From assembly GCF_000311725.1 (NCBI RefSeq), contig NZ_HE978511.1, forward strand, positions 263,498-327,497: a stretch of 64,000 nucleotides of DNA, given 5' to 3'. The notes under the pieces were generated by a model. The model had not been told where the DNA came from. It saw only the letters and a program-made list of their open reading frames with translations, and did no database searches. Each line of letters starts with the position of its first letter. Position 1 is the stretch's first letter. This document shows positions 1 to 64,000 of the stretch, piece after piece. The stretch is from Robertmurraya massiliosenegalensis JC6 (lineage in GTDB: Bacteria > Bacillota > Bacilli > Bacillales > Cytobacillaceae). Both the position numbers and the translations under genes were made by a program.

Positions 1-832
1 TCCATCCTGCTTCAAATTGCTGTCGGCGTTCTTCTGGTGTATCATCAAATACAGACCGATCTCGTGGTGTAACAGGAACACCTGTAGCGGATTGACGCAT
101 TTGCTCCTTGATTTCATCGTAATTTTCTCTAATTTGATTGATATAATGTAGGTCTAGTGGTTCATTTCTTGCTGGAGTACTATACTGAGGTGTTCTTTGA
201 AATACAGTGAGGTGTTCTGCTTCTTTAGCGATGACTGGGATCGCTTGAATTCCGCTTGATCCCGTGCCAACGATCCCTACACGCTTCCCTTTAAATTCGA
301 CTTTTTCATGAGGCCAATGCCCAGTATGATACCACTCACCTTTAAAATTTTCTAATCCTTTAAAATTAGGGATATTGGAAACGGATAAGCAGCCTACAGC
401 GGTAATGAAAAATTTGGCTTGGACGGTTTTACCATTATGCAATTGAATATTCCATTTATTCTTACTTTCATCAAAGTGGGCTGCATCAACCCGTGTATTG
501 AATTGAATATCACGCCGTAAATCTAATTTGTCTGTCACATAATTGATATAGCTTAATATTTCTGGTTGTTCTGCATATTTAGCGGACCACGTCCATTCCT
601 TTAAGATCTCCTCTGAAAAAGTATAATTATAGTAAATACTTTCAACATCACAGCGAGCACCCGGGTAACGATTCCAATACCATGTTCCACCAACATCGTT
701 TCCGGCTTCAAATACATAACTTGTGAAACCAGCATTTCTTAAACGATAAAGCATGTACAATCCTGAAAATCCAGCACCGACTATGACTGCATCCACTTCT
801 TTAGCTGGGTTTGAATGGTGAGATAATGTCAT
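1..832 (-). CDS. Baeyer-Villiger-type flavin monooxygenase, partial
   Basis: This is the N-terminal part (about 277 codons) of an FAD/NADPH monooxygenase; the C-terminus lies beyond base 1. The start is ATG at 830-832, seven bases after a GGAGGT site. Visible motifs are the N-terminal FAD Rossmann signature GAGFSG (residues 19-24), the Baeyer-Villiger fingerprint FKGEWYHTGHWP and, just after it, a second nucleotide-binding GTGSSG. Family members insert oxygen next to a ketone carbonyl using NADPH and O2; the substrate (cyclic, linear or aryl ketone) cannot be told from this part. It is divergent from a LuxR-type gene, with a CRE between them, so catabolite control and local regulation are likely (inference). 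Confidence 0.9.
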   Translation of the reverse strand, partial: MTLSHHSNPAKEVDAVIVGAGFSGLYMLYRLRNAGFTSYVFEAGNDVGGTWYWNRYPGARCDVESIYYNYTFSEEILKEWTWSAKYAEQPEILSYINYVTDKLDLRRDIQFNTRVDAAHFDESKNKWNIQLHNGKTVQAKFFITAVGCLSVSNIPNFKGLENFKGEWYHTGHWPHEKVEFKGKRVGIVGTGSSGIQAIPVIAKEAEHLTVFQRTPQYSTPARNEPLDLHYINQIRENYDEIKEQMRQSATGVPVTPRDRSVFDDTPEERRQQFEAGW

Positions 833-953
833 TTCATCTACCTCCTATAAAAATCTCTTTTTGCAACCCATCTGGATTTAGGTAAATAAGCACATGTTCC
901 CGAAGAATGAGTGTGGTAAAATTTTAATACTACATATTTTCAAACCACTTAAT

Positions 954-967
954 TGTAAACGTTTACA
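954..967. promoter_or_regulatory. CRE (CcpA site), perfect palindrome
   Basis: TGTAAACGTTTACA matches the Bacillus catabolite-responsive element TGWAANCGNTNWCA at every position and is a perfect palindrome. It lies 122 bases upstream of the monooxygenase start and 130 bases upstream of the LuxR-type start, so it could control either gene. The rest of 833-1096 is AT-rich with no other clear signal. Confidence 0.65.
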
Positions 968-1096
968 TTCTTTCCTCCTTTCCTATATTCATCTACAACA
1001 AATTGGTCGAACATCTAACTAAAGCTTACTATCTTTTTAATTAATTGAATATTCCTAATTTTTTGTATGATCTATCCCTAAAAAGTAGGTGAAATT

Positions 1097-1792
1097 ATGG
1101 CATATGAATATACAATTTCAAACGAACTCCGTGAATTAGAATGCGCTCCCACTTACGAAGATAAACTCTATAAAATACTTGAAACCTATATGAAGCTATT
1201 TCCAGTGAAAAATTCTTTTTTATTTCGATACTCCCATTTAGGTTTTCTTGGTGAAGGTATTATCTCTATAAACGCTGATGAATTAATTCATATTAGAGAT
1301 ATTCGTGATGATATTCGTTCATTACCAATCATTTACAGCGCTCTATACGAACGGAAAGCGAAATATTGTTCTGGTATTGATTACTTAAGACAAGTAAATA
1401 GTAAATACATTACTTCTTCCAACGTAAATTCTCTTGCTGTTATCCCGATCTGCGTGAATTCAGTAGCAATCGGATATATTTGCACAAATGAATTCAATAA
1501 AGATACCATTATTGATCAAAAGGTACTAGCTTCCTTTACCTTATATGGTCAGAAAGTCGGGAAAATTTTAGAAAGATCCCACGATGCCTTGGAATCCAGA
1601 TTATTAAGTAAAAGAGAATTGGAAGTGATGAAGAGAGTTTCATGGGGAGAAAGTACAAAGGAAATGGCTAATAGCATGAATTTAAGCGAGTTAACGATCA
1701 ATCAATACGTAAGAAGCGCTATAAAAAAACTGGGGGCACAAAACCGGGTTCATGCCGTTTCCATCTTATTTCGAAATGGGATTCTCTCTTAG
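1097..1792 (+). CDS. LuxR-family transcriptional regulator
   Basis: A 231-residue protein with a GAF-like or autoinducer-binding-like N-terminal region (about 1-160) and a C-terminal LuxR helix-turn-helix. The HTH begins at LLSKRELEVMKRVSWGES (about 168) and includes the expected TINQYVRSAIKKLGAQNR recognition region. No receiver domain or phospho-acceptor Asp is seen, so this is not a NarL-type response regulator. The start ATG follows AGGTGAAATT. Its divergent position suggests that it controls the neighbouring monooxygenase gene (inference). The ligand is unknown. Confidence 0.85.
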   Translation: MAYEYTISNELRELECAPTYEDKLYKILETYMKLFPVKNSFLFRYSHLGFLGEGIISINADELIHIRDIRDDIRSLPIIYSALYERKAKYCSGIDYLRQVNSKYITSSNVNSLAVIPICVNSVAIGYICTNEFNKDTIIDQKVLASFTLYGQKVGKILERSHDALESRLLSKRELEVMKRVSWGESTKEMANSMNLSELTINQYVRSAIKKLGAQNRVHAVSILFRNGILS

Positions 1793-1828
1793 TCTTTATA
1801 ACTTCCGCAATAGTGAAAATAGTTAGAA

Positions 1829-1880
1829 AAGAAGCCATATCATTTGATGATAAAAGCAACATGCAGATGGCTTCTTTCAT
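1829..1880. terminator. Bidirectional rho-independent terminator
   Basis: The arms AAGAAGCCAT (1829-1838) and ATGGCTTCTT (1867-1876) form a 10-bp stem. It sits between the converging LuxR-type and serine hydrolase genes. Confidence 0.7.
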
Positions 1881-1891
1881 TTATTTTGCTT

Positions 1892-3235
1892 CTATAATCC
1901 TACAAATGTTTTTTCAAACACCCGGGGATACATCCTTACTCCGAAGAAAGCTGCCCATATCTTTCCATTGGAATCAAAATAAAATTTGATTGGTTTGTCA
2001 TTTTTAACGACTACTAACGTCTGCTCATCACTAGCTCGCAGATCGTAAATTTCCCCAAAGACATTCCCTTTTAATGAATCGTTTTCGAAATAGATTTTTA
2101 TTTGACTATTGCTTTCTGCGCCTGCGTACGTGCCGACAAATTGTTCAAGTTCTTCCATTGATGCTTCGTAGACCGGCTCTCTATTTGGTTGTTGTTCAAA
2201 CGGAATATGTAATACTTGATTAATGGCAGCTTGCCAAATATTTCGCACAGAAACGCCTGTTACATTCGTTAATACCGCCACCACCAAATTCTTTTCTGGA
2301 ACAAAACCGAAATTAGAGGACACACCTGGTTGACTACCACCATGTTCAATGAGTGTCACTCCAAAATAATCTGGGGTAATTTTAAGCGCAAAGCCATAAT
2401 AAGAAACTCGATCAATTTGATACTTTGGTTCAAACATTTTTTGAATCTTATCTTTTTTAATGGCAAGTTTTGTTAACTCTGGTGCTTGATTTAAGTAGAA
2501 TTGACCATACTTGATTAAATCGATAACTGTTGAACGGATTCCACCACCAACTTCATAGTTCCCAAGTTGTGGCCAAGGCACTTCCATTAATTGGTTCGTT
2601 TTCTTTTGATAAATATACGGAGTTGTCACATTCGAAAATTTATAAACTTCTTCTAAGCTAAATGTAGAGCGATGCATTTCTAATGGAAATAATATATGCT
2701 CAGTTACATATTGTCGAAATAAGCGACCTGTTACTTTTTCAATAATAGCTCCAAGTAGTAGAAATGTATCATTACAATAACTAAAATATTCTCCAGGCTC
2801 ACCTAAAACATAATAGGGTTCTTTTTCTAAATATGCTAAATGCTTTACAAAATCGTTGAAATTTTCACACCTCTTCATTGGTGGCAGTCCAACAGAATGT
2901 GTTAACAGATGATGAATTTTCACTTTGCTACTATCCTCTAGATTACTCAGTTTAAAATCCGGCAAATATTTTATCACCTCGTCATCCGCTGATAACTTCC
3001 CCTCTGACTCTAGCTTCATAATCGCAAGAGCGGTAAATGATTTGGATATAGATGCAATTCCAAAAATCGTATCTTTTGTCACAGGTTCTCTCGCTTCAAT
3101 ATTTCGATATCCGAATCCATTTTCATATATCACTTTTCCGTCTTTCGCTACCGCTATAGCAACTCCAGCAATGTTTTCTTCCAACATTAATTCTTCAACA
3201 TACTTTTCAAAACGATTCCAATCCTGTAGTTTCAC
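1892..3235 (-). CDS. Serine hydrolase, class C beta-lactamase/PBP4*-like family
   Basis: A 447-residue protein. The beta-lactamase (PF00144) fold is shown by the nucleophile motif SISK (in GIASISKSFTALAIM, about residues 60-75), the YxN motif YCN (in FSYCNDTFLLLG) and the third motif EHGGSQPG. A C-terminal beta-rich domain from about residue 360 resembles the lipocalin-like or DUF3471 tails of this family. No signal peptide is visible, so a cytoplasmic esterase or peptidase is more likely than a penicillin-degrading enzyme. The start is GTG at 3233-3235, after GGAGGAAATAGA. Members of the family include esterases, D-aminopeptidases and PbpE; the substrate cannot be inferred. Confidence 0.85.
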   Translation of the reverse strand: MKLQDWNRFEKYVEELMLEENIAGVAIAVAKDGKVIYENGFGYRNIEAREPVTKDTIFGIASISKSFTALAIMKLESEGKLSADDEVIKYLPDFKLSNLEDSSKVKIHHLLTHSVGLPPMKRCENFNDFVKHLAYLEKEPYYVLGEPGEYFSYCNDTFLLLGAIIEKVTGRLFRQYVTEHILFPLEMHRSTFSLEEVYKFSNVTTPYIYQKKTNQLMEVPWPQLGNYEVGGGIRSTVIDLIKYGQFYLNQAPELTKLAIKKDKIQKMFEPKYQIDRVSYYGFALKITPDYFGVTLIEHGGSQPGVSSNFGFVPEKNLVVAVLTNVTGVSVRNIWQAAINQVLHIPFEQQPNREPVYEASMEELEQFVGTYAGAESNSQIKIYFENDSLKGNVFGEIYDLRASDEQTLVVVKNDKPIKFYFDSNGKIWAAFFGVRMYPRVFEKTFVGL

Positions 3236-3446
3236 TCTATTTCCTCCATTTCAGTATCTTAAGTAAATTAGGAAGAGAAAAAACCCTATCTATTTTGCAA
3301 CATGATGAACTTCTAGAATATATTTACTTGATTCCATTTCATCATTAAATACCTCAAGTTAAAAAACGCAGAAATGAACTCAAAACGATTTACCTAATCA
3401 CATTGGGGGGCGATTTTCGAATGAATAATGCTTGAGTATTCGTTTA

Positions 3447-4670
3447 TTAATTCACCTTCGAACTTTGTGAAATCGACTCACTTGAATAAGAAATATTGGG
3501 CATAATAATTTTTTTAATCCATGCTGCATTTACAAGTAATAACACGCCAGACCATATAAAAATACTACGTATTCCAAATCCCGCAGTAAATAGCCCGGCA
3601 ATATTCGGTCCAATGATATTTCCGAGGTACATTGCTGATGTTGAATAGCTATATGTACGACTTTCCATCCCTACTGGAGCAAAATGACGTAGCAACGTAT
3701 TGATAGATGGAAGCATCCCACCAATACACAAACCAAATAAAAAACGAAAGATAATGAGTTGCCAAAGATTCACCACAAATGCTTGTGGGATCATAAACAA
3801 AGCTGCTGCAATGACAGAATATAGCAATACATTTTCCGATCCAATCTTATCACCAAGCTTTCCGAGTCGCGGTGATGCAAGCATATTGGAAAAACCCATA
3901 ACCGAGGCTGCCAACCCTGAAAGAAAGGCAATATTAGATGCAGCTGGTGATATTTCTTGCACGAATACGGAAATAAGTGGAATCGTTCCCAATGTAGCTA
4001 ATTGAACAAGCGTAACAGATATAAATAAGGAAGGAATTGGCTTGTTTGCTGTGATTTTCTTGAAATCCTCAAAGATGCTCGATTTTTCCTCATTTTCATT
4101 TTTAACAAAATCTTCATGAACGAAGAAAATAACAAGTATAGCTGCGATAAATAGTAAAATACCAGTATACGAAAATATCGCACCATATCCTAAGTGATCA
4201 GCCATTACTCCTCCGATTAAAGGACCACCAATCGATCCTGAGACGGCAGCTGCATTTAGAATACCTAAAGCATAACCAACCTTCTTCTTAGGTGCAAGCG
4301 TGCTCATTAAGGCAATTGAAGCTGGGATAAAACCAGAAATGCAACCATTAATCATTCTTAAGATTAATAGTTGAATGTGATTTGATACAAATCCCATTAA
4401 AGTGATCGTAATCGCCATCCCAATCCCCGAACGAATGACCATCATTTTTCTCCCATGTTTGTCAGCTATTTTCCCCCATATGGGTGAAAAAATAAAAGCC
4501 GTTAAAAAATTGCTCCCAAATATTAGTCCTGTCCAGAGACCAGCTTGCTTCTCATCTGTTACCCCTAATTCCTGAATATATAATGATAAAAACGGAGAGA
4601 TTGAACTCATCGCTGCCACTGCTAAAAATTGACCAATACATAATATTATAAGGTTCCTTTTCCACCCCAT
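3447..4670 (-). CDS. MFS multidrug efflux transporter (DHA1 type)
   Basis: A roughly 407-residue transporter with 12 predicted membrane segments. Motif A is GKIADKHGRKMM in the loop between TM2 and TM3. An antiporter motif C-like segment, SGSIGGPLIGG, lies in TM5, marking the 12-TM drug:H+ antiporter-1 family. I chose the ATG at 4668-4670 (protein beginning MGWKRNL) because GGAG lies nine bases upstream; in-frame starts up to 4700 would put that site inside the coding region. It is transcribed alone, between a terminator and a gap of about 210 bases with no gene. The drug or metabolite it exports is unknown. Confidence 0.88.
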   Translation of the reverse strand: MGWKRNLIILCIGQFLAVAAMSSISPFLSLYIQELGVTDEKQAGLWTGLIFGSNFLTAFIFSPIWGKIADKHGRKMMVIRSGIGMAITITLMGFVSNHIQLLILRMINGCISGFIPASIALMSTLAPKKKVGYALGILNAAAVSGSIGGPLIGGVMADHLGYGAIFSYTGILLFIAAILVIFFVHEDFVKNENEEKSSIFEDFKKITANKPIPSLFISVTLVQLATLGTIPLISVFVQEISPAASNIAFLSGLAASVMGFSNMLASPRLGKLGDKIGSENVLLYSVIAAALFMIPQAFVVNLWQLIIFRFLFGLCIGGMLPSINTLLRHFAPVGMESRTYSYSTSAMYLGNIIGPNIAGLFTAGFGIRSIFIWSGVLLLVNAAWIKKIIMPNISYSSESISQSSKVN

Positions 4671-4727
4671 TTTTTTCATCTCCAATTTATTGCATTGCAT
4701 TTGAAGTACGCCGATATAAACACAACA

Positions 4728-4772
4728 AGTAATCTATTGATCGAAAGCACTGCTAAGATCAAATAGATTACT
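4728..4772 (-). terminator. Terminator hairpin downstream of the M20 peptidase gene
   Basis: The arms AGTAATCTATTGATC (4728-4742) and its near-perfect complement (4757-4772) pair. On the minus strand a T-rich run follows the stem. It ends the leftward capA-peptidase unit before the MFS gene. Confidence 0.6.
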
Positions 4773-4812
4773 CGACATCTATCATTTTATAAAATTTGTT
4801 TTAAAGAGATTT

Positions 4813-6081
4813 TTACTTTCCCCTTATCTCTAATAAAGGTTCCGTACACTCAGCCACACCGACAAGACCTAGAATGGTTAAAAGGATTTTCTGGACTCCA
4901 TAATACGCATCTTTCGGATTAAACCATTCATCTAGAGTATGCGTTCCCCCTGTTTCTCCTCCCCCACCGAGTGTAACCGCTGGGATTCCCAGATTAATAG
5001 GGACATTAGAATCCGTACTACCTGCTGGTGCAAGAATTGGTTCAAACCCTAGTCCTTTTGTTGCTGCAAGTGATGCTTGGACCGCCATTGATTCTATACT
5101 TTGTGAACCAGCGGGACGGTCGCCAACCAATTTTATCTCTACCTTAATGACATCCGCATTCCATCGCTTATTTTCTTCTTCAACGGCCCCATTTAAAATC
5201 GCCAACACTGTGCTTTCGAGGCTCAGAAGTTGTTCTTGTGAAGAAGAGCGTAAATCGATTACCATATTTGCCGTTTCTGAAATCGTGTTGACAGACGTAC
5301 CTCCACTTATCAACCCGATATTAAAAGTTGTTTTCGGCTCATTCGGCACTTGAAGATCTGCGATTTTAGCACCTGCACGTGTTAGAGCATGAATGGGGCT
5401 CGGAGTTCCAAAGGCACCATAGCTATGACCTCCTGGACCTTTGAATGTAATACTATATCGCTTACTGCCTACTCCTAAATAGGTTGTTCTTTCTGGACTT
5501 CCAGGTTCAATAGAAATAAACCCATCGATATCATGACGATTTTTGAAAAGTGCTTTCATCCCTCGTAAATCTCCTAAACCTTCCTCTCCTACATTCGCTC
5601 CAATGATGATATCTCCTTCGGTTTGGATATTTGCGTGATTTAAGCTTCTAATTAAAGTAAGCACAGATGCCAATCCTCTTCCATCATCACCAATCCCCGG
5701 GGCATAAATGATGCCATCCTTTATCCTTGCCTTCACATCCGTACCTTCTGGAAAGACGGTATCTAAATGACCACAGACTACTAATTTCGGTCCCTTCCCT
5801 GTTCCAGGACGGACACCGAAAACATTCCCTACCTCATCAACTGATATATTCTGAATTCCAAGTGCTTCTAATCGTTTTTTGAAATCCTTCCCTCTTTCTT
5901 CTTCTTGAAAGGTTGGGGCAGGAATTTCTGTGATCTCTGTTTGTTCTTTTGCCGTAAATTCATTGTCTGCTTCTAAAAATGCTAACCCCTCTTTTACTTT
6001 GTCATTTTTCAATAACTCTTTATAAACAGCTTCTACTGTACTTGAAATAAACACTTCTTTCTCTTTCGTTTCAATCCCCAT
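4813..6081 (-). CDS. M20-family zinc metallopeptidase (copy B)
   Basis: A protein of about 422 residues of the M20/M25/M40 di-zinc peptidase family. Visible are the metal motif GHLDTVFPEG (His105, Asp107), the bridging Asp in GIGDDGRG, the catalytic Glu pair in GEEGLGDLRG, the dimerisation-domain GGHSYGAFGTPS and the last ligand His in GGTHTLDEWF. The start ATG at 6079-6081 is nine bases after GGAGG; upstream in-frame codons would overlap that site. It closely resembles the second M20 gene at 14271-15518 in all these motifs, so the two are paralogues. It follows the capA-like gene in one transcription unit. The likely role is cytoplasmic cleavage of short imported peptides (inference); the specificity is unknown. 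Confidence 0.88.
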   Translation of the reverse strand: MGIETKEKEVFISSTVEAVYKELLKNDKVKEGLAFLEADNEFTAKEQTEITEIPAPTFQEEERGKDFKKRLEALGIQNISVDEVGNVFGVRPGTGKGPKLVVCGHLDTVFPEGTDVKARIKDGIIYAPGIGDDGRGLASVLTLIRSLNHANIQTEGDIIIGANVGEEGLGDLRGMKALFKNRHDIDGFISIEPGSPERTTYLGVGSKRYSITFKGPGGHSYGAFGTPSPIHALTRAGAKIADLQVPNEPKTTFNIGLISGGTSVNTISETANMVIDLRSSSQEQLLSLESTVLAILNGAVEEENKRWNADVIKVEIKLVGDRPAGSQSIESMAVQASLAATKGLGFEPILAPAGSTDSNVPINLGIPAVTLGGGGETGGTHTLDEWFNPKDAYYGVQKILLTILGLVGVAECTEPLLEIRGK

Positions 6082-6122
6082 TTCTTCATTCCTCCATTTA
6101 TTTTTTTGTGCTTTCTCCACCT

Positions 6123-7436
6123 CTAGCTTTTTACAAGATCCTTAACATATATTTTACCTATACCTTCTTCAATTTCAATTTTTGTACCATATGGTTCAGA
6201 AAGTTCCTGCAGTTTCTCCAATACGACTGTACGATTATCGAAAGCAGGTAACCCTCTTCTTGACCTTGGTTCCTTAAAACCTAATTCAATCGGATATAGA
6301 AGGATCTCTTCTAGCACACCATCTTTCATTTTCCAAGTAGGTATGAAAGACAACCAGATATTCTCTAATGTACTGAACCCAGCCGTGTTGTTTCTACTTC
6401 TTTTATCCAATGCATCTGCAACATTGTTTGTATGCTCCAAGTTGTATTTTTCATAAAAATCGGCAGGTAAATGGGCTACAGTATCGTTTTGGAAAATAAA
6501 GTTCCCTAAGCTATAAAAAATGGGCTTAGATTTATAGATTTCAATTCCCCTCACAATGTGGGGGCCATGACCGACAACTGCGTGTGCACCCTCATCAATA
6601 CACGCTCTTGAGAAAGTTTCTAAAAACTCAGCTGGAAGGTCTTTTCTTTCCCCTTTCATTTCGTGAGCGTGAATACTAACTAAAACATAATCTGCCTGTC
6701 TTTTTGCTTCAGAAATGGCGTAACGTATCCGTTTCATATCTCTTTCATTTGGTATCGTTACTTGACCCTCATTCTCATCTACCTGAAAAAGGTATTTTCC
6801 AAAGGAATATAAATCATCTGCTCTAGGAAGTTGAAAGCCCTCTTTAATTTTCAAATTTTCTCCGGCATTAATATCAACTGTAGCAGCAATTTCCTTTAAT
6901 TGAGCTAATTTATCAGCTGAAATTTTATGAATACTTTGGTAGCGAAGTGGGTTAATTCCTGGCCTTCCCATCATATCTGGACGTTGCTCTCCGGCAATAT
7001 GGGTTTCATGAAAGGAAGATGTAGCAGCAATTAACGCAACTCTACCTGAACTAGTTTCCAAATATTTCGGTTCACTAGCAAAAGCTAAATTACTTCCTAC
7101 ACCTGCATGAATAAACCCATATTGATTTAAGTACCTCTCAGTTGCTTCAAGTCCACCGTATGTATAATCAAGCGTATGATTATTAGCCCAAGCAATTAGA
7201 TTAAATCCATAATTTTTTATATCCTCTAGCACATCTGGTGAAGTCCTTGCCCAAGTGCCCCCACTTACTGCTCCAGGATATCCTTCATAATTATGTGCCG
7301 TCACTTCAAAATTGGTAAACCGAACCTCTGCGTTATGAATAAGTGAAGCAATTTCAGTAAAGCCTTTGTTACCTGGTGGCACTCTCCTTGTGATAAAGCT
7401 ATCCCCTGTTGCCACAAATGTCAGCGAATTGTTCAT
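6123..7436 (-). CDS. CapA/PgsA-like metallophosphatase-fold protein
   Basis: A 437-residue protein of the PGA_cap family (COG2843). Motifs in order are VATGDSFITRR (start of the fold), NFEVTAHNYEG, ANNHTLDY, SIHAHEMKGERKDLP and GHGPHIVRGIEIYKSKPIFYSLGNF. These carry the His/Asp/Asn metal-ligand pattern of calcineurin-like phosphatases. The ATG at 7434-7436 has GGAG eight bases upstream; a longer start would cover that site. There is no N-terminal membrane anchor or signal peptide, unlike the B. subtilis PgsA (YwtB) subunit of poly-gamma-glutamate synthase, and no pgsB or pgsC lies nearby. A polymer-synthesis role is therefore unlikely; a hydrolytic role in the peptide cluster fits better (inference). 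Confidence 0.82.
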   Translation of the reverse strand: MNNSLTFVATGDSFITRRVPPGNKGFTEIASLIHNAEVRFTNFEVTAHNYEGYPGAVSGGTWARTSPDVLEDIKNYGFNLIAWANNHTLDYTYGGLEATERYLNQYGFIHAGVGSNLAFASEPKYLETSSGRVALIAATSSFHETHIAGEQRPDMMGRPGINPLRYQSIHKISADKLAQLKEIAATVDINAGENLKIKEGFQLPRADDLYSFGKYLFQVDENEGQVTIPNERDMKRIRYAISEAKRQADYVLVSIHAHEMKGERKDLPAEFLETFSRACIDEGAHAVVGHGPHIVRGIEIYKSKPIFYSLGNFIFQNDTVAHLPADFYEKYNLEHTNNVADALDKRSRNNTAGFSTLENIWLSFIPTWKMKDGVLEEILLYPIELGFKEPRSRRGLPAFDNRTVVLEKLQELSEPYGTKIEIEEGIGKIYVKDLVKS

Positions 7437-7628
7437 GGCCCACACTCCTTTAAAATGATTCAATTCCATAATTGTGCTTCTCAAATAACTGGACTTTTCT
7501 ACTAACTTAATAATATAATTATTTTTAATATTTATAAAATTCAAATGTTTTTATCTTATAATAAGTTTTTTTTATACTATGAAACGTATAAATATAAAAT
7601 AATTTTCTATTATAAAGGAGTAGAGCTT
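7437..7628. promoter_or_regulatory. Divergent capA-like/lysR promoter region
   Basis: A 192-base, very AT-rich divergent intergenic region. It holds a weak CodY-box-like sequence, AATATTTATAAAATT (7527-7541, three mismatches to AATTTTCWGAAAATT), and the dyad ATAC-N8-GTAT (about 7574-7589), which might bind the LysR regulator. Neither is strong enough to assign. Confidence 0.35.
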
Positions 7629-8489
7629 GTGGATTCCAAGGATTGGATTATACTAGACGCACTTTATGAAGAAGGTAACATTACGAAGACCGCTGAGAGG
7701 CTCTACAGTTCACAGCCTGCGATTACTTATCGTCTCCAACAGCTAGAATATGAGTTCGGTGTAAAAATATTGATCCGAAATAAAAAAGGGGTAAAGTTTA
7801 CGGATGAAGGCGAATATTTGGTTAAATATGCTCAAAAAATGATTGAAGAGCTTAGACAGACAAAAGATCATATCCAAGATTTAGGCGGGGCAATCAAAGG
7901 TACTTTACGAATAGGTGTGAGCAGCACCTTTGCTCAATATAAATTACCGATGTTGCTAAAAGGGTTCTTATCAAATTACCCTCATGTGCAAGTAAATATC
8001 AAGACAGGATATAGCTCTGAAGTCTTCCATATGCTTAAACACGACGATGTTCAAATTGGCATTGTTAGAGGAGAGTACAATTGGGATGAATTAAGTCATA
8101 AATTGTATCAAGAAGGAATTTCGATCATTTCTCATGAGAAGTTACTTATAGAAGATCTCCCAAATCTTCCAAGAATTAATTATAAAATGGATCCATTATT
8201 CAAGCAAATGATTGAAACATGGTGGTATCAAACCTTTACAGATTCGCCTCATCATTACATGAAAGTTGATAAAATTGAGACTTGCAAGGAAATGGTAAAG
8301 CTTGGTTTAGGCTATGCCATTATACCTGAAATATGTTTGCCACCAGAGAGTCCATTTACAACCTATAATCTAGAGTATGAAAATGAAACATTAACTCGGA
8401 ATACTTGGATGAATTATCGTGAAAAATCACTAAATTTATCCGTAGTGAAGGAATTTGTCGATTATGTTACTCACTCAAAAATTATTTAA
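7629..8489 (+). CDS. LysR-family transcriptional regulator
   Basis: A 286-residue regulator. The N-terminal winged HTH (about residues 1-60) contains GNITKTAERLYSSQPAITYR, and the effector-binding domain follows from about residue 90 (LGGAIKGTLRIGVSSTF). The start is GTG at 7629, eight bases after AAAGGAG; the longer upstream frame has no ribosome site. It is divergent from capA-M20 and converges on the oppBCDF operon, sitting between the two halves of the peptide cluster. The usual LysR mode would be to control the divergent operon (inference). Confidence 0.9.
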   Translation: MDSKDWIILDALYEEGNITKTAERLYSSQPAITYRLQQLEYEFGVKILIRNKKGVKFTDEGEYLVKYAQKMIEELRQTKDHIQDLGGAIKGTLRIGVSSTFAQYKLPMLLKGFLSNYPHVQVNIKTGYSSEVFHMLKHDDVQIGIVRGEYNWDELSHKLYQEGISIISHEKLLIEDLPNLPRINYKMDPLFKQMIETWWYQTFTDSPHHYMKVDKIETCKEMVKLGLGYAIIPEICLPPESPFTTYNLEYENETLTRNTWMNYREKSLNLSVVKEFVDYVTHSKII

Positions 8490-8506
8490 TTACGTTCTAA
8501 CTTCAT

Positions 8507-8551
8507 AAAAAAAGCTTTGCTATGTTTGTTCTAGCATAGCAAAGCTTTTTT
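8507..8551. terminator. Strong bidirectional terminator between lysR and oppF-like gene
   Basis: AAAAAAGCTTTGCTATG (to 8524) pairs with CATAGCAAAGCTTTTTT (from 8535). A- and T-tracts flank both sides, so it can stop transcription from either direction. Confidence 0.85.
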
Positions 8552-8574
8552 CTTGTTTCTGATTGAAATCTTCT

Positions 8575-9576
8575 TCATGATGACTCATACAAATGACACG
8601 AAACAAAATGTTTGCTTGAAACTTCTACCTTTACTGGTATTTCAGTCTTACATTTATCCATCGCAAAAGGGCATCTTGTATGGAAAGTACACCCAGATGG
8701 CGGATTAAAAGGGGATGGAATTTCTCCATTTAGTATAATCCGCTCCCTTTTTAATTTCGGGTTTGCTACAGGAACAGCTGATAATAATGCCTTTGTATAA
8801 GGATGTAGAGGTTCTTCAAATAAGAGGTCATTCGGGCCTTCCTCTACTAGATTTCCTAAGTACATAACCCCTATTCGATCAGAAATATGGCGGACGACGC
8901 TCATATCATGAGCAATAAAAAGGTAAGATAAATTAAATTCTGCCTGAATCTCTTCTAGTAAATTGATGATTTGCGATTGAATGGATACATCAAGTGCAGA
9001 GACTGGTTCATCTAATATTATAACCTTCGGATTCACCACTAAAGCTCTTGCTATTCCGATACGCTGTCGTTGTCCACCTGAGAGCTCGTGTGGATAGCGA
9101 TAATAATGGTCTACTTGAAGTCCCACCTTGCGCAATATATCCATAACCATATCTGTTCGTTCTTTTCTCTCACCAATAGTATGGATTGCCAATGGTTCCT
9201 CCAAAATTTGCCCAATTCTCTTCCTTGGATTTAAGGAAGTATACGGATCTTGGAAAACCATTTGTAATTCTTTTCGATAGGGGCGTAGCTCATGACGATT
9301 TAACTGTAAAATATCCTCGCCATTATAGATCACCTTCCCTTCTGTAGGCTCAATCAATTTTAAAATGGTTCGTCCTAATGTACTTTTTCCACAACCGGAT
9401 TCCCCTACTAATCCATATGTCTCATTTTGATAGAGTGAGAGGGAGACTTCATTGACAGCTTTAACAGTGCCCTTTACTCCCCCTAGTTTGCCAAAAGACC
9501 CATTCATAAAATAATACTTCTTTAACCCTTGAACCTCTAATAAAGAACCAGTAGATTGACGATCATCTAGCAACAT
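8575..9576 (-). CDS. Oligopeptide/dipeptide ABC importer ATPase, OppF/DppF type
   Basis: A 333-residue ATPase. It shows Walker A GESGCGKS (about 58-65), the Q-loop MVFQDPYTSLNPR, the signature LSGGQRQR, Walker B VIILDEPVSALD and the C-terminal oligopeptide-transporter domain with CTFHTRCPFAMDKC, whose cysteines in OppD/DppD-type subunits can hold an Fe-S cluster. The start is ATG at 9574-9576 behind GAGGAGGG; it overlaps the end of the OppD-like gene by 14 bases, suggesting translational coupling. With OppD it powers uptake of peptides captured by the lipoprotein at 12643-14214. Confidence 0.93.
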   Translation of the reverse strand: MLLDDRQSTGSLLEVQGLKKYYFMNGSFGKLGGVKGTVKAVNEVSLSLYQNETYGLVGESGCGKSTLGRTILKLIEPTEGKVIYNGEDILQLNRHELRPYRKELQMVFQDPYTSLNPRKRIGQILEEPLAIHTIGERKERTDMVMDILRKVGLQVDHYYRYPHELSGGQRQRIGIARALVVNPKVIILDEPVSALDVSIQSQIINLLEEIQAEFNLSYLFIAHDMSVVRHISDRIGVMYLGNLVEEGPNDLLFEEPLHPYTKALLSAVPVANPKLKRERIILNGEIPSPFNPPSGCTFHTRCPFAMDKCKTEIPVKVEVSSKHFVSCHLYESS

Positions 9577-10573
9577 ACGCTCCCTCCTCTTCCTCTTTAA
9601 TTTTTTGGGCATGCCAACATCTGACCATTTGACCACCACCAACATCTTCAAGTGCTGGTACTTTTTCCAAACATGTTTTGTCAGCATAAGGACAACGTGG
9701 AGCAAATCGACATCCTTGCGGTACATTATTTAATGAAGGAACTGAACCTTCAATCACGTGAAGTTTTTCTGAACGTGTTCCTTCTAGGTGTGGCATCGAT
9801 TGAAGCAATCCTTTAGTATACGGGTGTAAAGGATTCGAAAATAAAGCATTTACTTCCGCCTCCTCCACGATTTGACCGAGGTACATAACGACCACTCGTG
9901 TACACATTTGAGCAACTACACCTAAATCATGGGTAATTAACATCACACCCATATTTAATTTCTCATTTAAGTCACGAATCAAATCTAATATTTGTGCTTG
10001 TATCGTCACATCTAAAGCAGTTGTTGGTTCGTCAGCGATGAGAAGTTTGGGTTCACAAGCTAATGCAGTTGCGATCATTACTCGCTGTAACATCCCACCT
10101 GACAATTGATGAGGATATTCATTAGCTCTTTTTTCAGGAGAAGGAATTCCTGTCATCGCTAATAAGGCTACGGCCTTTTCAATTGCTTCTGCTTTTGAAA
10201 CATTTTTATGTAGCATAATTGATTCAGCCACTTGCCCACCAATCGTGTAAACTGGATTCAGTGAGCTAGATGGATCTTGAAAGATCATGGAAATGTCATT
10301 TCCGCGAATATGTTGCATATCATTTAATGGAATTTGCAGAAGATCTTTCCCATTAAATACAATTTGGCCATCGTATTGCGCTGTATATTTTTCATCAAAA
10401 AGTCGTAAAATGGACTGCGAGGTAACACTTTTACCACAGCCAGATTCTCCCACAACGCCGAGTATCTCTCCTTCGTCAATATGAAATGAAACCCCCTCAA
10501 CGGCTGTCACCCAGCCCCGTTCTGTTTGGAAATGAGTTTTCAATTCCTTAACGTTCAACAATGGTTCATTCAA
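9563..10573 (-). CDS. Oligopeptide/dipeptide ABC importer ATPase, OppD/DppD type
   Basis: A 336-residue ATPase with Walker A GESGCGKS (42-49), the Q-loop MIFQDPSSSLNP, the signature LSGGM in HQLSGGMLQR, Walker B LLIADEPTTALD and the C-terminal motif CRFAPRCPYADKTC. The LSGGM variant and domain order are typical of OppD/DppD partners. It is the fourth gene of a five-gene importer set in the usual SBP-B-C-D-F order. An interaction with the OppF-like subunit is expected from the gene overlap and family knowledge. Confidence 0.93.
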   Translation of the reverse strand: MNEPLLNVKELKTHFQTERGWVTAVEGVSFHIDEGEILGVVGESGCGKSVTSQSILRLFDEKYTAQYDGQIVFNGKDLLQIPLNDMQHIRGNDISMIFQDPSSSLNPVYTIGGQVAESIMLHKNVSKAEAIEKAVALLAMTGIPSPEKRANEYPHQLSGGMLQRVMIATALACEPKLLIADEPTTALDVTIQAQILDLIRDLNEKLNMGVMLITHDLGVVAQMCTRVVVMYLGQIVEEAEVNALFSNPLHPYTKGLLQSMPHLEGTRSEKLHVIEGSVPSLNNVPQGCRFAPRCPYADKTCLEKVPALEDVGGGQMVRCWHAQKIKEEEEGAYVAR

Positions 10574-10607
10574 TGATTCTCACACCCCTTTTATCAACTG
10601 GAACCCT

Positions 10608-11534
10608 TCATTGTTTCTTTCTTTTTATTCGTTTTGTAATCCCGTGAGGATCAATAAAGTCTCTCAATCCATCACCAAGTAAATTAATACTCAATACTGA
10701 AAAAATGAGGGCAATACCTGGGAACACAATCATCCACCAAGCGGTATAAATCACTTCTTTTCCGTCAGATAATATATTTCCCCAGCTTGGATCTGGTGCT
10801 GGAACACCTGCTCCAAGAAAACTAAGTCCTGCCTCCGTAATAATGGCATCAGCAAAGATAAAAGAAGCTTGAACAAATAATGGTGAGATTGTATTTGGTG
10901 CGATATGTAGCCAAATGATTCGCCAATCTCGAGCCCCTTGAGATTTCATTGCTTCGATATACGTTTGTTCACGAATCACAAGGGCAGAAGAACGTATGAT
11001 TCGTGCTATCGACGGTGTAAAAACAATACTTAAAGCGATAATAATGTTCACTGTATTTGGACCTAAAGCAGCCATTAAAGCAATCGCAAGCATAATAGCG
11101 GGGAAAGACATAATCCCATCACAAATTCGCATCAGGATATGATCTAATGAACGATAATAACTCGCATAAAGACCGATAATCATTCCCATGATGGATGATA
11201 ATATCGCTACAGAGAACCCTACTCCTAAAGAAACCTTAGCCCCATATGTCACGCGTGCAAACAAATCTCTTCCAAAATTATCGGTTCCTAACCAATGTTC
11301 CACGCTTGGGGATTGAAGCCTGTCTGTCACGACCATTTCATATGGATCATAGGAAGAGATCATTGGACCAAATAGAGCAAATAAAATGAAAAGAACTAGC
11401 ACAACACTCCCGATCACAAACTGTTTGCTACTCAAAAGTTTGCGTAACAATAAAGTTCTCTGATTTTTTATCAATTGACGCTTTACATCGGTTACCTCTA
11501 TTTGTTTTTCAATCTTCCCCTCAACAGCTTCCAC
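10608..11534 (-). CDS. Oligopeptide/dipeptide ABC permease, OppC/DppC type
   Basis: A 308-residue permease. A cytoplasmic N-terminal tail of about 45 residues leads into the first membrane segment (QFVIGSVVLVLFILFALFG), the OppC N-terminal domain follows, and then the transport domain with the EAA loop EAMKSQGARDWRIIWLHIAPN. It ends in a basic tail. The start is GTG at 11532-11534 after GGGGAGTTAAAC. It pairs with the OppB-like permease 15 bases upstream. Confidence 0.92.
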   Translation of the reverse strand: MEAVEGKIEKQIEVTDVKRQLIKNQRTLLLRKLLSSKQFVIGSVVLVLFILFALFGPMISSYDPYEMVVTDRLQSPSVEHWLGTDNFGRDLFARVTYGAKVSLGVGFSVAILSSIMGMIIGLYASYYRSLDHILMRICDGIMSFPAIMLAIALMAALGPNTVNIIIALSIVFTPSIARIIRSSALVIREQTYIEAMKSQGARDWRIIWLHIAPNTISPLFVQASFIFADAIITEAGLSFLGAGVPAPDPSWGNILSDGKEVIYTAWWMIVFPGIALIFSVLSINLLGDGLRDFIDPHGITKRIKRKKQ

Positions 11535-11549
11535 GTTTAACTCCCCTCT

Positions 11550-12509
11550 CTATTTCCGATCTAGTCGAACTCTTGGATCAATCATCCCATAAAGTAAATC
11601 AACTACTAGATTAATAACGACATAAGCCATTGCCACGAAAAAAATGACTCCTTGAATCATTGGATAGTCACGCCGTTCAATTGAATTTATCGTCAATTGC
11701 CCGATTCCTGGAATATTAAAAATCGTTTCAGCAACTACAGCTCCGGCAATCAATCCACCAAATGTTTGCCCAATGACGGTTAATATCGGTAGGAATGCAT
11801 TTTTAAATGCATGTTTATAAATAATCTGTTTTTCTTTAACTCCTTTCGCTCTCGCACTTTTGATATAACTATTATTGAGAACTTCCAACATAGATGAGCG
11901 AGTAATTCTAGCGATTAACGCTGCTTGAATCGCACCAAGCGCAATGCCTGGCATGATTAAATACTGCAAATGGCTCCATAATCCTGATTGTAAAGGGGCA
12001 TATCCAGCTACTGGAAGCCATTGAAGAACTACACCAATAAGGAGCATTAAGAGCAAACTTAGTAAAAAATTCGGCACCGACATCGCTAATAAGGAAAAAC
12101 CCATAACAGTTTGATCAGATGCTGTCCCGCGACGTTTAGCTGCAAATATTCCAACTGGAATAGCAATGAATAATGCAATGATTTGAGCGATGATCGTAAG
12201 TGAAACAGTCGGTCCGAGATGAGTGATAATCGCAACTGTAACAGGATCTCTCATAAAATAGGAAGTTCCGAGATCACCTTGGAATACACCAAGAAGCCAA
12301 TTTACATATTGCTGATATAAAGGCAAGTTTAATCCTAATTGCTCACGTAATTCTTGTATTTTCTCTGTCGATGCTTCATCACCCAACATCGTGGTCGCTG
12401 GATCACCAGGAGTTAGATGAATTATTAGAAAAACAATGATTGAAACAACAAATAACACAGGAATAAGCGAAAGGATCCGCTTGATTATATACATCAAATA
12501 ATCCTTCAT
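11550..12509 (-). CDS. Oligopeptide/dipeptide ABC permease, OppB/DppB type
   Basis: A 319-residue permease with six predicted membrane segments. It starts YIIKRILSLIPVLFVVS and carries the family sequence LTPGDPATTMLG in the first external loop, the EAA-type loop SARAKGVKEKQIIYKHAFKN and the closing block AETIFNIPGIGQL. Length and motif order match DppB/OppB. It is the second gene of the importer set after the binding-protein gene. Confidence 0.93.
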   Translation of the reverse strand: MKDYLMYIIKRILSLIPVLFVVSIIVFLIIHLTPGDPATTMLGDEASTEKIQELREQLGLNLPLYQQYVNWLLGVFQGDLGTSYFMRDPVTVAIITHLGPTVSLTIIAQIIALFIAIPVGIFAAKRRGTASDQTVMGFSLLAMSVPNFLLSLLLMLLIGVVLQWLPVAGYAPLQSGLWSHLQYLIMPGIALGAIQAALIARITRSSMLEVLNNSYIKSARAKGVKEKQIIYKHAFKNAFLPILTVIGQTFGGLIAGAVVAETIFNIPGIGQLTINSIERRDYPMIQGVIFFVAMAYVVINLVVDLLYGMIDPRVRLDRK

Positions 12510-12539
12510 CTAGAAAACTCCCTTCTCATGAATCTTGAT

Positions 12540-12572
12540 CCAAAACCCTCGTACAAAAAACGAAGATTTTGG
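12540..12572 (-). other. Imperfect hairpin between binding-protein and permease genes
   Basis: CCAAAA (12540-12545) pairs with TTTTGG (12567-12572), and TCGT pairs with ACGA inside. Such hairpins after a binding-protein gene often protect its mRNA or trim read-through so that the lipoprotein is made in excess (established for other ABC operons, inferred here). Confidence 0.35.
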
Positions 12573-12642
12573 AGAGATTCAGATTATTGCTTGCTCTATT
12601 TTGAAATAATGTTGATTAAATACCCATTTTAATAGAAGGAGT

Positions 12643-14214
12643 TTATTCTGAAACTGACGTATTCCACAAGATTGGTCCTTCAAAAATGCTCAAACCATCC
12701 ACTTTGGCAGAAGATGCGAGATAATAGAAATAGTCTCCATGCTTAATACCTGGCAAATAATCCGTCCATAAATATGCTTGCAATTCATCCCATACAACTA
12801 AGGCATCATCTAGAGTTGGAGATGCCTCAATTGCATCAAGCATTTCGGCAACTTTTGCATCATCCGTCCACCCTGGCCACGTTGCGCTTAAAGATAAATG
12901 CTGAGATGGAGTCGTTACCGTAGATAAACCAACCGATAAAAGGTCCCAATTTGCTGGATCTGTCCTTCTTTCCGAATAAGTAGCTCGATCTAAAACCTCT
13001 AATTTTACGTTCATTCCAATCTTCTTTAACTGCTCATGGAAAACGACTGACATATTGTACAATTCACTTTCACTATTCGTCATGATCACTACTTCTTCTC
13101 CGTTGTAGCCCGCTTCTTCTAATAATCGCTTTGCCTTTTCTGGGTCTGCTTGATTAAATTGGTCTGCCCCAGCTTCACTGTACCAAACTTGGCTATTTGC
13201 CATAAATCCTGCATCCACCTCATATAAATCCTCATGTGCCCAGCCGCCAAGCATAATTTCATCATTATTTACGGCAGCGTTGACAGCTTCTCTCATTTTT
13301 GGATTGGTAAATATTCCTTCTTTCTTATTGAAGTGATGAAGACCATTCCCATATAGATCTGTATATGTTTTTATATTTTTATCATTTTTTAATTGCTCAT
13401 AATTATCGTTTGGTAGTGAATAAGCAACATCATACTGGCCTGTTTGTAAGCCTGACAATTGGGTAGATGGATCTGTTACAATTTCAAAATAGAGGTCATC
13501 TACTAATGCTTCTTTTTTTCCCGACAAGCCATCAGCTGGTAAAGCAACTGGTTCATATTCTTCATATTTGGATAAATGAATGTATTGATCTTGTTCCCAC
13601 TCTTCAAATTTAAATGGACCAGTTCCAATATATTCTTCGATTCCCTCAGCAGGAGCAGATTCAATTACTTCCTTCGGCATAATTCCAGCAAATTGTTTTG
13701 GTGAAGCAATTGCGTCTACCGCTGTTAATCTAGGAGCTTCCAGCTTTAACTCAACCGTGTATTCATCTACCTCCTCAAAAATAGCTCCCTCACCAAGAAT
13801 TTGTTGCGCTACAGCAGATTGCTCCTTCCAGCGATTCATAGAGGCAACAACATCTTCTGCCATCATAGGTTTACCATTATGGAAGGTAACATTTTCCCGT
13901 AGCTTAAATGTATAAGTTAATCCATCCTCACTTTTCTCATATGATTCTGCTAATTCAGGAACTGGTTGAAAATTAGAATCCAAGGTTAGGAGAGATTCAA
14001 AAATATGTCTAGTAACATATTTTACTGTGGCTCCTGTACTGATTTGCGGGTCTAGTGTTTCCGGTTGTTGCCCTAAGGCAGCTCTTAATTCACCACCCGT
14101 CGTTTTTTCGATATTTTCACCATTTTCATTTGAAGCTTCATTCGCTCCTCCATTACAACCCGCAACAATTAATGACAACATTAGCATGAATAGGTAAATT
14201 AATTTTTTATTCAT
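12643..14214 (-). CDS. Peptide-binding lipoprotein, ABC substrate-binding family 5
   Basis: A protein of about 523 residues with a lipoprotein signal, MNKKLIYLFMLMLSLIVAGC, ending in the lipobox VAGC. A short acidic linker follows, then the SBP_bac_5 domain (GGELRAALGQQPETLDPQ, HIFESLL, VTFHNGKPMMAEDVV, YIGTGPFKFEEW). The lipid-anchored protein captures substrate outside the membrane for the OppBC channel. Two starts are plausible: ATG at 14214 (six bases after GGAG) or ATG at 14220. Family 5 proteins bind di- or oligopeptides, but also nickel and glycosides; the flanking M20 peptidases favour peptides. Confidence 0.92.
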   Translation of the reverse strand: MNKKLIYLFMLMLSLIVAGCNGGANEASNENGENIEKTTGGELRAALGQQPETLDPQISTGATVKYVTRHIFESLLTLDSNFQPVPELAESYEKSEDGLTYTFKLRENVTFHNGKPMMAEDVVASMNRWKEQSAVAQQILGEGAIFEEVDEYTVELKLEAPRLTAVDAIASPKQFAGIMPKEVIESAPAEGIEEYIGTGPFKFEEWEQDQYIHLSKYEEYEPVALPADGLSGKKEALVDDLYFEIVTDPSTQLSGLQTGQYDVAYSLPNDNYEQLKNDKNIKTYTDLYGNGLHHFNKKEGIFTNPKMREAVNAAVNNDEIMLGGWAHEDLYEVDAGFMANSQVWYSEAGADQFNQADPEKAKRLLEEAGYNGEEVVIMTNSESELYNMSVVFHEQLKKIGMNVKLEVLDRATYSERRTDPANWDLLSVGLSTVTTPSQHLSLSATWPGWTDDAKVAEMLDAIEASPTLDDALVVWDELQAYLWTDYLPGIKHGDYFYYLASSAKVDGLSIFEGPILWNTSVSE

Positions 14215-14270
14215 ACTCATCTCCACCCCCTTTAAAGTCTTGAAACCGTTTTTCCTTTAGTAGAAACGCT

Positions 14271-15518
14271 CTATTTATTCTTTGGAAGGAGTGGCTCACA
14301 TATATTTGCTCCTCCTACAAGACCAACAATGGTTAGGAATGTTCTCTGTGGTCCAAGATAAGAATCCGTCGGATCAAACCATTCATCTAATGTGTGTGCT
14401 CCACCACTTTTCCCTCCTTTGCCTAACGTCACTGACGGTACACCTAAACTCATAGGCACGTTTGAATCTGTACTACTAGGTCCAGCTAATGTTGGCTTTA
14501 TGCCCATTGCTTCTGTTGCTGCACTTGCAATCTGAACAATAGGTGTATCATCAGGTTGCGTCGCAGCTGGACGATCTCCGATTTTTTCTGTCTTCCATTT
14601 TATTTTGTCTGTATTCCAGCGTGCATTTTCATCATTGCAAGCTTTCTCAACGATCGTTAAAAACTGCTGTTCTAGCTTCACTAGCTCCTGCGGATCATTT
14701 GAACGTAAATCAACATACATATGCGCTTCTGCCGCAATCGCATTAACAGAAGTTCCACCACTTATTTCTCCAACCGTAAATGTCGTCTTTGGATCTGCTT
14801 TTGTTTGAATGTCTGCAATCTCAGCAATTGCCCTACCTAGAGCATGGATGGCACTTGGTAATCCAAATGCCCCAAAACTATGTCCACCAGGTCCCTTATA
14901 TGTAACCTTGTAACGATAACTTCCTGTACCTTTATAACAAATCCTCGAGATTTCTGGGCCGTCAATAGAAATAAATCCATCAATATCCTGGTGATTGTTA
15001 AAGAACGCACGAACACCTCGTAAATTCCCTAACCCTTCTTCTCCAACTGTTCCCCCAAATACAATATCTCCAATCGGTTCAATCTTCGTTTCTTTAAATG
15101 CTCGTATGATTGATAACATTTCTGCTAAACCGCTAGTATCATCAACAATTCCTGGGGCATAAAGAATCCCATTTTCTCTTTTTACAGTGGTATCCGTTCC
15201 TTCGGGGAAAACTGTATCAAGATGGGCTGAAACAAATATTTTCGGACCATTTCCCACTCCACGAAGTAAACCAAAAACATTTCCTTCTTCATCCATTTCA
15301 ACATTTTCAAGAGCTAAATCCTCTAATTTCGAAAGAATAAATGTAGCACGTTTTTCTTCTTTAAAAGGTGGGGCTGGAATTTCTGCGATGACAATTTGTT
15401 CTTCGATCGTGTTCTCATGATCCTCTTTTAAAAATTTAAGTCCTTCTTTTACTAACTCATGGGATGAAATCCTTTGGTAAACTTCTTTTACTTGATCCGA
15501 ATACGTACTTGTTTTCAT
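14271..15518 (-). CDS. M20-family zinc metallopeptidase (copy A)
   Basis: A 415-residue M20 peptidase, first gene of the peptide-importer operon. Visible are HLDTVFPEGTD, the bridging Asp in GIVDDTSG, GEEGLGNLRG, GGHSFGAFGLPS and GGAHTLDEWF, equivalent to the motifs of the copy at 4813-6081. Both share an N-terminal extension of about 50 residues before EIPAP. The two copies flank the importer and the LysR/CapA genes, which suggests one peptide-scavenging system with two related but perhaps differently specific peptidases. The exact substrate is unknown. Confidence 0.88.
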   Translation of the reverse strand: MKTSTYSDQVKEVYQRISSHELVKEGLKFLKEDHENTIEEQIVIAEIPAPPFKEEKRATFILSKLEDLALENVEMDEEGNVFGLLRGVGNGPKIFVSAHLDTVFPEGTDTTVKRENGILYAPGIVDDTSGLAEMLSIIRAFKETKIEPIGDIVFGGTVGEEGLGNLRGVRAFFNNHQDIDGFISIDGPEISRICYKGTGSYRYKVTYKGPGGHSFGAFGLPSAIHALGRAIAEIADIQTKADPKTTFTVGEISGGTSVNAIAAEAHMYVDLRSNDPQELVKLEQQFLTIVEKACNDENARWNTDKIKWKTEKIGDRPAATQPDDTPIVQIASAATEAMGIKPTLAGPSSTDSNVPMSLGVPSVTLGKGGKSGGAHTLDEWFDPTDSYLGPQRTFLTIVGLVGGANICEPLLPKNK

Positions 15519-15950
15519 TGCATAACCTCCAAATTTTATGAATTTTTATACACAATCCACCAGGAATCCAACGGCGTAAAAACTAATAATACTGAAATTA
15601 TTTAATATTCAGCAAATTAAATATTGTTCTTAATATAATAAAAATCGAACAAGATATCCAATACATTGTTAAAAAATATGACATGGTTTTTTCTATAAAT
15701 CTTAATGAAAACGGTACCGATATTTATTTTTTGTTAGATGTAAATGAATTGGGTAGAAAATAAATTATTATTCTTTTTTCTACGGGACTATTTGCGGGCA
15801 ATCTTCCATGAAAAAAGTCACATGTATAATGAATGCATAAAATATTTATTTTTTTTATGATAGATTAAAAAATTTCTTATTATTTAATTTCATTTTTTTG
15901 TTTTACAATAACTCAATAAGTCTTACTATTTGATGGAGGAGAACGAGTTG
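15519..15950. other. Divergent intergenic region, M20 operon and split transporter
   Basis: 432 AT-rich bases without a gene. It contains a probable leftward promoter with a CodY-like site (listed separately) and a TATAAT at about 15824-15829 on the plus strand, without a good -35 at standard spacing. No riboswitch fold was recognised. Confidence 0.5.
15586..15618 (-). promoter_or_regulatory. Probable promoter overlapped by a CodY-like box
   Basis: Read on the minus strand, TTGCTG (15610-15615), an 18-base spacer and TATTAT (15586-15591) form a plausible sigma-A promoter for the M20-opp operon. AATATTCAGCAAATT (15604-15618, plus-strand reading) matches the CodY box AATTTTCWGAAAATT with two mismatches and covers the -35. 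CodY represses peptide-uptake operons in amino-acid-rich cells in B. subtilis; repression here is inferred. Confidence 0.4.
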
Positions 15951-16508
15951 ATGTTTTTCCATTTTTTCTTATTTCTCATGATAGCCGCAGTAGGAGGAAT
16001 CATCGGGGCCTTAGCAAAATTACCACTCGGGACGATGATTGGTGCGATGTTTGCTGTTGGAATTAGCAAACACTTTGAAATTCTTTCCTTTCAAACTTCA
16101 ACTCCTCTCACATTTATCGTTCAACTCTTATTAGGAACGATGTTTGGATTATCTTTTATCAAATTGACAAAAGAGCAGATCAAAAAGCTATTTTTCAGTT
16201 TCTCATTCATTATTTTCAGTGTTATTCTCATGTCTGTAGGAACTGGTTTTTTGGTCGCTAAGTTAACATTTCTTGATCTAGGGGCATCAATCTTAGCCTC
16301 CTCACCCGGGGGAATCCCAGAAATGGCAATTACCGCAAAAGCATTAGAGTTGCAAGCACCCATTATTGTAGTCATTCATCTCATCCGTGTAATAGTTGTA
16401 ATGTCCTTTTTTACGATACTATTAAACTATTTTTATAAGCGCACAAAAGCGAGTGAGCCTGAAACAACAAACATACTTGAAAAAAGCTGCGAGCGCTCAG
16501 TTAATTAA
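15951..16508 (+). CDS. AbrB-type membrane transporter, N-terminal half protein
   Basis: A 185-residue membrane protein with one copy of the repeat normally duplicated in AbrB-family transporters (PF05145, TIGR03082). The repeat's conserved end is visible as SSPGGIPEMAITAKALELQA followed by IHLIRVIVV. Full-length relatives of about 350 residues carry two such repeats; here the second is a separate gene 21 bases downstream in the same frame. The start ATG at 15951 has AGGAG eight bases upstream. Despite the family name it is not the DNA-binding AbrB regulator. The substrate is unknown; the neighbouring peptide operon suggests transport or recycling of a peptide product (inference). Confidence 0.8.
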   Translation: MFFHFFLFLMIAAVGGIIGALAKLPLGTMIGAMFAVGISKHFEILSFQTSTPLTFIVQLLLGTMFGLSFIKLTKEQIKKLFFSFSFIIFSVILMSVGTGFLVAKLTFLDLGASILASSPGGIPEMAITAKALELQAPIIVVIHLIRVIVVMSFFTILLNYFYKRTKASEPETTNILEKSCERSVN

Positions 16509-16529
16509 AGGAGGAGAACTCGATTCATT

Positions 16530-17036
16530 ATGAATGTGCAATTAAAACAGTGGACGCTCATTATCACCATGGCATTTATGGGGGGATTTGTCGGGTATTG
16601 CACGCAATTGTCTTTAGGCGTTTTCTTAGGTTCTGTACTCGTTATTTCACTCTGGACAATCTTCAAAAAAAATGTGCCTAAATTCCCTCTTAAAATTAAA
16701 AAAATTGTCCAAATTATTGTTGGAGGTAATATCGGGCTAGCTTTCACGACAGAAACATTCGATTTAATTAAACAAATTTGGCTTCCTGGTCTTCTCGTAT
16801 CCTTCATCAATACCATTCTCGGCTTATTATTGGCATTCATTCTCCACCGATATTTAAAATATGATCCATGTACAGCACTAGCAAGTTCGGCACCAGCAGG
16901 GATGAGTGAAATGTCATTAATTGCGGAAAGATATGAGACCGACATCCCCACCGTTTTATCGATTCATTTATTTAGAGTAATTGTGATTATTTTAACGGTT
17001 CCTGCCATCGTTAGCTTTGTCATTCATTTGATCTAA
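16530..17036 (+). CDS. AbrB-type membrane transporter, C-terminal half protein
   Basis: A 168-residue membrane protein with the second repeat of the AbrB transporter family: SSAPAGMSEMSLIAERYETD followed by IHLFRVIVII, parallel to the upstream gene. It lies in the same reading frame as the upstream gene, separated only by a TAA stop and 21 bases. AGGAGG lies 15 bases before the ATG, an unusually long spacing, and no closer in-frame start exists. The two halves probably assemble as a heteromer that replaces the usual fused protein (inference). Confidence 0.8.
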   Translation: MNVQLKQWTLIITMAFMGGFVGYCTQLSLGVFLGSVLVISLWTIFKKNVPKFPLKIKKIVQIIVGGNIGLAFTTETFDLIKQIWLPGLLVSFINTILGLLLAFILHRYLKYDPCTALASSAPAGMSEMSLIAERYETDIPTVLSIHLFRVIVIILTVPAIVSFVIHLI

Positions 17037-17144
17037 GTTTTATCTCTACCTTTTTTACTTACTAAAATTTCACATATTAAAACGGTATTTATTACAATAA
17101 TGTGAAAAACCCTTGTTAATAGAACATTAAATCCTCATTTATTA

Positions 17145-17173
17145 TTGTAAGAACATATCTTTCTAGGTATAAT
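17145..17173 (+). promoter_or_regulatory. selC promoter
   Basis: TTGTAA (17145-17150), a 17-base spacer and TATAAT (17168-17173) form a good sigma-A promoter. The tRNA begins 16 bases after the -10, so selC is transcribed on its own with a very short leader. Confidence 0.75.
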
Positions 17174-17189
17174 GAGAATTGTTCTATAC

Positions 17190-17286
17190 GGGGCTGAATG
17201 GGGTACTGGTGTCCTCCGCGGTCTTCAAAACCGTCTGTGTCCTGCGTGCCAGGATAGCTGGGTTCGATTCCCAGGCGGTCCCGCCA
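17190..17286 (+). tRNA. selC: Selenocysteine tRNA, anticodon UCA
   Basis: A 97-base tRNA-Sec with encoded CCA. The anticodon loop is CTTCAAA with anticodon TCA, closed by GCGGT/ACCGT; the loop is the same as in E. coli selC. The long variable arm forms a 7-bp stem (TGTCCTG with CAGGATA). The T arm is CTGGG-TTCGATT-CCCAG. The acceptor is GGGGCTG with CGGTCCC (with G-U pairs) and an eighth A/G mismatch, followed by discriminator G. The D arm can form six pairs with a 4-base loop. These are hallmarks of bacterial tRNA-Sec rather than of an opal suppressor. It is charged with serine, which SelA converts to selenocysteine for insertion at UGA by SelB; neither gene, nor selD, is in the window. Confidence 0.92.
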
Positions 17287-17313
17287 ACAAGTTTATCTTT
17301 TATAGTTGATTTG

Positions 17314-17347
17314 AAAGCTACCTTTAAAGCTAGGAAGCTTTTTTTAT
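17314..17347 (+). terminator. selC terminator
   Basis: AAAGCTACCT (17314-17323) pairs with AGGAAGCTTT (17332-17341) with one mismatch, and a T run follows. It makes selC a monocistronic unit. Confidence 0.7.
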
Positions 17348-17676
17348 TTTCTCTGTTTTCGTAATGATTGTGAGTTTTTCCTTCAGGTCCAAAAGCCAAC
17401 TTTACATCTCTTACCTGTTTTTTTAGACACACATTATTTTTTGCGCAGCACTTTTCGTTGTTACATTGTCTTTTTGGTAAGGGACATGAGTTCTTTATTT
17501 GCGTAAGGATAATTTAAAAGCAACATTGTTAGCATTAAATGCCTTTATTTGTGATGAACTAGATTAGACATTAGGATTATCTTTAAACATTGTGAATTTC
17601 CAGCTCATGTCTTGTCTAATCATAGTAACAACGTCTATAATAGTGTTGACATTAAACTGTTTTGTAGGTGAATGAC
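17348..17676. other. Gene-free stretch between selC and yneK
   Basis: About 330 AT-rich bases. No convincing open reading frame or RNA fold is seen. Its right end must carry the yneK promoter. Confidence 0.4.
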
Positions 17677-18102
17677 ATGCTTGAAGGCTGGTTTGGTTGG
17701 TTTATCGTAATTTGGGTTTTTGTGTTCGCTGGCTCAATGGCCATTGGTGGATACTTCATGTTTAGAAAGTTCCTAAAAAAGCTTCCAAAAGAAGACGGGA
17801 AATCGGATATGGACTGGGAAGAATACTACGTAAATCAAACGAGACATTTGTGGAACGATGAGCAAAAAGAATTGCTTGAAGATTTAGTAAGTCCTGTACC
17901 AGAGCTATTTCGGGATGTAGCTCGGCACAAAATTGCAGGTAAAATTGGGGAGCTCACTTTAACTGAAAAGCGAGATAAAGTAACTGAAGACTTAGTGATC
18001 AGAGGATACATATTGGCAACACCGAAAAGAGACCATAAATTTTTATTAAAGAAGTTAGATGAAAAAAGAATTGATGTAACACCGTATCAGCATTTGTTTT
18101 AA
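17677..18102 (+). CDS. yneK: YneK-like DUF2621 membrane protein
   Basis: A 141-residue protein of the DUF2621 family. One N-terminal membrane segment (WFGWFIVIWVFVFAGSMAIGG, about residues 4-24) is followed by a basic then mixed-charge cytoplasmic domain containing DMDWEEYYVNQTRHLW. ATG at 17677 has AGGTG six bases upstream; GTG at 17668 is the longer alternative. Position beside ccdC-yneI-ccdA matches B. subtilis, where yneK follows the same genes, although here it converges on ccdC. The function is unknown. Confidence 0.85.
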   Translation: MLEGWFGWFIVIWVFVFAGSMAIGGYFMFRKFLKKLPKEDGKSDMDWEEYYVNQTRHLWNDEQKELLEDLVSPVPELFRDVARHKIAGKIGELTLTEKRDKVTEDLVIRGYILATPKRDHKFLLKKLDEKRIDVTPYQHLF

Positions 18103-18253
18103 TAAAGGCTCTTATTGTTGCAGTTGGAAAGGGATAAGGAACAAAATGGCTGATTTTTAGGGAATGAAAAGTGCCGTCGCACACCCATGTATAGCCATAA
18201 CCGTGATATAAGGGTAAAAACTTGCTTCTCGGTTTATACGAAAACAGCGTAAT

Positions 18254-18293
18254 AAAAAGAGAGTCTGGATCCCGACCCAGACTCTCTTTTTTA
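18254..18293. terminator. Bidirectional terminator between yneK and ccdC
   Basis: AAAAAGAGAGTCTGG pairs with its complement CCAGACTCTCTTTTTT around a short loop (18254-18293), with A and T tracts on both sides. It overlaps the last codons of ccdC. Confidence 0.85.
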
Positions 18294-18779
18294 AATTGTC
18301 TTTGTTGGCATATCTTCAAAGAGTTGCTGTTGGAGTTTGCGATAGTTCAGGTACATCGCTACTCTCCATGGGACGATCATCCCAAATGCTAAGATCCAGA
18401 ACATGCCTCCCAATTGCCCTACGTCAATTGTTGAACTAAGGACAAGCTTAGCAACCACCCTTATAACAAGTAAAATGATTAAGATATATATAAAGGCTCG
18501 AGAACGCTTTAAGTAAATATCATGATCACGGATTTCAAATTTAGATGTTTTAATTAGTAAGATCGAAAACAGAAAACCGACAGTTATTGCTTCAACAATC
18601 TCTAATGGGGTAACACGAAACATAGGAAAGATGAACATCAGTGCCCCTGTACTCATGAAAATAGGTGGTAAGATGATTTTTTTTGCTGATACCGGTTTTT
18701 TAGCTGCTTTCATTCGAACAATCATAGCAAAGACTGCCATAATTACAGCCCCAATTGATGTAATGACTACATAGTCCAT
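18291..18779 (-). CDS. ccdC: CcdC (YneJ) cytochrome c biogenesis-associated membrane protein
   Basis: A 162-residue integral membrane protein with about five predicted segments (for example VVITSIGAVIMAVFAMIV, LIFPMFRVTPLEIVEAITVGF and YILIILLVIRVVAKLVL). Gene order with yneI and ccdA identifies it as the B. subtilis CcdC/YneJ homologue. The start ATG at 18777-18779 has AAGG nine bases upstream. In B. subtilis ccdC is linked to ccdA but is dispensable for cytochrome c synthesis, so its role is open. Confidence 0.85.
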   Translation of the reverse strand: MDYVVITSIGAVIMAVFAMIVRMKAAKKPVSAKKIILPPIFMSTGALMFIFPMFRVTPLEIVEAITVGFLFSILLIKTSKFEIRDHDIYLKRSRAFIYILIILLVIRVVAKLVLSSTIDVGQLGGMFWILAFGMIVPWRVAMYLNYRKLQQQLFEDMPTKTI

Positions 18780-19189
18780 AGGAGACATCCTTTACTCTTA
18801 ATTTCATTTGTCGTATTTATCGACATTTATGGTTTTAATTTTAATTATCTAATACCTTCAATCAAGATACTCCCTATCATTATATACTATACCATCGTCA
18901 AAGGAGACAAGGATTTAAATCATTCAAGTAAAAATTGTGCCCATTTTTACTGATTGTACCAAAATCATAACAAAAGCCATCTAAGGTTGTCCCCTAAATG
19001 GCTTTTTAATCACTATTTTCGTATAGATGGTAGTTTTTCGTAAAAATCCAAGGTTTTTTACCAGTTATTTTTCAATTACTGCCATACATTAAATGTGCGA
19101 CGTACTTTTCACTTCCACTTTTCGCCTCTAAGAGGAGATACCAGCTTTTTATAACTTATGCAACAACATTAGCGAAAAGAGCCTTTTTA
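18780..19189. other. Gene-free stretch between yneI and ccdC
   Basis: 410 bases with a leftward terminator (18972-19007) behind yneI and, further left, a minus-strand TATAAT (18879-18884) that may belong to a separate ccdC promoter. No gene is seen. This implies ccdC is not co-transcribed with yneI. Confidence 0.45.
18972..19007 (-). terminator. Terminator after yneI
   Basis: AAAGCCATCTAAGG pairs with CCCCTAAATGGCTTT (mismatches inside), with A and T runs at both ends. Confidence 0.65.
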
Positions 19190-19549
19190 TTAGTTTAATA
19201 CACGGTTTACTGCTTCCAAAACTCTTCCTTCATCAAATGGCTTCACAATGAAATCTTTAGCACCCGCTTCAATCGATTCAACAACCATCTTTTGCTGCCC
19301 CATCGCTGAACACATAATGACTTTTGCCTGTGGAAATTCTTTTCTGATTTCCCTTATCGCATCAAGTCCGCTCATTTCTGGCATCGTTATATCCAGTGTA
19401 ACTAAATCTGGATTAAGCTCTCGATAAAGCACTACAGCATCTCTTCCATTCTCGCCTTCCCCGACTACCTCATGGTTTGCTTTTGTCAAAATATTCGATA
19501 AGGTCAATCTCATAAACTTTGCATCATCTACTATTAATATTCTTGCCAT
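19190..19549 (-). CDS. yneI: Single-domain response regulator YneI (CcdB)
   Basis: A 119-residue CheY-like receiver without an output domain. The acidic pair is in ILIVDDAKF, the phospho-acceptor Asp in LVTLDITMPEMSG, the conserved Ser/Thr in VIMCSAMGQ and the Lys in IVKPFDEG. ATG at 19547-19549 follows GGGGGT by eight bases; longer frames lack a ribosome site. It lies between ccdA and ccdC as in B. subtilis. No cognate kinase is nearby and its role is not established. Confidence 0.9.
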   Translation of the reverse strand: MARILIVDDAKFMRLTLSNILTKANHEVVGEGENGRDAVVLYRELNPDLVTLDITMPEMSGLDAIREIRKEFPQAKVIMCSAMGQQKMVVESIEAGAKDFIVKPFDEGRVLEAVNRVLN

Positions 19550-19868
19550 CGTTGTATACCCCCAGATCTTACACAAAGAATATCCATTAAAATGATAGAT
19601 TTTCATCTCTAACAAAAGCTATTTGTATGGAGAAATTTCAAAATGATTGTAAACAGATTGAACATACATCATATCTATTCTTCAATCTAGTACATATATC
19701 TATCAACTTCAATTTGAGGTCCTTTAAAAAAATGATTCATCTAATAATATATAGGAAAAAGTTAGAAATTTCAATGAATAGAATCCGACAAATTTCTTAT
19801 TTTTTGTCGGATTTTCTCCAATAATTTCAATTCAAATAGGTCAATAGTTGTGATTTTCTCATTAAAAC
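19550..19868. other. Gene-free stretch between ccdA and yneI
   Basis: About 320 AT-rich bases. The only clear structure is the hairpin AATCCGACAAA/TTTGTCGGATT (19782-19813), followed by TTTT on the plus strand. It could still act as the ccdA terminator although its T run is on the other side. Confidence 0.4.
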
Positions 19869-20576
19869 TTAAAATCCTTTAAATCCTCCAAATAGTCCAG
19901 AAAAGACAATTATAATCTTGGTCATCCAGTCGAAGAATAACACAACTCCCATTACAATCATAATATAGCCGCCAATTTTCATAATTAACACATTATGCGT
20001 TCGAATCCATTTCATTTTTCCAATGAAGAACGAAAGTACAAGAAACGGGATCGCAAATCCAAGAATATAGGCAATCATATAAACTAATCCTGAACCAGGG
20101 TTTGCAGCCGCAAGGGCGATGACTGTCATTAAAATCGGACCTGTACAAGGAGTCCATCCAGCCGCAAAAGCAATCCCAATTAAAACCGATCCGAAGTATC
20201 CAGTTGGTCTACTTTTAAATTCATATTTTCGATCCTTCATTAAAAACTCAGGATTTAATATCCCTACAATCATAAGACCAAAGAAAACAATTAGAATAGC
20301 TCCTAACTGACGGATAAGGTCTTGATACTGACTAAAAAATTCTCCAATAAAAGTTGTACTAAATCCTAATGCCAAAAAGATAATCGAAAATCCTAATAGG
20401 AAAAATAATGTATGTAAAAGACTTCTCCTTTGTAGCATAGCGTTCTCGTTCTTCAATTCCCCTACAGACATTCCTGTAATGTAAGAAAGGAATGCTGGAT
20501 ATAGCGGTAAACAGCAGGGTGAAATAAAGCTAAGGAACCCCGCCCCAAGAGCGAGAAACACGTTCACATCTGTCAT
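19869..20576 (-). CDS. ccdA: CcdA thiol-disulfide transmembrane protein for cytochrome c biogenesis
   Basis: A 235-residue DsbD/CcdA-type membrane protein with six predicted segments. It carries the two redox-active cysteine motifs [17 protein letters not shown] in TM1 and [10 protein letters not shown] in TM4. In B. subtilis CcdA passes electrons from cytoplasmic thioredoxin across the membrane to ResA and StoA for cytochrome c maturation and spore formation. ATG at 20574-20576 follows AGGAGTTGTTATC. The ccdA-yneI-ccdC order is conserved but spaced by 300-400 base gaps here. Confidence 0.93.
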
Positions 20577-20683
20577 GATAACAACTCCTGAAAAATGGTC
20601 TTTTTATTCATTCATTTTAGCAAAGTTTACACTAAAATGATATGAAATAACATTTGAACATCGTGTGACAGTTCTACTTTCCT

Positions 20684-22468
20684 CTATCCGACAGCATCTT
20701 CTAATTTTTCCGGAGCGCCGTTTTGTAGTAAATACATTTTGTGATAAAGCCCCTTATGCGCTAGAAGTTCCTGGTGAGTTCCTCTCTCGACTATTTCACC
20801 TTGATGCAAGACAAGAATCAGATTTGCATCCTGAATCGTTGATAGCCTATGAGCAATGGCAATCGTTGTCCGCCCTTCACGCATACGAGATAGTGCCTTC
20901 TGAATCGCTTCCTCTGTTTCAGTATCAATATTAGCCGTTGCCTCATCAAGGACTAATATTTTCGGGTTTGCGGCAATCGTTCTCGCAAAAGCAATAAGTT
21001 GTCGTTGTCCACTCGATAGGGTCGAACCACGCTCAACCATTTGGTGGTCAAATCCTCCTTCAAGTTTTTCAATAAACAAGTGGGCTTGAACAAATTTAGC
21101 TGCCTCTTCAATTGCCTCATTAGACATTTCTTGATTGTGCAGGCGAATATTCTCTTTAATCGTTCCATAGAACAAAAAAGGATCTTGCAAAACTAAACCA
21201 ATTTTTGCTCTTAGTTCACTCTCCGGATAATTTCGAATCGATTGACCGTCTACGAGTATTTCTCCCCGCTCAAATTCATAAAAACGCATCATCAAATTAA
21301 TAATGGAGCTCTTTCCACTCCCCGTATGTCCAACAAGGGCGACTGTTTCTCCTGGCTTTGCAATAAAGGAAATGTTTTTAAGTACGTCCCTTTTGCCATC
21401 ATAGGAAAAACAAACATTCTTGAATTCAATTTCACCGTTGGTTATTTCTCTACCACTTAATGATTGTTTTGGAGCAAGTTCTTCTTCGTCGAGTAAATGA
21501 AATACTCGTGAGGCTGCGACAATGGCCTGTTGATATAATGAAAGACGCTGCATCAAATTATTAACAGGCTCAAAGAATCGATCAAGATAGTTAATAAAGG
21601 CATACAAAACGCCAATTTCAACAGGACGGTCAAAGGATGTAACCCCAAAGAAGCTTAAAATCAAAATAAGGGCACCAATATACACTAAATCAATGGCAGG
21701 ACGGAGTAAAAGTCCATCAACTCGAATATTTTTCATTCCGGCAAGATAATGATTTTCATTGATTTCTTCAAATTCTTTACGCAGTCTTTTTTCTTGTCTA
21801 AAGACTTGAATGATGCTCATTCCCTGAAGTGACTCGCTGAGCTTCGCATTTAACTGACTCAGCCTTTCTCTCATATCATGGTAAAACTTTGAGCTTAAAC
21901 GTCTATACGAGCGAATAATCAAATAGAGAATCGGTAATATCAACAAACAGAATAGAGCCAATTTCATGTTGAGGATGAACATCGCTACCAAAATCCCCCC
22001 CATTAAGAATCCACTTTGGATAAACGTAACAAGGACGGTAACAAACATTTCCTTAATCGCTTCTGTATCATTCGTTATTCTTGAGACAATGCTACCAGCT
22101 GGTGTTTTATCAAAATATCGCAATCCTAACGATTGGACTTTGGCAAAGACATCAACTCTCATCGCTTGAATGATTTTCAGAGCAATTTCTTGAAATTTTA
22201 AAAGCTGGAAGTAGGAAACAACAATATTCACTACTTGAATCCCCATATAGGATGCTCCTAGAATAAAAAGGGCTTCAAACACAATATTTCTAGGTCTTAA
22301 ATAATCATCGATGAAAATAGAGACAAGGATTGGACCAAGAATGTCCCCGATCGTTGCAATAAGCAATAACGAAAAGGCAAAAATGATCGTCTTTGTATGA
22401 GGCTTCGTATATGCAAGGAGACGAAATAATACGCGCCATTGTTCTTTACTTGTTGTATGATTCTCCAT
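20684..22468 (-). CDS. ABC exporter half-transporter with canonical ATPase site (BmrD/YheH-like)
   Basis: A 594-residue fusion of a six-TM exporter domain (about 20-320) and an ATPase domain. It shows Walker A GHTGSGKS, the signature LSSGQRQ, Walker B ILVLDEATANIDTETE and the switch His in AIAHRLSTI. Walker B is followed by the catalytic Glu. It starts four bases after the upstream half-transporter, behind AGGAGG, so the two are co-translated. The pair should form a heterodimer that exports drugs or lipids; the substrate is unknown. Confidence 0.92.
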   Translation of the reverse strand: MENHTTSKEQWRVLFRLLAYTKPHTKTIIFAFSLLLIATIGDILGPILVSIFIDDYLRPRNIVFEALFILGASYMGIQVVNIVVSYFQLLKFQEIALKIIQAMRVDVFAKVQSLGLRYFDKTPAGSIVSRITNDTEAIKEMFVTVLVTFIQSGFLMGGILVAMFILNMKLALFCLLILPILYLIIRSYRRLSSKFYHDMRERLSQLNAKLSESLQGMSIIQVFRQEKRLRKEFEEINENHYLAGMKNIRVDGLLLRPAIDLVYIGALILILSFFGVTSFDRPVEIGVLYAFINYLDRFFEPVNNLMQRLSLYQQAIVAASRVFHLLDEEELAPKQSLSGREITNGEIEFKNVCFSYDGKRDVLKNISFIAKPGETVALVGHTGSGKSSIINLMMRFYEFERGEILVDGQSIRNYPESELRAKIGLVLQDPFLFYGTIKENIRLHNQEMSNEAIEEAAKFVQAHLFIEKLEGGFDHQMVERGSTLSSGQRQLIAFARTIAANPKILVLDEATANIDTETEEAIQKALSRMREGRTTIAIAHRLSTIQDANLILVLHQGEIVERGTHQELLAHKGLYHKMYLLQNGAPEKLEDAVG

Positions 22469-22472
22469 TCAA

Positions 22473-24221
22473 TTAACCTCCTTGCTCCACAAGTTCTTCT
22501 AATTGCTGACGGAGATACATTTCCTTGTACCATCCACCCACGTCCATTAATTGAGCGTGTGTACCTCTTTCGATAATTCTACCCTCATCCAATACAAGAA
22601 TGAGATTTGCATGTTCAATAGCACTTAAACGGTGTGCAGTAATAATCGTTGTTTTACCGGTTCTTTCTTGCTTTAATGCGTTTAGAATTTCTTCTTCCGT
22701 CTTAGCATCAACAGCAGAAAGAGAATCATCAAGGATTAGAACTTCAGGATCCATTAATAAAGCTCTTGCAATCGATATACGTTGCTTCTGTCCTCCCGAT
22801 AGAGAAACGCCTCTTTCACCAACGATCGTGTTATAACCGTCTGATAGTTGGAGAATATCATCATGAATATTAGCAATCTTGGCGGCCTGATGAACATTCT
22901 CCACCGCAATCATAGGGTTGGTAAACGCAATATTTTCACTTATGGAAGCTGAAAATAAAAAATGATCTTGTGGGACGTATCCAATTGCCTCTCGTAACAT
23001 TTTAATTTTATAATCAGACAGGTTTCTGCCATCAAAAGTAACCGCACCGTGATCGATATCAAATTCACGGATTAAAAGTTTTAATAAGGTAGTCTTCCCT
23101 GCTCCTGTTTTGCCGACAATTCCTAATGTTTCACCCTGCTTTAAGGAAAAATGAATATCATGTAGCACAGGTTCTTTTTCACCTGGATATGTAAAGGAAC
23201 CAATTTCAAAAGCGAGATTTCCACTTGGAACGCAATCAAGTGTATCCTTCTTATCGACAATTTCTGCTTTTTCTGCTAAAAGACTTGAAACACGATCATA
23301 GGAAGCTCTACCTCTTTCTACAATATTAAAGAGCCAACCAAATGCAAGCATCGGCCAAATAAGCAACCCTAAATAAGTCGTAAAAGAAATAAGCTCTCCA
23401 ATCGTAATTTCACCATTTAAAACATAACGAGCACCAAATACAATCGACAAGAAAAAGGAAACTCCTACGACAATTGATATCGTCGGGTCAAAAAGAGAAT
23501 CAATTTTCGCCACTGAAATATTCTTTTTTACCACATCTTCAGATTGTTTACGAAAATCCTCAATATCATCTTTCTCTTGTCCGAATGTTTTAATGACTTT
23601 TATCCCACTAATGCTTTCCTGCGTTTTATCATTAAGGGAAGAAAATGCTTCTTGAGCCTTATGGAAACGTCGATGAAGCATAGTCCCATACCAGCTAGTT
23701 AAAATCGCCATGAGTGGCATCGGAATCAGTGCAATAAGAGTCAATTTCCAGCTAATCGTAGCTGCCATGGCTATAATTACAAAGCCACCTGTTGCTAACG
23801 AATCTACTAATGTTAAAACACCTGCTCCTGCTGTTTGCTGTATCGCCTGGAGGTCATTTGTCGCATGAGCCATTAAATCTCCAGTCCTTTTGCGTTGATA
23901 AAAAGCCTGGGACATTTTCGTAAAATGATTAAATAGATCCTTCCGAAGCTGTCGTGCAAGCTTTACGGCTGAACCAAAGATCATAATTCGCCAATAAAAA
24001 CGTAAGACATACATCATGAGTCCAGCGACTATTAGTACCCCTATCCAAAGTAAGAGATCGTTCATTGTTAACGCACCTTGATCGATTTCATCCACAACAA
24101 TCCCAATAATTTTTGGTGGTACTAGTTGTAATACAGCTACAATTAGTAGGAGGAGCGTCCCCGTGATGTATGCTTTTCTTTCTTGTTTAAAAAACCAGGA
24201 TAATTGCAAAAAAACCTTCAT
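22473..24221 (-). CDS. ABC exporter half-transporter with degenerate ATPase site (BmrC/YheI-like)
   Basis: A 582-residue half-exporter. The membrane domain includes QLVPPKIIGIVVDEID and TGDLMAHATNDLQAIQQT. The ATPase has Walker A GKTGAGKT and signature LSGGQKQR, but Walker B reads ILILDDSLSAVD, with Asp where the catalytic Glu is expected. That change, and the canonical partner downstream, match the asymmetric BmrC/BmrD type of heterodimer. ATG at 24219-24221 is eight bases after GGAGG; a longer frame to 24296 lacks a site. Confidence 0.92.
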   Translation of the reverse strand: MKVFLQLSWFFKQERKAYITGTLLLLIVAVLQLVPPKIIGIVVDEIDQGALTMNDLLLWIGVLIVAGLMMYVLRFYWRIMIFGSAVKLARQLRKDLFNHFTKMSQAFYQRKRTGDLMAHATNDLQAIQQTAGAGVLTLVDSLATGGFVIIAMAATISWKLTLIALIPMPLMAILTSWYGTMLHRRFHKAQEAFSSLNDKTQESISGIKVIKTFGQEKDDIEDFRKQSEDVVKKNISVAKIDSLFDPTISIVVGVSFFLSIVFGARYVLNGEITIGELISFTTYLGLLIWPMLAFGWLFNIVERGRASYDRVSSLLAEKAEIVDKKDTLDCVPSGNLAFEIGSFTYPGEKEPVLHDIHFSLKQGETLGIVGKTGAGKTTLLKLLIREFDIDHGAVTFDGRNLSDYKIKMLREAIGYVPQDHFLFSASISENIAFTNPMIAVENVHQAAKIANIHDDILQLSDGYNTIVGERGVSLSGGQKQRISIARALLMDPEVLILDDSLSAVDAKTEEEILNALKQERTGKTTIITAHRLSAIEHANLILVLDEGRIIERGTHAQLMDVGGWYKEMYLRQQLEELVEQGG

Positions 24222-24650
24222 TTTGTCATCCTCCGAATATTGTAGCTTTCTGATTAGATTAAGATCCAGCTTTAAAATTTCGCAAATTTCACTCAACTAA
24301 AATAGTTTACCAAATATTTTTAATATATGGTAGATTTATTCAGCTTTTATCCAGTAGAAGGAACGTGTGTTCTCATTGTAACAAAATTACGAACTATTGG
24401 CTACATCAACTTTCCTTAACATTAATTAAAAATTAACTAGAAAGAGGATGATGTATAGTTCTTCATGCTTCCCAACAACACAAAAAGACTACCTTTCCTG
24501 TTAAAATCGCTACAGGAAAAGTAGTCTTTAGATTGAAATAAGAAAATAAAGCAACTATGACGAAAAAATCTGTGAAGGTTTCGACCTTTAAATGAGGTGA
24601 AATTCTCCTTCATAATTGCTATAAATCAAACGACAAACATTTATAGGTTT
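24222..24650. other. Gene-free stretch between the ABC exporter and yneF
   Basis: About 430 bases that contain the yneF terminator (24484-24529) and presumably the exporter promoter. Nothing else was recognised. Confidence 0.4.
24484..24529 (-). terminator. Terminator downstream of yneF
   Basis: AAAGACTACCTTTCCTGT pairs with ACAGGAAAAGTAGTCTTT around a 10-base loop; on the minus strand a run of T follows. Confidence 0.75.
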
Positions 24651-24869
24651 TTATTTCCCTTGCTGTTTGTTCATGGCAGCCATCATTTGATTGATTTTCT
24701 TCTGCGATGGTTTTTGTCCCATTTGCATCATCATCATTTTAAGCATCTGTTCGTTGATTGGCGGATTTTTCTTTAAGTAGCTCATCATATATCGTCGAGC
24801 AATGAAAAATCCTATTGCTACTCCACCAAGTAGAGCAACTACGATTAGTAGATATCCCCACCAAACCAT
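24651..24869 (-). CDS. yneF: YneF, UPF0154 small membrane protein
   Basis: A 72-residue protein with one N-terminal membrane segment ([22 protein letters not shown]) followed by a Met- and Lys-rich cytoplasmic tail ([20 protein letters not shown]). Length and sequence match the UPF0154 family. ATG at 24867-24869 follows GGAGGAAGTAAA. It lies downstream of sirA as in B. subtilis. The function is unknown. Confidence 0.9.
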
Positions 24870-25016
24870 TTTACTTCCTCCTTCATGTTGTCTATCATAC
24901 AGTGTACTAGACCAAAGGCTATTATACAATATTTGCAGGGAATTTTCCTATATTTGTGGAAGGTTTTCTAAAAATTAATGAAAAAACATGCGCAAGTTGA
25001 TAAGCATGAGCACGCA

Positions 25017-25454
25017 CTAGACAAATTTTCGTTCTTTAATTGGCTTTAACCAACCATAACGATCGTTTCTTAAGTCTACAGCCAAAAACGCTCCTTCATT
25101 CTTTCTCAACACTTCAAAAAAACATGTCTCCGCTTCATAACTTCCTTCTGCTTCAATCATCAAAAATCGATCAAACACTTCTAATTTTGCTCTACTACTT
25201 TTGCCATAGTCAATCCTATAAACGCCATTTTCAAAAGAATAGCCTGCAGTATTTTGCATCTGCTGTTGGATGTATTGATGGAGACGAATACTAGGAATCG
25301 GTTTCGTAATATACACAATTTGTTTCGTAATGATAGAATAAAGCTCTCCCAACGCTACTTCATATTCTTTAAACAGTCGAAAAAACATCGATTCTCTTCC
25401 GAAATAATGGGAGGCAAATTCATCTGTAATTATGTATAATTGATAACTTCTCAA
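25017..25454 (-). CDS. sirA: SirA, sporulation inhibitor of replication initiation
   Basis: A 145-residue homologue of B. subtilis SirA (YneE), recognised from DEFASHYFGRES, QIVYITKPIP, YEAETCFFEVL and the end RYGWLKPIKERKFV. SirA is made under Spo0A control and binds domain I of DnaA to stop new replication rounds as sporulation begins. The start is TTG at 25452-25454, eight bases after AGGAGG, which aligns with the known N-terminus; the nearby ATG is out of frame. Confidence 0.92.
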   Translation of the reverse strand: MRSYQLYIITDEFASHYFGRESMFFRLFKEYEVALGELYSIITKQIVYITKPIPSIRLHQYIQQQMQNTAGYSFENGVYRIDYGKSSRAKLEVFDRFLMIEAEGSYEAETCFFEVLRKNEGAFLAVDLRNDRYGWLKPIKERKFV

Positions 25455-25585
25455 CCATAACTCCTCCTTCATTAACACTCTTTTTTTCATTATATTAAAA
25501 ATTTGAGCAAATGTTTGTCTTAAATAGTTGAAAAATTCCGCTTATTTTGTCGAAAATCATTTTTTTTGCTAGATTTTTTTACAAT

Positions 25586-25630
25586 AAAAAAATAGGACCG
25601 ATTCGAGTGTTCGAATCAGCCCTATTTTTT
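25586..25630 (-). terminator. tkt terminator
   Basis: AAAAATAGG...CGATTCGA pairs with TTCGAATC...CCTATTTTTT around a 3-base loop. A T run follows on the minus strand, eight bases after the tkt stop. Confidence 0.8.
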
Positions 25631-25637
25631 CTATCTT

Positions 25638-27644
25638 TTATTTGTTAAGCATTGCTTTAACTCTCGCTACAACATTTTGAACAGTAAATCCGTACTCTTC
25701 CATGATTTTTTCACCTGGAGCTGATGCACCAAATTGATCAATTGCTAAAACATCGCCTTCATCACCTGTGTAACGGTGCCAACCTAGGGATGTTGCCATT
25801 TCAATTCCTAAACGTTTCTTCACACTCTTCGGAATAACACTTTCCTTATATTCCTGAGATTGTTTTTCAAAACGATGCCATGAAGGCATACTTACAACAG
25901 AAGCATGAATACCCTCACTCTCAAGAGACTTTTGTGCTTCAACTGCTAAAGATACTTCAGATCCTGTAGCAAGTAAAAGCACATCAGGGGTGTCCGTATT
26001 AGCAGGTGAAACAACATAGGCACCCTTAGAAACACCTTCATAGGCATTCTCTGCTGTCTTATTCAATGTTGGTAAGTTTTGTCGAGTAAGTACAAGCGCT
26101 GTTGGACGATCTGTTGATTCAACTGCAAGCTTCCATGCAGCAGCTGTTTCATTCCCATCCGCTGGGCGTAATACATCGAGATTTGGCATCGCTCTTAAGC
26201 TAGCTAACTGTTCTACAGGCTCGTGGGTTGGTCCATCTTCACCGACCGCAATACTATCATGTGTAAATACGTAAGTGACTGGTAAGTTCATTAGTGCAGC
26301 TAAACGGATAGCTGGACGTAAGTAATCTGAGAACACAAAGAATGTTCCACCGAATACTTTTAATCCACCATGAAGAGCCATTCCGTTCAAGGCAGCTCCC
26401 ATTGCGAATTCACGCACTCCAAACCAAATATTTCTTCCTTCAAATGTCTCAGGTGTGAAATCACCCACACCTTTAATCGTCGTCTTATTCGAACCAGCTA
26501 AGTCAGCTGAACCACCGATTAAGTATGGAAGATTCTTAGCAATTGCATTTAACGCTTCTCCAGAGGACGCACGGCTTGCTAAGCTCTTACCTTCTTCATA
26601 AACTGGTAAATCTTGATCCCAACCTTCAACTAAAGTACCATTGTTAGCTGTTTCAAACTGAGTAGCTAATTCTGGATGTGCTTTCTTGTAAGAAGCAAAT
26701 AAATCATTCCACTCTTTTTCTTTCTTTTCCCCATTTTCCGCAACAAGCTGTTTAAATTGCTCGTATACTTCAGTAGGCACATGGAAGTCTTCTTCAAATG
26801 TCCACTGGTAGGCTTCTTTCGTTAGCTGTAATTCATCAGCACCTAATGGAGCACCATGAACATCGGATTTCCCTGATTTATTCGGAGAACCATAACCAAT
26901 GACAGTTCTAACTTCAATCATTGTTGGATGGGTTTCATCACCCTTTGCTTCCTCAAGTGCTTTCGCAATCTCTTCAAGATCATTTCCGTCTTCAACACGA
27001 ATATATTGCCATCCGTAAGATTTGAATCGTTTTTCAATACTTTCAGAGAATGAACGGTCCAAATCACCATCAAGGGAAATATCATTGGAATCATATAACA
27101 CAACTAGCTTGCCGAGTTTTAAATGACCTGCTAGTGAAGCTGCTTCAGCTGAAACACCTTCCATTAAATCGCCATCACCGCAAATACTGTATGTATAATG
27201 GTCAACAAGCTCATAATTCTCTTTATTATAGACAGCGGCCAAATGTCTTTCTGCCATTGCCATCCCAACAGCCATAGAAATTCCTTGACCTAATGGACCT
27301 GTTGTTGCATCAACACCTGCTGTATGACCATATTCAGGGTGTCCTGGAGTTTTACTTCCCCACTGACGAAATTCTTTTAAGTCTTCAATTGAAAGATCAT
27401 AGCCTGACAAATGTAAAAGGCTATATAAAAGCATGGAACCATGTCCAGCAGATAATACGAAACGATCCCGGTTGAACCATTGCGGATTTTTCGGATTATG
27501 GTTCATGTATCTTGTCCATAGTGTGTATGCCATTGGAGCTGCTCCCATAGGCATTCCAGGATGTCCTGAATTCGCCTTCTCAATCGCATCAATGGATAGT
27601 GTTCTTATTGCGTTAACCGATAATGCATCAACTTGTCCAAACAT
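25638..27644 (-). CDS. tkt: Transketolase
   Basis: A 668-residue thiamine-diphosphate enzyme of the pentose phosphate pathway, moving two-carbon units between sugar phosphates. Visible are the N-terminal [11 protein letters not shown], the TPP motif [13 protein letters not shown] ending near [10 protein letters not shown], and the pyrimidine-domain [14 protein letters not shown] and [16 protein letters not shown]. Length is usual for the family. It would receive xylulose-5-phosphate made by the xylAB products encoded further right. Confidence 0.97.
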
Positions 27645-27760
27645 TTATTGTACCCCTCCTATAATTAGCTCACATAAGTGAATTTTCGATAATAATCAAA
27701 TATCTTATTACCTCGGATTTCTACCCTTTCTTAACAGAACGAAATCCACTCTCCCTATTA

Positions 27761-27789
27761 AATATATAGTGGACCACTTGTTTTCTCAA
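27761..27789 (-). promoter_or_regulatory. tkt promoter
   Basis: On the minus strand, TTGAGA (27784-27789), a 17-base spacer and TATATT (27761-27766) form a good sigma-A promoter, about 115 bases before the tkt start. Confidence 0.65.
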
Positions 27790-28038
27790 CAAAAAAGTCC
27801 AATTTGTTCCTATTTTGCCACTTTACATCCCGAACTATGTGTTGATAAATTATAATACAAGGCTGTTTACTTACCTACTATGGTTATTGGAATGGTCATA
27901 ACGCCTGTATTCTAATTTGGACGTAGCACAAGTACCAGTACTACGGATAAAATGTGGTAACTCTTTTCCCTTGCCACGTTAAAACTTAGTAATGCCGTTT
28001 AATCGCCATAAGTTTTTTGAAAAGAGCCCAATACAAAA

Positions 28039-28064
28039 AGGAATACAGTCCATTGTATTCCTTC
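28039..28064 (-). terminator. ynzC terminator
   Basis: AAGGAATACA pairs with TGTATTCCTT around six bases, and TTTTTG follows on the minus strand. Confidence 0.75.
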
Positions 28065-28070
28065 AAAAAA

Positions 28071-28304
28071 TTAATGTGATTTGTTTTTATTCTGATATTC
28101 CTTTAGCTTTTTCGGAGTAACGTCATTTCCTTTTGGATCAATAACGGTAACACCCTTTAACGTATTTAACATTGATGAACGAAAAGTCTCCAAATATTCC
28201 TTCCTGAGCATGGACTGTTCTTTTGCTTCTTCTTCTGTTAAACTCCCTTGCTTTGCCTTTTTAGCTAACTCATTAATCCTAGCCAATTTTTCTTTTGATA
28301 GCAT
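28071..28304 (-). CDS. ynzC: YnzC, DUF896 protein
   Basis: A 77-residue protein of the DUF896 family: an N-terminal helical hairpin ([20 protein letters not shown]) and a polar tail with [16 protein letters not shown]. In B. subtilis ynzC belongs to the yneA-yneB-ynzC SOS operon next to lexA, the same order as here. The molecular function is not known. Confidence 0.93.
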
Positions 28305-28444
28305 ATTTAAGCTCCTTTTTTCTTGATCACGTGTATGGATACTTATATGATAATTGTACTTATAGAAAGAATTGAATGATTCTAATTCACAAAGTAAGCA
28401 AGTTTCATATTACTAGAATCTATACGTGAATACAAGAAAAGAGC

Positions 28445-29427
<983 letters not shown>

Positions 29428-29448
29428 ATTTTTCCACACCTCAAATTA

Positions 29449-29462
29449 AGAATGTATGTTCG
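29449..29462. promoter_or_regulatory. LexA (SOS) box 1, yneA side
   Basis: On the minus strand CGAACATACATTCT fits the Bacillus SOS box CGAACN4GTTCG in the left arm and partly in the right. It sits just upstream of yneA. Confidence 0.6.
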
Positions 29463-29482
29463 TTGTTAAGGTAATTATAATA

Positions 29483-29496
29483 CGAACATTTGTTTT
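29483..29496. promoter_or_regulatory. LexA (SOS) box 2
   Basis: CGAACATTTGTTTT matches CGAACN4GTTCG except for the last two bases. It lies midway between yneA and lexA and can act on both. Confidence 0.7.
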
Positions 29497-29512
29497 TAGT
29501 CAACAAAAAATT

Positions 29513-29526
29513 CGAACTTATGTTTG
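29513..29526. promoter_or_regulatory. LexA (SOS) box 3, lexA side
   Basis: CGAACTTATGTTTG matches the SOS box with one or two mismatches and overlaps the lexA -35, as expected for autorepression. Confidence 0.75.
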
Positions 29527-29552
29527 TATCAGTTGGAAATACATGCTATAAT
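29524..29552 (+). promoter_or_regulatory. lexA promoter
   Basis: TTGTAT (29524-29529), a 17-base spacer and TATAAT (29547-29552), 32 bases before the lexA start codon. Confidence 0.8.
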
Positions 29553-29584
29553 CAAAGCAAGAAATAGAATTCGAGGTGTGTAAT

Positions 29585-30208
29585 ATGGTAAAGCTATCAA
29601 AAAGACAGCAAGATATTCTTGAATTTATAAAAGATGAGGTCAAATTAAAGGGATATCCACCGTCCGTAAGAGAAATCGGGGAAGCTGTTGGCCTCGCATC
29701 TAGCTCAACCGTTCATGGACATTTAGCTAGACTTGAAAGTAAAGGGCTTATCCGCAGGGATCCGACCAAACCACGTGCAATTGAAATTTTAGAAGCTGAT
29801 GAAGAAGCAAATATCCCAAAAAGCAGAGTAGTGAATGTACCAGTAGTTGGAAAAGTAACAGCAGGTTTACCTATCACAGCAATTGAAAACGTTGAAGAAT
29901 TCTTTCCATTACCAGAGCGCTTTGCGGCTGATGATGAACATGTATTTATGCTCGAAATTATGGGCGAAAGTATGATTGAGGCTGGAATTCTAGACGGAGA
30001 TTACGTGATTGTGAGACAGCAGCAATCTGCTAGTAACGGAGATATTGTTGTAGCAATGACTGAAGAAGATGAAGCAACTGTTAAACGCTTCTTTAAAGAA
30101 AAGGACTACATCCGCCTGCAACCGGAAAACTCAACAATGGAACCTATCATCTTAAGAAATGTATCCATTTTAGGTAAAGTAATCGGCGTTTATCGTCATA
30201 TACACTGA
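29585..30208 (+). CDS. lexA: LexA, SOS repressor
   Basis: A 207-residue repressor. The N-terminal winged HTH (about 1-65) includes [20 protein letters not shown]. The self-cleavage site is Ala93-Gly94 in VTAGLP. The serine-lysine dyad is Ser129 (MGESMIEAG) and Lys167 (EATVKRFF). RecA bound to single-stranded DNA triggers cleavage and releases the SOS genes. ATG at 29585 follows GAGGTG. It is autoregulated by the SOS boxes upstream. Confidence 0.97.
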
Positions 30209-30223
30209 ACATATCAATCTCGC

Positions 30224-30247
30224 AAAAGCAGGTTATCCTGCTTTTTT
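30224..30247 (+). terminator. lexA terminator
   Basis: AAAGCAGG-TTAT-CCTGCTTTTTT: an 8-bp stem with a tetraloop and T run. Confidence 0.85.
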
Positions 30248-30319
30248 CTTTTTCCACGAATGAAATTCTTTACAGTGTGACAAATTAGCTTTAAAGAAAC
30301 CTCGGAGGGACTGATATGT

Positions 30320-30508
30320 ATGAGCAAACTTATTTCTCAATTTTTAATTAGCTTAATTTCCTCTTCACTTGTTATGAAATACAATTTAAAATGGCACAGG
30401 AAAATTATCCTGATGTTCACTCCTCTTTTTCTCCTTTTTACAATATTTCAGACCGAATATATCATTATGCGAGTGAAGGAAAAAGCTGCCAATGAAAAGC
30501 TTTGTTAA
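30320..30508 (+). CDS. Small hypothetical membrane protein
   Basis: A 62-residue candidate gene. It has two short hydrophobic segments (LISQFLISLISSSLVM and IILMFTPLFLLFTIF) separated by a basic loop and a polar C-terminus. GGAGGG lies ten bases before the ATG. I recognise no family. The ribosome site and hydrophobic pattern favour a real gene, but composition alone could produce this. Confidence 0.4.
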   Translation: MSKLISQFLISLISSSLVMKYNLKWHRKIILMFTPLFLLFTIFQTEYIIMRVKEKAANEKLC

Positions 30509-30599
30509 CGGTTTGCTACTAATTCGTTCTAGGGCTGTCCAAAAATTTGAAAATCATTACTAATAAGCAATAATCAATGGAATCCTATTGCTACATACA

Positions 30600-30950
30600 T
30601 CAAAAAATAAACATTTGCAGTATGACTGGTGCCCCTTTTGGCGGCATATCTTCTGTTTTTAATGTGATTTCTCCATTCGCAACTTCATAGCTTTCCTTTG
30701 GTTGCAGTACTCCGTTTATAAAAAGGTTCATGTAAGAGACTTTTGAAGGCTCTAAAATTTCTTGTTTGCCTATTTCAACAAGTCCATCCTCTTCTTTAAA
30801 AACCTTGGAATCTCCATTTGATATCGCAAAATATTCATATACTTTTACTTTTTTAGGGACACGATGGAATGACTTAATTGAAGGCACAGTCGGAATTGTC
30901 AAATATGGTTTTGATGAAGTTCTAGAACGAGTATTTTTTTGAGATACCAT
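30600..30950 (-). CDS. DUF4183 family protein
   Basis: A 116-residue protein with a basic, disordered N-terminus (about 1-35) and a DUF4183 domain (VYEYFAISNGDSKVF, YMNLFINGVLQPKESYEVAN, GAPVILQMF). This family is common in spore-forming Bacillaceae and is often found as the C-terminal part of collagen-like or surface proteins. A spore-surface role is possible but is not shown by the sequence. It is divergent from a second member. Confidence 0.8.
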   Translation of the reverse strand: MVSQKNTRSRTSSKPYLTIPTVPSIKSFHRVPKKVKVYEYFAISNGDSKVFKEEDGLVEIGKQEILEPSKVSYMNLFINGVLQPKESYEVANGEITLKTEDMPPKGAPVILQMFIF

Positions 30951-31101
30951 TCCTTATTCACTCCTTCTTTATTTCTCTTCCCATCAACATTATATAAATT
31001 TGTCCTGAATCGGTGCTTGGACTTATATGATTTACCTTTTAGTTTAGTCAACAAATGATTTGAAGCATAACATGCTAGAAAAGAGGAAAGGAGAGTTGAA
31101 T

Positions 31102-31482
31102 ATGCCTCTACAAATTATGAAACTTGCCATTACTGCTGACTCAACGATCGGTACTTTTCCAACTGTTGAAAGATTTTTCAATGAAGCCGAGGCTCAAGTA
31201 GTAGGTGAAGGCACCTTAACCATTGCTGTTGACGATTTTTGGACGGATACCGGAGCAGATGCCACTACACTTCCAGAATTAGTTGCAGATAATAGTTACA
31301 TTAATGTATATGTGAATGGTGTACTGCAAATGGATGACCTAATTGCCTACACACCAGGTGGTACAGGTGTAGGACAATTAGTCATTAGCGTTCCTGCCGA
31401 TTCAACAATTGAAGCAAGTTCTCCTATTGTCTTAGTCGTTACAAACTTTGCTCCAACTAGTGATACGACGATTATTACGTAA
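31102..31482 (+). CDS. DUF4183 family protein
   Basis: A 126-residue DUF4183 protein with the family pattern SYINVYVNGVLQMDD and SPIVLVVTNF. It is rich in Thr, Ala and Asp with little charge, like secreted or surface structural proteins. ATG at 31102 follows AAAGGAG by about eight bases. It forms a divergent pair with the gene at 30600-30950, whose domain has the same NGVLQ core, so both likely come from one duplication. Confidence 0.82.
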   Translation: MPLQIMKLAITADSTIGTFPTVERFFNEAEAQVVGEGTLTIAVDDFWTDTGADATTLPELVADNSYINVYVNGVLQMDDLIAYTPGGTGVGQLVISVPADSTIEASSPIVLVVTNFAPTSDTTIIT

Positions 31483-31545
31483 TCGAATAAATAAACTCCG
31501 AAATTTCAATGATTATTTTTCGATCAGCCAATTTCTAATATTCAA

Positions 31546-31582
31546 TAAAAAACCCTCAATACAAAAAGTATTGAGGGTTTTT
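31546..31582 (-). terminator. glnA terminator
   Basis: AAAAACCCTCAATA pairs with TATTGAGGGTTTTT; tails on both sides allow bidirectional use for glnA and the DUF4183 gene. Confidence 0.85.
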
Positions 31583-31588
31583 GAAAGA

Positions 31589-32923
31589 TTAATACATTTG
31601 CATATATTGTTCTCTTTCCCATGGATGAACTTGTGTTCTAAACATATCCCATTCGATCTCTTTTGCTTCTAAGAAATGCTCCAGAATGTGCTCTCCAAGT
31701 GCAGCAGTCATTGTTTCGTCTGCCTTAAGTTGATCAAGCGCTTGTGATAAAGTGGCTGGTAAATCAACGATACCTTCTTCAATTCGCTCTTCTCTAGACA
31801 TTACATAGATGTTACGGTCTACTGGAGCTGGAGGAGTTAAGTTGTTCTTAATTCCGTCAAGACCAGCACTTAGTAGTGTAGCCATTGCTAAGTAAGGGTT
31901 AGCAGATGGATCTACGCTTCTTACCTCAACACGAGTGCTTAGACCACGAGAAGCTGGAATACGAATTAATGGTGAACGGTTTCTAGCAGACCATGCTACA
32001 TAACAAGGAGCTTCGTATCCAGGTACTAAACGCTTGTAAGAGTTAATTGTTGGATTTGTTACTGCTGTAAAGGCTGGTGCATGCTTGATAATTCCAGCGA
32101 TAAATTGACGAGCTGTATCACTAAGCTCTAAGTTTCCTGATGGGTCATAGAATGCATTTTCACCATTCTTAAATAATGAAACGTTGCTGTGCATTCCAGA
32201 GCCGTTTACACCGAATAATGGTTTAGGCATGAATGTTGCATGTAAACCATGCTTACGAGCGATCGTTTTCACTACTAGTTTAAAAGTTTGAATTTGATCA
32301 CATGCTGTGATTGCATCTGCATATTTGAAATCAATTTCGTGCTGTCCAGGTGCTACTTCATGGTGAGAAGCTTCAATTTCAAAGCCCATTTCCTCTAATT
32401 CTAACACGATATCACGACGGCAGTTTTCCCCTAAATCAGTTGGTGCTAAGTCGAAGTAACCGCCTGCATCGTTTAGCTCAAGTGTTGGTTCACCTTTTTC
32501 ATCTAACTTGAATAAGAAGAATTCTGGCTCAGGTCCAAGATTGAAATCGGTGAATCCTAACTCTTCCATTTCTTTTAAAATACGACGTAAGTTATTACGC
32601 GGATCTCCTAAGAATGGAGTGCCATCTGGATTGTAAATGTCACAAATTAAACGTGCAACTTTACCTTTTTCAGCAGTCCAAGGGAAGATAACCCATGTAT
32701 CTAAATCAGGATATAAGTACATGTCAGATTCTTCGATACGAACAAATCCTTCAATAGAGGAACCGTCAAACATCATTTTATTGTCTAATGCTTTTTCTAG
32801 CTGACTGATTGGAATCTCAACATTCTTGATAGTTCCTAAAATGTCAGTGAACTGTAGACGGATAAACTTTACGTTTTCCTCACTTGCCAATCGTTTGATA
32901 TCATCTTTTGTAAACTTTGCCAT
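31589..32923 (-). CDS. glnA: Glutamine synthetase, type I-alpha
   Basis: A 444-residue glutamine synthetase making glutamine from glutamate, ammonia and ATP. Recognised blocks are [10 protein letters not shown], the metal-site region [45 protein letters not shown] and [13 protein letters not shown]. The length lacks the adenylylated insert of I-beta enzymes, as is normal in Bacillus. In this group glutamine-bound GlnA also controls GlnR and TnrA. It is the second gene of glnR-glnA. Confidence 0.97.
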
Positions 32924-32990
32924 TCTACTTCCTCCCTATTTTTACTTCTATTAGGCTATTCCCAACTTTTAAAATGCTAGGATACGCCTT

Positions 32991-33401
32991 TTATGACTTA
33001 AAAAAGCGAGACATATCTCCTTGACGAAGGGAAGAACGATTGAAACGACCAGCTTGCATCATTTCACTTCTTAAAATCTTCCTCAATTCATCATCAGATA
33101 ATTCACGTCTTACTTTTTTAGCTTCCTTTTCCATCTCCTCAGTTACCACTTCTTTCTCTTTAACAGAGAAAAGTTGCTTGATCCCAGCAAGATTAACCCC
33201 TTGATCAATAAGATCTTTTATCTCAAGCAAAAGGTCAATATCATTCAGAGAAAACATTCTCCTATTGCCTTCTGTCCGAGCTGGAGAAATCAATTGATGT
33301 TCTTCATAGTAGCGGATTTGCCGAGCAGTTAAATCAGTTAATTGCATCACAATTCCAATTGGAAATAGTGGCATCGTACGACGAATTTCACTTCCGCTCA
33401 T
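32991..33401 (-). CDS. glnR: GlnR, MerR-type nitrogen repressor
   Basis: A 136-residue MerR-family regulator. The HTH includes [24 protein letters not shown] and the wing [12 protein letters not shown]. The C-terminus ends in RQGDMSRFF, the GlnA-sensing tail of GlnR. ATG at 33399-33401 was chosen by comparison with B. subtilis GlnR, which starts at the same place. It represses its own operon during nitrogen excess. Confidence 0.95.
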
Positions 33402-33434
33402 GCGATTTTCTCTCCACCTTTCTATCATGCTTTT

Positions 33435-33463
33435 ATTATATGTAATGTTAGTTTTTCTGTCAA
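33435..33463 (-). promoter_or_regulatory. glnRA promoter
   Basis: On the minus strand a perfect TTGACA (33458-33463), a 17-base spacer and a perfect TATAAT (33435-33440). A degenerate GlnR half-site (TGACA-N7-TAACA, one mismatch to TGTNAN7TNACA) overlaps the -35 and spacer. Confidence 0.88.
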
Positions 33464-33467
33464 CAGA

Positions 33468-33484
33468 TGTTAGGTTATATTACA
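33468..33484. promoter_or_regulatory. GlnR/TnrA operator
   Basis: TGTTAGGTTATATTACA fits TGTNAN7TNACA exactly and lies just upstream of the -35 of glnRA, as in B. subtilis. Confidence 0.8.
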
Positions 33485-33539
33485 TGATTTTTTTAAAGTT
33501 TATTTTTTTGGGCTATTTACCTAGTATTTTTCCTGCCAT

Positions 33540-34811
33540 CTATTCTATAATGAGTAGTTTCTTTTCTAATAAATGGTTTAATGCGATGCAAATAGCCATT
33601 TTGACATGGGAATATGTTAGTCCTCCTTGTACATACGCCACATATGGTGGACGTGTCGGACCATCGGCAGTTAATTCGATACTTGCACCTTGGATAAATG
33701 TTCCTGCCGCCATAATAACGTCATCTTCATAGCCTGGCATATAGCTAGGGTATGGTGTTACATGCGAATTAATCGGAGAGGAAAATTGAATTGCTTGGCA
33801 AAAAGCAACCATTTTCTCCCGATCATCAAACTGAACGGACTGAATTAAATCTGTTCGCGGAGCATTCCACTTCGGATTCGTGTTCATCCCTAGCTTCTCC
33901 AGTGTCGCTGCAGTTAGGATCGCTCCCTTTAACGCTTGTCCAACGATATGTGGAGCCATAAAAAACCCCTGATACATTTCTTGCAGGCTATAGAGGGAAG
34001 CTCCTGCTTCTCTTCCTATTCCAGGAGATGTAAGTCGATACGAACAGGCTTCAACCCATTCCTCTTTCCCTACAATGTAGCCACCGGTCTTTGCAAGTCC
34101 TCCACCTGGATTCTTAATAAGTGAACCTGCCATTAAGTCTGCCCCAACATGACAAGGCTCTAAATCCTCCACAAATTCCCCATAACAATTATCAACAAAC
34201 ACCACGACATTCGGATTAATTGCTTTAACAAAATCGATCATTTCTTTTATTTGTTTCACCGTAAAGGAAGGGCGATTCGCATAGCCTTTAGAACGTTGAA
34301 TGCCAATCATTTTTGTATTTTCTTTCATTGCAACTTCGATTGCAGGATAGTCGACATCCCCTTCTAAAGTTAAGGGAACACTATTATATGAAATTCCATA
34401 TTCTTTAAGCGATCCTACTCCACTTCCCCTAATGCCGACTATTTCTTCAAGTGTATCATAAGGCTTTCCAGTTATATAAAGTAGCTCTTCTCCTGGTCTA
34501 AGAACCCCAAAGAGGGCGATGGAAATGGCGTGTGTTCCTGAAATGATTTGTGGTCTAACCAACCCTGCTTCTCCACCTAAAACCTCTGCATAAATAGTTT
34601 CTAATGTGTCCCTTCCGATATCATCGTACCCATATCCTGTTGTCGGAATAAAGTGGGAGTCACTTACACGATGATTTTGAAAACTAGAGAGGACACGAAA
34701 TTGATTACGGTCAATTCTTTCATCAATCTCCTTGTGTATTCCTTGTACCTGTACTTCTACTTCTCTGATTACTTTTTCTAATTGATCCCCGAAGGTTAAT
34801 TGTTGAAACAT
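33540..34811 (-). CDS. ynbB: YnbB, PLP-dependent methionine gamma-lyase-like (aluminium resistance) protein
   Basis: A 423-residue fold-type I PLP enzyme of COG4100. Key features are the phosphate-binding SGTHAISIALFGVL, the Asp contact in VVFVDNCYGEFVE and the Schiff-base Lys in MAGSLIKNPGGGLAKTGGY. The family is often named aluminium resistance protein from an old phenotype; a sulfur amino acid lyase activity is more likely but the substrate is not proven. It sits between hflX and glnR as in B. subtilis. Confidence 0.9.
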   Translation of the reverse strand: MFQQLTFGDQLEKVIREVEVQVQGIHKEIDERIDRNQFRVLSSFQNHRVSDSHFIPTTGYGYDDIGRDTLETIYAEVLGGEAGLVRPQIISGTHAISIALFGVLRPGEELLYITGKPYDTLEEIVGIRGSGVGSLKEYGISYNSVPLTLEGDVDYPAIEVAMKENTKMIGIQRSKGYANRPSFTVKQIKEMIDFVKAINPNVVVFVDNCYGEFVEDLEPCHVGADLMAGSLIKNPGGGLAKTGGYIVGKEEWVEACSYRLTSPGIGREAGASLYSLQEMYQGFFMAPHIVGQALKGAILTAATLEKLGMNTNPKWNAPRTDLIQSVQFDDREKMVAFCQAIQFSSPINSHVTPYPSYMPGYEDDVIMAAGTFIQGASIELTADGPTRPPYVAYVQGGLTYSHVKMAICIALNHLLEKKLLIIE

Positions 34812-34826
34812 GCTGTTCTCCTTCTA

Positions 34827-36113
34827 TCAAGAAATATCATTTTGTGTCTTTGCATGAATGGAGTATTTATGAAGCTGACCAAGTATTTGATGGTCCGTTA
34901 AACAATAGCCTTTGCAAACGTATACTTGTTTTTCCTCATCAAAGTTAAGTTCTCTTAAGATCGTCTCGTTCTTCAGTTGGGACAAAAGCTTCCCTTCTAC
35001 TGAAGGCACCTCAACATGATAGAACTCCATTGATTGCAGTACAATCTGCTCAATCTTTTTCTTTAATGTGATTCGATCGAACTCGTCAAATGCACTGATA
35101 AGAATCGAATCCGTTTTTGCTGTCGGGACAAAATTTTCATGCTGCCTATCCCTTTTATTGTACACCGTTAGTTGAGGAATTTGTTGGACTTCTAAATCCT
35201 CCAATAACTTGTGGACAGTTTGTTCGTGCTGAAAATAATCTTCATTCGACATATCGACGAGATGGAGAATTAAATCTGCCTCCCGTACTTCTTCTAGGGT
35301 TGAGCGAAAGGCCGCAATTAACGTGGTCGGCAAGTCTTGAATAAACCCTACTGTATCTGTTAGAAGGGTCCCAAACCCACTTGGCAAAATCATTTTCCTT
35401 GTCATCGGATCAAGGGTCGCAAATAATTGATTTTCTTCAAACGAGTTAGCTTCTGTCAAACGGTTGAATAATGTTGATTTTCCCGCATTTGTATAGCCTA
35501 CCAAAGCAATTTGGAATGCCTTATTTTTCTTGCGTCTTTCTCGATAACGTTCACGGTGCAAAACAATGACACTAAGCTGAGACTTAATATCATCAATTCT
35601 TCGACGAATATGACGACGATCACTTTCTAACTTCGTTTCACCTGGTCCCCTTGTGCCGATTCCTGCCCCTAGTCTTGAAAGCTGAAGCCCTTGTCCACCA
35701 AGTCTCGGGAGAAGATACTGAAGCTGAGCAAGTTCAACCTGTAACTTGCCCTCTTTGGAGCGAGCTCTCGTGGCAAATATATCTAAGATCAATTGTGTCC
35801 GATCGATGATCCGTGCTTCGAGTTCTGAAGACAGATTTCTCACCTGACTGGGAGACAATTCATCATTGAATATAATCAACTCGATTTCAAGCTCCTCTTC
35901 AAGCGCTTTCAACTCAGCAACCTTGCCTTTTCCTATGTATGTAGATGGATGAATCCGCTCTCTCTTTTGAATTAATTTCGCCACTACTTTTCCTTTTGCA
36001 GTTTCAGTTAGGGATTCTAACTCGTCCATTGAATATTGATAGCGAAGGTCATCTTCCGTCGTTTGGCATCCTACGATGACCACTTTTTCAATGCTCATTT
36101 CCTTATCCAACAA
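34827..36113 (-). CDS. hflX: HflX, ribosome-associated GTPase
   Basis: A 428-residue GTPase. The N-terminal HflX domain ([27 protein letters not shown]) is followed by a helical linker with [20 protein letters not shown]. The G domain has P-loop [12 protein letters not shown]3 DTVGF and G4 NKRD. HflX splits stalled ribosomes under stress in bacteria. The start is TTG at 36111-36113, ten bases after AGGAGG; ATG at 36098 is the alternative. Confidence 0.95.
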
Positions 36114-36328
36114 ATAGTTTCCTCCTATTTTTCAGCCTCTTATTAGTGAGTACTTTAAGCAAAAATGTTAGTAAAGAATACACTCCGACTTCATCATATC
36201 AAAAAAAATAACGCAACACGAATTTGTAAGAAATATTTCTTGAACAAATAACTTTCTAAGGGAACATCTTCCATGTTAAAATCATATTGTTTTGCAATGT
36301 GAATGACAGCTTAGAGGAGAGTACAAGT

Positions 36329-36979
36329 ATGACATGGGAAGTATTAAGTATGATTGGAACCATCGCCTTTGCGATCAGTGGTGCGATTATTGCGATGGAA
36401 GAAGAGTACGATATTTTAGGCGTTTATATTTTAGGGATCGTGACAGCCTTTGGTGGAGGAGCAATACGCAACTTATTGATAGGGGTACCGGTTTCTGCGT
36501 TATGGGAGCAAGGACTGTTTTTCCAAATCGCCCTTTTATCCATTACGATCGTTTTCCTGTTTCTAAATAATTTACTGAAATTATGGCAAAGATGGGGCAA
36601 TTTCTTTGATGCAATCGGCCTTTCTGCATTCGCCATCCAAGGGGGAATTTATGCAGTAGAGATGGGCTTGCCAATAAGTGCTGTTATTGTTGCATCTGTT
36701 CTAACTGGTAGCGGTGGGGGAATCATCCGCGATTTGCTTGCAGGGAGGAAGCCTCTCGTATTGAGTGCTGAAATCTATGCCGTTTGGGCCATTCTTGCTG
36801 GAATAGCTATTGGTTTAAAATTAACCGTTACTTCCTTTGAGCTCTATGCCCTGTTTGTCGTTATTACTGTTTTACGGGTTTTATCATATACTTACAACTG
36901 GAAGCTACCGAAACGATTAGATATAACAAATAGCGTTTTGAAATTAGCTCAATCAAAAAATCGAAATATCCACGGATAA
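36329..36979 (+). CDS. TRIC/UPF0126-family membrane channel protein
   Basis: A 216-residue protein with seven predicted membrane segments and the two glycine-rich repeats of the UPF0126 family: GIVTAFGGGAIRNLLIG and SVLTGSGGGIIRDLLAG. These GGG-RD/N-L motifs mark prokaryotic TRIC-type cation channels. ATG at 36329 follows GGAG by nine bases. It is on the opposite strand to all its neighbours and lies between spoVK and hflX, which are adjacent in B. subtilis. Confidence 0.9.
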   Translation: MTWEVLSMIGTIAFAISGAIIAMEEEYDILGVYILGIVTAFGGGAIRNLLIGVPVSALWEQGLFFQIALLSITIVFLFLNNLLKLWQRWGNFFDAIGLSAFAIQGGIYAVEMGLPISAVIVASVLTGSGGGIIRDLLAGRKPLVLSAEIYAVWAILAGIAIGLKLTVTSFELYALFVVITVLRVLSYTYNWKLPKRLDITNSVLKLAQSKNRNIHG

Positions 36980-36997
36980 GTTTATTTTCGAACAAAG

Positions 36998-37026
36998 AAG
37001 GCTGACTCGAAACAAGAGTCAGCCTT
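36998..37026. terminator. Bidirectional terminator, TRIC gene and spoVK
   Basis: AAGGCTGACTC pairs with GAGTCAGCCTT around seven bases. It sits four bases after the spoVK stop. Confidence 0.75.
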
Positions 37027-37029
37027 CCT

Positions 37030-37974
37030 CTATTCATCGAGTATTAAATCGTTACTGCGAATTGTCATCAACTCATGGCGATCATAATGATTTTGCATAA
37101 GCAATCGCATGGACTGTGCCCGAATCGATTTTTCGATCACGTTCCGCATATACCTTCCGTTAGAAAAACTCGTTATATTTAACGATGTCTTGATCCAATA
37201 TAAATGTTCACGTAACCTTTTCTCCGCCTCATGACTTAATGTATACTCTTTTTCGCAAAGCATCTTTTCTCCAATTTCCATTAATTGATCGATCGTATAG
37301 TCCGGAAAATCTATAACGAGTGGAAAGCGAGAATATAGTCCGGGGTTTAAAGTTAAAAATTGGTCCATCTCTCTTGAATAACCGGCAAGAATAAGAATGA
37401 AATCATGCTGCTTATCTTCCATATGTTTGACCATCGTATCGATCGCTTCTTTGCCAAAATCCTTCTCACCGCCACGTCCTAAGCTATATGCTTCGTCTAC
37501 AAATAAAATGCCCCCCATCGCCTTTTTGATTAGATCGCGCGTCTTTTGAGCGGTGTGGCCAATGTATTCCCCAACTAAATCAGCTCTTTCTGCTTCAATT
37601 AGATGGCCTTTAGAGAGGACATTCATTTTTTGAAAAAGCTTGCCAATCAACCTTGCAACTGTTGTTTTACCCGTCCCAGGATTTCCTTTAAACATCATGT
37701 GAAGAGCCTGTTTTCCAACTTTCAACCCTTCTTCTTCTCGCTTTTTATTAATGTATATCCAAGCATAGATTTCCTTTATCGTTTTTTTCATTTCTTCCAT
37801 TCCAACCAATGTACCAAGTTCCTCTTCGATTTCCTTTAAAGCCGCATGTTCTTGCGGTATCGTCTTTGGAACCATTGTTGCATCCGGCAACTCTTTCGCA
37901 AGTGTTTTTCTTTTTTGTGAATTAAGTACAATGCTGATCTGACCGTTATTTTTCATACGAAAAGGTTGGTCCAA
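37030..37974 (-). CDS. spoVK: SpoVK (SpoVJ), AAA+ ATPase of late sporulation
   Basis: A protein of about 314 residues of the CbxX/CfqX AAA+ family. Walker A is GNPGTGKT, Walker B ILFVDEAYSL and the Arg-finger region is LYSRFPLVIDFPDY. The C-terminal FSNGRYMRNVIEKSIRAQ matches B. subtilis SpoVK, needed for spore maturation (stage V). The likely start is TTG at 37972-37974, six bases after GAGGTG; GTG at 37983 would overlap that site. Confidence 0.94.
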   Translation of the reverse strand: MDQPFRMKNNGQISIVLNSQKRKTLAKELPDATMVPKTIPQEHAALKEIEEELGTLVGMEEMKKTIKEIYAWIYINKKREEEGLKVGKQALHMMFKGNPGTGKTTVARLIGKLFQKMNVLSKGHLIEAERADLVGEYIGHTAQKTRDLIKKAMGGILFVDEAYSLGRGGEKDFGKEAIDTMVKHMEDKQHDFILILAGYSREMDQFLTLNPGLYSRFPLVIDFPDYTIDQLMEIGEKMLCEKEYTLSHEAEKRLREHLYWIKTSLNITSFSNGRYMRNVIEKSIRAQSMRLLMQNHYDRHELMTIRSNDLILDE

Positions 37975-38018
37975 AGCTTTCACCTCACATTTCTAAAAGC
38001 TGTTTTCTCTAGATGAGT

Positions 38019-38138
38019 TCAAGTCATATTTGATAGTTGGGTGAATCGGCCATGTTTATCATAAAGCACAGCTTCTCCAAATAAAAAGAGTGATTTACCA
38101 TCATCATACTCATAAACCTTGTGATTCGTGACAATCGC
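38019..38138 (-). pseudogene. Possible small gene remnant between hfq and spoVK
   Basis: After an in-frame TAG (38139-38141) a 39-codon open stretch reads VYEYDDGKSLFLFGEAVLYD and then KHGRFTQLSNM before a TGA stop at 38019-38021. It looks protein-like, but it has no ATG, GTG or TTG start near a ribosome site. In B. subtilis small genes (ymzC, ymzA) lie next to hfq, so this may be the decayed end of one. Chance is not excluded. Confidence 0.25.
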
Positions 38139-38232
38139 CTATTTTTTGTACTTACTAAAATGGTTAACTATACTATATGTATTCAATACAAACCTATTTC
38201 ATTAAGGTTTTTCATAAAAACCATACAACAAC

Positions 38233-38269
38233 AAAAAGACTCACTTCATCTAATCTGAAGTGAGTCTTT
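38233..38269 (-). terminator. hfq terminator
   Basis: AAAGACTCACTTCA pairs with TGAAGTGAGTCTTT; on the minus strand TTGTTGTTGT follows the stem. Confidence 0.8.
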
Positions 38270-38279
38270 CTTGATCAAT

Positions 38280-38525
38280 TTATGATGATTGTGCTGGATT
38301 ATCTAAATCAATTTGCACATTTCGTTGCGGTGCAAAAGTTGAAATCGCATGCTTATAAACGAGTTGTTGCTTGCCTTCTGATTCAAATAAAACGGTGAAA
38401 TTATCAAAACCTTTTATTTGACCTCTTAATTGGAAGCCATTTAATAAAAAGACTGTTACGCTGCTGCCGTCCTTACGCAATTGGTTTAAAAATTGATCTT
38501 GAATATTAATGGATTGTTTCATCAT
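38280..38525 (-). CDS. hfq: Hfq, RNA chaperone
   Basis: An 81-residue Sm-like protein. Sm1 is [25 protein letters not shown] and Sm2 is [10 protein letters not shown], close to the Hfq signature YKHAI. It forms a hexamer that binds U-rich and A-rich RNA. ATG at 38523-38525 follows GAGGAGG by about seven bases. It lies 23 bases after miaA, as is common in bacteria. Confidence 0.96.
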
Positions 38526-38548
38526 GGGATCCTCCTCTTTTATCTCTA

Positions 38549-39541
38549 CTAATATGTATTCGATTTTATTTCTAGCTTTCCTTCAATATACGTGGAAATT
38601 TCCGCAATTTTTTTCTGAAACGTTGCGTTTGTCGTCACATCTGTCATATCGAACCACTGAACATCCATTTTGTTACGAAACCACGTCAGCTGTCGTTTTG
38701 CATAGCGACGCGAATTTTGCTTTAATTGTTCAACAGCTGTATCCAACGGGCTATCCCCATCGAAATATTCGTACAACTCCTTATAACCAATCGCTTGGAT
38801 CGAACCACAGTCTCTAAGACCAGAATCATACAACCCTTTCACTTCTTCCAACAGTCCCTGATCGATCATCATATTGACTCTTTTATCAATCCGTTGATAT
38901 AGCTGTTCTCTTTCCATCGTTAAGCCAATTAATGCCGTGTCATAACATAAATCATGAGTTTGTTTTTCCTGAAACTCAAAACTCGTCTTGCCAGTACAAT
39001 GGAAAATTTCGAGCGCTCTTATCACTCTGCGAAGATTGTTCGGATGAATGCTTTCAGCTCCAACTGGGTCCACTTGCAGAAGTTCTTTGTATATCACTTC
39101 TTTTCCTTCCCGTTCCGCCCTTATTTCGAGATTTCTGCGAAACGTTTCGTCTGAGGGCGCATCTGAAAACTGATAATCATGAATAACCGATTGTATGTAC
39201 AAGCCTGTACCACCAACAATCATCGGTAGCTTTTGGCGACTCGTGATTTCATTGATTTTTTCTCGAACAAGCGATTGAAACTCTGCAACAGAAAAGGATT
39301 CATTCGGCCATTTAATATCAATTAAATGATGGGGGACTCCCTCCATCTCCTCAGTTGATATTTTTGCGGTGCCAATATCCATTCCTTTATAAATTTGCAT
39401 TGAATCTCCGCTGATAATTTCTCCGTTGAACCGCTTGGCCAATTCAATACTCATTTTTGTCTTTCCTACAGCAGTAGGTCCGATTAATACAAGGACTTTC
39501 TTTTTACTACTGTCCACTTCCTCCACGCCTTTACTATCCAT
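38549..39541 (-). CDS. miaA: MiaA, tRNA dimethylallyltransferase
   Basis: A 330-residue enzyme adding dimethylallyl to N6 of A37 in tRNAs that read UNN codons. Visible are the P-loop [11 protein letters not shown], the substrate motif [33 protein letters not shown], the [12 protein letters not shown] block and the tRNA-binding end KRQLTWFRN. MiaB, encoded at 60447-61991, acts on the same base in a later step. The exact start is uncertain because GGAGGA lies inside the frame about 25 bases downstream. Confidence 0.96.
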
Positions 39542-39858
39542 TTGTGTTCTATGCAGAAGAACTGCTGATTATCATCGTAACACATTTAAAGGCTATTTTC
39601 TTCAATTGTAATATTTTTTAACAATTATATAGGTTAAATTTTGCATGCTCTTCCTCTTTCTCATACATTCAACATTTATCAAGTATGTCCAAAAATATCC
39701 AGTCTATTCAGACACACCTGTTAATTTACAAATATTCCATTTAACATTACATTTCGTTAACGATTCGATAACAACCCCCTAAATCGACAACTTCCATGCT
39801 AATTTATATAAAGACATGCTCAAATAGACATAAACAACTTGAATAGGTGGGAAAATAA
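39542..39858. other. Divergent intergenic region miaA/mreBH
   Basis: 317 AT-rich bases without a gene. It contains ACCCCC at 39774-39779, about 80 bases before mreBH; this resembles the -35 of sigma-I promoters, the factor that drives mreBH in B. subtilis, but no matching -10 was found at a good distance. Confidence 0.35.
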
Positions 39859-40866
39859 ATGCTTTCAGCAAATGAAATAGGAATTGATTTAGGAACTGCA
39901 AATATACTGGTCTACAGCAAAAATAAAGGGATTACCTTAAATGAACCTTCTTTAGTCGCCGTTGATGTGCGTACCAAGAAAATTATCGCCTTCGGTCATG
40001 AAGCAAAAGAAATGGTTGGAAAAACACCACAAAATATTCGTGTAATTCGTCCTCTTAAAAATGGAGTAATTGCCGATTATGATGTTACAACAGAGCTTCT
40101 TAAAATCATTATGAGACATGCCATTAATAAATCTGGGGTAAATGTACGAAAACCAAATGTCGTCATCTGTACTCCTTCAGCTGCTACGAGTGTAGACAAA
40201 AGAGCGATCCAAGATGCCGCACGAAATGCTGGGGCAAAGCAGGTCTTTTTAATTGAAGAACCTGTTGCGGCTGCGATCGGTTCAGGACTTCCAGTTGATG
40301 AACCTGTTGCCAATATGATTGTTGATATCGGCGGAGGTTCTACTGAAGTGGCGATCATCTCCTTTGGTGGTGTCGTCGCATGCCAATCAATTAACATCGG
40401 AGGAGATCGCCTCGATGAAGAAATTATTCAATACATTCGGAAAGCCTATAATGTTCTAATTGGTGAAAGGACATCAGAACAAATAAAGATGGAAATTGGC
40501 TATGCACTCGTGGACCATCAGGAATTAAAGATGGAGGTCCGTGGGAGAGATTTAGTTACGGGGCTACCGAAAACAATTACCCTATCATCCTATGAAATTC
40601 GTGAAACATTAAAAGAATCATTGCTCCATATGCTAGAAGCCATTCGTGCTACATTAGAAGAATGTCCTGCAGAGCTTAGCGGTGATATCGTTGATCGAGG
40701 AGTTGTTTTAACAGGTGGCGGCTCTCTGTTAAACGGAATGGAAGAATGGCTAAGCAAAGAAATTTTCGTACCTGTTCAACTCTCAGAAAATCCACTAGAG
40801 GCTGTTGCATTAGGAACAGGAGAATCATTAAGTATTATGAAAAAACTTCGTCAAGCTGCGAAATAA
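39859..40866 (+). CDS. mreBH: MreBH, actin-like cell-shape protein
   Basis: A 335-residue MreB-family actin homologue. The phosphate-1 loop is [18 protein letters not shown], the phosphate-2 loop is [17 protein letters not shown] and the adenosine motif is [12 protein letters not shown]. Length and sequence ([29 protein letters not shown]) are closest to B. subtilis MreBH, which guides LytE and lateral wall growth, rather than to MreB or Mbl. ATG follows AGGTGGGAAAATAA. No mreCD is adjacent. Confidence 0.92.
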
Positions 40867-40872
40867 ATAATC

Positions 40873-40916
40873 ATAAAAAAGAGGTTGTATAATTTTCGTG
40901 ATTATACAACCTCTTA
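40873..40916. terminator. Terminator between mreBH and Gly/His-rich gene
   Basis: AAGAGGTTGTATAAT pairs with ATTATACAACCTCTT. The T run lies on the minus-strand side, so it mainly serves the Gly/His-rich gene. Confidence 0.75.
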
Positions 40917-40933
40917 ACATATATGCAATATGA

Positions 40934-41266
40934 TTAACGACCTTGGTGATTTCCGTGGTGTCCATGATGTCCACCATGGTGATGATGACCATGATGTCCA
41001 TGATGGTGTCCACCTTGTCCGCCATAGTATCCACCACTACCAACACCGCCGCCTAAAAGAGCTCCGCCAAGTAGTCCTGCTCCAAAACCAAGCAATCCTG
41101 CTCCAGCTCCTGGATAACCATAGCCAGCTGGATATCCTCCGTAAGGCCCATACCCTGGACCATAACCCGCTCCGTAACCAGTACCTGGATAACCATAGCT
41201 ACCTGGAACATTGTAGCCATATCCGAATTGTCTTGAATCGTCTTTGCCCTTATATTGTTTTGTCAT
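40934..41266 (-). CDS. Gly/Tyr/His-rich low-complexity protein, probable spore coat type
   Basis: A 110-residue low-complexity protein. Residues about 15-55 are Gly/Tyr/Pro repeats of the type YGYPGTGYGAGYGPGYG. A hydrophobic Gly-rich centre (GLLGFGAGLLGGALLGGG) follows, and the tail has 14 His among the last 24 residues. ATG follows AGGGGAGGTAATAAT. Similar compositions occur in spore-coat or integument proteins of Bacillus such as YeeK, and the His tail could bind metal; both points are inference. No catalytic motif is present. Confidence 0.7.
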   Translation of the reverse strand: MTKQYKGKDDSRQFGYGYNVPGSYGYPGTGYGAGYGPGYGPYGGYPAGYGYPGAGAGLLGFGAGLLGGALLGGGVGSGGYYGGQGGHHHGHHGHHHHGGHHGHHGNHQGR

Positions 41267-41375
41267 ATTATTACCTCCCCTTTTATGAAGTTAGTCCATT
41301 ATATGAACCGTTCTCATAAAAGGGAAGCTATGGACAAGCTAATTGGGCCCTATCCTAGTCCCATTCTTATCCATC

Positions 41376-41825
41376 CTATGACTCAACCGTTTTTTTTCGC
41401 AATGTATTAAAATATATAAAAATCGGTAAAGGGATAATGATAAAACCTAGACTTTTAATGATTTGGTTTTTTGCATTATTACGTTGAATTTCTTTATCAT
41501 CTTCTTTCATTTGTTCATACTCTGCCCGTAGCTGTTCATCTGTTAGTTGTACTGGTGGTTGTCCCTCTATTTTTTCTCCTTCTCTCATCATTTTGAAATC
41601 TGTAAACGTCTGATAATAAGAAGGTGGACTAACCAAATCAGCTGTTGCCATAAAGATTGAAATTCCTCCCCCAATGACCATCATTAATGTTGCGAATAAG
41701 ACCAGATACACATATAGGTGTCGAATCACACTTTCACCTCCTTCTTTACTTTTGGAAACAACAACAACAGCAAAAATAATCAAGACTAATATAATGAAAA
41801 TAGGCAGCAGCGATAACAAAAACAT
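41376..41825 (-). CDS. Hypothetical membrane protein
   Basis: A 149-residue protein with three hydrophobic segments: LLPIFIILVLIIFAVVVV (N-terminus), LYVYLVLFATLMMVIGGGIS, and SLGFIIIPLPIFIYF near the C-terminus. A charged region of about 50 residues (EQLRAEYEQMKEDDKEIQRN) lies between the last two and may form a coiled coil. I do not recognise the family. The start has GGAGGTGG upstream. Confidence 0.65.
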   Translation of the reverse strand: MFLLSLLPIFIILVLIIFAVVVVSKSKEGGESVIRHLYVYLVLFATLMMVIGGGISIFMATADLVSPPSYYQTFTDFKMMREGEKIEGQPPVQLTDEQLRAEYEQMKEDDKEIQRNNAKNQIIKSLGFIIIPLPIFIYFNTLRKKTVES

Positions 41826-41992
41826 AGAACCACCTCCACATCTAATACTATATATGACTGTTTTCTAATTTTCACACCAAAAATCATTGTGATAATCTAC
41901 GGTTTGTATAAATTATGAAAATTAATAAAAAATAGAAAGAGTTTCATAAAAAAACGTTTAAACACTCACTTTATTGAGGAACAGGTTGATTG

Positions 41993-42559
41993 ATGATCAT
42001 GAAAGCTTCTCAAGTAGATGAAAAGATCAAAAAAGTGTATTCACTGTACCATAAAGCTCATGATGCATTTGTTGACACATGGCTAGAAGTGATTCTTTTT
42101 ACACCAAGATGGTGGTTAGGGCTAGGATTAAGCGTTATCCCATGGATTTTATGGGTAAAACTACATAATCAACAAATTAGAGGAGATCTAATTCGAGCAG
42201 GTTTCTTTATGGCCATTATTGCTTTAATACTTGATTCCATAGGTCTTCAATTTGGTTTATGGCTCTATCCGTATAATGTTTTTCCATTTATTACAGCCTA
42301 TTTACCATGGGATCTTTCTTTATTACCTATTTCGATCATGTTCATGATCGAAATTTTTCCCAATAGGCATCCTTTTATTAAAGGAATCATCTATGGAACA
42401 CTGGCAGCATTTATCGGCGAACCGATTGCCATTTGGTTAGATTTATATGAACCTCTCTATTGGAAAAGCATTTATTCATTCCCCATCTATATTCTATTGT
42501 TCTTACTATGCAACCAAATCGCTAAAAGTAAAATATATACTGTGAATACCAAAAAGTAA
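41993..42559 (+). CDS. CBO0543-type integral membrane protein
   Basis: A protein of about 188 residues with five predicted membrane segments. It carries the Trp- and Pro-rich stretches FTPRWWLGLGLSVIPWILWV and YPYNVFPFITAYLPWDLSLLPI seen in the CBO0543 family of Firmicutes membrane proteins. The function is unknown. The start could be ATG 41993 or ATG 41999; the ribosome site (GAGGA or CAGG) is weak. It is followed by a hairpin at 42610 and then a second small membrane protein. Confidence 0.7.
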   Translation: MIMKASQVDEKIKKVYSLYHKAHDAFVDTWLEVILFTPRWWLGLGLSVIPWILWVKLHNQQIRGDLIRAGFFMAIIALILDSIGLQFGLWLYPYNVFPFITAYLPWDLSLLPISIMFMIEIFPNRHPFIKGIIYGTLAAFIGEPIAIWLDLYEPLYWKSIYSFPIYILLFLLCNQIAKSKIYTVNTKK

Positions 42560-42609
42560 TTCTCTAAAAAATCATGAATAATCATTAAAAAACTGGATAT
42601 CTTAATTAG

Positions 42610-42657
42610 CCCGAGCAAGTTAACCTCCACATCAGACTCCCATGATGCTTGCTCGGG
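42610..42657 (+). repeat. CCGAGCAA hairpin, copy 1
   Basis: CCCGAGCAAG (42610-42619) and CTTGCTCGGG (42648-42657) form a perfect 10-bp stem with a 28-base loop. Its arm core recurs in the hairpin at 43417-43448. There is no T run after it. Confidence 0.5.
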
Positions 42658-42828
42658 AAATGCCAATCGTTTTAGCTACCTCTATCACTTTTACATGGAG
42701 TTTACATAATGTTGAATAAGTGAATGTATCATAAAAGAAAATGTACTTTTGAGGACTGTGAAGGAGGCAAAATGGTGGCAAACACCGTTATTAGCTTCGC
42801 TTAACTCATATTATTGGGGACCATACCA

Positions 42829-42863
42829 TAAAAGAGTGAATCAAAAAATGGATTCACTCTTTT
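42829..42863 (+). terminator. Terminator-like hairpin upstream of 42922 gene
   Basis: AAAAGAGTGAATC (42830-42842 region) pairs with GATTCACTCTTTT (42851-42863) around an A-rich loop. It lies 60 bases before the next start codon. Confidence 0.6.
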
Positions 42864-42921
42864 AACATGGAATATGTTCATAATAAATAGCACACCATAA
42901 GAAAAAATGGAGGTGCTACCA

Positions 42922-43395
42922 ATGTTAGTCAATTTCTTTAGAATCTTTAATGCCATTGTGTTATGGACAATTGTAATCGTATTCCTTCCAAAACGCTCTT
43001 TAAAAAGGTTTTTGCCTGTGACTTTATTCTGTTCTGTTATCCTTTTAATTCAAACCCTTTTAAACCCTCTTTTCAATTGGTGGCAAGTAAAAGGTGGATA
43101 TAAATACATGATATTTGATGCACTGGCATTCATATTAGGTCCATTCTTTACTATTAATATGTGGGTATTTCACTTTACATACAATAGATTTCCCTTGTAT
43201 GCCCTTGTCAATTTAGTCAGTGATTTCATATTCGCTTATCTATTAAATCCGTTTTTTCAAAAATTAGGGCATTATAAATTGAAAAATTACACTTCTACCA
43301 TCATATTTATCATTTTCTATTCTATGGCCTTATTGAATTATGCTTTTCAGAAACTTTTCGAAAAGCCAATTGTCCCAGAAAAACAATTAAATTAG
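42922..43395 (+). CDS. Small integral membrane protein
   Basis: A 157-residue protein with about five hydrophobic segments (FFRIFNAIVLWTIVIVFLP, LFCSVILLIQTLLNPLFNWW, DALAFILGPFFTINMWVF and others). Its size, Trp/Phe-rich segments and orientation resemble the upstream CBO0543-type protein, so it may be a distant member. ATG at 42922 was chosen because GGAGGTG lies six bases upstream. The function is unknown. Confidence 0.65.
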   Translation: MLVNFFRIFNAIVLWTIVIVFLPKRSLKRFLPVTLFCSVILLIQTLLNPLFNWWQVKGGYKYMIFDALAFILGPFFTINMWVFHFTYNRFPLYALVNLVSDFIFAYLLNPFFQKLGHYKLKNYTSTIIFIIFYSMALLNYAFQKLFEKPIVPEKQLN

Positions 43396-43416
43396 CGTTA
43401 AGTAGGAATGACAAAA

Positions 43417-43448
43417 GCCGAGCAACATAACAAATTAGATTGCTCGGC
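43417..43448 (+). repeat. CCGAGCAA hairpin, copy 2
   Basis: GCCGAGCAA (43417-43425) and TTGCTCGGC (43440-43448) form a 9-bp stem; AAATCTTTC follows, so it may end transcription of the upstream membrane-protein gene. It shares its arm core with the hairpin at 42610-42657. Confidence 0.5.
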
Positions 43449-43496
43449 AAATCTTTCTATCATTAGGAACTTTAAGATAATCTCCTCGAACCCCCT

Positions 43497-45335
43497 CTAC
43501 ATCACACGTTTAAACATCTTCTCCATTTCATACGTTGAGTAATGAATGATGATCGGTCTTCCATGTGGACATGTAAATGGATCAGATGATCGTCGCAATT
43601 CATCAAGCAATGCCTGGATTTCACTCATTTGCAAATAGTGATTGGCTTTTATCGAAGCTTTACAGCTCATCATGATCGCTGCTTCTTCTCTTAGCTTTTT
43701 AATGTCTACTTTTTTCATCGTAAGTAGTTGTTCTAGCATTTCTTCAATAATTTCTTTTTCCATTCCTACTGGAAACCACTGTGGATGAGAACGGGCAATA
43801 AAACTATTGATGCCAAAAGGCTCTAAAAACACCCCTACTTCTTCAAGCTGCGCTTTATGTTCTTCTATTTTGAGCGCTTCGTCTGCTGAATATTCAAACG
43901 TAAGTGGAACGAGCATTTCTTGAAGTTCACTTTTCACTTGTCCAACTTTCTCACGATAATATTCATATTTAATTCTTTCTTGCGCAGCATGCTGATCAAT
44001 GATATATAGCCCCTTCTCATTTTGGGCCAATATATAGGTTCCATGCATTTGTCCTATTGGATATAAAGGTGGAACCCGTGAATCTTCTCTTGTTTCATCT
44101 TCCTCTTGAAAAACTCTCACTGACTCCATAACTTCTTCCTCAATAAATGGAGCAGGCTCAGGCGCTTGCGGCTTTTCTCTTTCCACAGGTTTCGGATCCC
44201 AATAAAACTCCTGTGGTTCAATCTCCGGCAAATCTTTTAAAGGAAAGGATGGCTGAGTTTCTTTCGCTACGGGCAAATGGTCCAGTTCAAACGATGGTTG
44301 CTCTGTTTTTACCACTTGCTTTGGTTCACGTTTCAAGCCTTCTGGGATAAGTTCTTTTCGATGAAAAGCATCCTTAATCGTCTTCGTCACAAGCTGATTC
44401 AATTCAGCCTCTTTGCTAAAGCGCACTTCCATTTTTGATGGATGGACGTTCACATCTACTAGGATTGGATCCATTTCGACATTTAGCATCACGATCGGAA
44501 AACGTCCAATTGGAAGTAAAGTATGGTAGCCTTCTTGGATGGCCTTGACTAACGGGTAGTTTTTAATAAATCTGCCATTGACCATCGTCGTAATGTAATT
44601 ACGAGAAGCTCTTGTAATTTCAGGAAGAGCAAGCCAACCACGGATCGTAAAATCAAGTGAACTCGCTTCAATTGGGATCATTTTTTTAACAATATTAAGC
44701 CCGTAAATAGAAGCAAGCACTTGACGCACATCTCCATTTCCGTTCGTATGGAGAAGCTTTCGATCATTGTGAATCAGACGGAAAGAGACTTCAGGATGAG
44801 AAAGAGCAAGGCGATTGACAATATCGGTTATATTTCCAAGCTCTGTATGGACGGTCTTCATATATTTTAAACGGGCAGGTGTATTGAAAAATAAATCTGT
44901 CACAATAATGTCCGTCCCTTTGCGACTGGAGGATTTTTCAAATGTCTCCACATGCCCTCCCTCTAAAACAAGGCGAGTTCCTTCTTCTCCTGTAGATGTC
45001 TTCATTTCCACTCGTGAAACAGAGGCAATACTGGGAAGTGCTTCCCCACGGAACCCAAGTGTTCGAATTCGAAATAGATCTTTATCATTTTTAATTTTGC
45101 TGGTGGCATGCCGATTGAACGCCATTAAAACATCGTTCTCCTCTATTCCGTCTCCGTTATCGGTTATGCGAATTTTAGCTAGCCCTGCTTCTTCCACTTC
45201 GATTTCAATGATCGAACTATTTGCATCAATGGCATTTTCCACTAATTCTTTCACAACAGAAGCTGGTCTTTCTACTACTTCTCCAGCGGCAATTTTATTT
45301 GAAAGTAAATCATCTAATTGAATGATTTTTCCCAA
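43497..45335 (-). CDS. mutL: MutL, DNA mismatch repair protein
   Basis: A 612-residue GHKL ATPase. N-terminal motifs are [30 protein letters not shown] and [16 protein letters not shown]. The C-terminal endonuclease site is present as [13 protein letters not shown] with SCKASIKAN and CPHGRP, so this is the nicking type used where MutH is absent. The start is TTG at 45333-45335, eight bases after AGGAGG, aligning with B. subtilis MutL; the GTG nine bases earlier overlaps that site. It follows mutS closely as one operon. Confidence 0.96.
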
Positions 45336-45355
45336 CTTTGCCACCTCCTAACCTA

Positions 45356-47926
45356 TTAGCCTTTTAATTTTTTATGGAGTTCATAAAGGGTGTTCATCGC
45401 TTGCATGGGTGTCATCTCTAAAATATCGATTTCTTTAATTTTCTCCAATGCTTTTTTCCCCTTAGAAGTGAAAGGAGAAGACTCTTTAACTACTGGTTCA
45501 TCAAAAAATGATAATTGATCACTTTCTGATTTTGGCGGTCGAATATTTTCCCCTTGGTTCTCAAAATTTTCGAGAATTTCATTGGCCCGTTCAATAAGAG
45601 AGGTTGGAAGATTAGCGAGCTGAGCAACGTGAATTCCATAACTCTTATCGGCTGCCCCTTCTTTAATTTTATGAAGGAAAACGACCTTTCCATTGTGTTC
45701 AATTGCACTGACATGGACATTTTTTAGCTGTGGCAGTTCCTTATCAAGTACCGTTAACTCATGATAATGGGTTGAAAATAATGTTTTTGCGCCAATTTTA
45801 TGATGAATATGTTCAATGATAGCCTGTGCAAGTGCCATCCCATCATAAGTAGATGTTCCTCGGCCAATTTCGTCGAAGAGAATCAAACTATTCTCTGTCG
45901 CATTTTCAATCGCATTATTCGCTTCGAGCATTTCAACCATGAATGTACTTTGACCAGAGATTAAATCATCCGCTGCTCCTATGCGTGTGAACACTTGGTC
46001 AAAAATCGGAAGTGTCGCTTCTGTGGCAGGTACGAAACATCCCATTTGGGCTAAGATCGCTGTAAGCGCAATTTGCCTCATATACGTACTCTTACCAGAC
46101 ATATTCGGCCCCGTGATCAGAAGTACTTCTCGCGTGTGATCCATATAGCAATCGTTTGGAACATACTCTTGAGCTTTCATCACTTTTTCCACGACAGGAT
46201 GCCTTCCGTCCTTTAGCACAATGATTCTTTCATCCGAAAATTGCGGTTTCACATAGTGCCTTTCTTCACTTATTGAAGCAAAGCATTGCAGGACATCGAT
46301 TTCACTTACAATTTTGGCTAAACGCTGTAATCTCGGGATATAGCTCTTCACAAACTCACGAATTTCCGTAAAGAGTGCATATTCAAGCTCCACGCTTTTT
46401 TCCTCTGCTTGTAAAATAAGAGCTTCTTTTTCCTTTAGCGCTGGTGTAACAAAACGTTCTGCATTCGTTAACGTTTGCTTTCTTTCATATTGACCTTCCT
46501 CAAGTAAATGAAGATTTGCTTTTGTTACTTCAATATAGTAACCAAAAACTCGGTTATAGCCGATTTTTAACGATTTGATCCCTGTTTTCTCTCGCTCTTC
46601 ACGTTCCAACTGAGCAATCCATGTTTTTCCATTTCTGCTTGCATCACGGTAACGATCTAACTCTTCATGATATCCATCTTGAATGATATTTCCATCTTTT
46701 ATCGATAGAGGCGGGTTTTCAACGATAGCTCTCTCGAGTAACTCGACGACTTCCTCACAAGGATCAAGTTGTGCTGCTAAAAGCTCTGCCTCTTCATGAT
46801 TCATATGCGTAATGATATGTTTAAGAGGTGGAATTTGATGAAGGGAACGCTTTAATTGCATCAAGTCACGGGCATTTACATTTCCAAAGGCCACTCTTCC
46901 TGCCAAACGTTCTAAGTCATATACCTCTGTTAGTTTTTCACGTATCTCCTGTCGTTCAAAATAGTGGGACAAGAACAACTCTACGAGTGCTTGACGTCTC
47001 TTAATATCCTTTTTTTGAATTAATGGTCGGTCGATCCATTGTTTCAAAAGCCGACCACCCATCGCTGTCTTTGTTTCATCTAAAAGCCACAATAAGGAGC
47101 CTTTCTTCCCTTTAGAGCGAATTGTTTCAGTTAATTCAAGATTTCTTTTTGAATAATAATCAATTTTCATAAATTGTTGAATCTCATAAGCTCCAATAGG
47201 TTGCAGGTGATCTAATGATCGCTTTTGAGTACGATACAAATAATTGAATAATCTCGCTATCGTACTTGATAGCTTTGATTCCTCTAAAGCATTGAATAAC
47301 GATGAAAAGCTCTCATTTACTTCGACATTATCTTCATAGGATAGAGTAGCAGCAAAGCGTTCACGTATTTTATGTTGAAGTCCTTCATCTAAATCAGATG
47401 GAATCACGACTTCCTTAGCACCTGAAAGGGCAATTTCATTTAATACTAGCTCAAAATTTCCCTCTAGCAACGTTACTTTGCTTTCCCCAGTGGAGAGATC
47501 GCTGTAACCAAAGCCATAGCCTTCAGAGAAAGGACTTAATGTCGCAATAAAGTTATTTTCTTTCTCTTGTAAACCACGACCTTCCATCATCGTTCCAGGG
47601 GTGATTAACTGCACCACTTCACGTTTTACAACCCCTTTGGCTTGCCTTGGATCCTCTGTTTGTTCACAAATTGCCACTTTGTAGCCCTTTTCTACTAATC
47701 TTTCTATATATTGAGGGGCAGAGTGATAGGGAACTCCACACATCGGAATCCGTTCTTCCGATCCACCTTCACGACTTGTTAATGTAATTTCAAGTTCTTG
47801 AGAAGCTTTAAGAGCATCATCAAAGAACATTTCATAGAAATCTCCTAAACGAAAAAATAAAAAGGCATCCGAATAGTCTGCCTTCACCTGTAAATATTGT
47901 TGTATCATCGGCGTATATGTTGCCAT
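45356..47926 (-). CDS. mutS: MutS, DNA mismatch recognition ATPase
   Basis: An 856-residue MutS. The mismatch-binding motif [11 protein letters not shown] is at about residues 27-37, domain II contains GYSDLSTGE, and the ATPase has Walker [10 protein letters not shown], Walker [17 protein letters not shown] and the switch FSTHYHELT. The C-terminus keeps a beta-clamp-type segment QLSFFDE. It recognises mispairs and recruits MutL. Start ATG follows GGAGGATTAGG. A minus-strand TATAAT at 47973-47978 is the likely -10. Confidence 0.97.
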
Positions 47927-47972
47927 CCTAATCCTCCAAAACTAATCTCTCATGATTGATTCTTATTGTTCT

Positions 47973-47978
47973 ATTATA
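47973..47978 (-). promoter_or_regulatory. Likely mutS -10 element
   Basis: TATAAT on the minus strand, 47 bases before mutS. The -35 at 17-base spacing (TTTCCG) is weak, so the assignment is tentative. Confidence 0.4.
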
Positions 47979-48162
47979 CCATAGCTGAAAACGAGCGGAA
48001 ACGGTTTGCTTCGATTACCAAAAGTATTGATTAAGATTGGGGATCCAGGTAGAATTTGTATACTTTATCTTATGGGAGGAAGTCTGATGAAATACGAAGA
48101 TATTATTTATTATGGAATTGTTAACGTGAATACGTGATTTCAAAAAAAATTTGGACTGCGCT

Positions 48163-49128
48163 TTAATTAGCGAGTCCAAACTGATACACCGTACAAGATT
48201 GATATTTTCCATCTCGCTCCAAAAAAATCGATGGAAAATGGGCGTGATGAACGGCATCTGGCAATGCTTGTGTTTCTATGCAAAGCCCTAAATACTTTCG
48301 TGCCTTTATTCCTCTGATTGTAAATTCTCCTTCTAGCGAATTACCCGTATATAATACGACTGCTGGTTCGGTAGTTGAGATCTTTAGTGTTCTCCCACTC
48401 TCTTTATCCCAAAGAACGATTCGCTTGTCATTGTTTAATAGAAACGGATGGTCATAACCAGCGCCGACTATGCGATTTTGTCGATCATTCGAGTTCATCC
48501 CATTTTTTAATTGTCTCCACTCCCGAAAATCAAATGGAGTCCCATCAACATCAATCAACTTGCCAGTTGGTAGTTTCTCATCGTCTAATTCAGCAAATTC
48601 GTTACTCTCCATTTTTAACCAATGGTTTCGAATATCAGCTTTTAAATTGCCACTCAAATTAAAATAGGAGTGATTGGTCAAATTAACAATTGTTTTTTCG
48701 TCACTCACTGCCTCATAGGAAATCTCCAATTCATTTAAATTATTTAACGTAAACGTTACATTAATCCATAGATTCCCTGGAAATCCCCCTTCTCCATTTA
48801 CACTCAAATAAGAAAATCTCACGCCTACACGACTTTTCTCGTTTATTACTTTCCCAGCCCAAACTACCTGATGGAGACCGCTAGAACCACTGTGAATACA
48901 ATTACGGCAGTCATTTTTTTCTAATTTATAGTTTATTCCACCTAGTTCAAACTCCGCATTCTTTATCCGACCAGCAACACGACCGATAATACAGCCAAAA
49001 TAAGGGGAAGAGCATTGATACTCATCGATACTGTCTAAGCTAAGAACGACATTTTCATATATTCCTTCTCGATCTGGAACAACGATTTCAGTAATCGTAC
49101 AACCATAATCAAGAATTCGAACAAGCAT
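48163..49128 (-). CDS. galM: Aldose 1-epimerase, 5' frameshifted
   Basis: A 321-residue aldose 1-epimerase lacking the family N-terminus. The general acid His is in GAGYDHPFLL and the general base Glu in LCIETQALPDAVHH; NHSYFNLSG is also conserved. The frame continues upstream without a start as YYGAVDEQPVTEFTFINDHG, which is clearly GalM-like. An ATG at 49197-49199 with AGGTGG lies in a different frame and hits TAG after eight codons. One indel between about 49173 and 49199 explains this. It is the third gene after xylA and xylB and would speed conversion of alpha- and beta-xylose. It may be inactive, or it may be a sequencing error. Confidence 0.85.
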   Translation of the reverse strand: MLVRILDYGCTITEIVVPDREGIYENVVLSLDSIDEYQCSSPYFGCIIGRVAGRIKNAEFELGGINYKLEKNDCRNCIHSGSSGLHQVVWAGKVINEKSRVGVRFSYLSVNGEGGFPGNLWINVTFTLNNLNELEISYEAVSDEKTIVNLTNHSYFNLSGNLKADIRNHWLKMESNEFAELDDEKLPTGKLIDVDGTPFDFREWRQLKNGMNSNDRQNRIVGAGYDHPFLLNNDKRIVLWDKESGRTLKISTTEPAVVLYTGNSLEGEFTIRGIKARKYLGLCIETQALPDAVHHAHFPSIFLERDGKYQSCTVYQFGLAN

Positions 49129-49211
49129 ACCATGATCGTTGATGAAAGTAAATTCGGTTACGGGTTGTTCATCTACAGCGCCATAATATGAACTTGCATT
49201 TTATCCACCTA

Positions 49212-50711
49212 TTAGTTGCGAAAGCTTGCTAACCCTTCACTAATTTCTTTCGTTGATTGATAAACCTTCTTATATAGACGAAAAAGCTCTTCATACTGGC
49301 GTACATTTTTTTCAATTGGCTCAAATGTTTTCACAACTTTTGTAAAGCTTTCGGCACATTCATTTAAAGAAGAGTACCAACCACAGCCTAATGCAGCGAT
49401 CATGGCAGCTCCAATACCTGGCCCTTGTTCACTGGAGAGCTTTTGAATTTTTACATTAAATATATCAGCTTGAATTTGTAACCATGTATCATTCTTTGCT
49501 CCACCGCCGATTGAAACGATCGTATCGATTTTTTTGCCACCATCTCGAAAAATTTCAATTGATTCGTTTAGAGAAAAGGTGATCCCTTCAATAACCGCAC
49601 GTACAAAATCGATTCTTTTATGAGAACTATCCACTCCAATAAAGCTTCCACGAATAAATGCATCGGCATGAGGAGTTCTCTCTCCGGCTAGATATGGGGT
49701 AAATAATAGACCGTTTGCACCAATTGCTACTTCTTCCACACCAGTTAGTAGCGTATCATAATCTTCCTTTTGTGCGAAAGATTCTTTGAACCAGTTTAAG
49801 CTATAGCCTGCTGCAAGAGTGACCCCCATCGTATAAAAGGCATTCTCTTTTCCATGATTAAAATAATGGACCTTCCCTTTGAAGTCTCGCTCTTTCTTCT
49901 CTTCATAAGATAGGACAACACCAGAGGTTCCAATACTACAAAGGGTTTTTCCAACCTCTAAAATGCCCGAACCGATCGCACCACAGGCGTTATCAGCTCC
50001 ACCTGCAAACACTTTAGTGTAAACAGATAATCCCGTCCTTCTAGCTATCTCACTTGTAATCGTTCCAACGAATTGATGTGGTTCCACAAGTTGAGGACAT
50101 AACGTAAGATCGACTCCAACTGCTTCACAAATCTCACGACTCCATCGTTTATTAGCTACGTCTAGTAATAGTGTACCGGCTGCATCTGAGTATTCACTAT
50201 GAATTTGCCCCGTTAAGCGAAATCGTAAATAGTCTTTTGGCAATAAGAAGGTTTTTGCTTTTCTATATAGCTCTGGTTCATGCTCCTTCACCCATAATAA
50301 CTTAGGTAAGGTGAATCCTTCCAGAGCAGGGTTTTTAGCAATTTTTAATAATGTCTCTTTGCCAACCAATTTATAAATTTCTTCACATTGGTTTGAAGTC
50401 CTTACGTCATTCCAAAGAATCGCATTGCGAAGAACTTCGTTTTGTTGGTCCAACAGAACAAGTCCATGCATTTGTCCGGAAAAGCTAATTCCTTCAATGT
50501 CATCAAGGGAACCGCCAAAACCTTTTACTAACATGGATATGGCCGTAATCGTTTTGTCAACCCACTCCTCCGGGTCCTGTTCACTATAACCTGATTTTTC
50601 TTGAATAAGTGGATAAGGCTGTGAGATTTCAACACAAACCTCCCCTAATTGATTCATTAATAGTACTTTAACGGCACTAGTACCAAGGTCGACTCCAATT
50701 ACATATTTCAC
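49212..50711 (-). CDS. xylB: Xylulokinase
   Basis: A 499-residue FGGY kinase phosphorylating D-xylulose to xylulose-5-phosphate. Visible are the N-terminal phosphate loop GVDLGTSAVKVLL, the substrate motif SGQMHGLVLLD and catalytic Asp in GGADNACGAIGSG, and the C-terminal ATP-site motif IVSIGGGAKNDTWLQIQADI. The start is GTG at 50709-50711, six bases after AGGTGG. It lies directly after xylA, and the product enters the pentose phosphate pathway. Confidence 0.95.
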   Translation of the reverse strand: MKYVIGVDLGTSAVKVLLMNQLGEVCVEISQPYPLIQEKSGYSEQDPEEWVDKTITAISMLVKGFGGSLDDIEGISFSGQMHGLVLLDQQNEVLRNAILWNDVRTSNQCEEIYKLVGKETLLKIAKNPALEGFTLPKLLWVKEHEPELYRKAKTFLLPKDYLRFRLTGQIHSEYSDAAGTLLLDVANKRWSREICEAVGVDLTLCPQLVEPHQFVGTITSEIARRTGLSVYTKVFAGGADNACGAIGSGILEVGKTLCSIGTSGVVLSYEEKKERDFKGKVHYFNHGKENAFYTMGVTLAAGYSLNWFKESFAQKEDYDTLLTGVEEVAIGANGLLFTPYLAGERTPHADAFIRGSFIGVDSSHKRIDFVRAVIEGITFSLNESIEIFRDGGKKIDTIVSIGGGAKNDTWLQIQADIFNVKIQKLSSEQGPGIGAAMIAALGCGWYSSLNECAESFTKVVKTFEPIEKNVRQYEELFRLYKKVYQSTKEISEGLASFRN

Positions 50712-50771
50712 TTTTGACCACCTGCTTATCAAATTAAATGAGTGAAAAAGTGCTAGAAATGATACATATTT

Positions 50772-52103
50772 CTATTGAACAGAAGACAGTTGTTCCGCTA
50801 ATAAATATTGATTAAGAATCGCTCTTAAGCGCTCATGACGACCTGATGTATTTCTAATATCCCGCAATGAAAGAGCATGCTGTTCAAGTTGATGGAAATT
50901 TGTCTTCCCTTGGACAATCTCAAGCCCAATCCCCTTCGTGTAGCTTTCATAACGCTCGGCAATGAAATCTTCGAAAACCTTATCTTCTAATAGCCGGTTT
51001 GCCACTTTTAAACCGATAGCAAAAGAATCCATTCCAGCAATGTGGGCATGGAATAAATCTTCTGCTTCAAAAGATCCTCTTCGTACTTTCGCATCAAAAT
51101 TCAATCCTCCACTGCCAAGACCACCGTTCAAAAGAATTTCATACATCGCAAGAGTAGTTGAGTATAAATCAGTCGGGAATTCATCTGTATCCCAGCCAAG
51201 AAGCATATCCCCTTGGTTTGCATCGACTGATCCTAACATTCCATTGATACGAGCCGTTCTTAATTCATGCTCAAATGTATGACCTGCAAGTGTAGCATGA
51301 TTCGCTTCAACATTAAATTTAAAATGATCAGCTAAATCATATTTTTGTAAAAATGCTAACCCTGTTGCTACATCAAAATCATATTGATGTTTTGTTGGTT
51401 CTTTTGGCTTTGGTTCAATAAGGAATTGTCCAGTGAAGCCAATTTCCTTGGCATAATCAAGTGCCATATGGAAGAAGCGACCTAAGTTATCTAATTCTAG
51501 TTTCATATCGGTATTCAAAAGCGTTTCATACCCTTCGCGGCCACCCCAGAATACATAGTTTTCAGCACCTAATTCTTTTGCCATTTCCAAGCCTTTTTTC
51601 ACCTTTGCTGCTGCATAGGCAAAGATATCTGCATTCGGAGCAGTCGCCGCCCCGTGAAGCCAACGGGGATTTGTAAAGTTGTTCGCCGTATTCCAAAGTA
51701 ATTTTGTTTTACTTGTTTTCATGTACTCTTTCAGCATTGCCACAATCTCGTCTAAATTTTTATAGGTTTCAGCTAAAGTGTTTCCTTCAGGAGCGATATC
51801 CACATCATGGAAGCAAAAATAAGGAACATCAAGCTTCTCAAAAAATTCAAATGCTGCTTCAACACGAACCTTCGCTTGATCCATTCCCGATAAATGATCC
51901 CATGGACGAAGCATTGTCCCCACACCGAATGAATCATTACCTTCAAAGGTAAAGGTATGCCAATAGGCAACTGCAAAACGGAGTGTTTCTTCCATCGTCT
52001 TCCCACCGATTTTTTCATCTGGATTGTAATGCTTAAATGCAAACGGATTCGTTGATGAAGGACCCTCGAACTGAATTTTTGAAATAGCGCTAAAGTATGA
52101 CAT
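50772..52103 (-). CDS. xylA: Xylose isomerase
   Basis: A 443-residue type II xylose isomerase converting D-xylose to D-xylulose. Catalytic His is in [13 protein letters not shown], the metal-ligand Glu in [17 protein letters not shown], and further metal ligands are in [18 protein letters not shown] and [20 protein letters not shown]. Length is typical of the longer type II enzymes. ATG follows AATAGGAGG. It is the first gene of xylA-xylB-galM. Confidence 0.97.
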
Positions 52104-52143
52104 GGTACAAACCTCCTATTTATGATATAAAGTAATAGCTTAT

Positions 52144-52157
52144 TGAAAATGTTTACA
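52144..52157. promoter_or_regulatory. CRE upstream of xylA
   Basis: TGTAAACATTTTCA (minus strand) matches TGWAANCGNTNWCA at all but one position (A for G). It lies 41 bases before xylA and 48 bases before the DUF624 gene, so it could subject both to CcpA repression. Confidence 0.5.
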
Positions 52158-52204
52158 TTATGATATTAATAGATTTTCGACAAACACTTGCAGGAGAGAT
52201 ACAT

Positions 52205-52816
52205 ATGAACCAAATTAGTAGTATTATCTATCGTACTTTTGAATGGATCACTCGATTTGCCTATCTTCAGCTATTATGGGCTGTCTTCACCTTAGCTGGT
52301 GGCATTCTCTTTGGTCTTATCCCCTCTACTGTCGCCGTGTATGCCATTATTCGCAGTTGGCTTAGAGGGAATACAGATATCCCCCTTTTTTCATCCTTTT
52401 GGAATTATTATAAAAATGATTTTCTGAAAAGTAATAAACTAGGGATCTTGATCTATCTTATTTTTCTATTAATCGGCCTTGATTTCATCTATTTACAGGA
52501 AATAGATCAATCAATTGTAACTTGGATGCATGCTCCTCTATTCGCCTTCATGCTTCTTTCTATGTTATTTGTATTCTATCTCTTTCCGGCATTTGTTCAT
52601 TTTGATCTAAACAATCACTCTATTGTGAAGCATGCTTTCTTTATCATGCTCATCCACCCATTTCATAGTTTGTTAATGGTGCTTTCACTCGCTTCTCTTT
52701 TTATCATTATTTATTATTTTCCCGCTATCGGGTTAATTTTTGGTGTTAGTTCCATTGCCTATATTACGATGTGGTTAGCGCTACATGCCTTTAACAAAGT
52801 GCAAAAGAAAAACTAG
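52205..52816 (+). CDS. DUF624 (YesL-type) membrane protein
   Basis: A 203-residue protein with about five membrane segments, typical of DUF624 (YesL), a family usually encoded beside family-1 sugar ABC importers. The end of TM1-2 (LLWAVFTLAGGILFGLIPSTVAVYAIIRSWL) is characteristic. ATG at 52205 follows AGGAG. It is divergent from xylA and converges tightly on the permease gene (stop 52816, next stop 52817). Its role in sugar transport is not established. Confidence 0.85.
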   Translation: MNQISSIIYRTFEWITRFAYLQLLWAVFTLAGGILFGLIPSTVAVYAIIRSWLRGNTDIPLFSSFWNYYKNDFLKSNKLGILIYLIFLLIGLDFIYLQEIDQSIVTWMHAPLFAFMLLSMLFVFYLFPAFVHFDLNNHSIVKHAFFIMLIHPFHSLLMVLSLASLFIIIYYFPAIGLIFGVSSIAYITMWLALHAFNKVQKKN

Positions 52817-53638
52817 TTAACCTTTAACTGCACTAGAGGACATTCCTTCGACTACTTTATTACTAAAGAAAATAAAGGCGATAAGAATGGGTAATACACT
52901 AATGATTAACGTTGCCCCAATGGCACCCCAGTCAGTCATGTATTGCCCGATGAAATTTTGGATTCCTACCGTTAAAGTCTTAAATTTATCAGAGCTAATA
53001 AACGTATTCACAAAAACAAATTCATTCCAGTTGTAAATCATGTTAATAATGACAGTCGTAGACATGACTGGTATCGTCATTGGAAGAACAATTTTAAAAA
53101 ACAATTGTGGGACAGAACATCCATCGATAATTGCTGCCTCTTCAATCTCACGGGGTAACGTATAATAAAATCCTAGTAAAATCATGATCGTGATCGGGAG
53201 ATTATAGGCTGTATACGTAATGACTATAGACCAAGGACTATCAATTAAATTTATATTGAGAAACATTTTAAATAAAGGAATGATCGAAGAATGGATCGGG
53301 ATCATAAGTCCTACCATAAAAAGCCCGAGAACGATATTGCTGAGTTTCCATTTCATTCGAGTAATTGCAAATGTCGCCATACTGGCAAATAAAACAGTAA
53401 AAAGAATGGCGAGTCCTGTAATCCAGACACTATTCCAAAAGTAGATCCCAATTCCCCCTTCCCACACTTTTGCATAATTCTCCCAGCGAAACTCTGATGG
53501 CAAGGCAAATGGTGAACCAGAGAAAATTTCACGATTATCCTTTAAAGAAAATAAGAATAGCCACATGATCGGAAAGATTTGAAAAAGAGCGACGAGCGCT
53601 AATGACAAATAGAGAAAAAAGGAACCGATCCGCTTCAT
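52817..53638 (-). CDS. Sugar ABC permease, AraQ/MsmG type
   Basis: A 273-residue permease with six membrane segments. It begins RIGSFFLYLSLALVALFQIFPIMWLFLFSLKD and has the EAA loop EAAIIDGCSVPQLFFKIVLPM, typical of the second permease (CUT1 family) of oligosaccharide importers. ATG at 53636-53638 lies ten bases after AGGAGG. It completes the SBP-permease-permease set. No ATPase is encoded, as with importers that share MsmX. Confidence 0.92.
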   Translation of the reverse strand: MKRIGSFFLYLSLALVALFQIFPIMWLFLFSLKDNREIFSGSPFALPSEFRWENYAKVWEGGIGIYFWNSVWITGLAILFTVLFASMATFAITRMKWKLSNIVLGLFMVGLMIPIHSSIIPLFKMFLNINLIDSPWSIVITYTAYNLPITIMILLGFYYTLPREIEEAAIIDGCSVPQLFFKIVLPMTIPVMSTTVIINMIYNWNEFVFVNTFISSDKFKTLTVGIQNFIGQYMTDWGAIGATLIISVLPILIAFIFFSNKVVEGMSSSAVKG

Positions 53639-53656
53639 GAAAAACAATCCTCCTTC

Positions 53657-54535
53657 CTAGTACTGTATTTCTTCTTTAGTGGCTGTTAACTTGCGAACGA
53701 TAAATGTGACAACTAGTGTAATGATCAATAATAGGAATCCGATCGCACTTCCATAGCCGAAATTATTACTGCTAAAAGCAAGTTTGTACATGTATGATGC
53801 CATCACTTCACTAGCACCATTCGGCCCTCCACCTGTCATGACATAAATCAAATCAAAATACTTTAATGAACCTACAACGGCCAATACAATCGTTACTTTG
53901 ACGACACCCATGACGAGTGGCAATTTAACTTTCAACGCCACTTGTAAAGGAGTTGCTCCATCAATCCGTGCTGCTTCAATGATCGATTCAGGAATATTTT
54001 TCAAGGCAGCGTAGTAAATCAAAATATAAAACCCTGCATATTGCCAAAGAATCGGCACAAAAATAGCATATAGCACAAGGGATGTATCAGCTAACCACGC
54101 AGGTGGATTATCGATACCTATCATCACAAGGATTTGATTTAACATTCCGTTAGTCGGATTGTAAATTTTAATCCATAGCTGAGCAATTGCTACTGAAGAT
54201 AGAAGCATCGGGATTAAGTATATTTTCCGCAAAAGGTCTGCACCCTTAATTTTCGATGATAAAATGAGTGCAATTGCTAAGTAAAAAAGTAAACTAAGCG
54301 TAGAAAAAATCGCAAGCAAAAAGGAATGCCAGGCACTATTCCAAAACTTCCCGTCCTGTACAGCCTCTATATAATTTTCCAAGCCGGTAAAGCTCATCGC
54401 ACCGATGCCGTCCCAATCCATTAAGCCGTAGTAGCCGGATAAAGCTAACGGGATAAAAATAAAGATGGCCGTTAAGAGCAGCGCAGGTAGGACGAATAAC
54501 GCGATGAGCCATTTATTGGACATTACCTTATCCAT
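53657..54535 (-). CDS. Sugar ABC permease, AraP/MsmF type
   Basis: A protein of about 292 residues, the first CUT1 permease. TM1 is LIALFVLPALLLTAIFIFIPLALSGYYG; the conserved periplasmic YNPTNGMLNQIL and the EAA loop EAARIDGATPLQVALKVKLPLV are visible. ATG at 54535 has GGGGTTGA upstream; in-frame ATG 54550 and ATG 54523 are alternatives. It partners the AraQ-type permease 18 bases downstream. Confidence 0.92.
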   Translation of the reverse strand: MDKVMSNKWLIALFVLPALLLTAIFIFIPLALSGYYGLMDWDGIGAMSFTGLENYIEAVQDGKFWNSAWHSFLLAIFSTLSLLFYLAIALILSSKIKGADLLRKIYLIPMLLSSVAIAQLWIKIYNPTNGMLNQILVMIGIDNPPAWLADTSLVLYAIFVPILWQYAGFYILIYYAALKNIPESIIEAARIDGATPLQVALKVKLPLVMGVVKVTIVLAVVGSLKYFDLIYVMTGGGPNGASEVMASYMYKLAFSSNNFGYGSAIGFLLLIITLVVTFIVRKLTATKEEIQY

Positions 54536-54556
54536 TACATTCAACCCCATATTAGT

Positions 54557-54592
54557 AGAAAAGGACCCACAAATAGGGACGAGTCCTTTTCT
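54557..54592 (-). other. Hairpin between sugar-binding and permease genes
   Basis: AGAAAAGGAC (54557-54566) pairs with GTCCTTTTCT (54583-54592). It lies between the binding-protein stop and the permease start and probably lowers expression of the permeases relative to the lipoprotein (inference). Confidence 0.5.
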
Positions 54593-54628
54593 ATATACAA
54601 ATTTTGAACCTTCTACTCTATTTCACTA

Positions 54629-55933
54629 TTATTCTGCTGCAAGTGCTTCTTCATGTTCTTTTGCAAATTCCTCAGGTGTTACCTCCTTTCCAAAGACTGC
54701 TTGAATCATGTTTAAATGGACTTCTGCAACCTCTGGGCTCATTTGTACATCAGCGAAAAGAGTAATATTTGTTGCATTATTAAGTTCATTTAATATATCA
54801 ATATACATTTGTGGTAGCTCTAAAGAATCAGCATCTAACTTCGTAGCGGGAATAACTCCTGCTTGAGTAACTGATTTCTCGCCCCATTCTTTCACAAAGT
54901 ATGCAACAAATTTTTTCGCTTCTTCCTTCACCTCAGAATCCTCGCTAACAAATAAACCGACACCAGGTCCACCAACATGACTATTTAGATCACCTAACCC
55001 GTCTACGGTTGGGAAGTTAAAGAATCCAATAGAATCTCTAAACTCTTGAGGGACATCTTCATTTGTTGTGAAGTTTGGTAAGTCCCATGAACCAATTAAG
55101 TACATGGCAGCCTGCTCACTCATAAACATGCTTTTTGCTTCTTCATCCGCCAATCCGTTGAAACCCTTTACAAAAGCATTCATATCCACTAGATTTTGAA
55201 CTTCTTTCGCTGCAGTAACTAATGCAGGATCTTCAAAACTACCAGAGCGATTAATCGCACTTGTTAATACATCTGCTCCACCAATTCGATCAGCTAAATA
55301 CATATACCATAATGACCCTGTCCAACGGTCTTTGTTTCCTAGAGCGATTGGAGCCACTCCGTTATCATTTAGTGTTTCTATTATATTTTTAAATTCATCA
55401 TAGGTTGTCGGTGCTTTTAGACCGTATTCTTCGAAGATAGCTTTGTTGTAGAAAAGAGGTGCGATGTTTAATTCTAGAGGTAGACCATATGTTTTGCCAT
55501 CAATAGCGTACGCTTCTGCTGTGCCAGCTACGAAACTATCTTTTAAGTCGCCTGATAGGAGATCATCTAAAGGAGTAAATTTGTTTCCTTCCACATAAGG
55601 AGTTAAAAATCCAGCTGCCCAAGTCATCCCTACGTCTGGTAATTCATTAGAGGTCGAAAGCACTTTTAGCTTATCTTTATATTGCTCATTACTTAAAACT
55701 TCTAATTCTACCTTCACACCTTCGTTTTCCTTCTCAAAATCAGCAATGATTTCACTTACAATTGTGTGATGTGTTTTCGAACTTCCTTCTGGCCACAAAT
55801 GCATAAACTTGATGGTTTTCGTATCACCAGTATTGCTTGAGGCATTCTCACTGTCTGTGCCTGAACAACCAACTATGACAAAAATGGTTGCAACTAAGGT
55901 GAACATCAATGTAATCGTTTTCTTTTTTCTCAT
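54629..55933 (-). CDS. Sugar-binding lipoprotein of ABC importer (family 1)
   Basis: A 434-residue SBP_bac_1 lipoprotein. The signal peptide TITLMFTLVATIFVIVGC ends in lipobox VIVGC, and a Ser/Asn/Thr linker follows. The body has MHLWPEGSSKTHHTIVSEII, YGLPLELNIAPLFYNKAIFE and MFMSEQAAMYLIGSWDL, typical of oligosaccharide-binding proteins. ATG follows AGGGGG. Neighbouring xylR and beta-xylosidase suggest xylo-oligosaccharides (inference). Confidence 0.92.
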   Translation of the reverse strand: MRKKKTITLMFTLVATIFVIVGCSGTDSENASSNTGDTKTIKFMHLWPEGSSKTHHTIVSEIIADFEKENEGVKVELEVLSNEQYKDKLKVLSTSNELPDVGMTWAAGFLTPYVEGNKFTPLDDLLSGDLKDSFVAGTAEAYAIDGKTYGLPLELNIAPLFYNKAIFEEYGLKAPTTYDEFKNIIETLNDNGVAPIALGNKDRWTGSLWYMYLADRIGGADVLTSAINRSGSFEDPALVTAAKEVQNLVDMNAFVKGFNGLADEEAKSMFMSEQAAMYLIGSWDLPNFTTNEDVPQEFRDSIGFFNFPTVDGLGDLNSHVGGPGVGLFVSEDSEVKEEAKKFVAYFVKEWGEKSVTQAGVIPATKLDADSLELPQMYIDILNELNNATNITLFADVQMSPEVAEVHLNMIQAVFGKEVTPEEFAKEHEEALAAE

Positions 55934-55983
55934 ACATAAACCCCCTAAAAAGTGTATGATGCTTAATTCATAAGCTCAAAAAT

Positions 55984-56012
55984 AGAATAACAGAGAACAT
56001 TTCGTTTGTCTA
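55984..56012 (-). promoter_or_regulatory. Probable promoter of the sugar-binding protein operon
   Basis: On the minus strand TAGACA (56007-56012), 17 bases, TATTCT (55984-55989). It is moderately close to consensus; its -35 lies inside the XylR-like palindrome. Confidence 0.45.
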
Positions 56013-56025
56013 GTGGATAAACTAA
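56001..56025. promoter_or_regulatory. Candidate XylR operator
   Basis: A 25-base imperfect palindrome. On the minus strand its left arm is TTAGTTTATC and its right arm GACAAACGAA, separated by five bases. Length and arms resemble the Bacillus XylR box with arms TTAGTTTGT and ACAAACTAA. It covers the -35 of the sugar importer operon. Confidence 0.6.
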
Positions 56026-56191
56026 GTGTATAATGAACGTATCAAACATGTATTTTATCATCATCAAACTAGGAAGAAAGCTGATTTAACAGCTTTTTCA
56101 CTGGGAACACTCAAAGGCAATTTGAATCATTTGTCGATCATTGTCAGAAAATATTGAATAAAAAATGAACACTTGCTATCTACACCTTTCC

Positions 56192-56221
56192 TTGATGTGA
56201 ATTGAAATCGACTCGTATAAT
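56192..56221 (+). promoter_or_regulatory. xylR promoter
   Basis: TTGATG (56192-56197), an 18-base spacer and TATAAT (56216-56221), 37 bases before the xylR start. Confidence 0.6.
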
Positions 56222-56257
56222 GAAATTACAATAATTATAGAAAGAGATGACAGTTTA

Positions 56258-57448
56258 ATGAAAACGTGGAACCAGCATGTTGTCAAACAGGAAAATAAAA
56301 CACTTGTCTTAAACACAATAAAACAGCTCTCTCCTATTTCACGCGCTGAAATTGCCAACTTAACTGGCTTAAACAAAGGTACCGTATCCTCACTTGTCAG
56401 CGAATTAATGGAAGAACAACTCATTTATGAATCTGGTCCTGGTGAATCTAGTGGTGGAAGAAGACCTGTAATGCTTTTATTCAATCAAGTGGCAGGGTAC
56501 TCTATCGGGATCGATCTCGGTGTCAATTATCTCCTTGGCATTGTTACCGATCTTCAAGGTCAAATTTTCCATGAAAAAACAATTAGTTTCAAGCATCTAA
56601 CTTATGAAAAAATCATAGCTCTTTTATATGAAATGATTGATCAACTCATCACCCTAACACCAAAAAGTCCATACGGAATCGTGGGGATTGGCATTGGCGT
56701 CCCAGGTACTGTAAGTAAAGATGGGAAAGTGCTACTAGCCCCAAATCTCAATTGGCGCAATATTAATTTAAAAGGTGTACTCCAAGAAAAATATAATGTA
56801 CCTATCATCATCGAGAATGAAGCCAACGCTGGTGCTTATGGTGAAAAACTGTTTGGCGCCGGAAAAGAGGCGAACAATCTCGTTTATGTAAGCGTTGGCA
56901 TTGGGATCGGAGTAGGTCTCATATTGAACAATCATCTTTATCGAGGCAATAATGGATTTTCAGGTGAACTTGGTCATATGACGATCAACATCACCGGAGA
57001 AAAATGTGGTTGTGGCAATAAAGGATGTTGGGAGCTATATGCTTCAGAACAAGCACTACTGAAAACGGCCAACAAAGCAGGATTACGTTCATCGTCCGGA
57101 GATGAGATTACATTAGATTGCTTATTAAAACTCTCCAAATCTGGCAATGAACTAGCAATCCAACAATTTGAAAACATCGGGGAGAATCTAGCTGTCGGGA
57201 TCAACAATATCATCAACATTTTTAATCCACAGCAAATTATTATCGGGAATCGAATGGCTGCTGCTGAACAATGGCTGAAAAAACCGTTGGAAGAACGGAT
57301 GCAGGCACGTACCTTATGGTTCCAGCAAAGAGATCTTGAGATTAATTTTTCCGAGTTATCCACTCACTCTGCCGCTTTAGGTGTAACAGCATTTGTTACA
57401 GAGAATTTTTTCAATAGTGATCTGCAAGAGTTTTCACAAGCATTATAA
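56258..57448 (+). CDS. xylR: XylR, ROK-family xylose repressor
   Basis: A 396-residue ROK regulator. The N-terminal winged HTH (about 15-65) includes SPISRAEIANLTGLNKGTVSS. The sugar-kinase-like domain starts at YSIGIDLGVNYLLGIV, and the zinc motif is CGCGNKGCWE. Binding of xylose releases the repressor in Bacillus. It is divergent from the sugar importer and 24 bases upstream of the beta-xylosidase gene, which it probably shares an operon with. Confidence 0.92.
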   Translation: MKTWNQHVVKQENKTLVLNTIKQLSPISRAEIANLTGLNKGTVSSLVSELMEEQLIYESGPGESSGGRRPVMLLFNQVAGYSIGIDLGVNYLLGIVTDLQGQIFHEKTISFKHLTYEKIIALLYEMIDQLITLTPKSPYGIVGIGIGVPGTVSKDGKVLLAPNLNWRNINLKGVLQEKYNVPIIIENEANAGAYGEKLFGAGKEANNLVYVSVGIGIGVGLILNNHLYRGNNGFSGELGHMTINITGEKCGCGNKGCWELYASEQALLKTANKAGLRSSSGDEITLDCLLKLSKSGNELAIQQFENIGENLAVGINNIINIFNPQQIIIGNRMAAAEQWLKKPLEERMQARTLWFQQRDLEINFSELSTHSAALGVTAFVTENFFNSDLQEFSQAL

Positions 57449-57472
57449 TAAAATTTTTAATGAGGTGGAAAA

Positions 57473-59080
57473 ATGGCAAAGATTCAAAATCCGATTTTAC
57501 CAGGTTTCAATCCAGACCCGAGTATTTGCAGAGCTGGCGAAGATTACTACATTGCAGTTTCAACCTTTGAGTGGTTCCCTGGAGTAGGCATTTATCATTC
57601 AAAGGATTTAAAAAATTGGCGTTTAATCTCGAGACCGTTAAATCGCTTAAGCCAATTAAATATGCTTGGAAATCCAGATTCTGGTGGCGTTTGGGCACCT
57701 GCCCTCTCCTATCATGATGAGAAATTTTGGCTTATCTATACCGATGTCAAAGTGACTGAAGGAAGATGGAAGGATTGCCACAACTATCTTGTCACATGCG
57801 AGACGATCGATGGGGAATGGTCAGAACCCGTCCATCTAAACAGCTCAGGTTTTGATCCATCGTTATTTCACGACGAAGATGGAAAAAAATATTTAGTCAA
57901 TATGCTTTGGGATCATCGTGTCAGCCATCATCAGTTTTATGGAATCGTGCTGCAGGAATACAGCGTCATTGAGCAAAAGCTCATAGGCAAGCCTGAACTA
58001 ATTTTTAAAGGGACAGATATTAAATTAACAGAAGCTCCACATCTATATAAGATCAATGACTATTATTATTTGTTAACTGCTGAGGGTGGAACAAAATATG
58101 ACCATCAAGCAACCATTGCACGGTCCAAAAACTTGTACGGTCCTTATGAAGTGCACCCTGATAATCCATTAATTAGTTCTTTTGCGCATCCAAGAAACCC
58201 CTTGCAAAAGGCAGGCCATGCTTCGATCGTACAAACTCATACGGATGAATGGTTTTTAGTCCACTTAACGGGCAGGCCATTGCCTAGAGATGGCCAACCC
58301 CTTTTAGATCCAAGAGGCTTTTGCCCACTTGGCAGAGAAACGGCGATTCAACGATTACAATGGGAAAATGATTGGCCTTACGTCGTTGGTGGCAATCAAC
58401 CATCTCTTGAAATCATTGGCCCTGAAATTGAGGAGGTAAAATGGGAAGCTGATTATCAAGAGAAGGATGATTTTAACGATTCTGTGCTAAATTCTCATTT
58501 TCAATCACTTCGCATCCCGTTAGGTGAGAAAATTGTTTCCCTCAGCGACCGACCTAGTCATTTAAGACTGTATGGAAAAGAGTCATTAACTTCTAGATTT
58601 ACTCAAGCGTTTATCGCAAGACGTTGGCAGCATTTTAATTTCACAGCAGAAACAAAGGTTTCCTTTCAGCCTACGACTTTTCAACAATCTGCTGGTCTCG
58701 TAAACTATTACAATACGAAAAACTGGACATCATTACAAATTACATGGCACGAAAAAAAGGGACGCATCCTCGAATTAATGACCTGCGATCATTTTGAATT
58801 TGCTCAACCACTCGAGGATCAAGAAATGATCATTCCATCTGATCGTGAATATGTATACCTTCGAGTTGATGTACAAATGCACACATATCTGTACTCGTAT
58901 TCCTTTGATGGGATCAACTGGACACAAATCCCGATCCAGTTTCAATCTCACAAATTATCTGACGATTATATTCAAGGCGGTGGATTTTTCACAGGTGCCT
59001 TCATAGGCATGCAATGTCAGGATACATCAGGGAAAAATCAACATGCTGATTTTGATTACTTTATTTATAAACCAAATTAA
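57473..59080 (+). CDS. xynB: GH43 beta-xylosidase
   Basis: A 535-residue glycoside hydrolase family 43 enzyme. The five-bladed propeller holds the general base Asp in [13 protein letters not shown] (about 15), the modulating Asp in [13 protein letters not shown] and the general acid Glu in [11 protein letters not shown]-terminal concanavalin-like domain starts near residue 330. No signal peptide is present, so it acts in the cytoplasm on imported xylo-oligosaccharides, releasing xylose. Some relatives also cleave arabinofuranosides. ATG follows GAGGTGGAAAA. Confidence 0.93.
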
Positions 59081-59084
59081 ACTA

Positions 59085-59116
59085 AAAGAGCACCCATTTG
59101 TAGGTGCTCTTCTTTA
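59085..59116 (+). terminator. Terminator after beta-xylosidase gene
   Basis: AAGAGCACC pairs with GGTGCTCTT around eight bases, followed by CTTT. Confidence 0.75.
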
Positions 59117-59123
59117 AAACAAG

Positions 59124-59152
59124 AAAAAAACTAGGAAGCATAACCTCCCTAG
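59124..59152 (-). terminator. cotE terminator
   Basis: On the minus strand CTAGGGAG pairs with CTTCCTAG (one G-U) around a 6-base loop, followed by seven T. Confidence 0.7.
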
Positions 59153-59160
59153 CCTTTGTT

Positions 59161-59703
59161 TTACTCTTCTTCTGAGCCGACTAAGAAATCTGGATCTAAA
59201 TCTTCAAATTCCTCATCGTCTACGTCGAAGTAATCGTCATCATCATCTTTGCACATACCTGGATGTACCTCTATGCATACCTTTGTTTCTCCAATTACTT
59301 CTACTAAAAATTCTCTTTCCACATGTACAATGATCTTATTTCCATTTGGAGAAATAACTGCTTCTACACAGTTTGGCTGCTGAAGTACTTTCACAATTAC
59401 GTCGAGGTCGTCAAGGCAATCTGGGTCACGATATTTTAGTTTAATGACGTCTGTATAGTCTACTCGTTCAGTGACAACTTCAGTTTGTGTATTATCATTA
59501 AAGGAGTACCAAACATTAATGTCATAGTAGCCGCAAACTTCAACTGTTTTGCCAACCTTTTTCGCCTCGTACGTATGGTTGATAATCCAACATCCAAGGA
59601 TGCTAGTTGGATTGTTTTCAGGGCAAATCGTATGATTGGATTGGGTGAATTTTCGTCCTTTCGCTACGACCGCTTTTGTGATAATCTCTCTGTATTCTCC
59701 CAT
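59161..59703 (-). CDS. cotE: CotE, outer spore coat morphogenetic protein
   Basis: A 180-residue CotE. Recognised from [57 protein letters not shown] and a strongly acidic C-terminus ([19 protein letters not shown]). It directs assembly of the outer spore coat through interactions with SpoIVA and coat proteins. In B. subtilis it lies next to mutS; here the xylose island separates them. Confidence 0.96.
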
Positions 59704-60013
59704 TGCGAGCGAACCCTCCTCACTTAAGTTTCAATTCATCCTATGCGGGATATTAGACTAGTGTGCTTATCTTTTTATTAGTGTCTAATCCATGATATAC
59801 GTAATCGCAATTCCGCTAATTAGGGCTATTTCATTATTTAAAAGTTAGTTCATCCTATGCATCTACCTAGAAATAGGTGAATGGTGGGGAAAGTTTGCTG
59901 AAAGATTTCTTTATCTCGAATTGTGATGAGGATATATTCGCCAAATGCTACGCAATGTTTCGAATAAAAAAAAGCCTCTACCGATGCATCGGTAAAGGCA
60001 CTTGAACTCAAAC
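59704..60013. other. Intergenic region between ymcA and cotE
   Basis: 310 bases with the ymcA terminator at the right end and presumably sporulation promoters of cotE at the left. No sigma-E or sigma-K promoter could be assigned with confidence. No gene is seen. Confidence 0.4.
59966..59999 (-). terminator. ymcA terminator
   Basis: GCCTCTACCGATGCATCGGTAAAGGC is self-complementary apart from one mismatch; eight T follow on the minus strand. Confidence 0.85.
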
Positions 60014-60445
60014 CTAATGATTATGAGAGCATTCCTTATTCTTAATCTCTGCTCCTGTTTCACCACTTAAGAGATTTCCCCCCGTAGAAGTGATGATTTC
60101 ATCAGTTACTTTATTGGAAATCGTTGAAGCAACTAATTGTAATAAATCGTTGACATCACCTTGTGACTGCTTGAACTCTTGTACCACTGGAATCGCATCT
60201 AGTTCTTCTTCAATCTTCGCAATCTTGTCTTCCGTTCTCTTCAATGCCTCAGGCTTACCATAATGATGAAGATTAACGGCTTGTTTCTGAAGACCTTTAA
60301 TCTGATCAATTAAATTGCGCACTTTTTCGTTTTCATGAATTTGCGCTTCTGCTCTTTTAAAGAAATCAACTTCCTCTGTTTGCGCGATTAACGCTGCTAA
60401 TTCTTTTGCACGTGCTACGATTTCATCTTTTGTATACTTCGCCAT
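60014..60445 (-). CDS. ymcA: YmcA (RicA), RNA processing/biofilm and sporulation factor
   Basis: A 143-residue helical protein of the YlbF/YmcA family (EIVARAKELAALIAQTEEVD, KVRNLIDQIKGLQKQAVNLHHYGKPEAL). In B. subtilis it forms the Y-complex with YlbF and YaaT, which binds Fe-S clusters and guides RNase Y; the C-terminal ECSHNH could take part in cluster binding. It starts one base after the miaB stop, behind GAGGTG, so the two are coupled. Confidence 0.92.
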   Translation of the reverse strand: MAKYTKDEIVARAKELAALIAQTEEVDFFKRAEAQIHENEKVRNLIDQIKGLQKQAVNLHHYGKPEALKRTEDKIAKIEEELDAIPVVQEFKQSQGDVNDLLQLVASTISNKVTDEIITSTGGNLLSGETGAEIKNKECSHNH

Positions 60446-60446
60446 C

Positions 60447-61991
60447 TTATTTCACCTCAACTGGTTGAACTTCTTCCACCATTTCTCCTTTTAATGACCA
60501 CGTCTTTGCTTCTGTCACTTTCACCTTTACAACCTTACCAATCGCTGTTTTTGGAGCAACAAAGTTTACGAGCTTGTTTCGACGAGTATAACCTGCTAAA
60601 ACATCAGGGTTGTTCTTGCTTTCCCCTTCAACAAGGACTTCTACCACTTGGTCCTTATATTTTTTCATCGCTTCTGCTGAAAGTTCATTAACAAGGCTGT
60701 TTAAGCGTTGAAGACGTTCTTTTTTCACTTCCATTGGAACATTATCTTGCATCTTAGCAGCAGGTGTTCCCTCACGAGGTGAGTAAATGAACGTATAGGC
60801 AGCTTCAAAACCAACTTCACGATATAAAGAAAGGGTTTCTTCAAACTGTTCGTCCGTCTCATTTGGATAACCAACAATGATATCTGTTGATAATGCTACG
60901 TTTGGAATAGCTTCCTTTATTTTTCGAACGAGCTCTAAATACTGCTCTCTCGTATACTTTCTAGCCATGATTTTCAATACATCTGTTGAACCAGATTGGA
61001 CTGGTAAATGAATATGTTCTACAAGGTTTCCACCTTTAGCCAAAACTTCAATGAGATGATCATCAAAATCACGAGGGTGGCTTGTTGTAAAACGGACGCG
61101 TGGGATATCAATTTTACGAATTTCATCCATTAAGTCTCCAAGACCATAGTTCATATCCTCAAAATCTTTTCCATACGCATTCACGTTTTGACCAAGCAGG
61201 GTGATTTCTTGATACCCTTGGGCAGCAAGATGACGCACCTCTTGGATAATATCATCAGGGCGACGACTACGTTCTTTCCCACGTGTATAAGGAACGATAC
61301 AGTACGTACAGAATTTATCACATCCATACATAATGTTCACCCATGCTTTAATATTGCCACGGCGAACCTTTGGAAGATTTTCGATAACATCTCCCTCTTT
61401 GGACCAAACCTCAACGACCATCTCCTTCGACATATAGGCTTCTTGAAGAATGTTCGGAAGTCGATGGATGTTATGCGTTCCAAAAATCATATCAACTTGA
61501 TTGTATGTTTTAAGAATCTTCTTGACGACCGATTCCTCTTGAGACATACATCCACATACACCAAGAAGAAGATCAGGATTTTGTGTTTTTAAGTGCTTCA
61601 AATGTCCTAGTTCACCAAAAACTTTGTTTTCCGCATTTTCACGTATTGCACATGTATTTAGTAAAATGACATTCGCATCTTCAACAGAATCCGTTGGTTC
61701 ATATCCAAGTCCAAGAAAAATCCCAGCCATGACCTCTGTGTCATGTTCATTCATTTGACAACCGTAAGTACGGATGTAGAATTTTCTTCCTTTTCCCATT
61801 CCTAAAAATTCTTCTGGAATAGTAAAATCATTATGGTATTGAACTTCTTCTTTCCCTCTTTTTTTCGCATCCTTTAAGGATGGTGGGACATAAACAGCTT
61901 CAAAGTACTTACTGTAATCCTTTTCGGATTTTTTGTCCGAAGAATTAGCAGCCTTCACTTGCTGACCTTCTAATCGTTGCTTCTCGTTCAT
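60447..61991 (-). CDS. miaB: MiaB, tRNA-2-methylthio-N6-dimethylallyladenosine synthase
   Basis: A 514-residue methylthiotransferase. The N-terminal domain has three Fe-S cysteines ([32 protein letters not shown]), the radical SAM motif is [15 protein letters not shown], and the C-terminal TRAM domain begins near [10 protein letters not shown]. It adds the methylthio group to the base first prenylated by MiaA. A disordered charged N-terminus of about 60 residues is usual in Bacillus. Start ATG follows AAAGGAG. Confidence 0.96.
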
Positions 61992-62065
61992 TGAAAATCT
62001 CCTTTCTCATTAATGCTTTTCTAATATGCTACTTTACTTATTAATAGGTATACACACATTATTTA

Positions 62066-62094
62066 AGTATAAACCCTATAAGGATTGAATACAA
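62066..62094 (-). promoter_or_regulatory. miaB promoter
   Basis: On the minus strand TTGTAT (62089-62094), a 17-base spacer and TATACT (62066-62071), 75 bases before miaB. Confidence 0.65.
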
Positions 62095-62138
62095 TAGGAA
62101 CCTAATACGGGACATATCTTATACCTGTCAAAACTATG

Positions 62139-62164
62139 AAAAAAAACTCCTACAAAATGTAGGA
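62139..62164 (-). terminator. Second leftward terminator upstream of miaB
   Basis: TCCTACA (62148-62154) pairs with TGTAGGA (62158-62164); eight T follow on the minus strand. With the korB terminator it brackets the repeat cluster. Confidence 0.65.
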
Positions 62165-62204
62165 AGCTTCGGTTTGTCTCATTCGATCCAACCATCTCTC
62201 ACCC

Positions 62205-62390
62205 TTAAGCGGAATTTTTCCTGTTATCTCCTCAACGGAGTCTCTTTTAGGGAAAATAACGGAAGATTTTCCGCTTATGGAGGGCAAAATCGTTTATTTT
62301 GGCATTTTTTGAGGGAATAGCAGGAATTTTTCCTGTTATTTCGGCTTTTTTCATGATGGTTAAGGTATTAAGCGGAATTTTTCCTGTTAT
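62205..62390. repeat. Cluster of four palindromic intergenic repeats
   Basis: The unit GCGGAATTTTTCCTGTTAT occurs at 62205-62227 and 62368-62390. A variant with AGCAGG in place of AGCGG lies at 62317-62340, and an inverted diverged copy at 62255-62276. Each unit has the inner palindrome GGAA-NNN-TTCC. Spacing is irregular (about 27-50 bases). Confidence 0.8.
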
Positions 62391-62457
62391 TTTTTCATAG
62401 CGATACTCCTACCGTTATGCGAACATTAAGTCGAGGGAATTTTAATTCCTGGACAAC

Positions 62458-62487
62458 GAAAAAAAACAACCTCAATCATGAGGTTGT
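62458..62487 (-). terminator. korB terminator
   Basis: ACAACCTCA pairs with TGAGGTTGT around four bases; eight T follow on the minus strand, 15 bases after the korB stop. Confidence 0.88.
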
Positions 62488-62501
62488 CGTAAAATCGTCT
62501 A

Positions 62502-63368
62502 TTACATAAACTCTGAAACAAGCTTTTCAAAATGCGCTTCATCTAACTGAAGATCAGCTTGAGAAAGCGGAGTTTCTGAATAACCATTAAGAAGCTCTTG
62601 ATAAGATGGACGTTCCGTATTTTGATAGATAAGTCCTGTCACTAATCCATTATGCTTCATCAGTGTTTGCATTGCTTCTTCACGGTTTGATGGATCATAG
62701 TTTTCAACATCTGCTAGTTTTGTAAGGTTTTCTTTAAACCAATCATACGTGTTCACCTTATTATACGTAACACAAGGACTAAAGACATTAATTAAGGAAA
62801 AACCTTTATGCTTGATTCCAGCTTCAATTAATGCTGTCAAATCTTTTAAATCTGTTGAGAAACTTTGTGCAACAAACGTAGCTCCAGCCGTTAACGCCAT
62901 TTCCATAGGAGAAATAGGTTGTTCAACTGACCCTGATGGAGTTGATTTTGTTTTAAAACCAGCAGCCGATCTAGGAGAAGTTTGACCTTTAGTTAATCCA
63001 TAGATTTGATTATCCATTACAATATAAGTGATATCAACGTTACGGCGAATCGCATGAATGGTATGTCCCATTCCAATTGCAAAACCGTCTCCGTCACCAC
63101 CAGATGCAATAACCGTTAGATCACGATTGGCCATTTTTACCCCTTGGGCAATTGGTAGTGAGCGCCCGTGAATTCCATGAAACCCATATGAATTAATATA
63201 TCCTGAAATCCGCCCTGAACAACCGATTCCAGAGACGACGGCTAAGCTTTCGGGATCTAATCCAACATTTGCCGCCGCTCTTTGAATAGCCGCTTGAACC
63301 GAGAAATCTCCACAACCTGGACACCAGTTGGGCTTCACATTATTACGAAAATCTTTAAAAGTTGCCAT
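62502..63368 (-). CDS. korB: 2-oxoacid:ferredoxin oxidoreductase, beta subunit
   Basis: A 288-residue TPP-binding beta subunit. The Fe-S cysteines are in PNWCPGCGDFSVQ and GIGCSGR, and the TPP motif is GGDGDGFAIGMGHTIHAIRRN ending in MDNQIYGLTKGQ. With KorA it oxidises 2-oxoglutarate (or a related 2-oxoacid) to the acyl-CoA and reduces ferredoxin. It starts two bases after the korA stop. Confidence 0.94.
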   Translation of the reverse strand: MATFKDFRNNVKPNWCPGCGDFSVQAAIQRAAANVGLDPESLAVVSGIGCSGRISGYINSYGFHGIHGRSLPIAQGVKMANRDLTVIASGGDGDGFAIGMGHTIHAIRRNVDITYIVMDNQIYGLTKGQTSPRSAAGFKTKSTPSGSVEQPISPMEMALTAGATFVAQSFSTDLKDLTALIEAGIKHKGFSLINVFSPCVTYNKVNTYDWFKENLTKLADVENYDPSNREEAMQTLMKHNGLVTGLIYQNTERPSYQELLNGYSETPLSQADLQLDEAHFEKLVSEFM

Positions 63369-63370
63369 TT

Positions 63371-64000
63371 TTAGAACAGCTCCTTGCTTTTTGTATAAAT
63401 TTCATGTGGCAAGAATGGATTCCCGTCATATTTTAGGTGATTCTTCACTTTGTTAGCATGTCCGACGTTCATCTTAAGAATATTGGCTAGCTGACCTGTT
63501 GCATTGTTTTCAACAACAAGGACATTTTTAGCTGATTGAACAAGTGGTAACATTTCGTCAGTTGGAAATGGATGAATTAAACGAATTTGAGCATGATTCA
63601 CTTTTAAACCATCTTTCTCCAGACGAGTTATCGCTTCTTCAATAGCCCCACGTGTGGAATTAAAGCCGACGAGTAAAAGGTCTGGCTCTGCGTGAGGAGC
63701 GTTCTTATAAACAGGTGTATTAAATTTAATATGGTCAATCTTACGGAAACGCTTATCCATTTGAGCATTACGGTTAAGTGCAGATTCCGATGGTTTACCC
63801 GTTTCATCATGTTCTACCCCTGTAACATGGTGTATTCCATTTTTCATACCTGGGATCACACGTGGAGACACTCCATCCTCAGTCACTTCATAACGCTTAA
63901 AGTAGCCTTTATTTTCAATCTCTGGTAATTCGTCTTGCTGTAACTTTCCACGGCGAATTTCTACTTTACTATAATCAAGTGGTTCAACGGTTTGTTTACC
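63371..64000 (-). CDS. korA: 2-oxoacid:ferredoxin oxidoreductase, alpha subunit, partial (3' end)
   Basis: The last 209 codons of the alpha subunit; the N-terminus lies beyond base 64000. The frame is open to the window edge, with GKQTVEPLDYSKVEIRRGKL upstream of the internal GTG at 63886, so that GTG is not the start. Visible are GMKNGIHHVTGVEHDETGKPSE, LLLVGFNSTRGAIEEAI and the C-terminal IRLIHPFPTDEM and NVLVVENNATGQLA. It is co-transcribed with korB. Confidence 0.93.
   Translation of the reverse strand, partial: GKQTVEPLDYSKVEIRRGKLQQDELPEIENKGYFKRYEVTEDGVSPRVIPGMKNGIHHVTGVEHDETGKPSESALNRNAQMDKRFRKIDHIKFNTPVYKNAPHAEPDLLLVGFNSTRGAIEEAITRLEKDGLKVNHAQIRLIHPFPTDEMLPLVQSAKNVLVVENNATGQLANILKMNVGHANKVKNHLKYDGNPFLPHEIYTKSKELF

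Follow-up and report, generated by a model that had tools for sequence, protein, structure and literature searches.

The window analysed here is the whole stretch of 64 kb (C1:263498-327497) from Robertmurraya massiliosenegalensis JC6, whose assembly comprises 4.96 Mb in 24 contigs with a completeness of 100. A single tRNA was detected in this window by ARAGORN, a tRNA-SeC with anticodon tca encoded on the forward strand. The corresponding gene, selC, and all other features mentioned below are located in Table 1.

Table 1. Location of the features discussed. Plain numbers are window positions; contigs (C), loci (L) and genomes (G) are given where needed.
Feature	Location	Strand	Evidence or remark
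Adjacent AbrB-family ORFs	15930-17036		first, C-terminal half of PF05145; second, N-terminal half
Sigma-A-type promoter, TTGTAA-17 nt-TATAAT	17145-17173	+	consensus scan, TATAAT conservation; ends 16 nt 5' of the tRNA
selC, tRNA-Sec with encoded CCA	17190-17286	+	ARAGORN, Rfam RF01852 (56.7 bits), cloverleaf fold, 7/7 genus genomes including this one
Anticodon UCA in loop CUUCAAA	17225-17227	+	sequence, ARAGORN
Possible intrinsic terminator (weak)	17313-17342	+	A/T-rich hairpin, then U run; fold, z -1.2
selB	C1:214544-216403		359.9 bits, cut-off 242.25; no internal stop
selA	C8:74760-76139		565.4 bits, cut-off 267.9; no internal stop
selD	C8:71169-72095		386.8 bits, cut-off 125; one internal TGA
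FdhA 1, NRT-U-HAPSVAGL	TGA at C5 104535		TIGR01591, 801.9 bits, cut-off 666 (read through)
FdhA 2, AEI-U-HAPTVASL	TGA at C2 562710		TIGR01553, 979.3 bits, cut-off 814 (read through)
FdhA 3, ARI-U-HSSTVAGL	TGA at C2 488185		TIGR01553, 1276 bits, cut-off 814 (read through)
TGA-interrupted frame	14533	+	rejected
TGA-interrupted frame	38585	-	rejected
Candidate TGA-interrupted frames (three)	20638; 27023; 43052		
LipP1-type esterase, in-frame TGA	L032:15563-16504 (C1, 2 kb left of window); TGA at 261414		283-aa frame after the TGA; rejected
Repeat of selC 3' part	L086:1721-2230		similar sequence before each repeat
Repeat of selC 3' part	L106, about 1000-2850	-	similar sequence before each repeat
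Second, divergent tRNA-Sec beside selB	L203:7775-9898 (G050:C16)		family member with two selA matches

The selC gene and its surroundings

An Rfam cmscan of the window returned RF01852 (tRNA-Sec) as the sole family above its gathering score. The match is full length (17190-17282) and exceeds the cut-off of 47 bits with an E-value of 8.1e-9, its score being lower than the family best of 67.4. When the whole genome was searched with RF01852, this gene was the only match above the cut-off. Free folding of the 97 nt produced a cloverleaf with a 7-bp acceptor, a 5-bp anticodon stem, a 5-bp T stem, a long variable arm of 7 bp and a long D stem, in which 4+2 pairs flank one U-C mismatch, closed by the 4-nt loop UGGU. 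The discriminator is G73, followed by CCA. Acceptor and T arm together are of the 13-layer, 8+5 form, i.e., 8 residues plus 5 bp, the eighth layer being an unpaired A-G. The fold energy shows no clear excess stability over shuffled sequences (z -1.1) and the weight of the identification is therefore borne by the family models and by conservation. The UCA anticodon, the long variable arm, the long D stem with its 4-nt loop, G73 and the eight residues followed by a 5-bp T stem are all shared with the bacterial tRNA-Sec family, and nearly identical tRNAs are found in related Bacillaceae, e.g., Mesobacillus selenatarsenatis, Neobacillus, Cytobacillus and Robertmurraya. The original prediction of a selenocysteine tRNA with a UCA anticodon, a long variable arm and a CTTCAAA loop is thus borne out by ARAGORN, Rfam and the fold. 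It had named a covariance score favouring another tRNA type as a ground for refutation, and RF01852 alone was above threshold.

The span first attributed to the gene (17145-17350) extends from the promoter through the possible terminator. The promoter-like site displays 10 of 12 consensus matches, sites of this quality occurring three times in the scanned stretch against 1.4 expected in shuffled sequences. Its TATAAT is conserved in six of the seven aligned genus sequences, the seventh (L010) having been aligned on the opposite strand. A promoter proper to selC is accordingly supported. A terminator of its own is plausible: a suitable hairpin appears in the fold, and none was reported 3' of selC by the consensus scan.

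The gene is flanked on the left by two half-length AbrB-family ORFs (PF05145) and on the right by a DUF2621 gene, which we take to be yneK. The predicted position between an AbrB-type pair and yneK therefore stands as to the two protein families. Further right are found a CcdC-family gene, a response regulator and a DsbD_TM protein, presumably CcdA. A DUF2621 gene lies close to selC in five of the six other loci of the genus and in 35 of 45 loci from the wider Bacillaceae, some of the misses being near a locus end. The tRNA and DUF2621 gene share the same direction in the window, in L010 and L097 (both from one genome) and in L093, whereas they are opposed in the other 33 of the 35 Bacillaceae loci containing both. 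Within the genus, selC is flipped relative to DUF2621 in the window (17190-18102) and in L010 when compared with the congeneric L009, L012, L013 and L014.

Two relatives carry a repeat of the 3' part of selC, spanning the anticodon loop through CCA, about 0.4 and 1.8 kb downstream. These repeats are likely to be remnants of elements integrated in selC. No such repeat was found in the window by the scan that detected them.

The eighth acceptor layer

Eight residues separate the T stem from G73 in selC; seven of them are base-paired to the 5' strand, and the G at the eighth position is opposite an A. The E. coli tRNA-Sec, in contrast, has a C-G pair at this position. A purine-purine combination was observed in 74 of 75 parsed copies of the family, the only paired copy (L145) being a second, divergent tRNA. 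The same holds for all 24 parsed copies from sister families and for 26 of 29 from other Bacillota, 24 of which are G-A; the remaining three are A-T. The copies without a parse were excluded from these counts: L137 and L138 (2/77 in the family), L196 (1/25 in the order) and L207 (1/30 in the phylum). The samples lean towards high scores, since 30 family, 25 order and 30 phylum loci were the best-scoring ones, with a further 40 family loci hand-picked among the matches listed; copies originating partly from one genus are moreover not independent. The 45 Bacillaceae loci were left out because the pattern used for their retrieval fixes base 8.

A purine-purine mismatch at the eighth acceptor layer is usual for the Bacillota copies sampled. 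It is shared by copies from the family, from sister families and from elsewhere in the Bacillota, so that neither this genome nor the genus is peculiar in this respect. That Bacillota tRNA-Sec in general have such a mismatch, conserved and mostly G-A (A-G in this gene), as a structural signature that SelA or SelB of the phylum might read is a tentative and rather doubtful proposal. Other deviations, consisting of acceptor strands of seven residues, are described in the Secmarker paper (PMC5330540), where the present gene has eight.

Selenocysteine machinery and in-frame UGA codons

The selA, selB and selD genes were all identified above curated NCBIfam equivalog cut-offs. The selB gene is on the same contig as selC, about 64 kb from it and 47 kb beyond the left edge of the window, and selA and selD are spaced by about 2.7 kb on another contig. 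None of the three is in the window, as had been stated in the original prediction.

The internal TGA of selD is located in the motif SKAG-U-GCK. Stretches around the molybdopterin oxidoreductases of this genome yielded three frames for formate dehydrogenase alpha subunits, each interrupted by a single TGA and with His as the next residue. In the FdhA gene of C5, the residue facing this TGA is Cys in 7qv7_S, an FdhF chain, and X in 9t1s_L, a formate dehydrogenase chain; the E. coli enzyme formate dehydrogenase H (1aa6) is matched as well. We take the aligned Cys/Sec to be the active-site residue. The redox or active-site assignment of the TGA codons is based on this structure alignment for C5 FdhA and on the motif for selD and the other two FdhA genes. 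In bacteria, the SECIS element is a short segment inside the coding sequence, so that the comparison of the hairpins following the four TGA codons with shuffled sequences is a weak test (z -1.0, -2.4, -0.2 and +0.6, one being clearly better); conserved coding sequence at these places would in any case shape a hairpin. As selenoproteins outside the window were sought in selected stretches of the genome, the four genes represent a minimum. Read through, their frames would give products of 355, 697, 1016 and 1024 aa.

In agreement with the original prediction, none of the five TGA-interrupted frames of the window was recognised as a selenoprotein, the search covering frames with a minimum of 20 aa upstream and 80 aa downstream of the codon and missing shorter ones. 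Two of these candidates were rejected by eye: frame 14533 is antisense to an M20 peptidase and frame 38585 is a lead-in to a start that we recognise as that of Hfq. A LipP1-type esterase close to the window was also considered as a new selenoprotein and discarded, the TGA facing, by eye, an Arg in the relatives L132 (78% identical), L133 and L134, and the sequence after it folding no better than shuffled ones (z +0.55). This TGA seems to stem from a nonsense change or an error of sequencing.

Distribution and probable function of the selenocysteine trait

RF01852 was found above the cut-off in all seven Robertmurraya genomes, this one included, in 172 of the 193 genomes of the GTDB family, in 115 of 249 from the order sample (nine being of this family) and in 146 of 199 from the phylum sample. 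The selA gene, tallied with E-values up to 1e-100, is likewise present in 172 family genomes. Both genes co-occur in 170 of these, the tRNA alone is found in two (G001 and G004, 81 and 80% complete), selA alone in two (G085, 66% complete, and G168, 85% complete and with an internal TAG in its selA) and neither in 19. One genome was absent from both family listings and was assumed to be G192 in either case.

Fourteen control genomes were processed as well. RF01852 was above its cut-off in five of them, E. coli, Caulobacter, Thermus, Thermotoga and Methanocaldococcus, and selA (E up to 0.001) above its own in E. coli only. Methanocaldococcus uses the archaeal route to Sec. In Caulobacter vibrioides, Thermus composti and Thermotoga maritima, where selA stayed below the cut-off, either the RF01852 match is spurious or the pathway is a different one. 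On its own, a tRNA-Sec match is therefore no proof of the trait and the tRNA tallies of the order and phylum may run high. B. subtilis, another of the fourteen and described beforehand as devoid of a selenocysteine pathway, displayed neither a tRNA-Sec above the cut-off nor a selA match. The accompanying statement that the organism is one of the fewer Bacillaceae inserting Sec is too strong in view of the family and order tallies.

Two further observations concern individual members of the family. Neither tRNA-Sec nor selA reached the thresholds used in any of the 13 listed genomes of genus g21 (G172-G184); Sec decoding was probably lost throughout this genus. In G050, the selB gene next to the second tRNA-Sec is 46% identical to the selB of the present genome, and this locus is perhaps a second, acquired Sec system. 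Use of Sec in Bacillales is already known in print. Three selenoproteins of three families are given for Firmicutes/Bacillales in Table 2 of PMC1794560. A literature search combining Robertmurraya and selenoprotein found no paper.

All parts of the Sec decoding trait (SelA, SelB, SelD and FdhA) are present in this genome and no difference from the known system was found. Judging from the sequence, it is very highly probable that selC is functional and that its Sec-tRNA is delivered to the UGA of selD and of the three FdhA genes. This reading is built on the tRNA, selA, selB, selD, the in-frame TGA codons and the co-occurrence of tRNA and selA across the family, from which expression, charging, conversion, delivery and SECIS function are what we infer. 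The selC transcript would be charged with serine by SerRS and the resulting Ser-tRNA converted into Sec-tRNA by SelA. The selenophosphate for this step would be supplied by SelD, which is in turn predicted to be a selenoprotein in this genome. SelB would then bring the Sec-tRNA to the in-frame UGA of at least four genes, selD and those of the three formate dehydrogenase alpha subunits.

The alternative of a relic, left in a bacterium that has given up Sec insertion, would be in keeping with the separation of selC from any operon with selA or selB and with the seeming loss of the trait in several family genomes, 19 of 193 showing neither tRNA nor selA at the thresholds applied. It is nevertheless very unlikely and was rejected on gene content: a complete genome without selA, selB and selD had been put forward as the sign of a relic, whereas all three are present at full length, four frames are open apart from one TGA, and no family genome more than 85% complete has the tRNA or selA alone. 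The chance that selC is a look-alike of other identity (selC* tRNA-Cys, allo-tRNA or opal suppressor), such as those described in PMC7609411 with U73 for selC* tRNA-Cys and 8/4 or 9/3 forms, is negligible, as the present gene has G73 and eight residues between a 5-pair T stem and the discriminator, and no other tRNA-Sec exceeds the cut-off in this genome, which possesses selA, selB and selD.

This gene is therefore a normal selC and probably a working part of the Sec pathway. It is a gene of a well-known kind, and its clade commonly has the Sec tRNA together with selA: both co-occur through most of this GTDB family, though B. subtilis has neither. The warning that UGA stops of this genome must be read with care is justified, since at least four genes are predicted to have a UGA translated as Sec, and an annotation treating this codon only as a stop would leave SelD and three formate dehydrogenases truncated or called broken.
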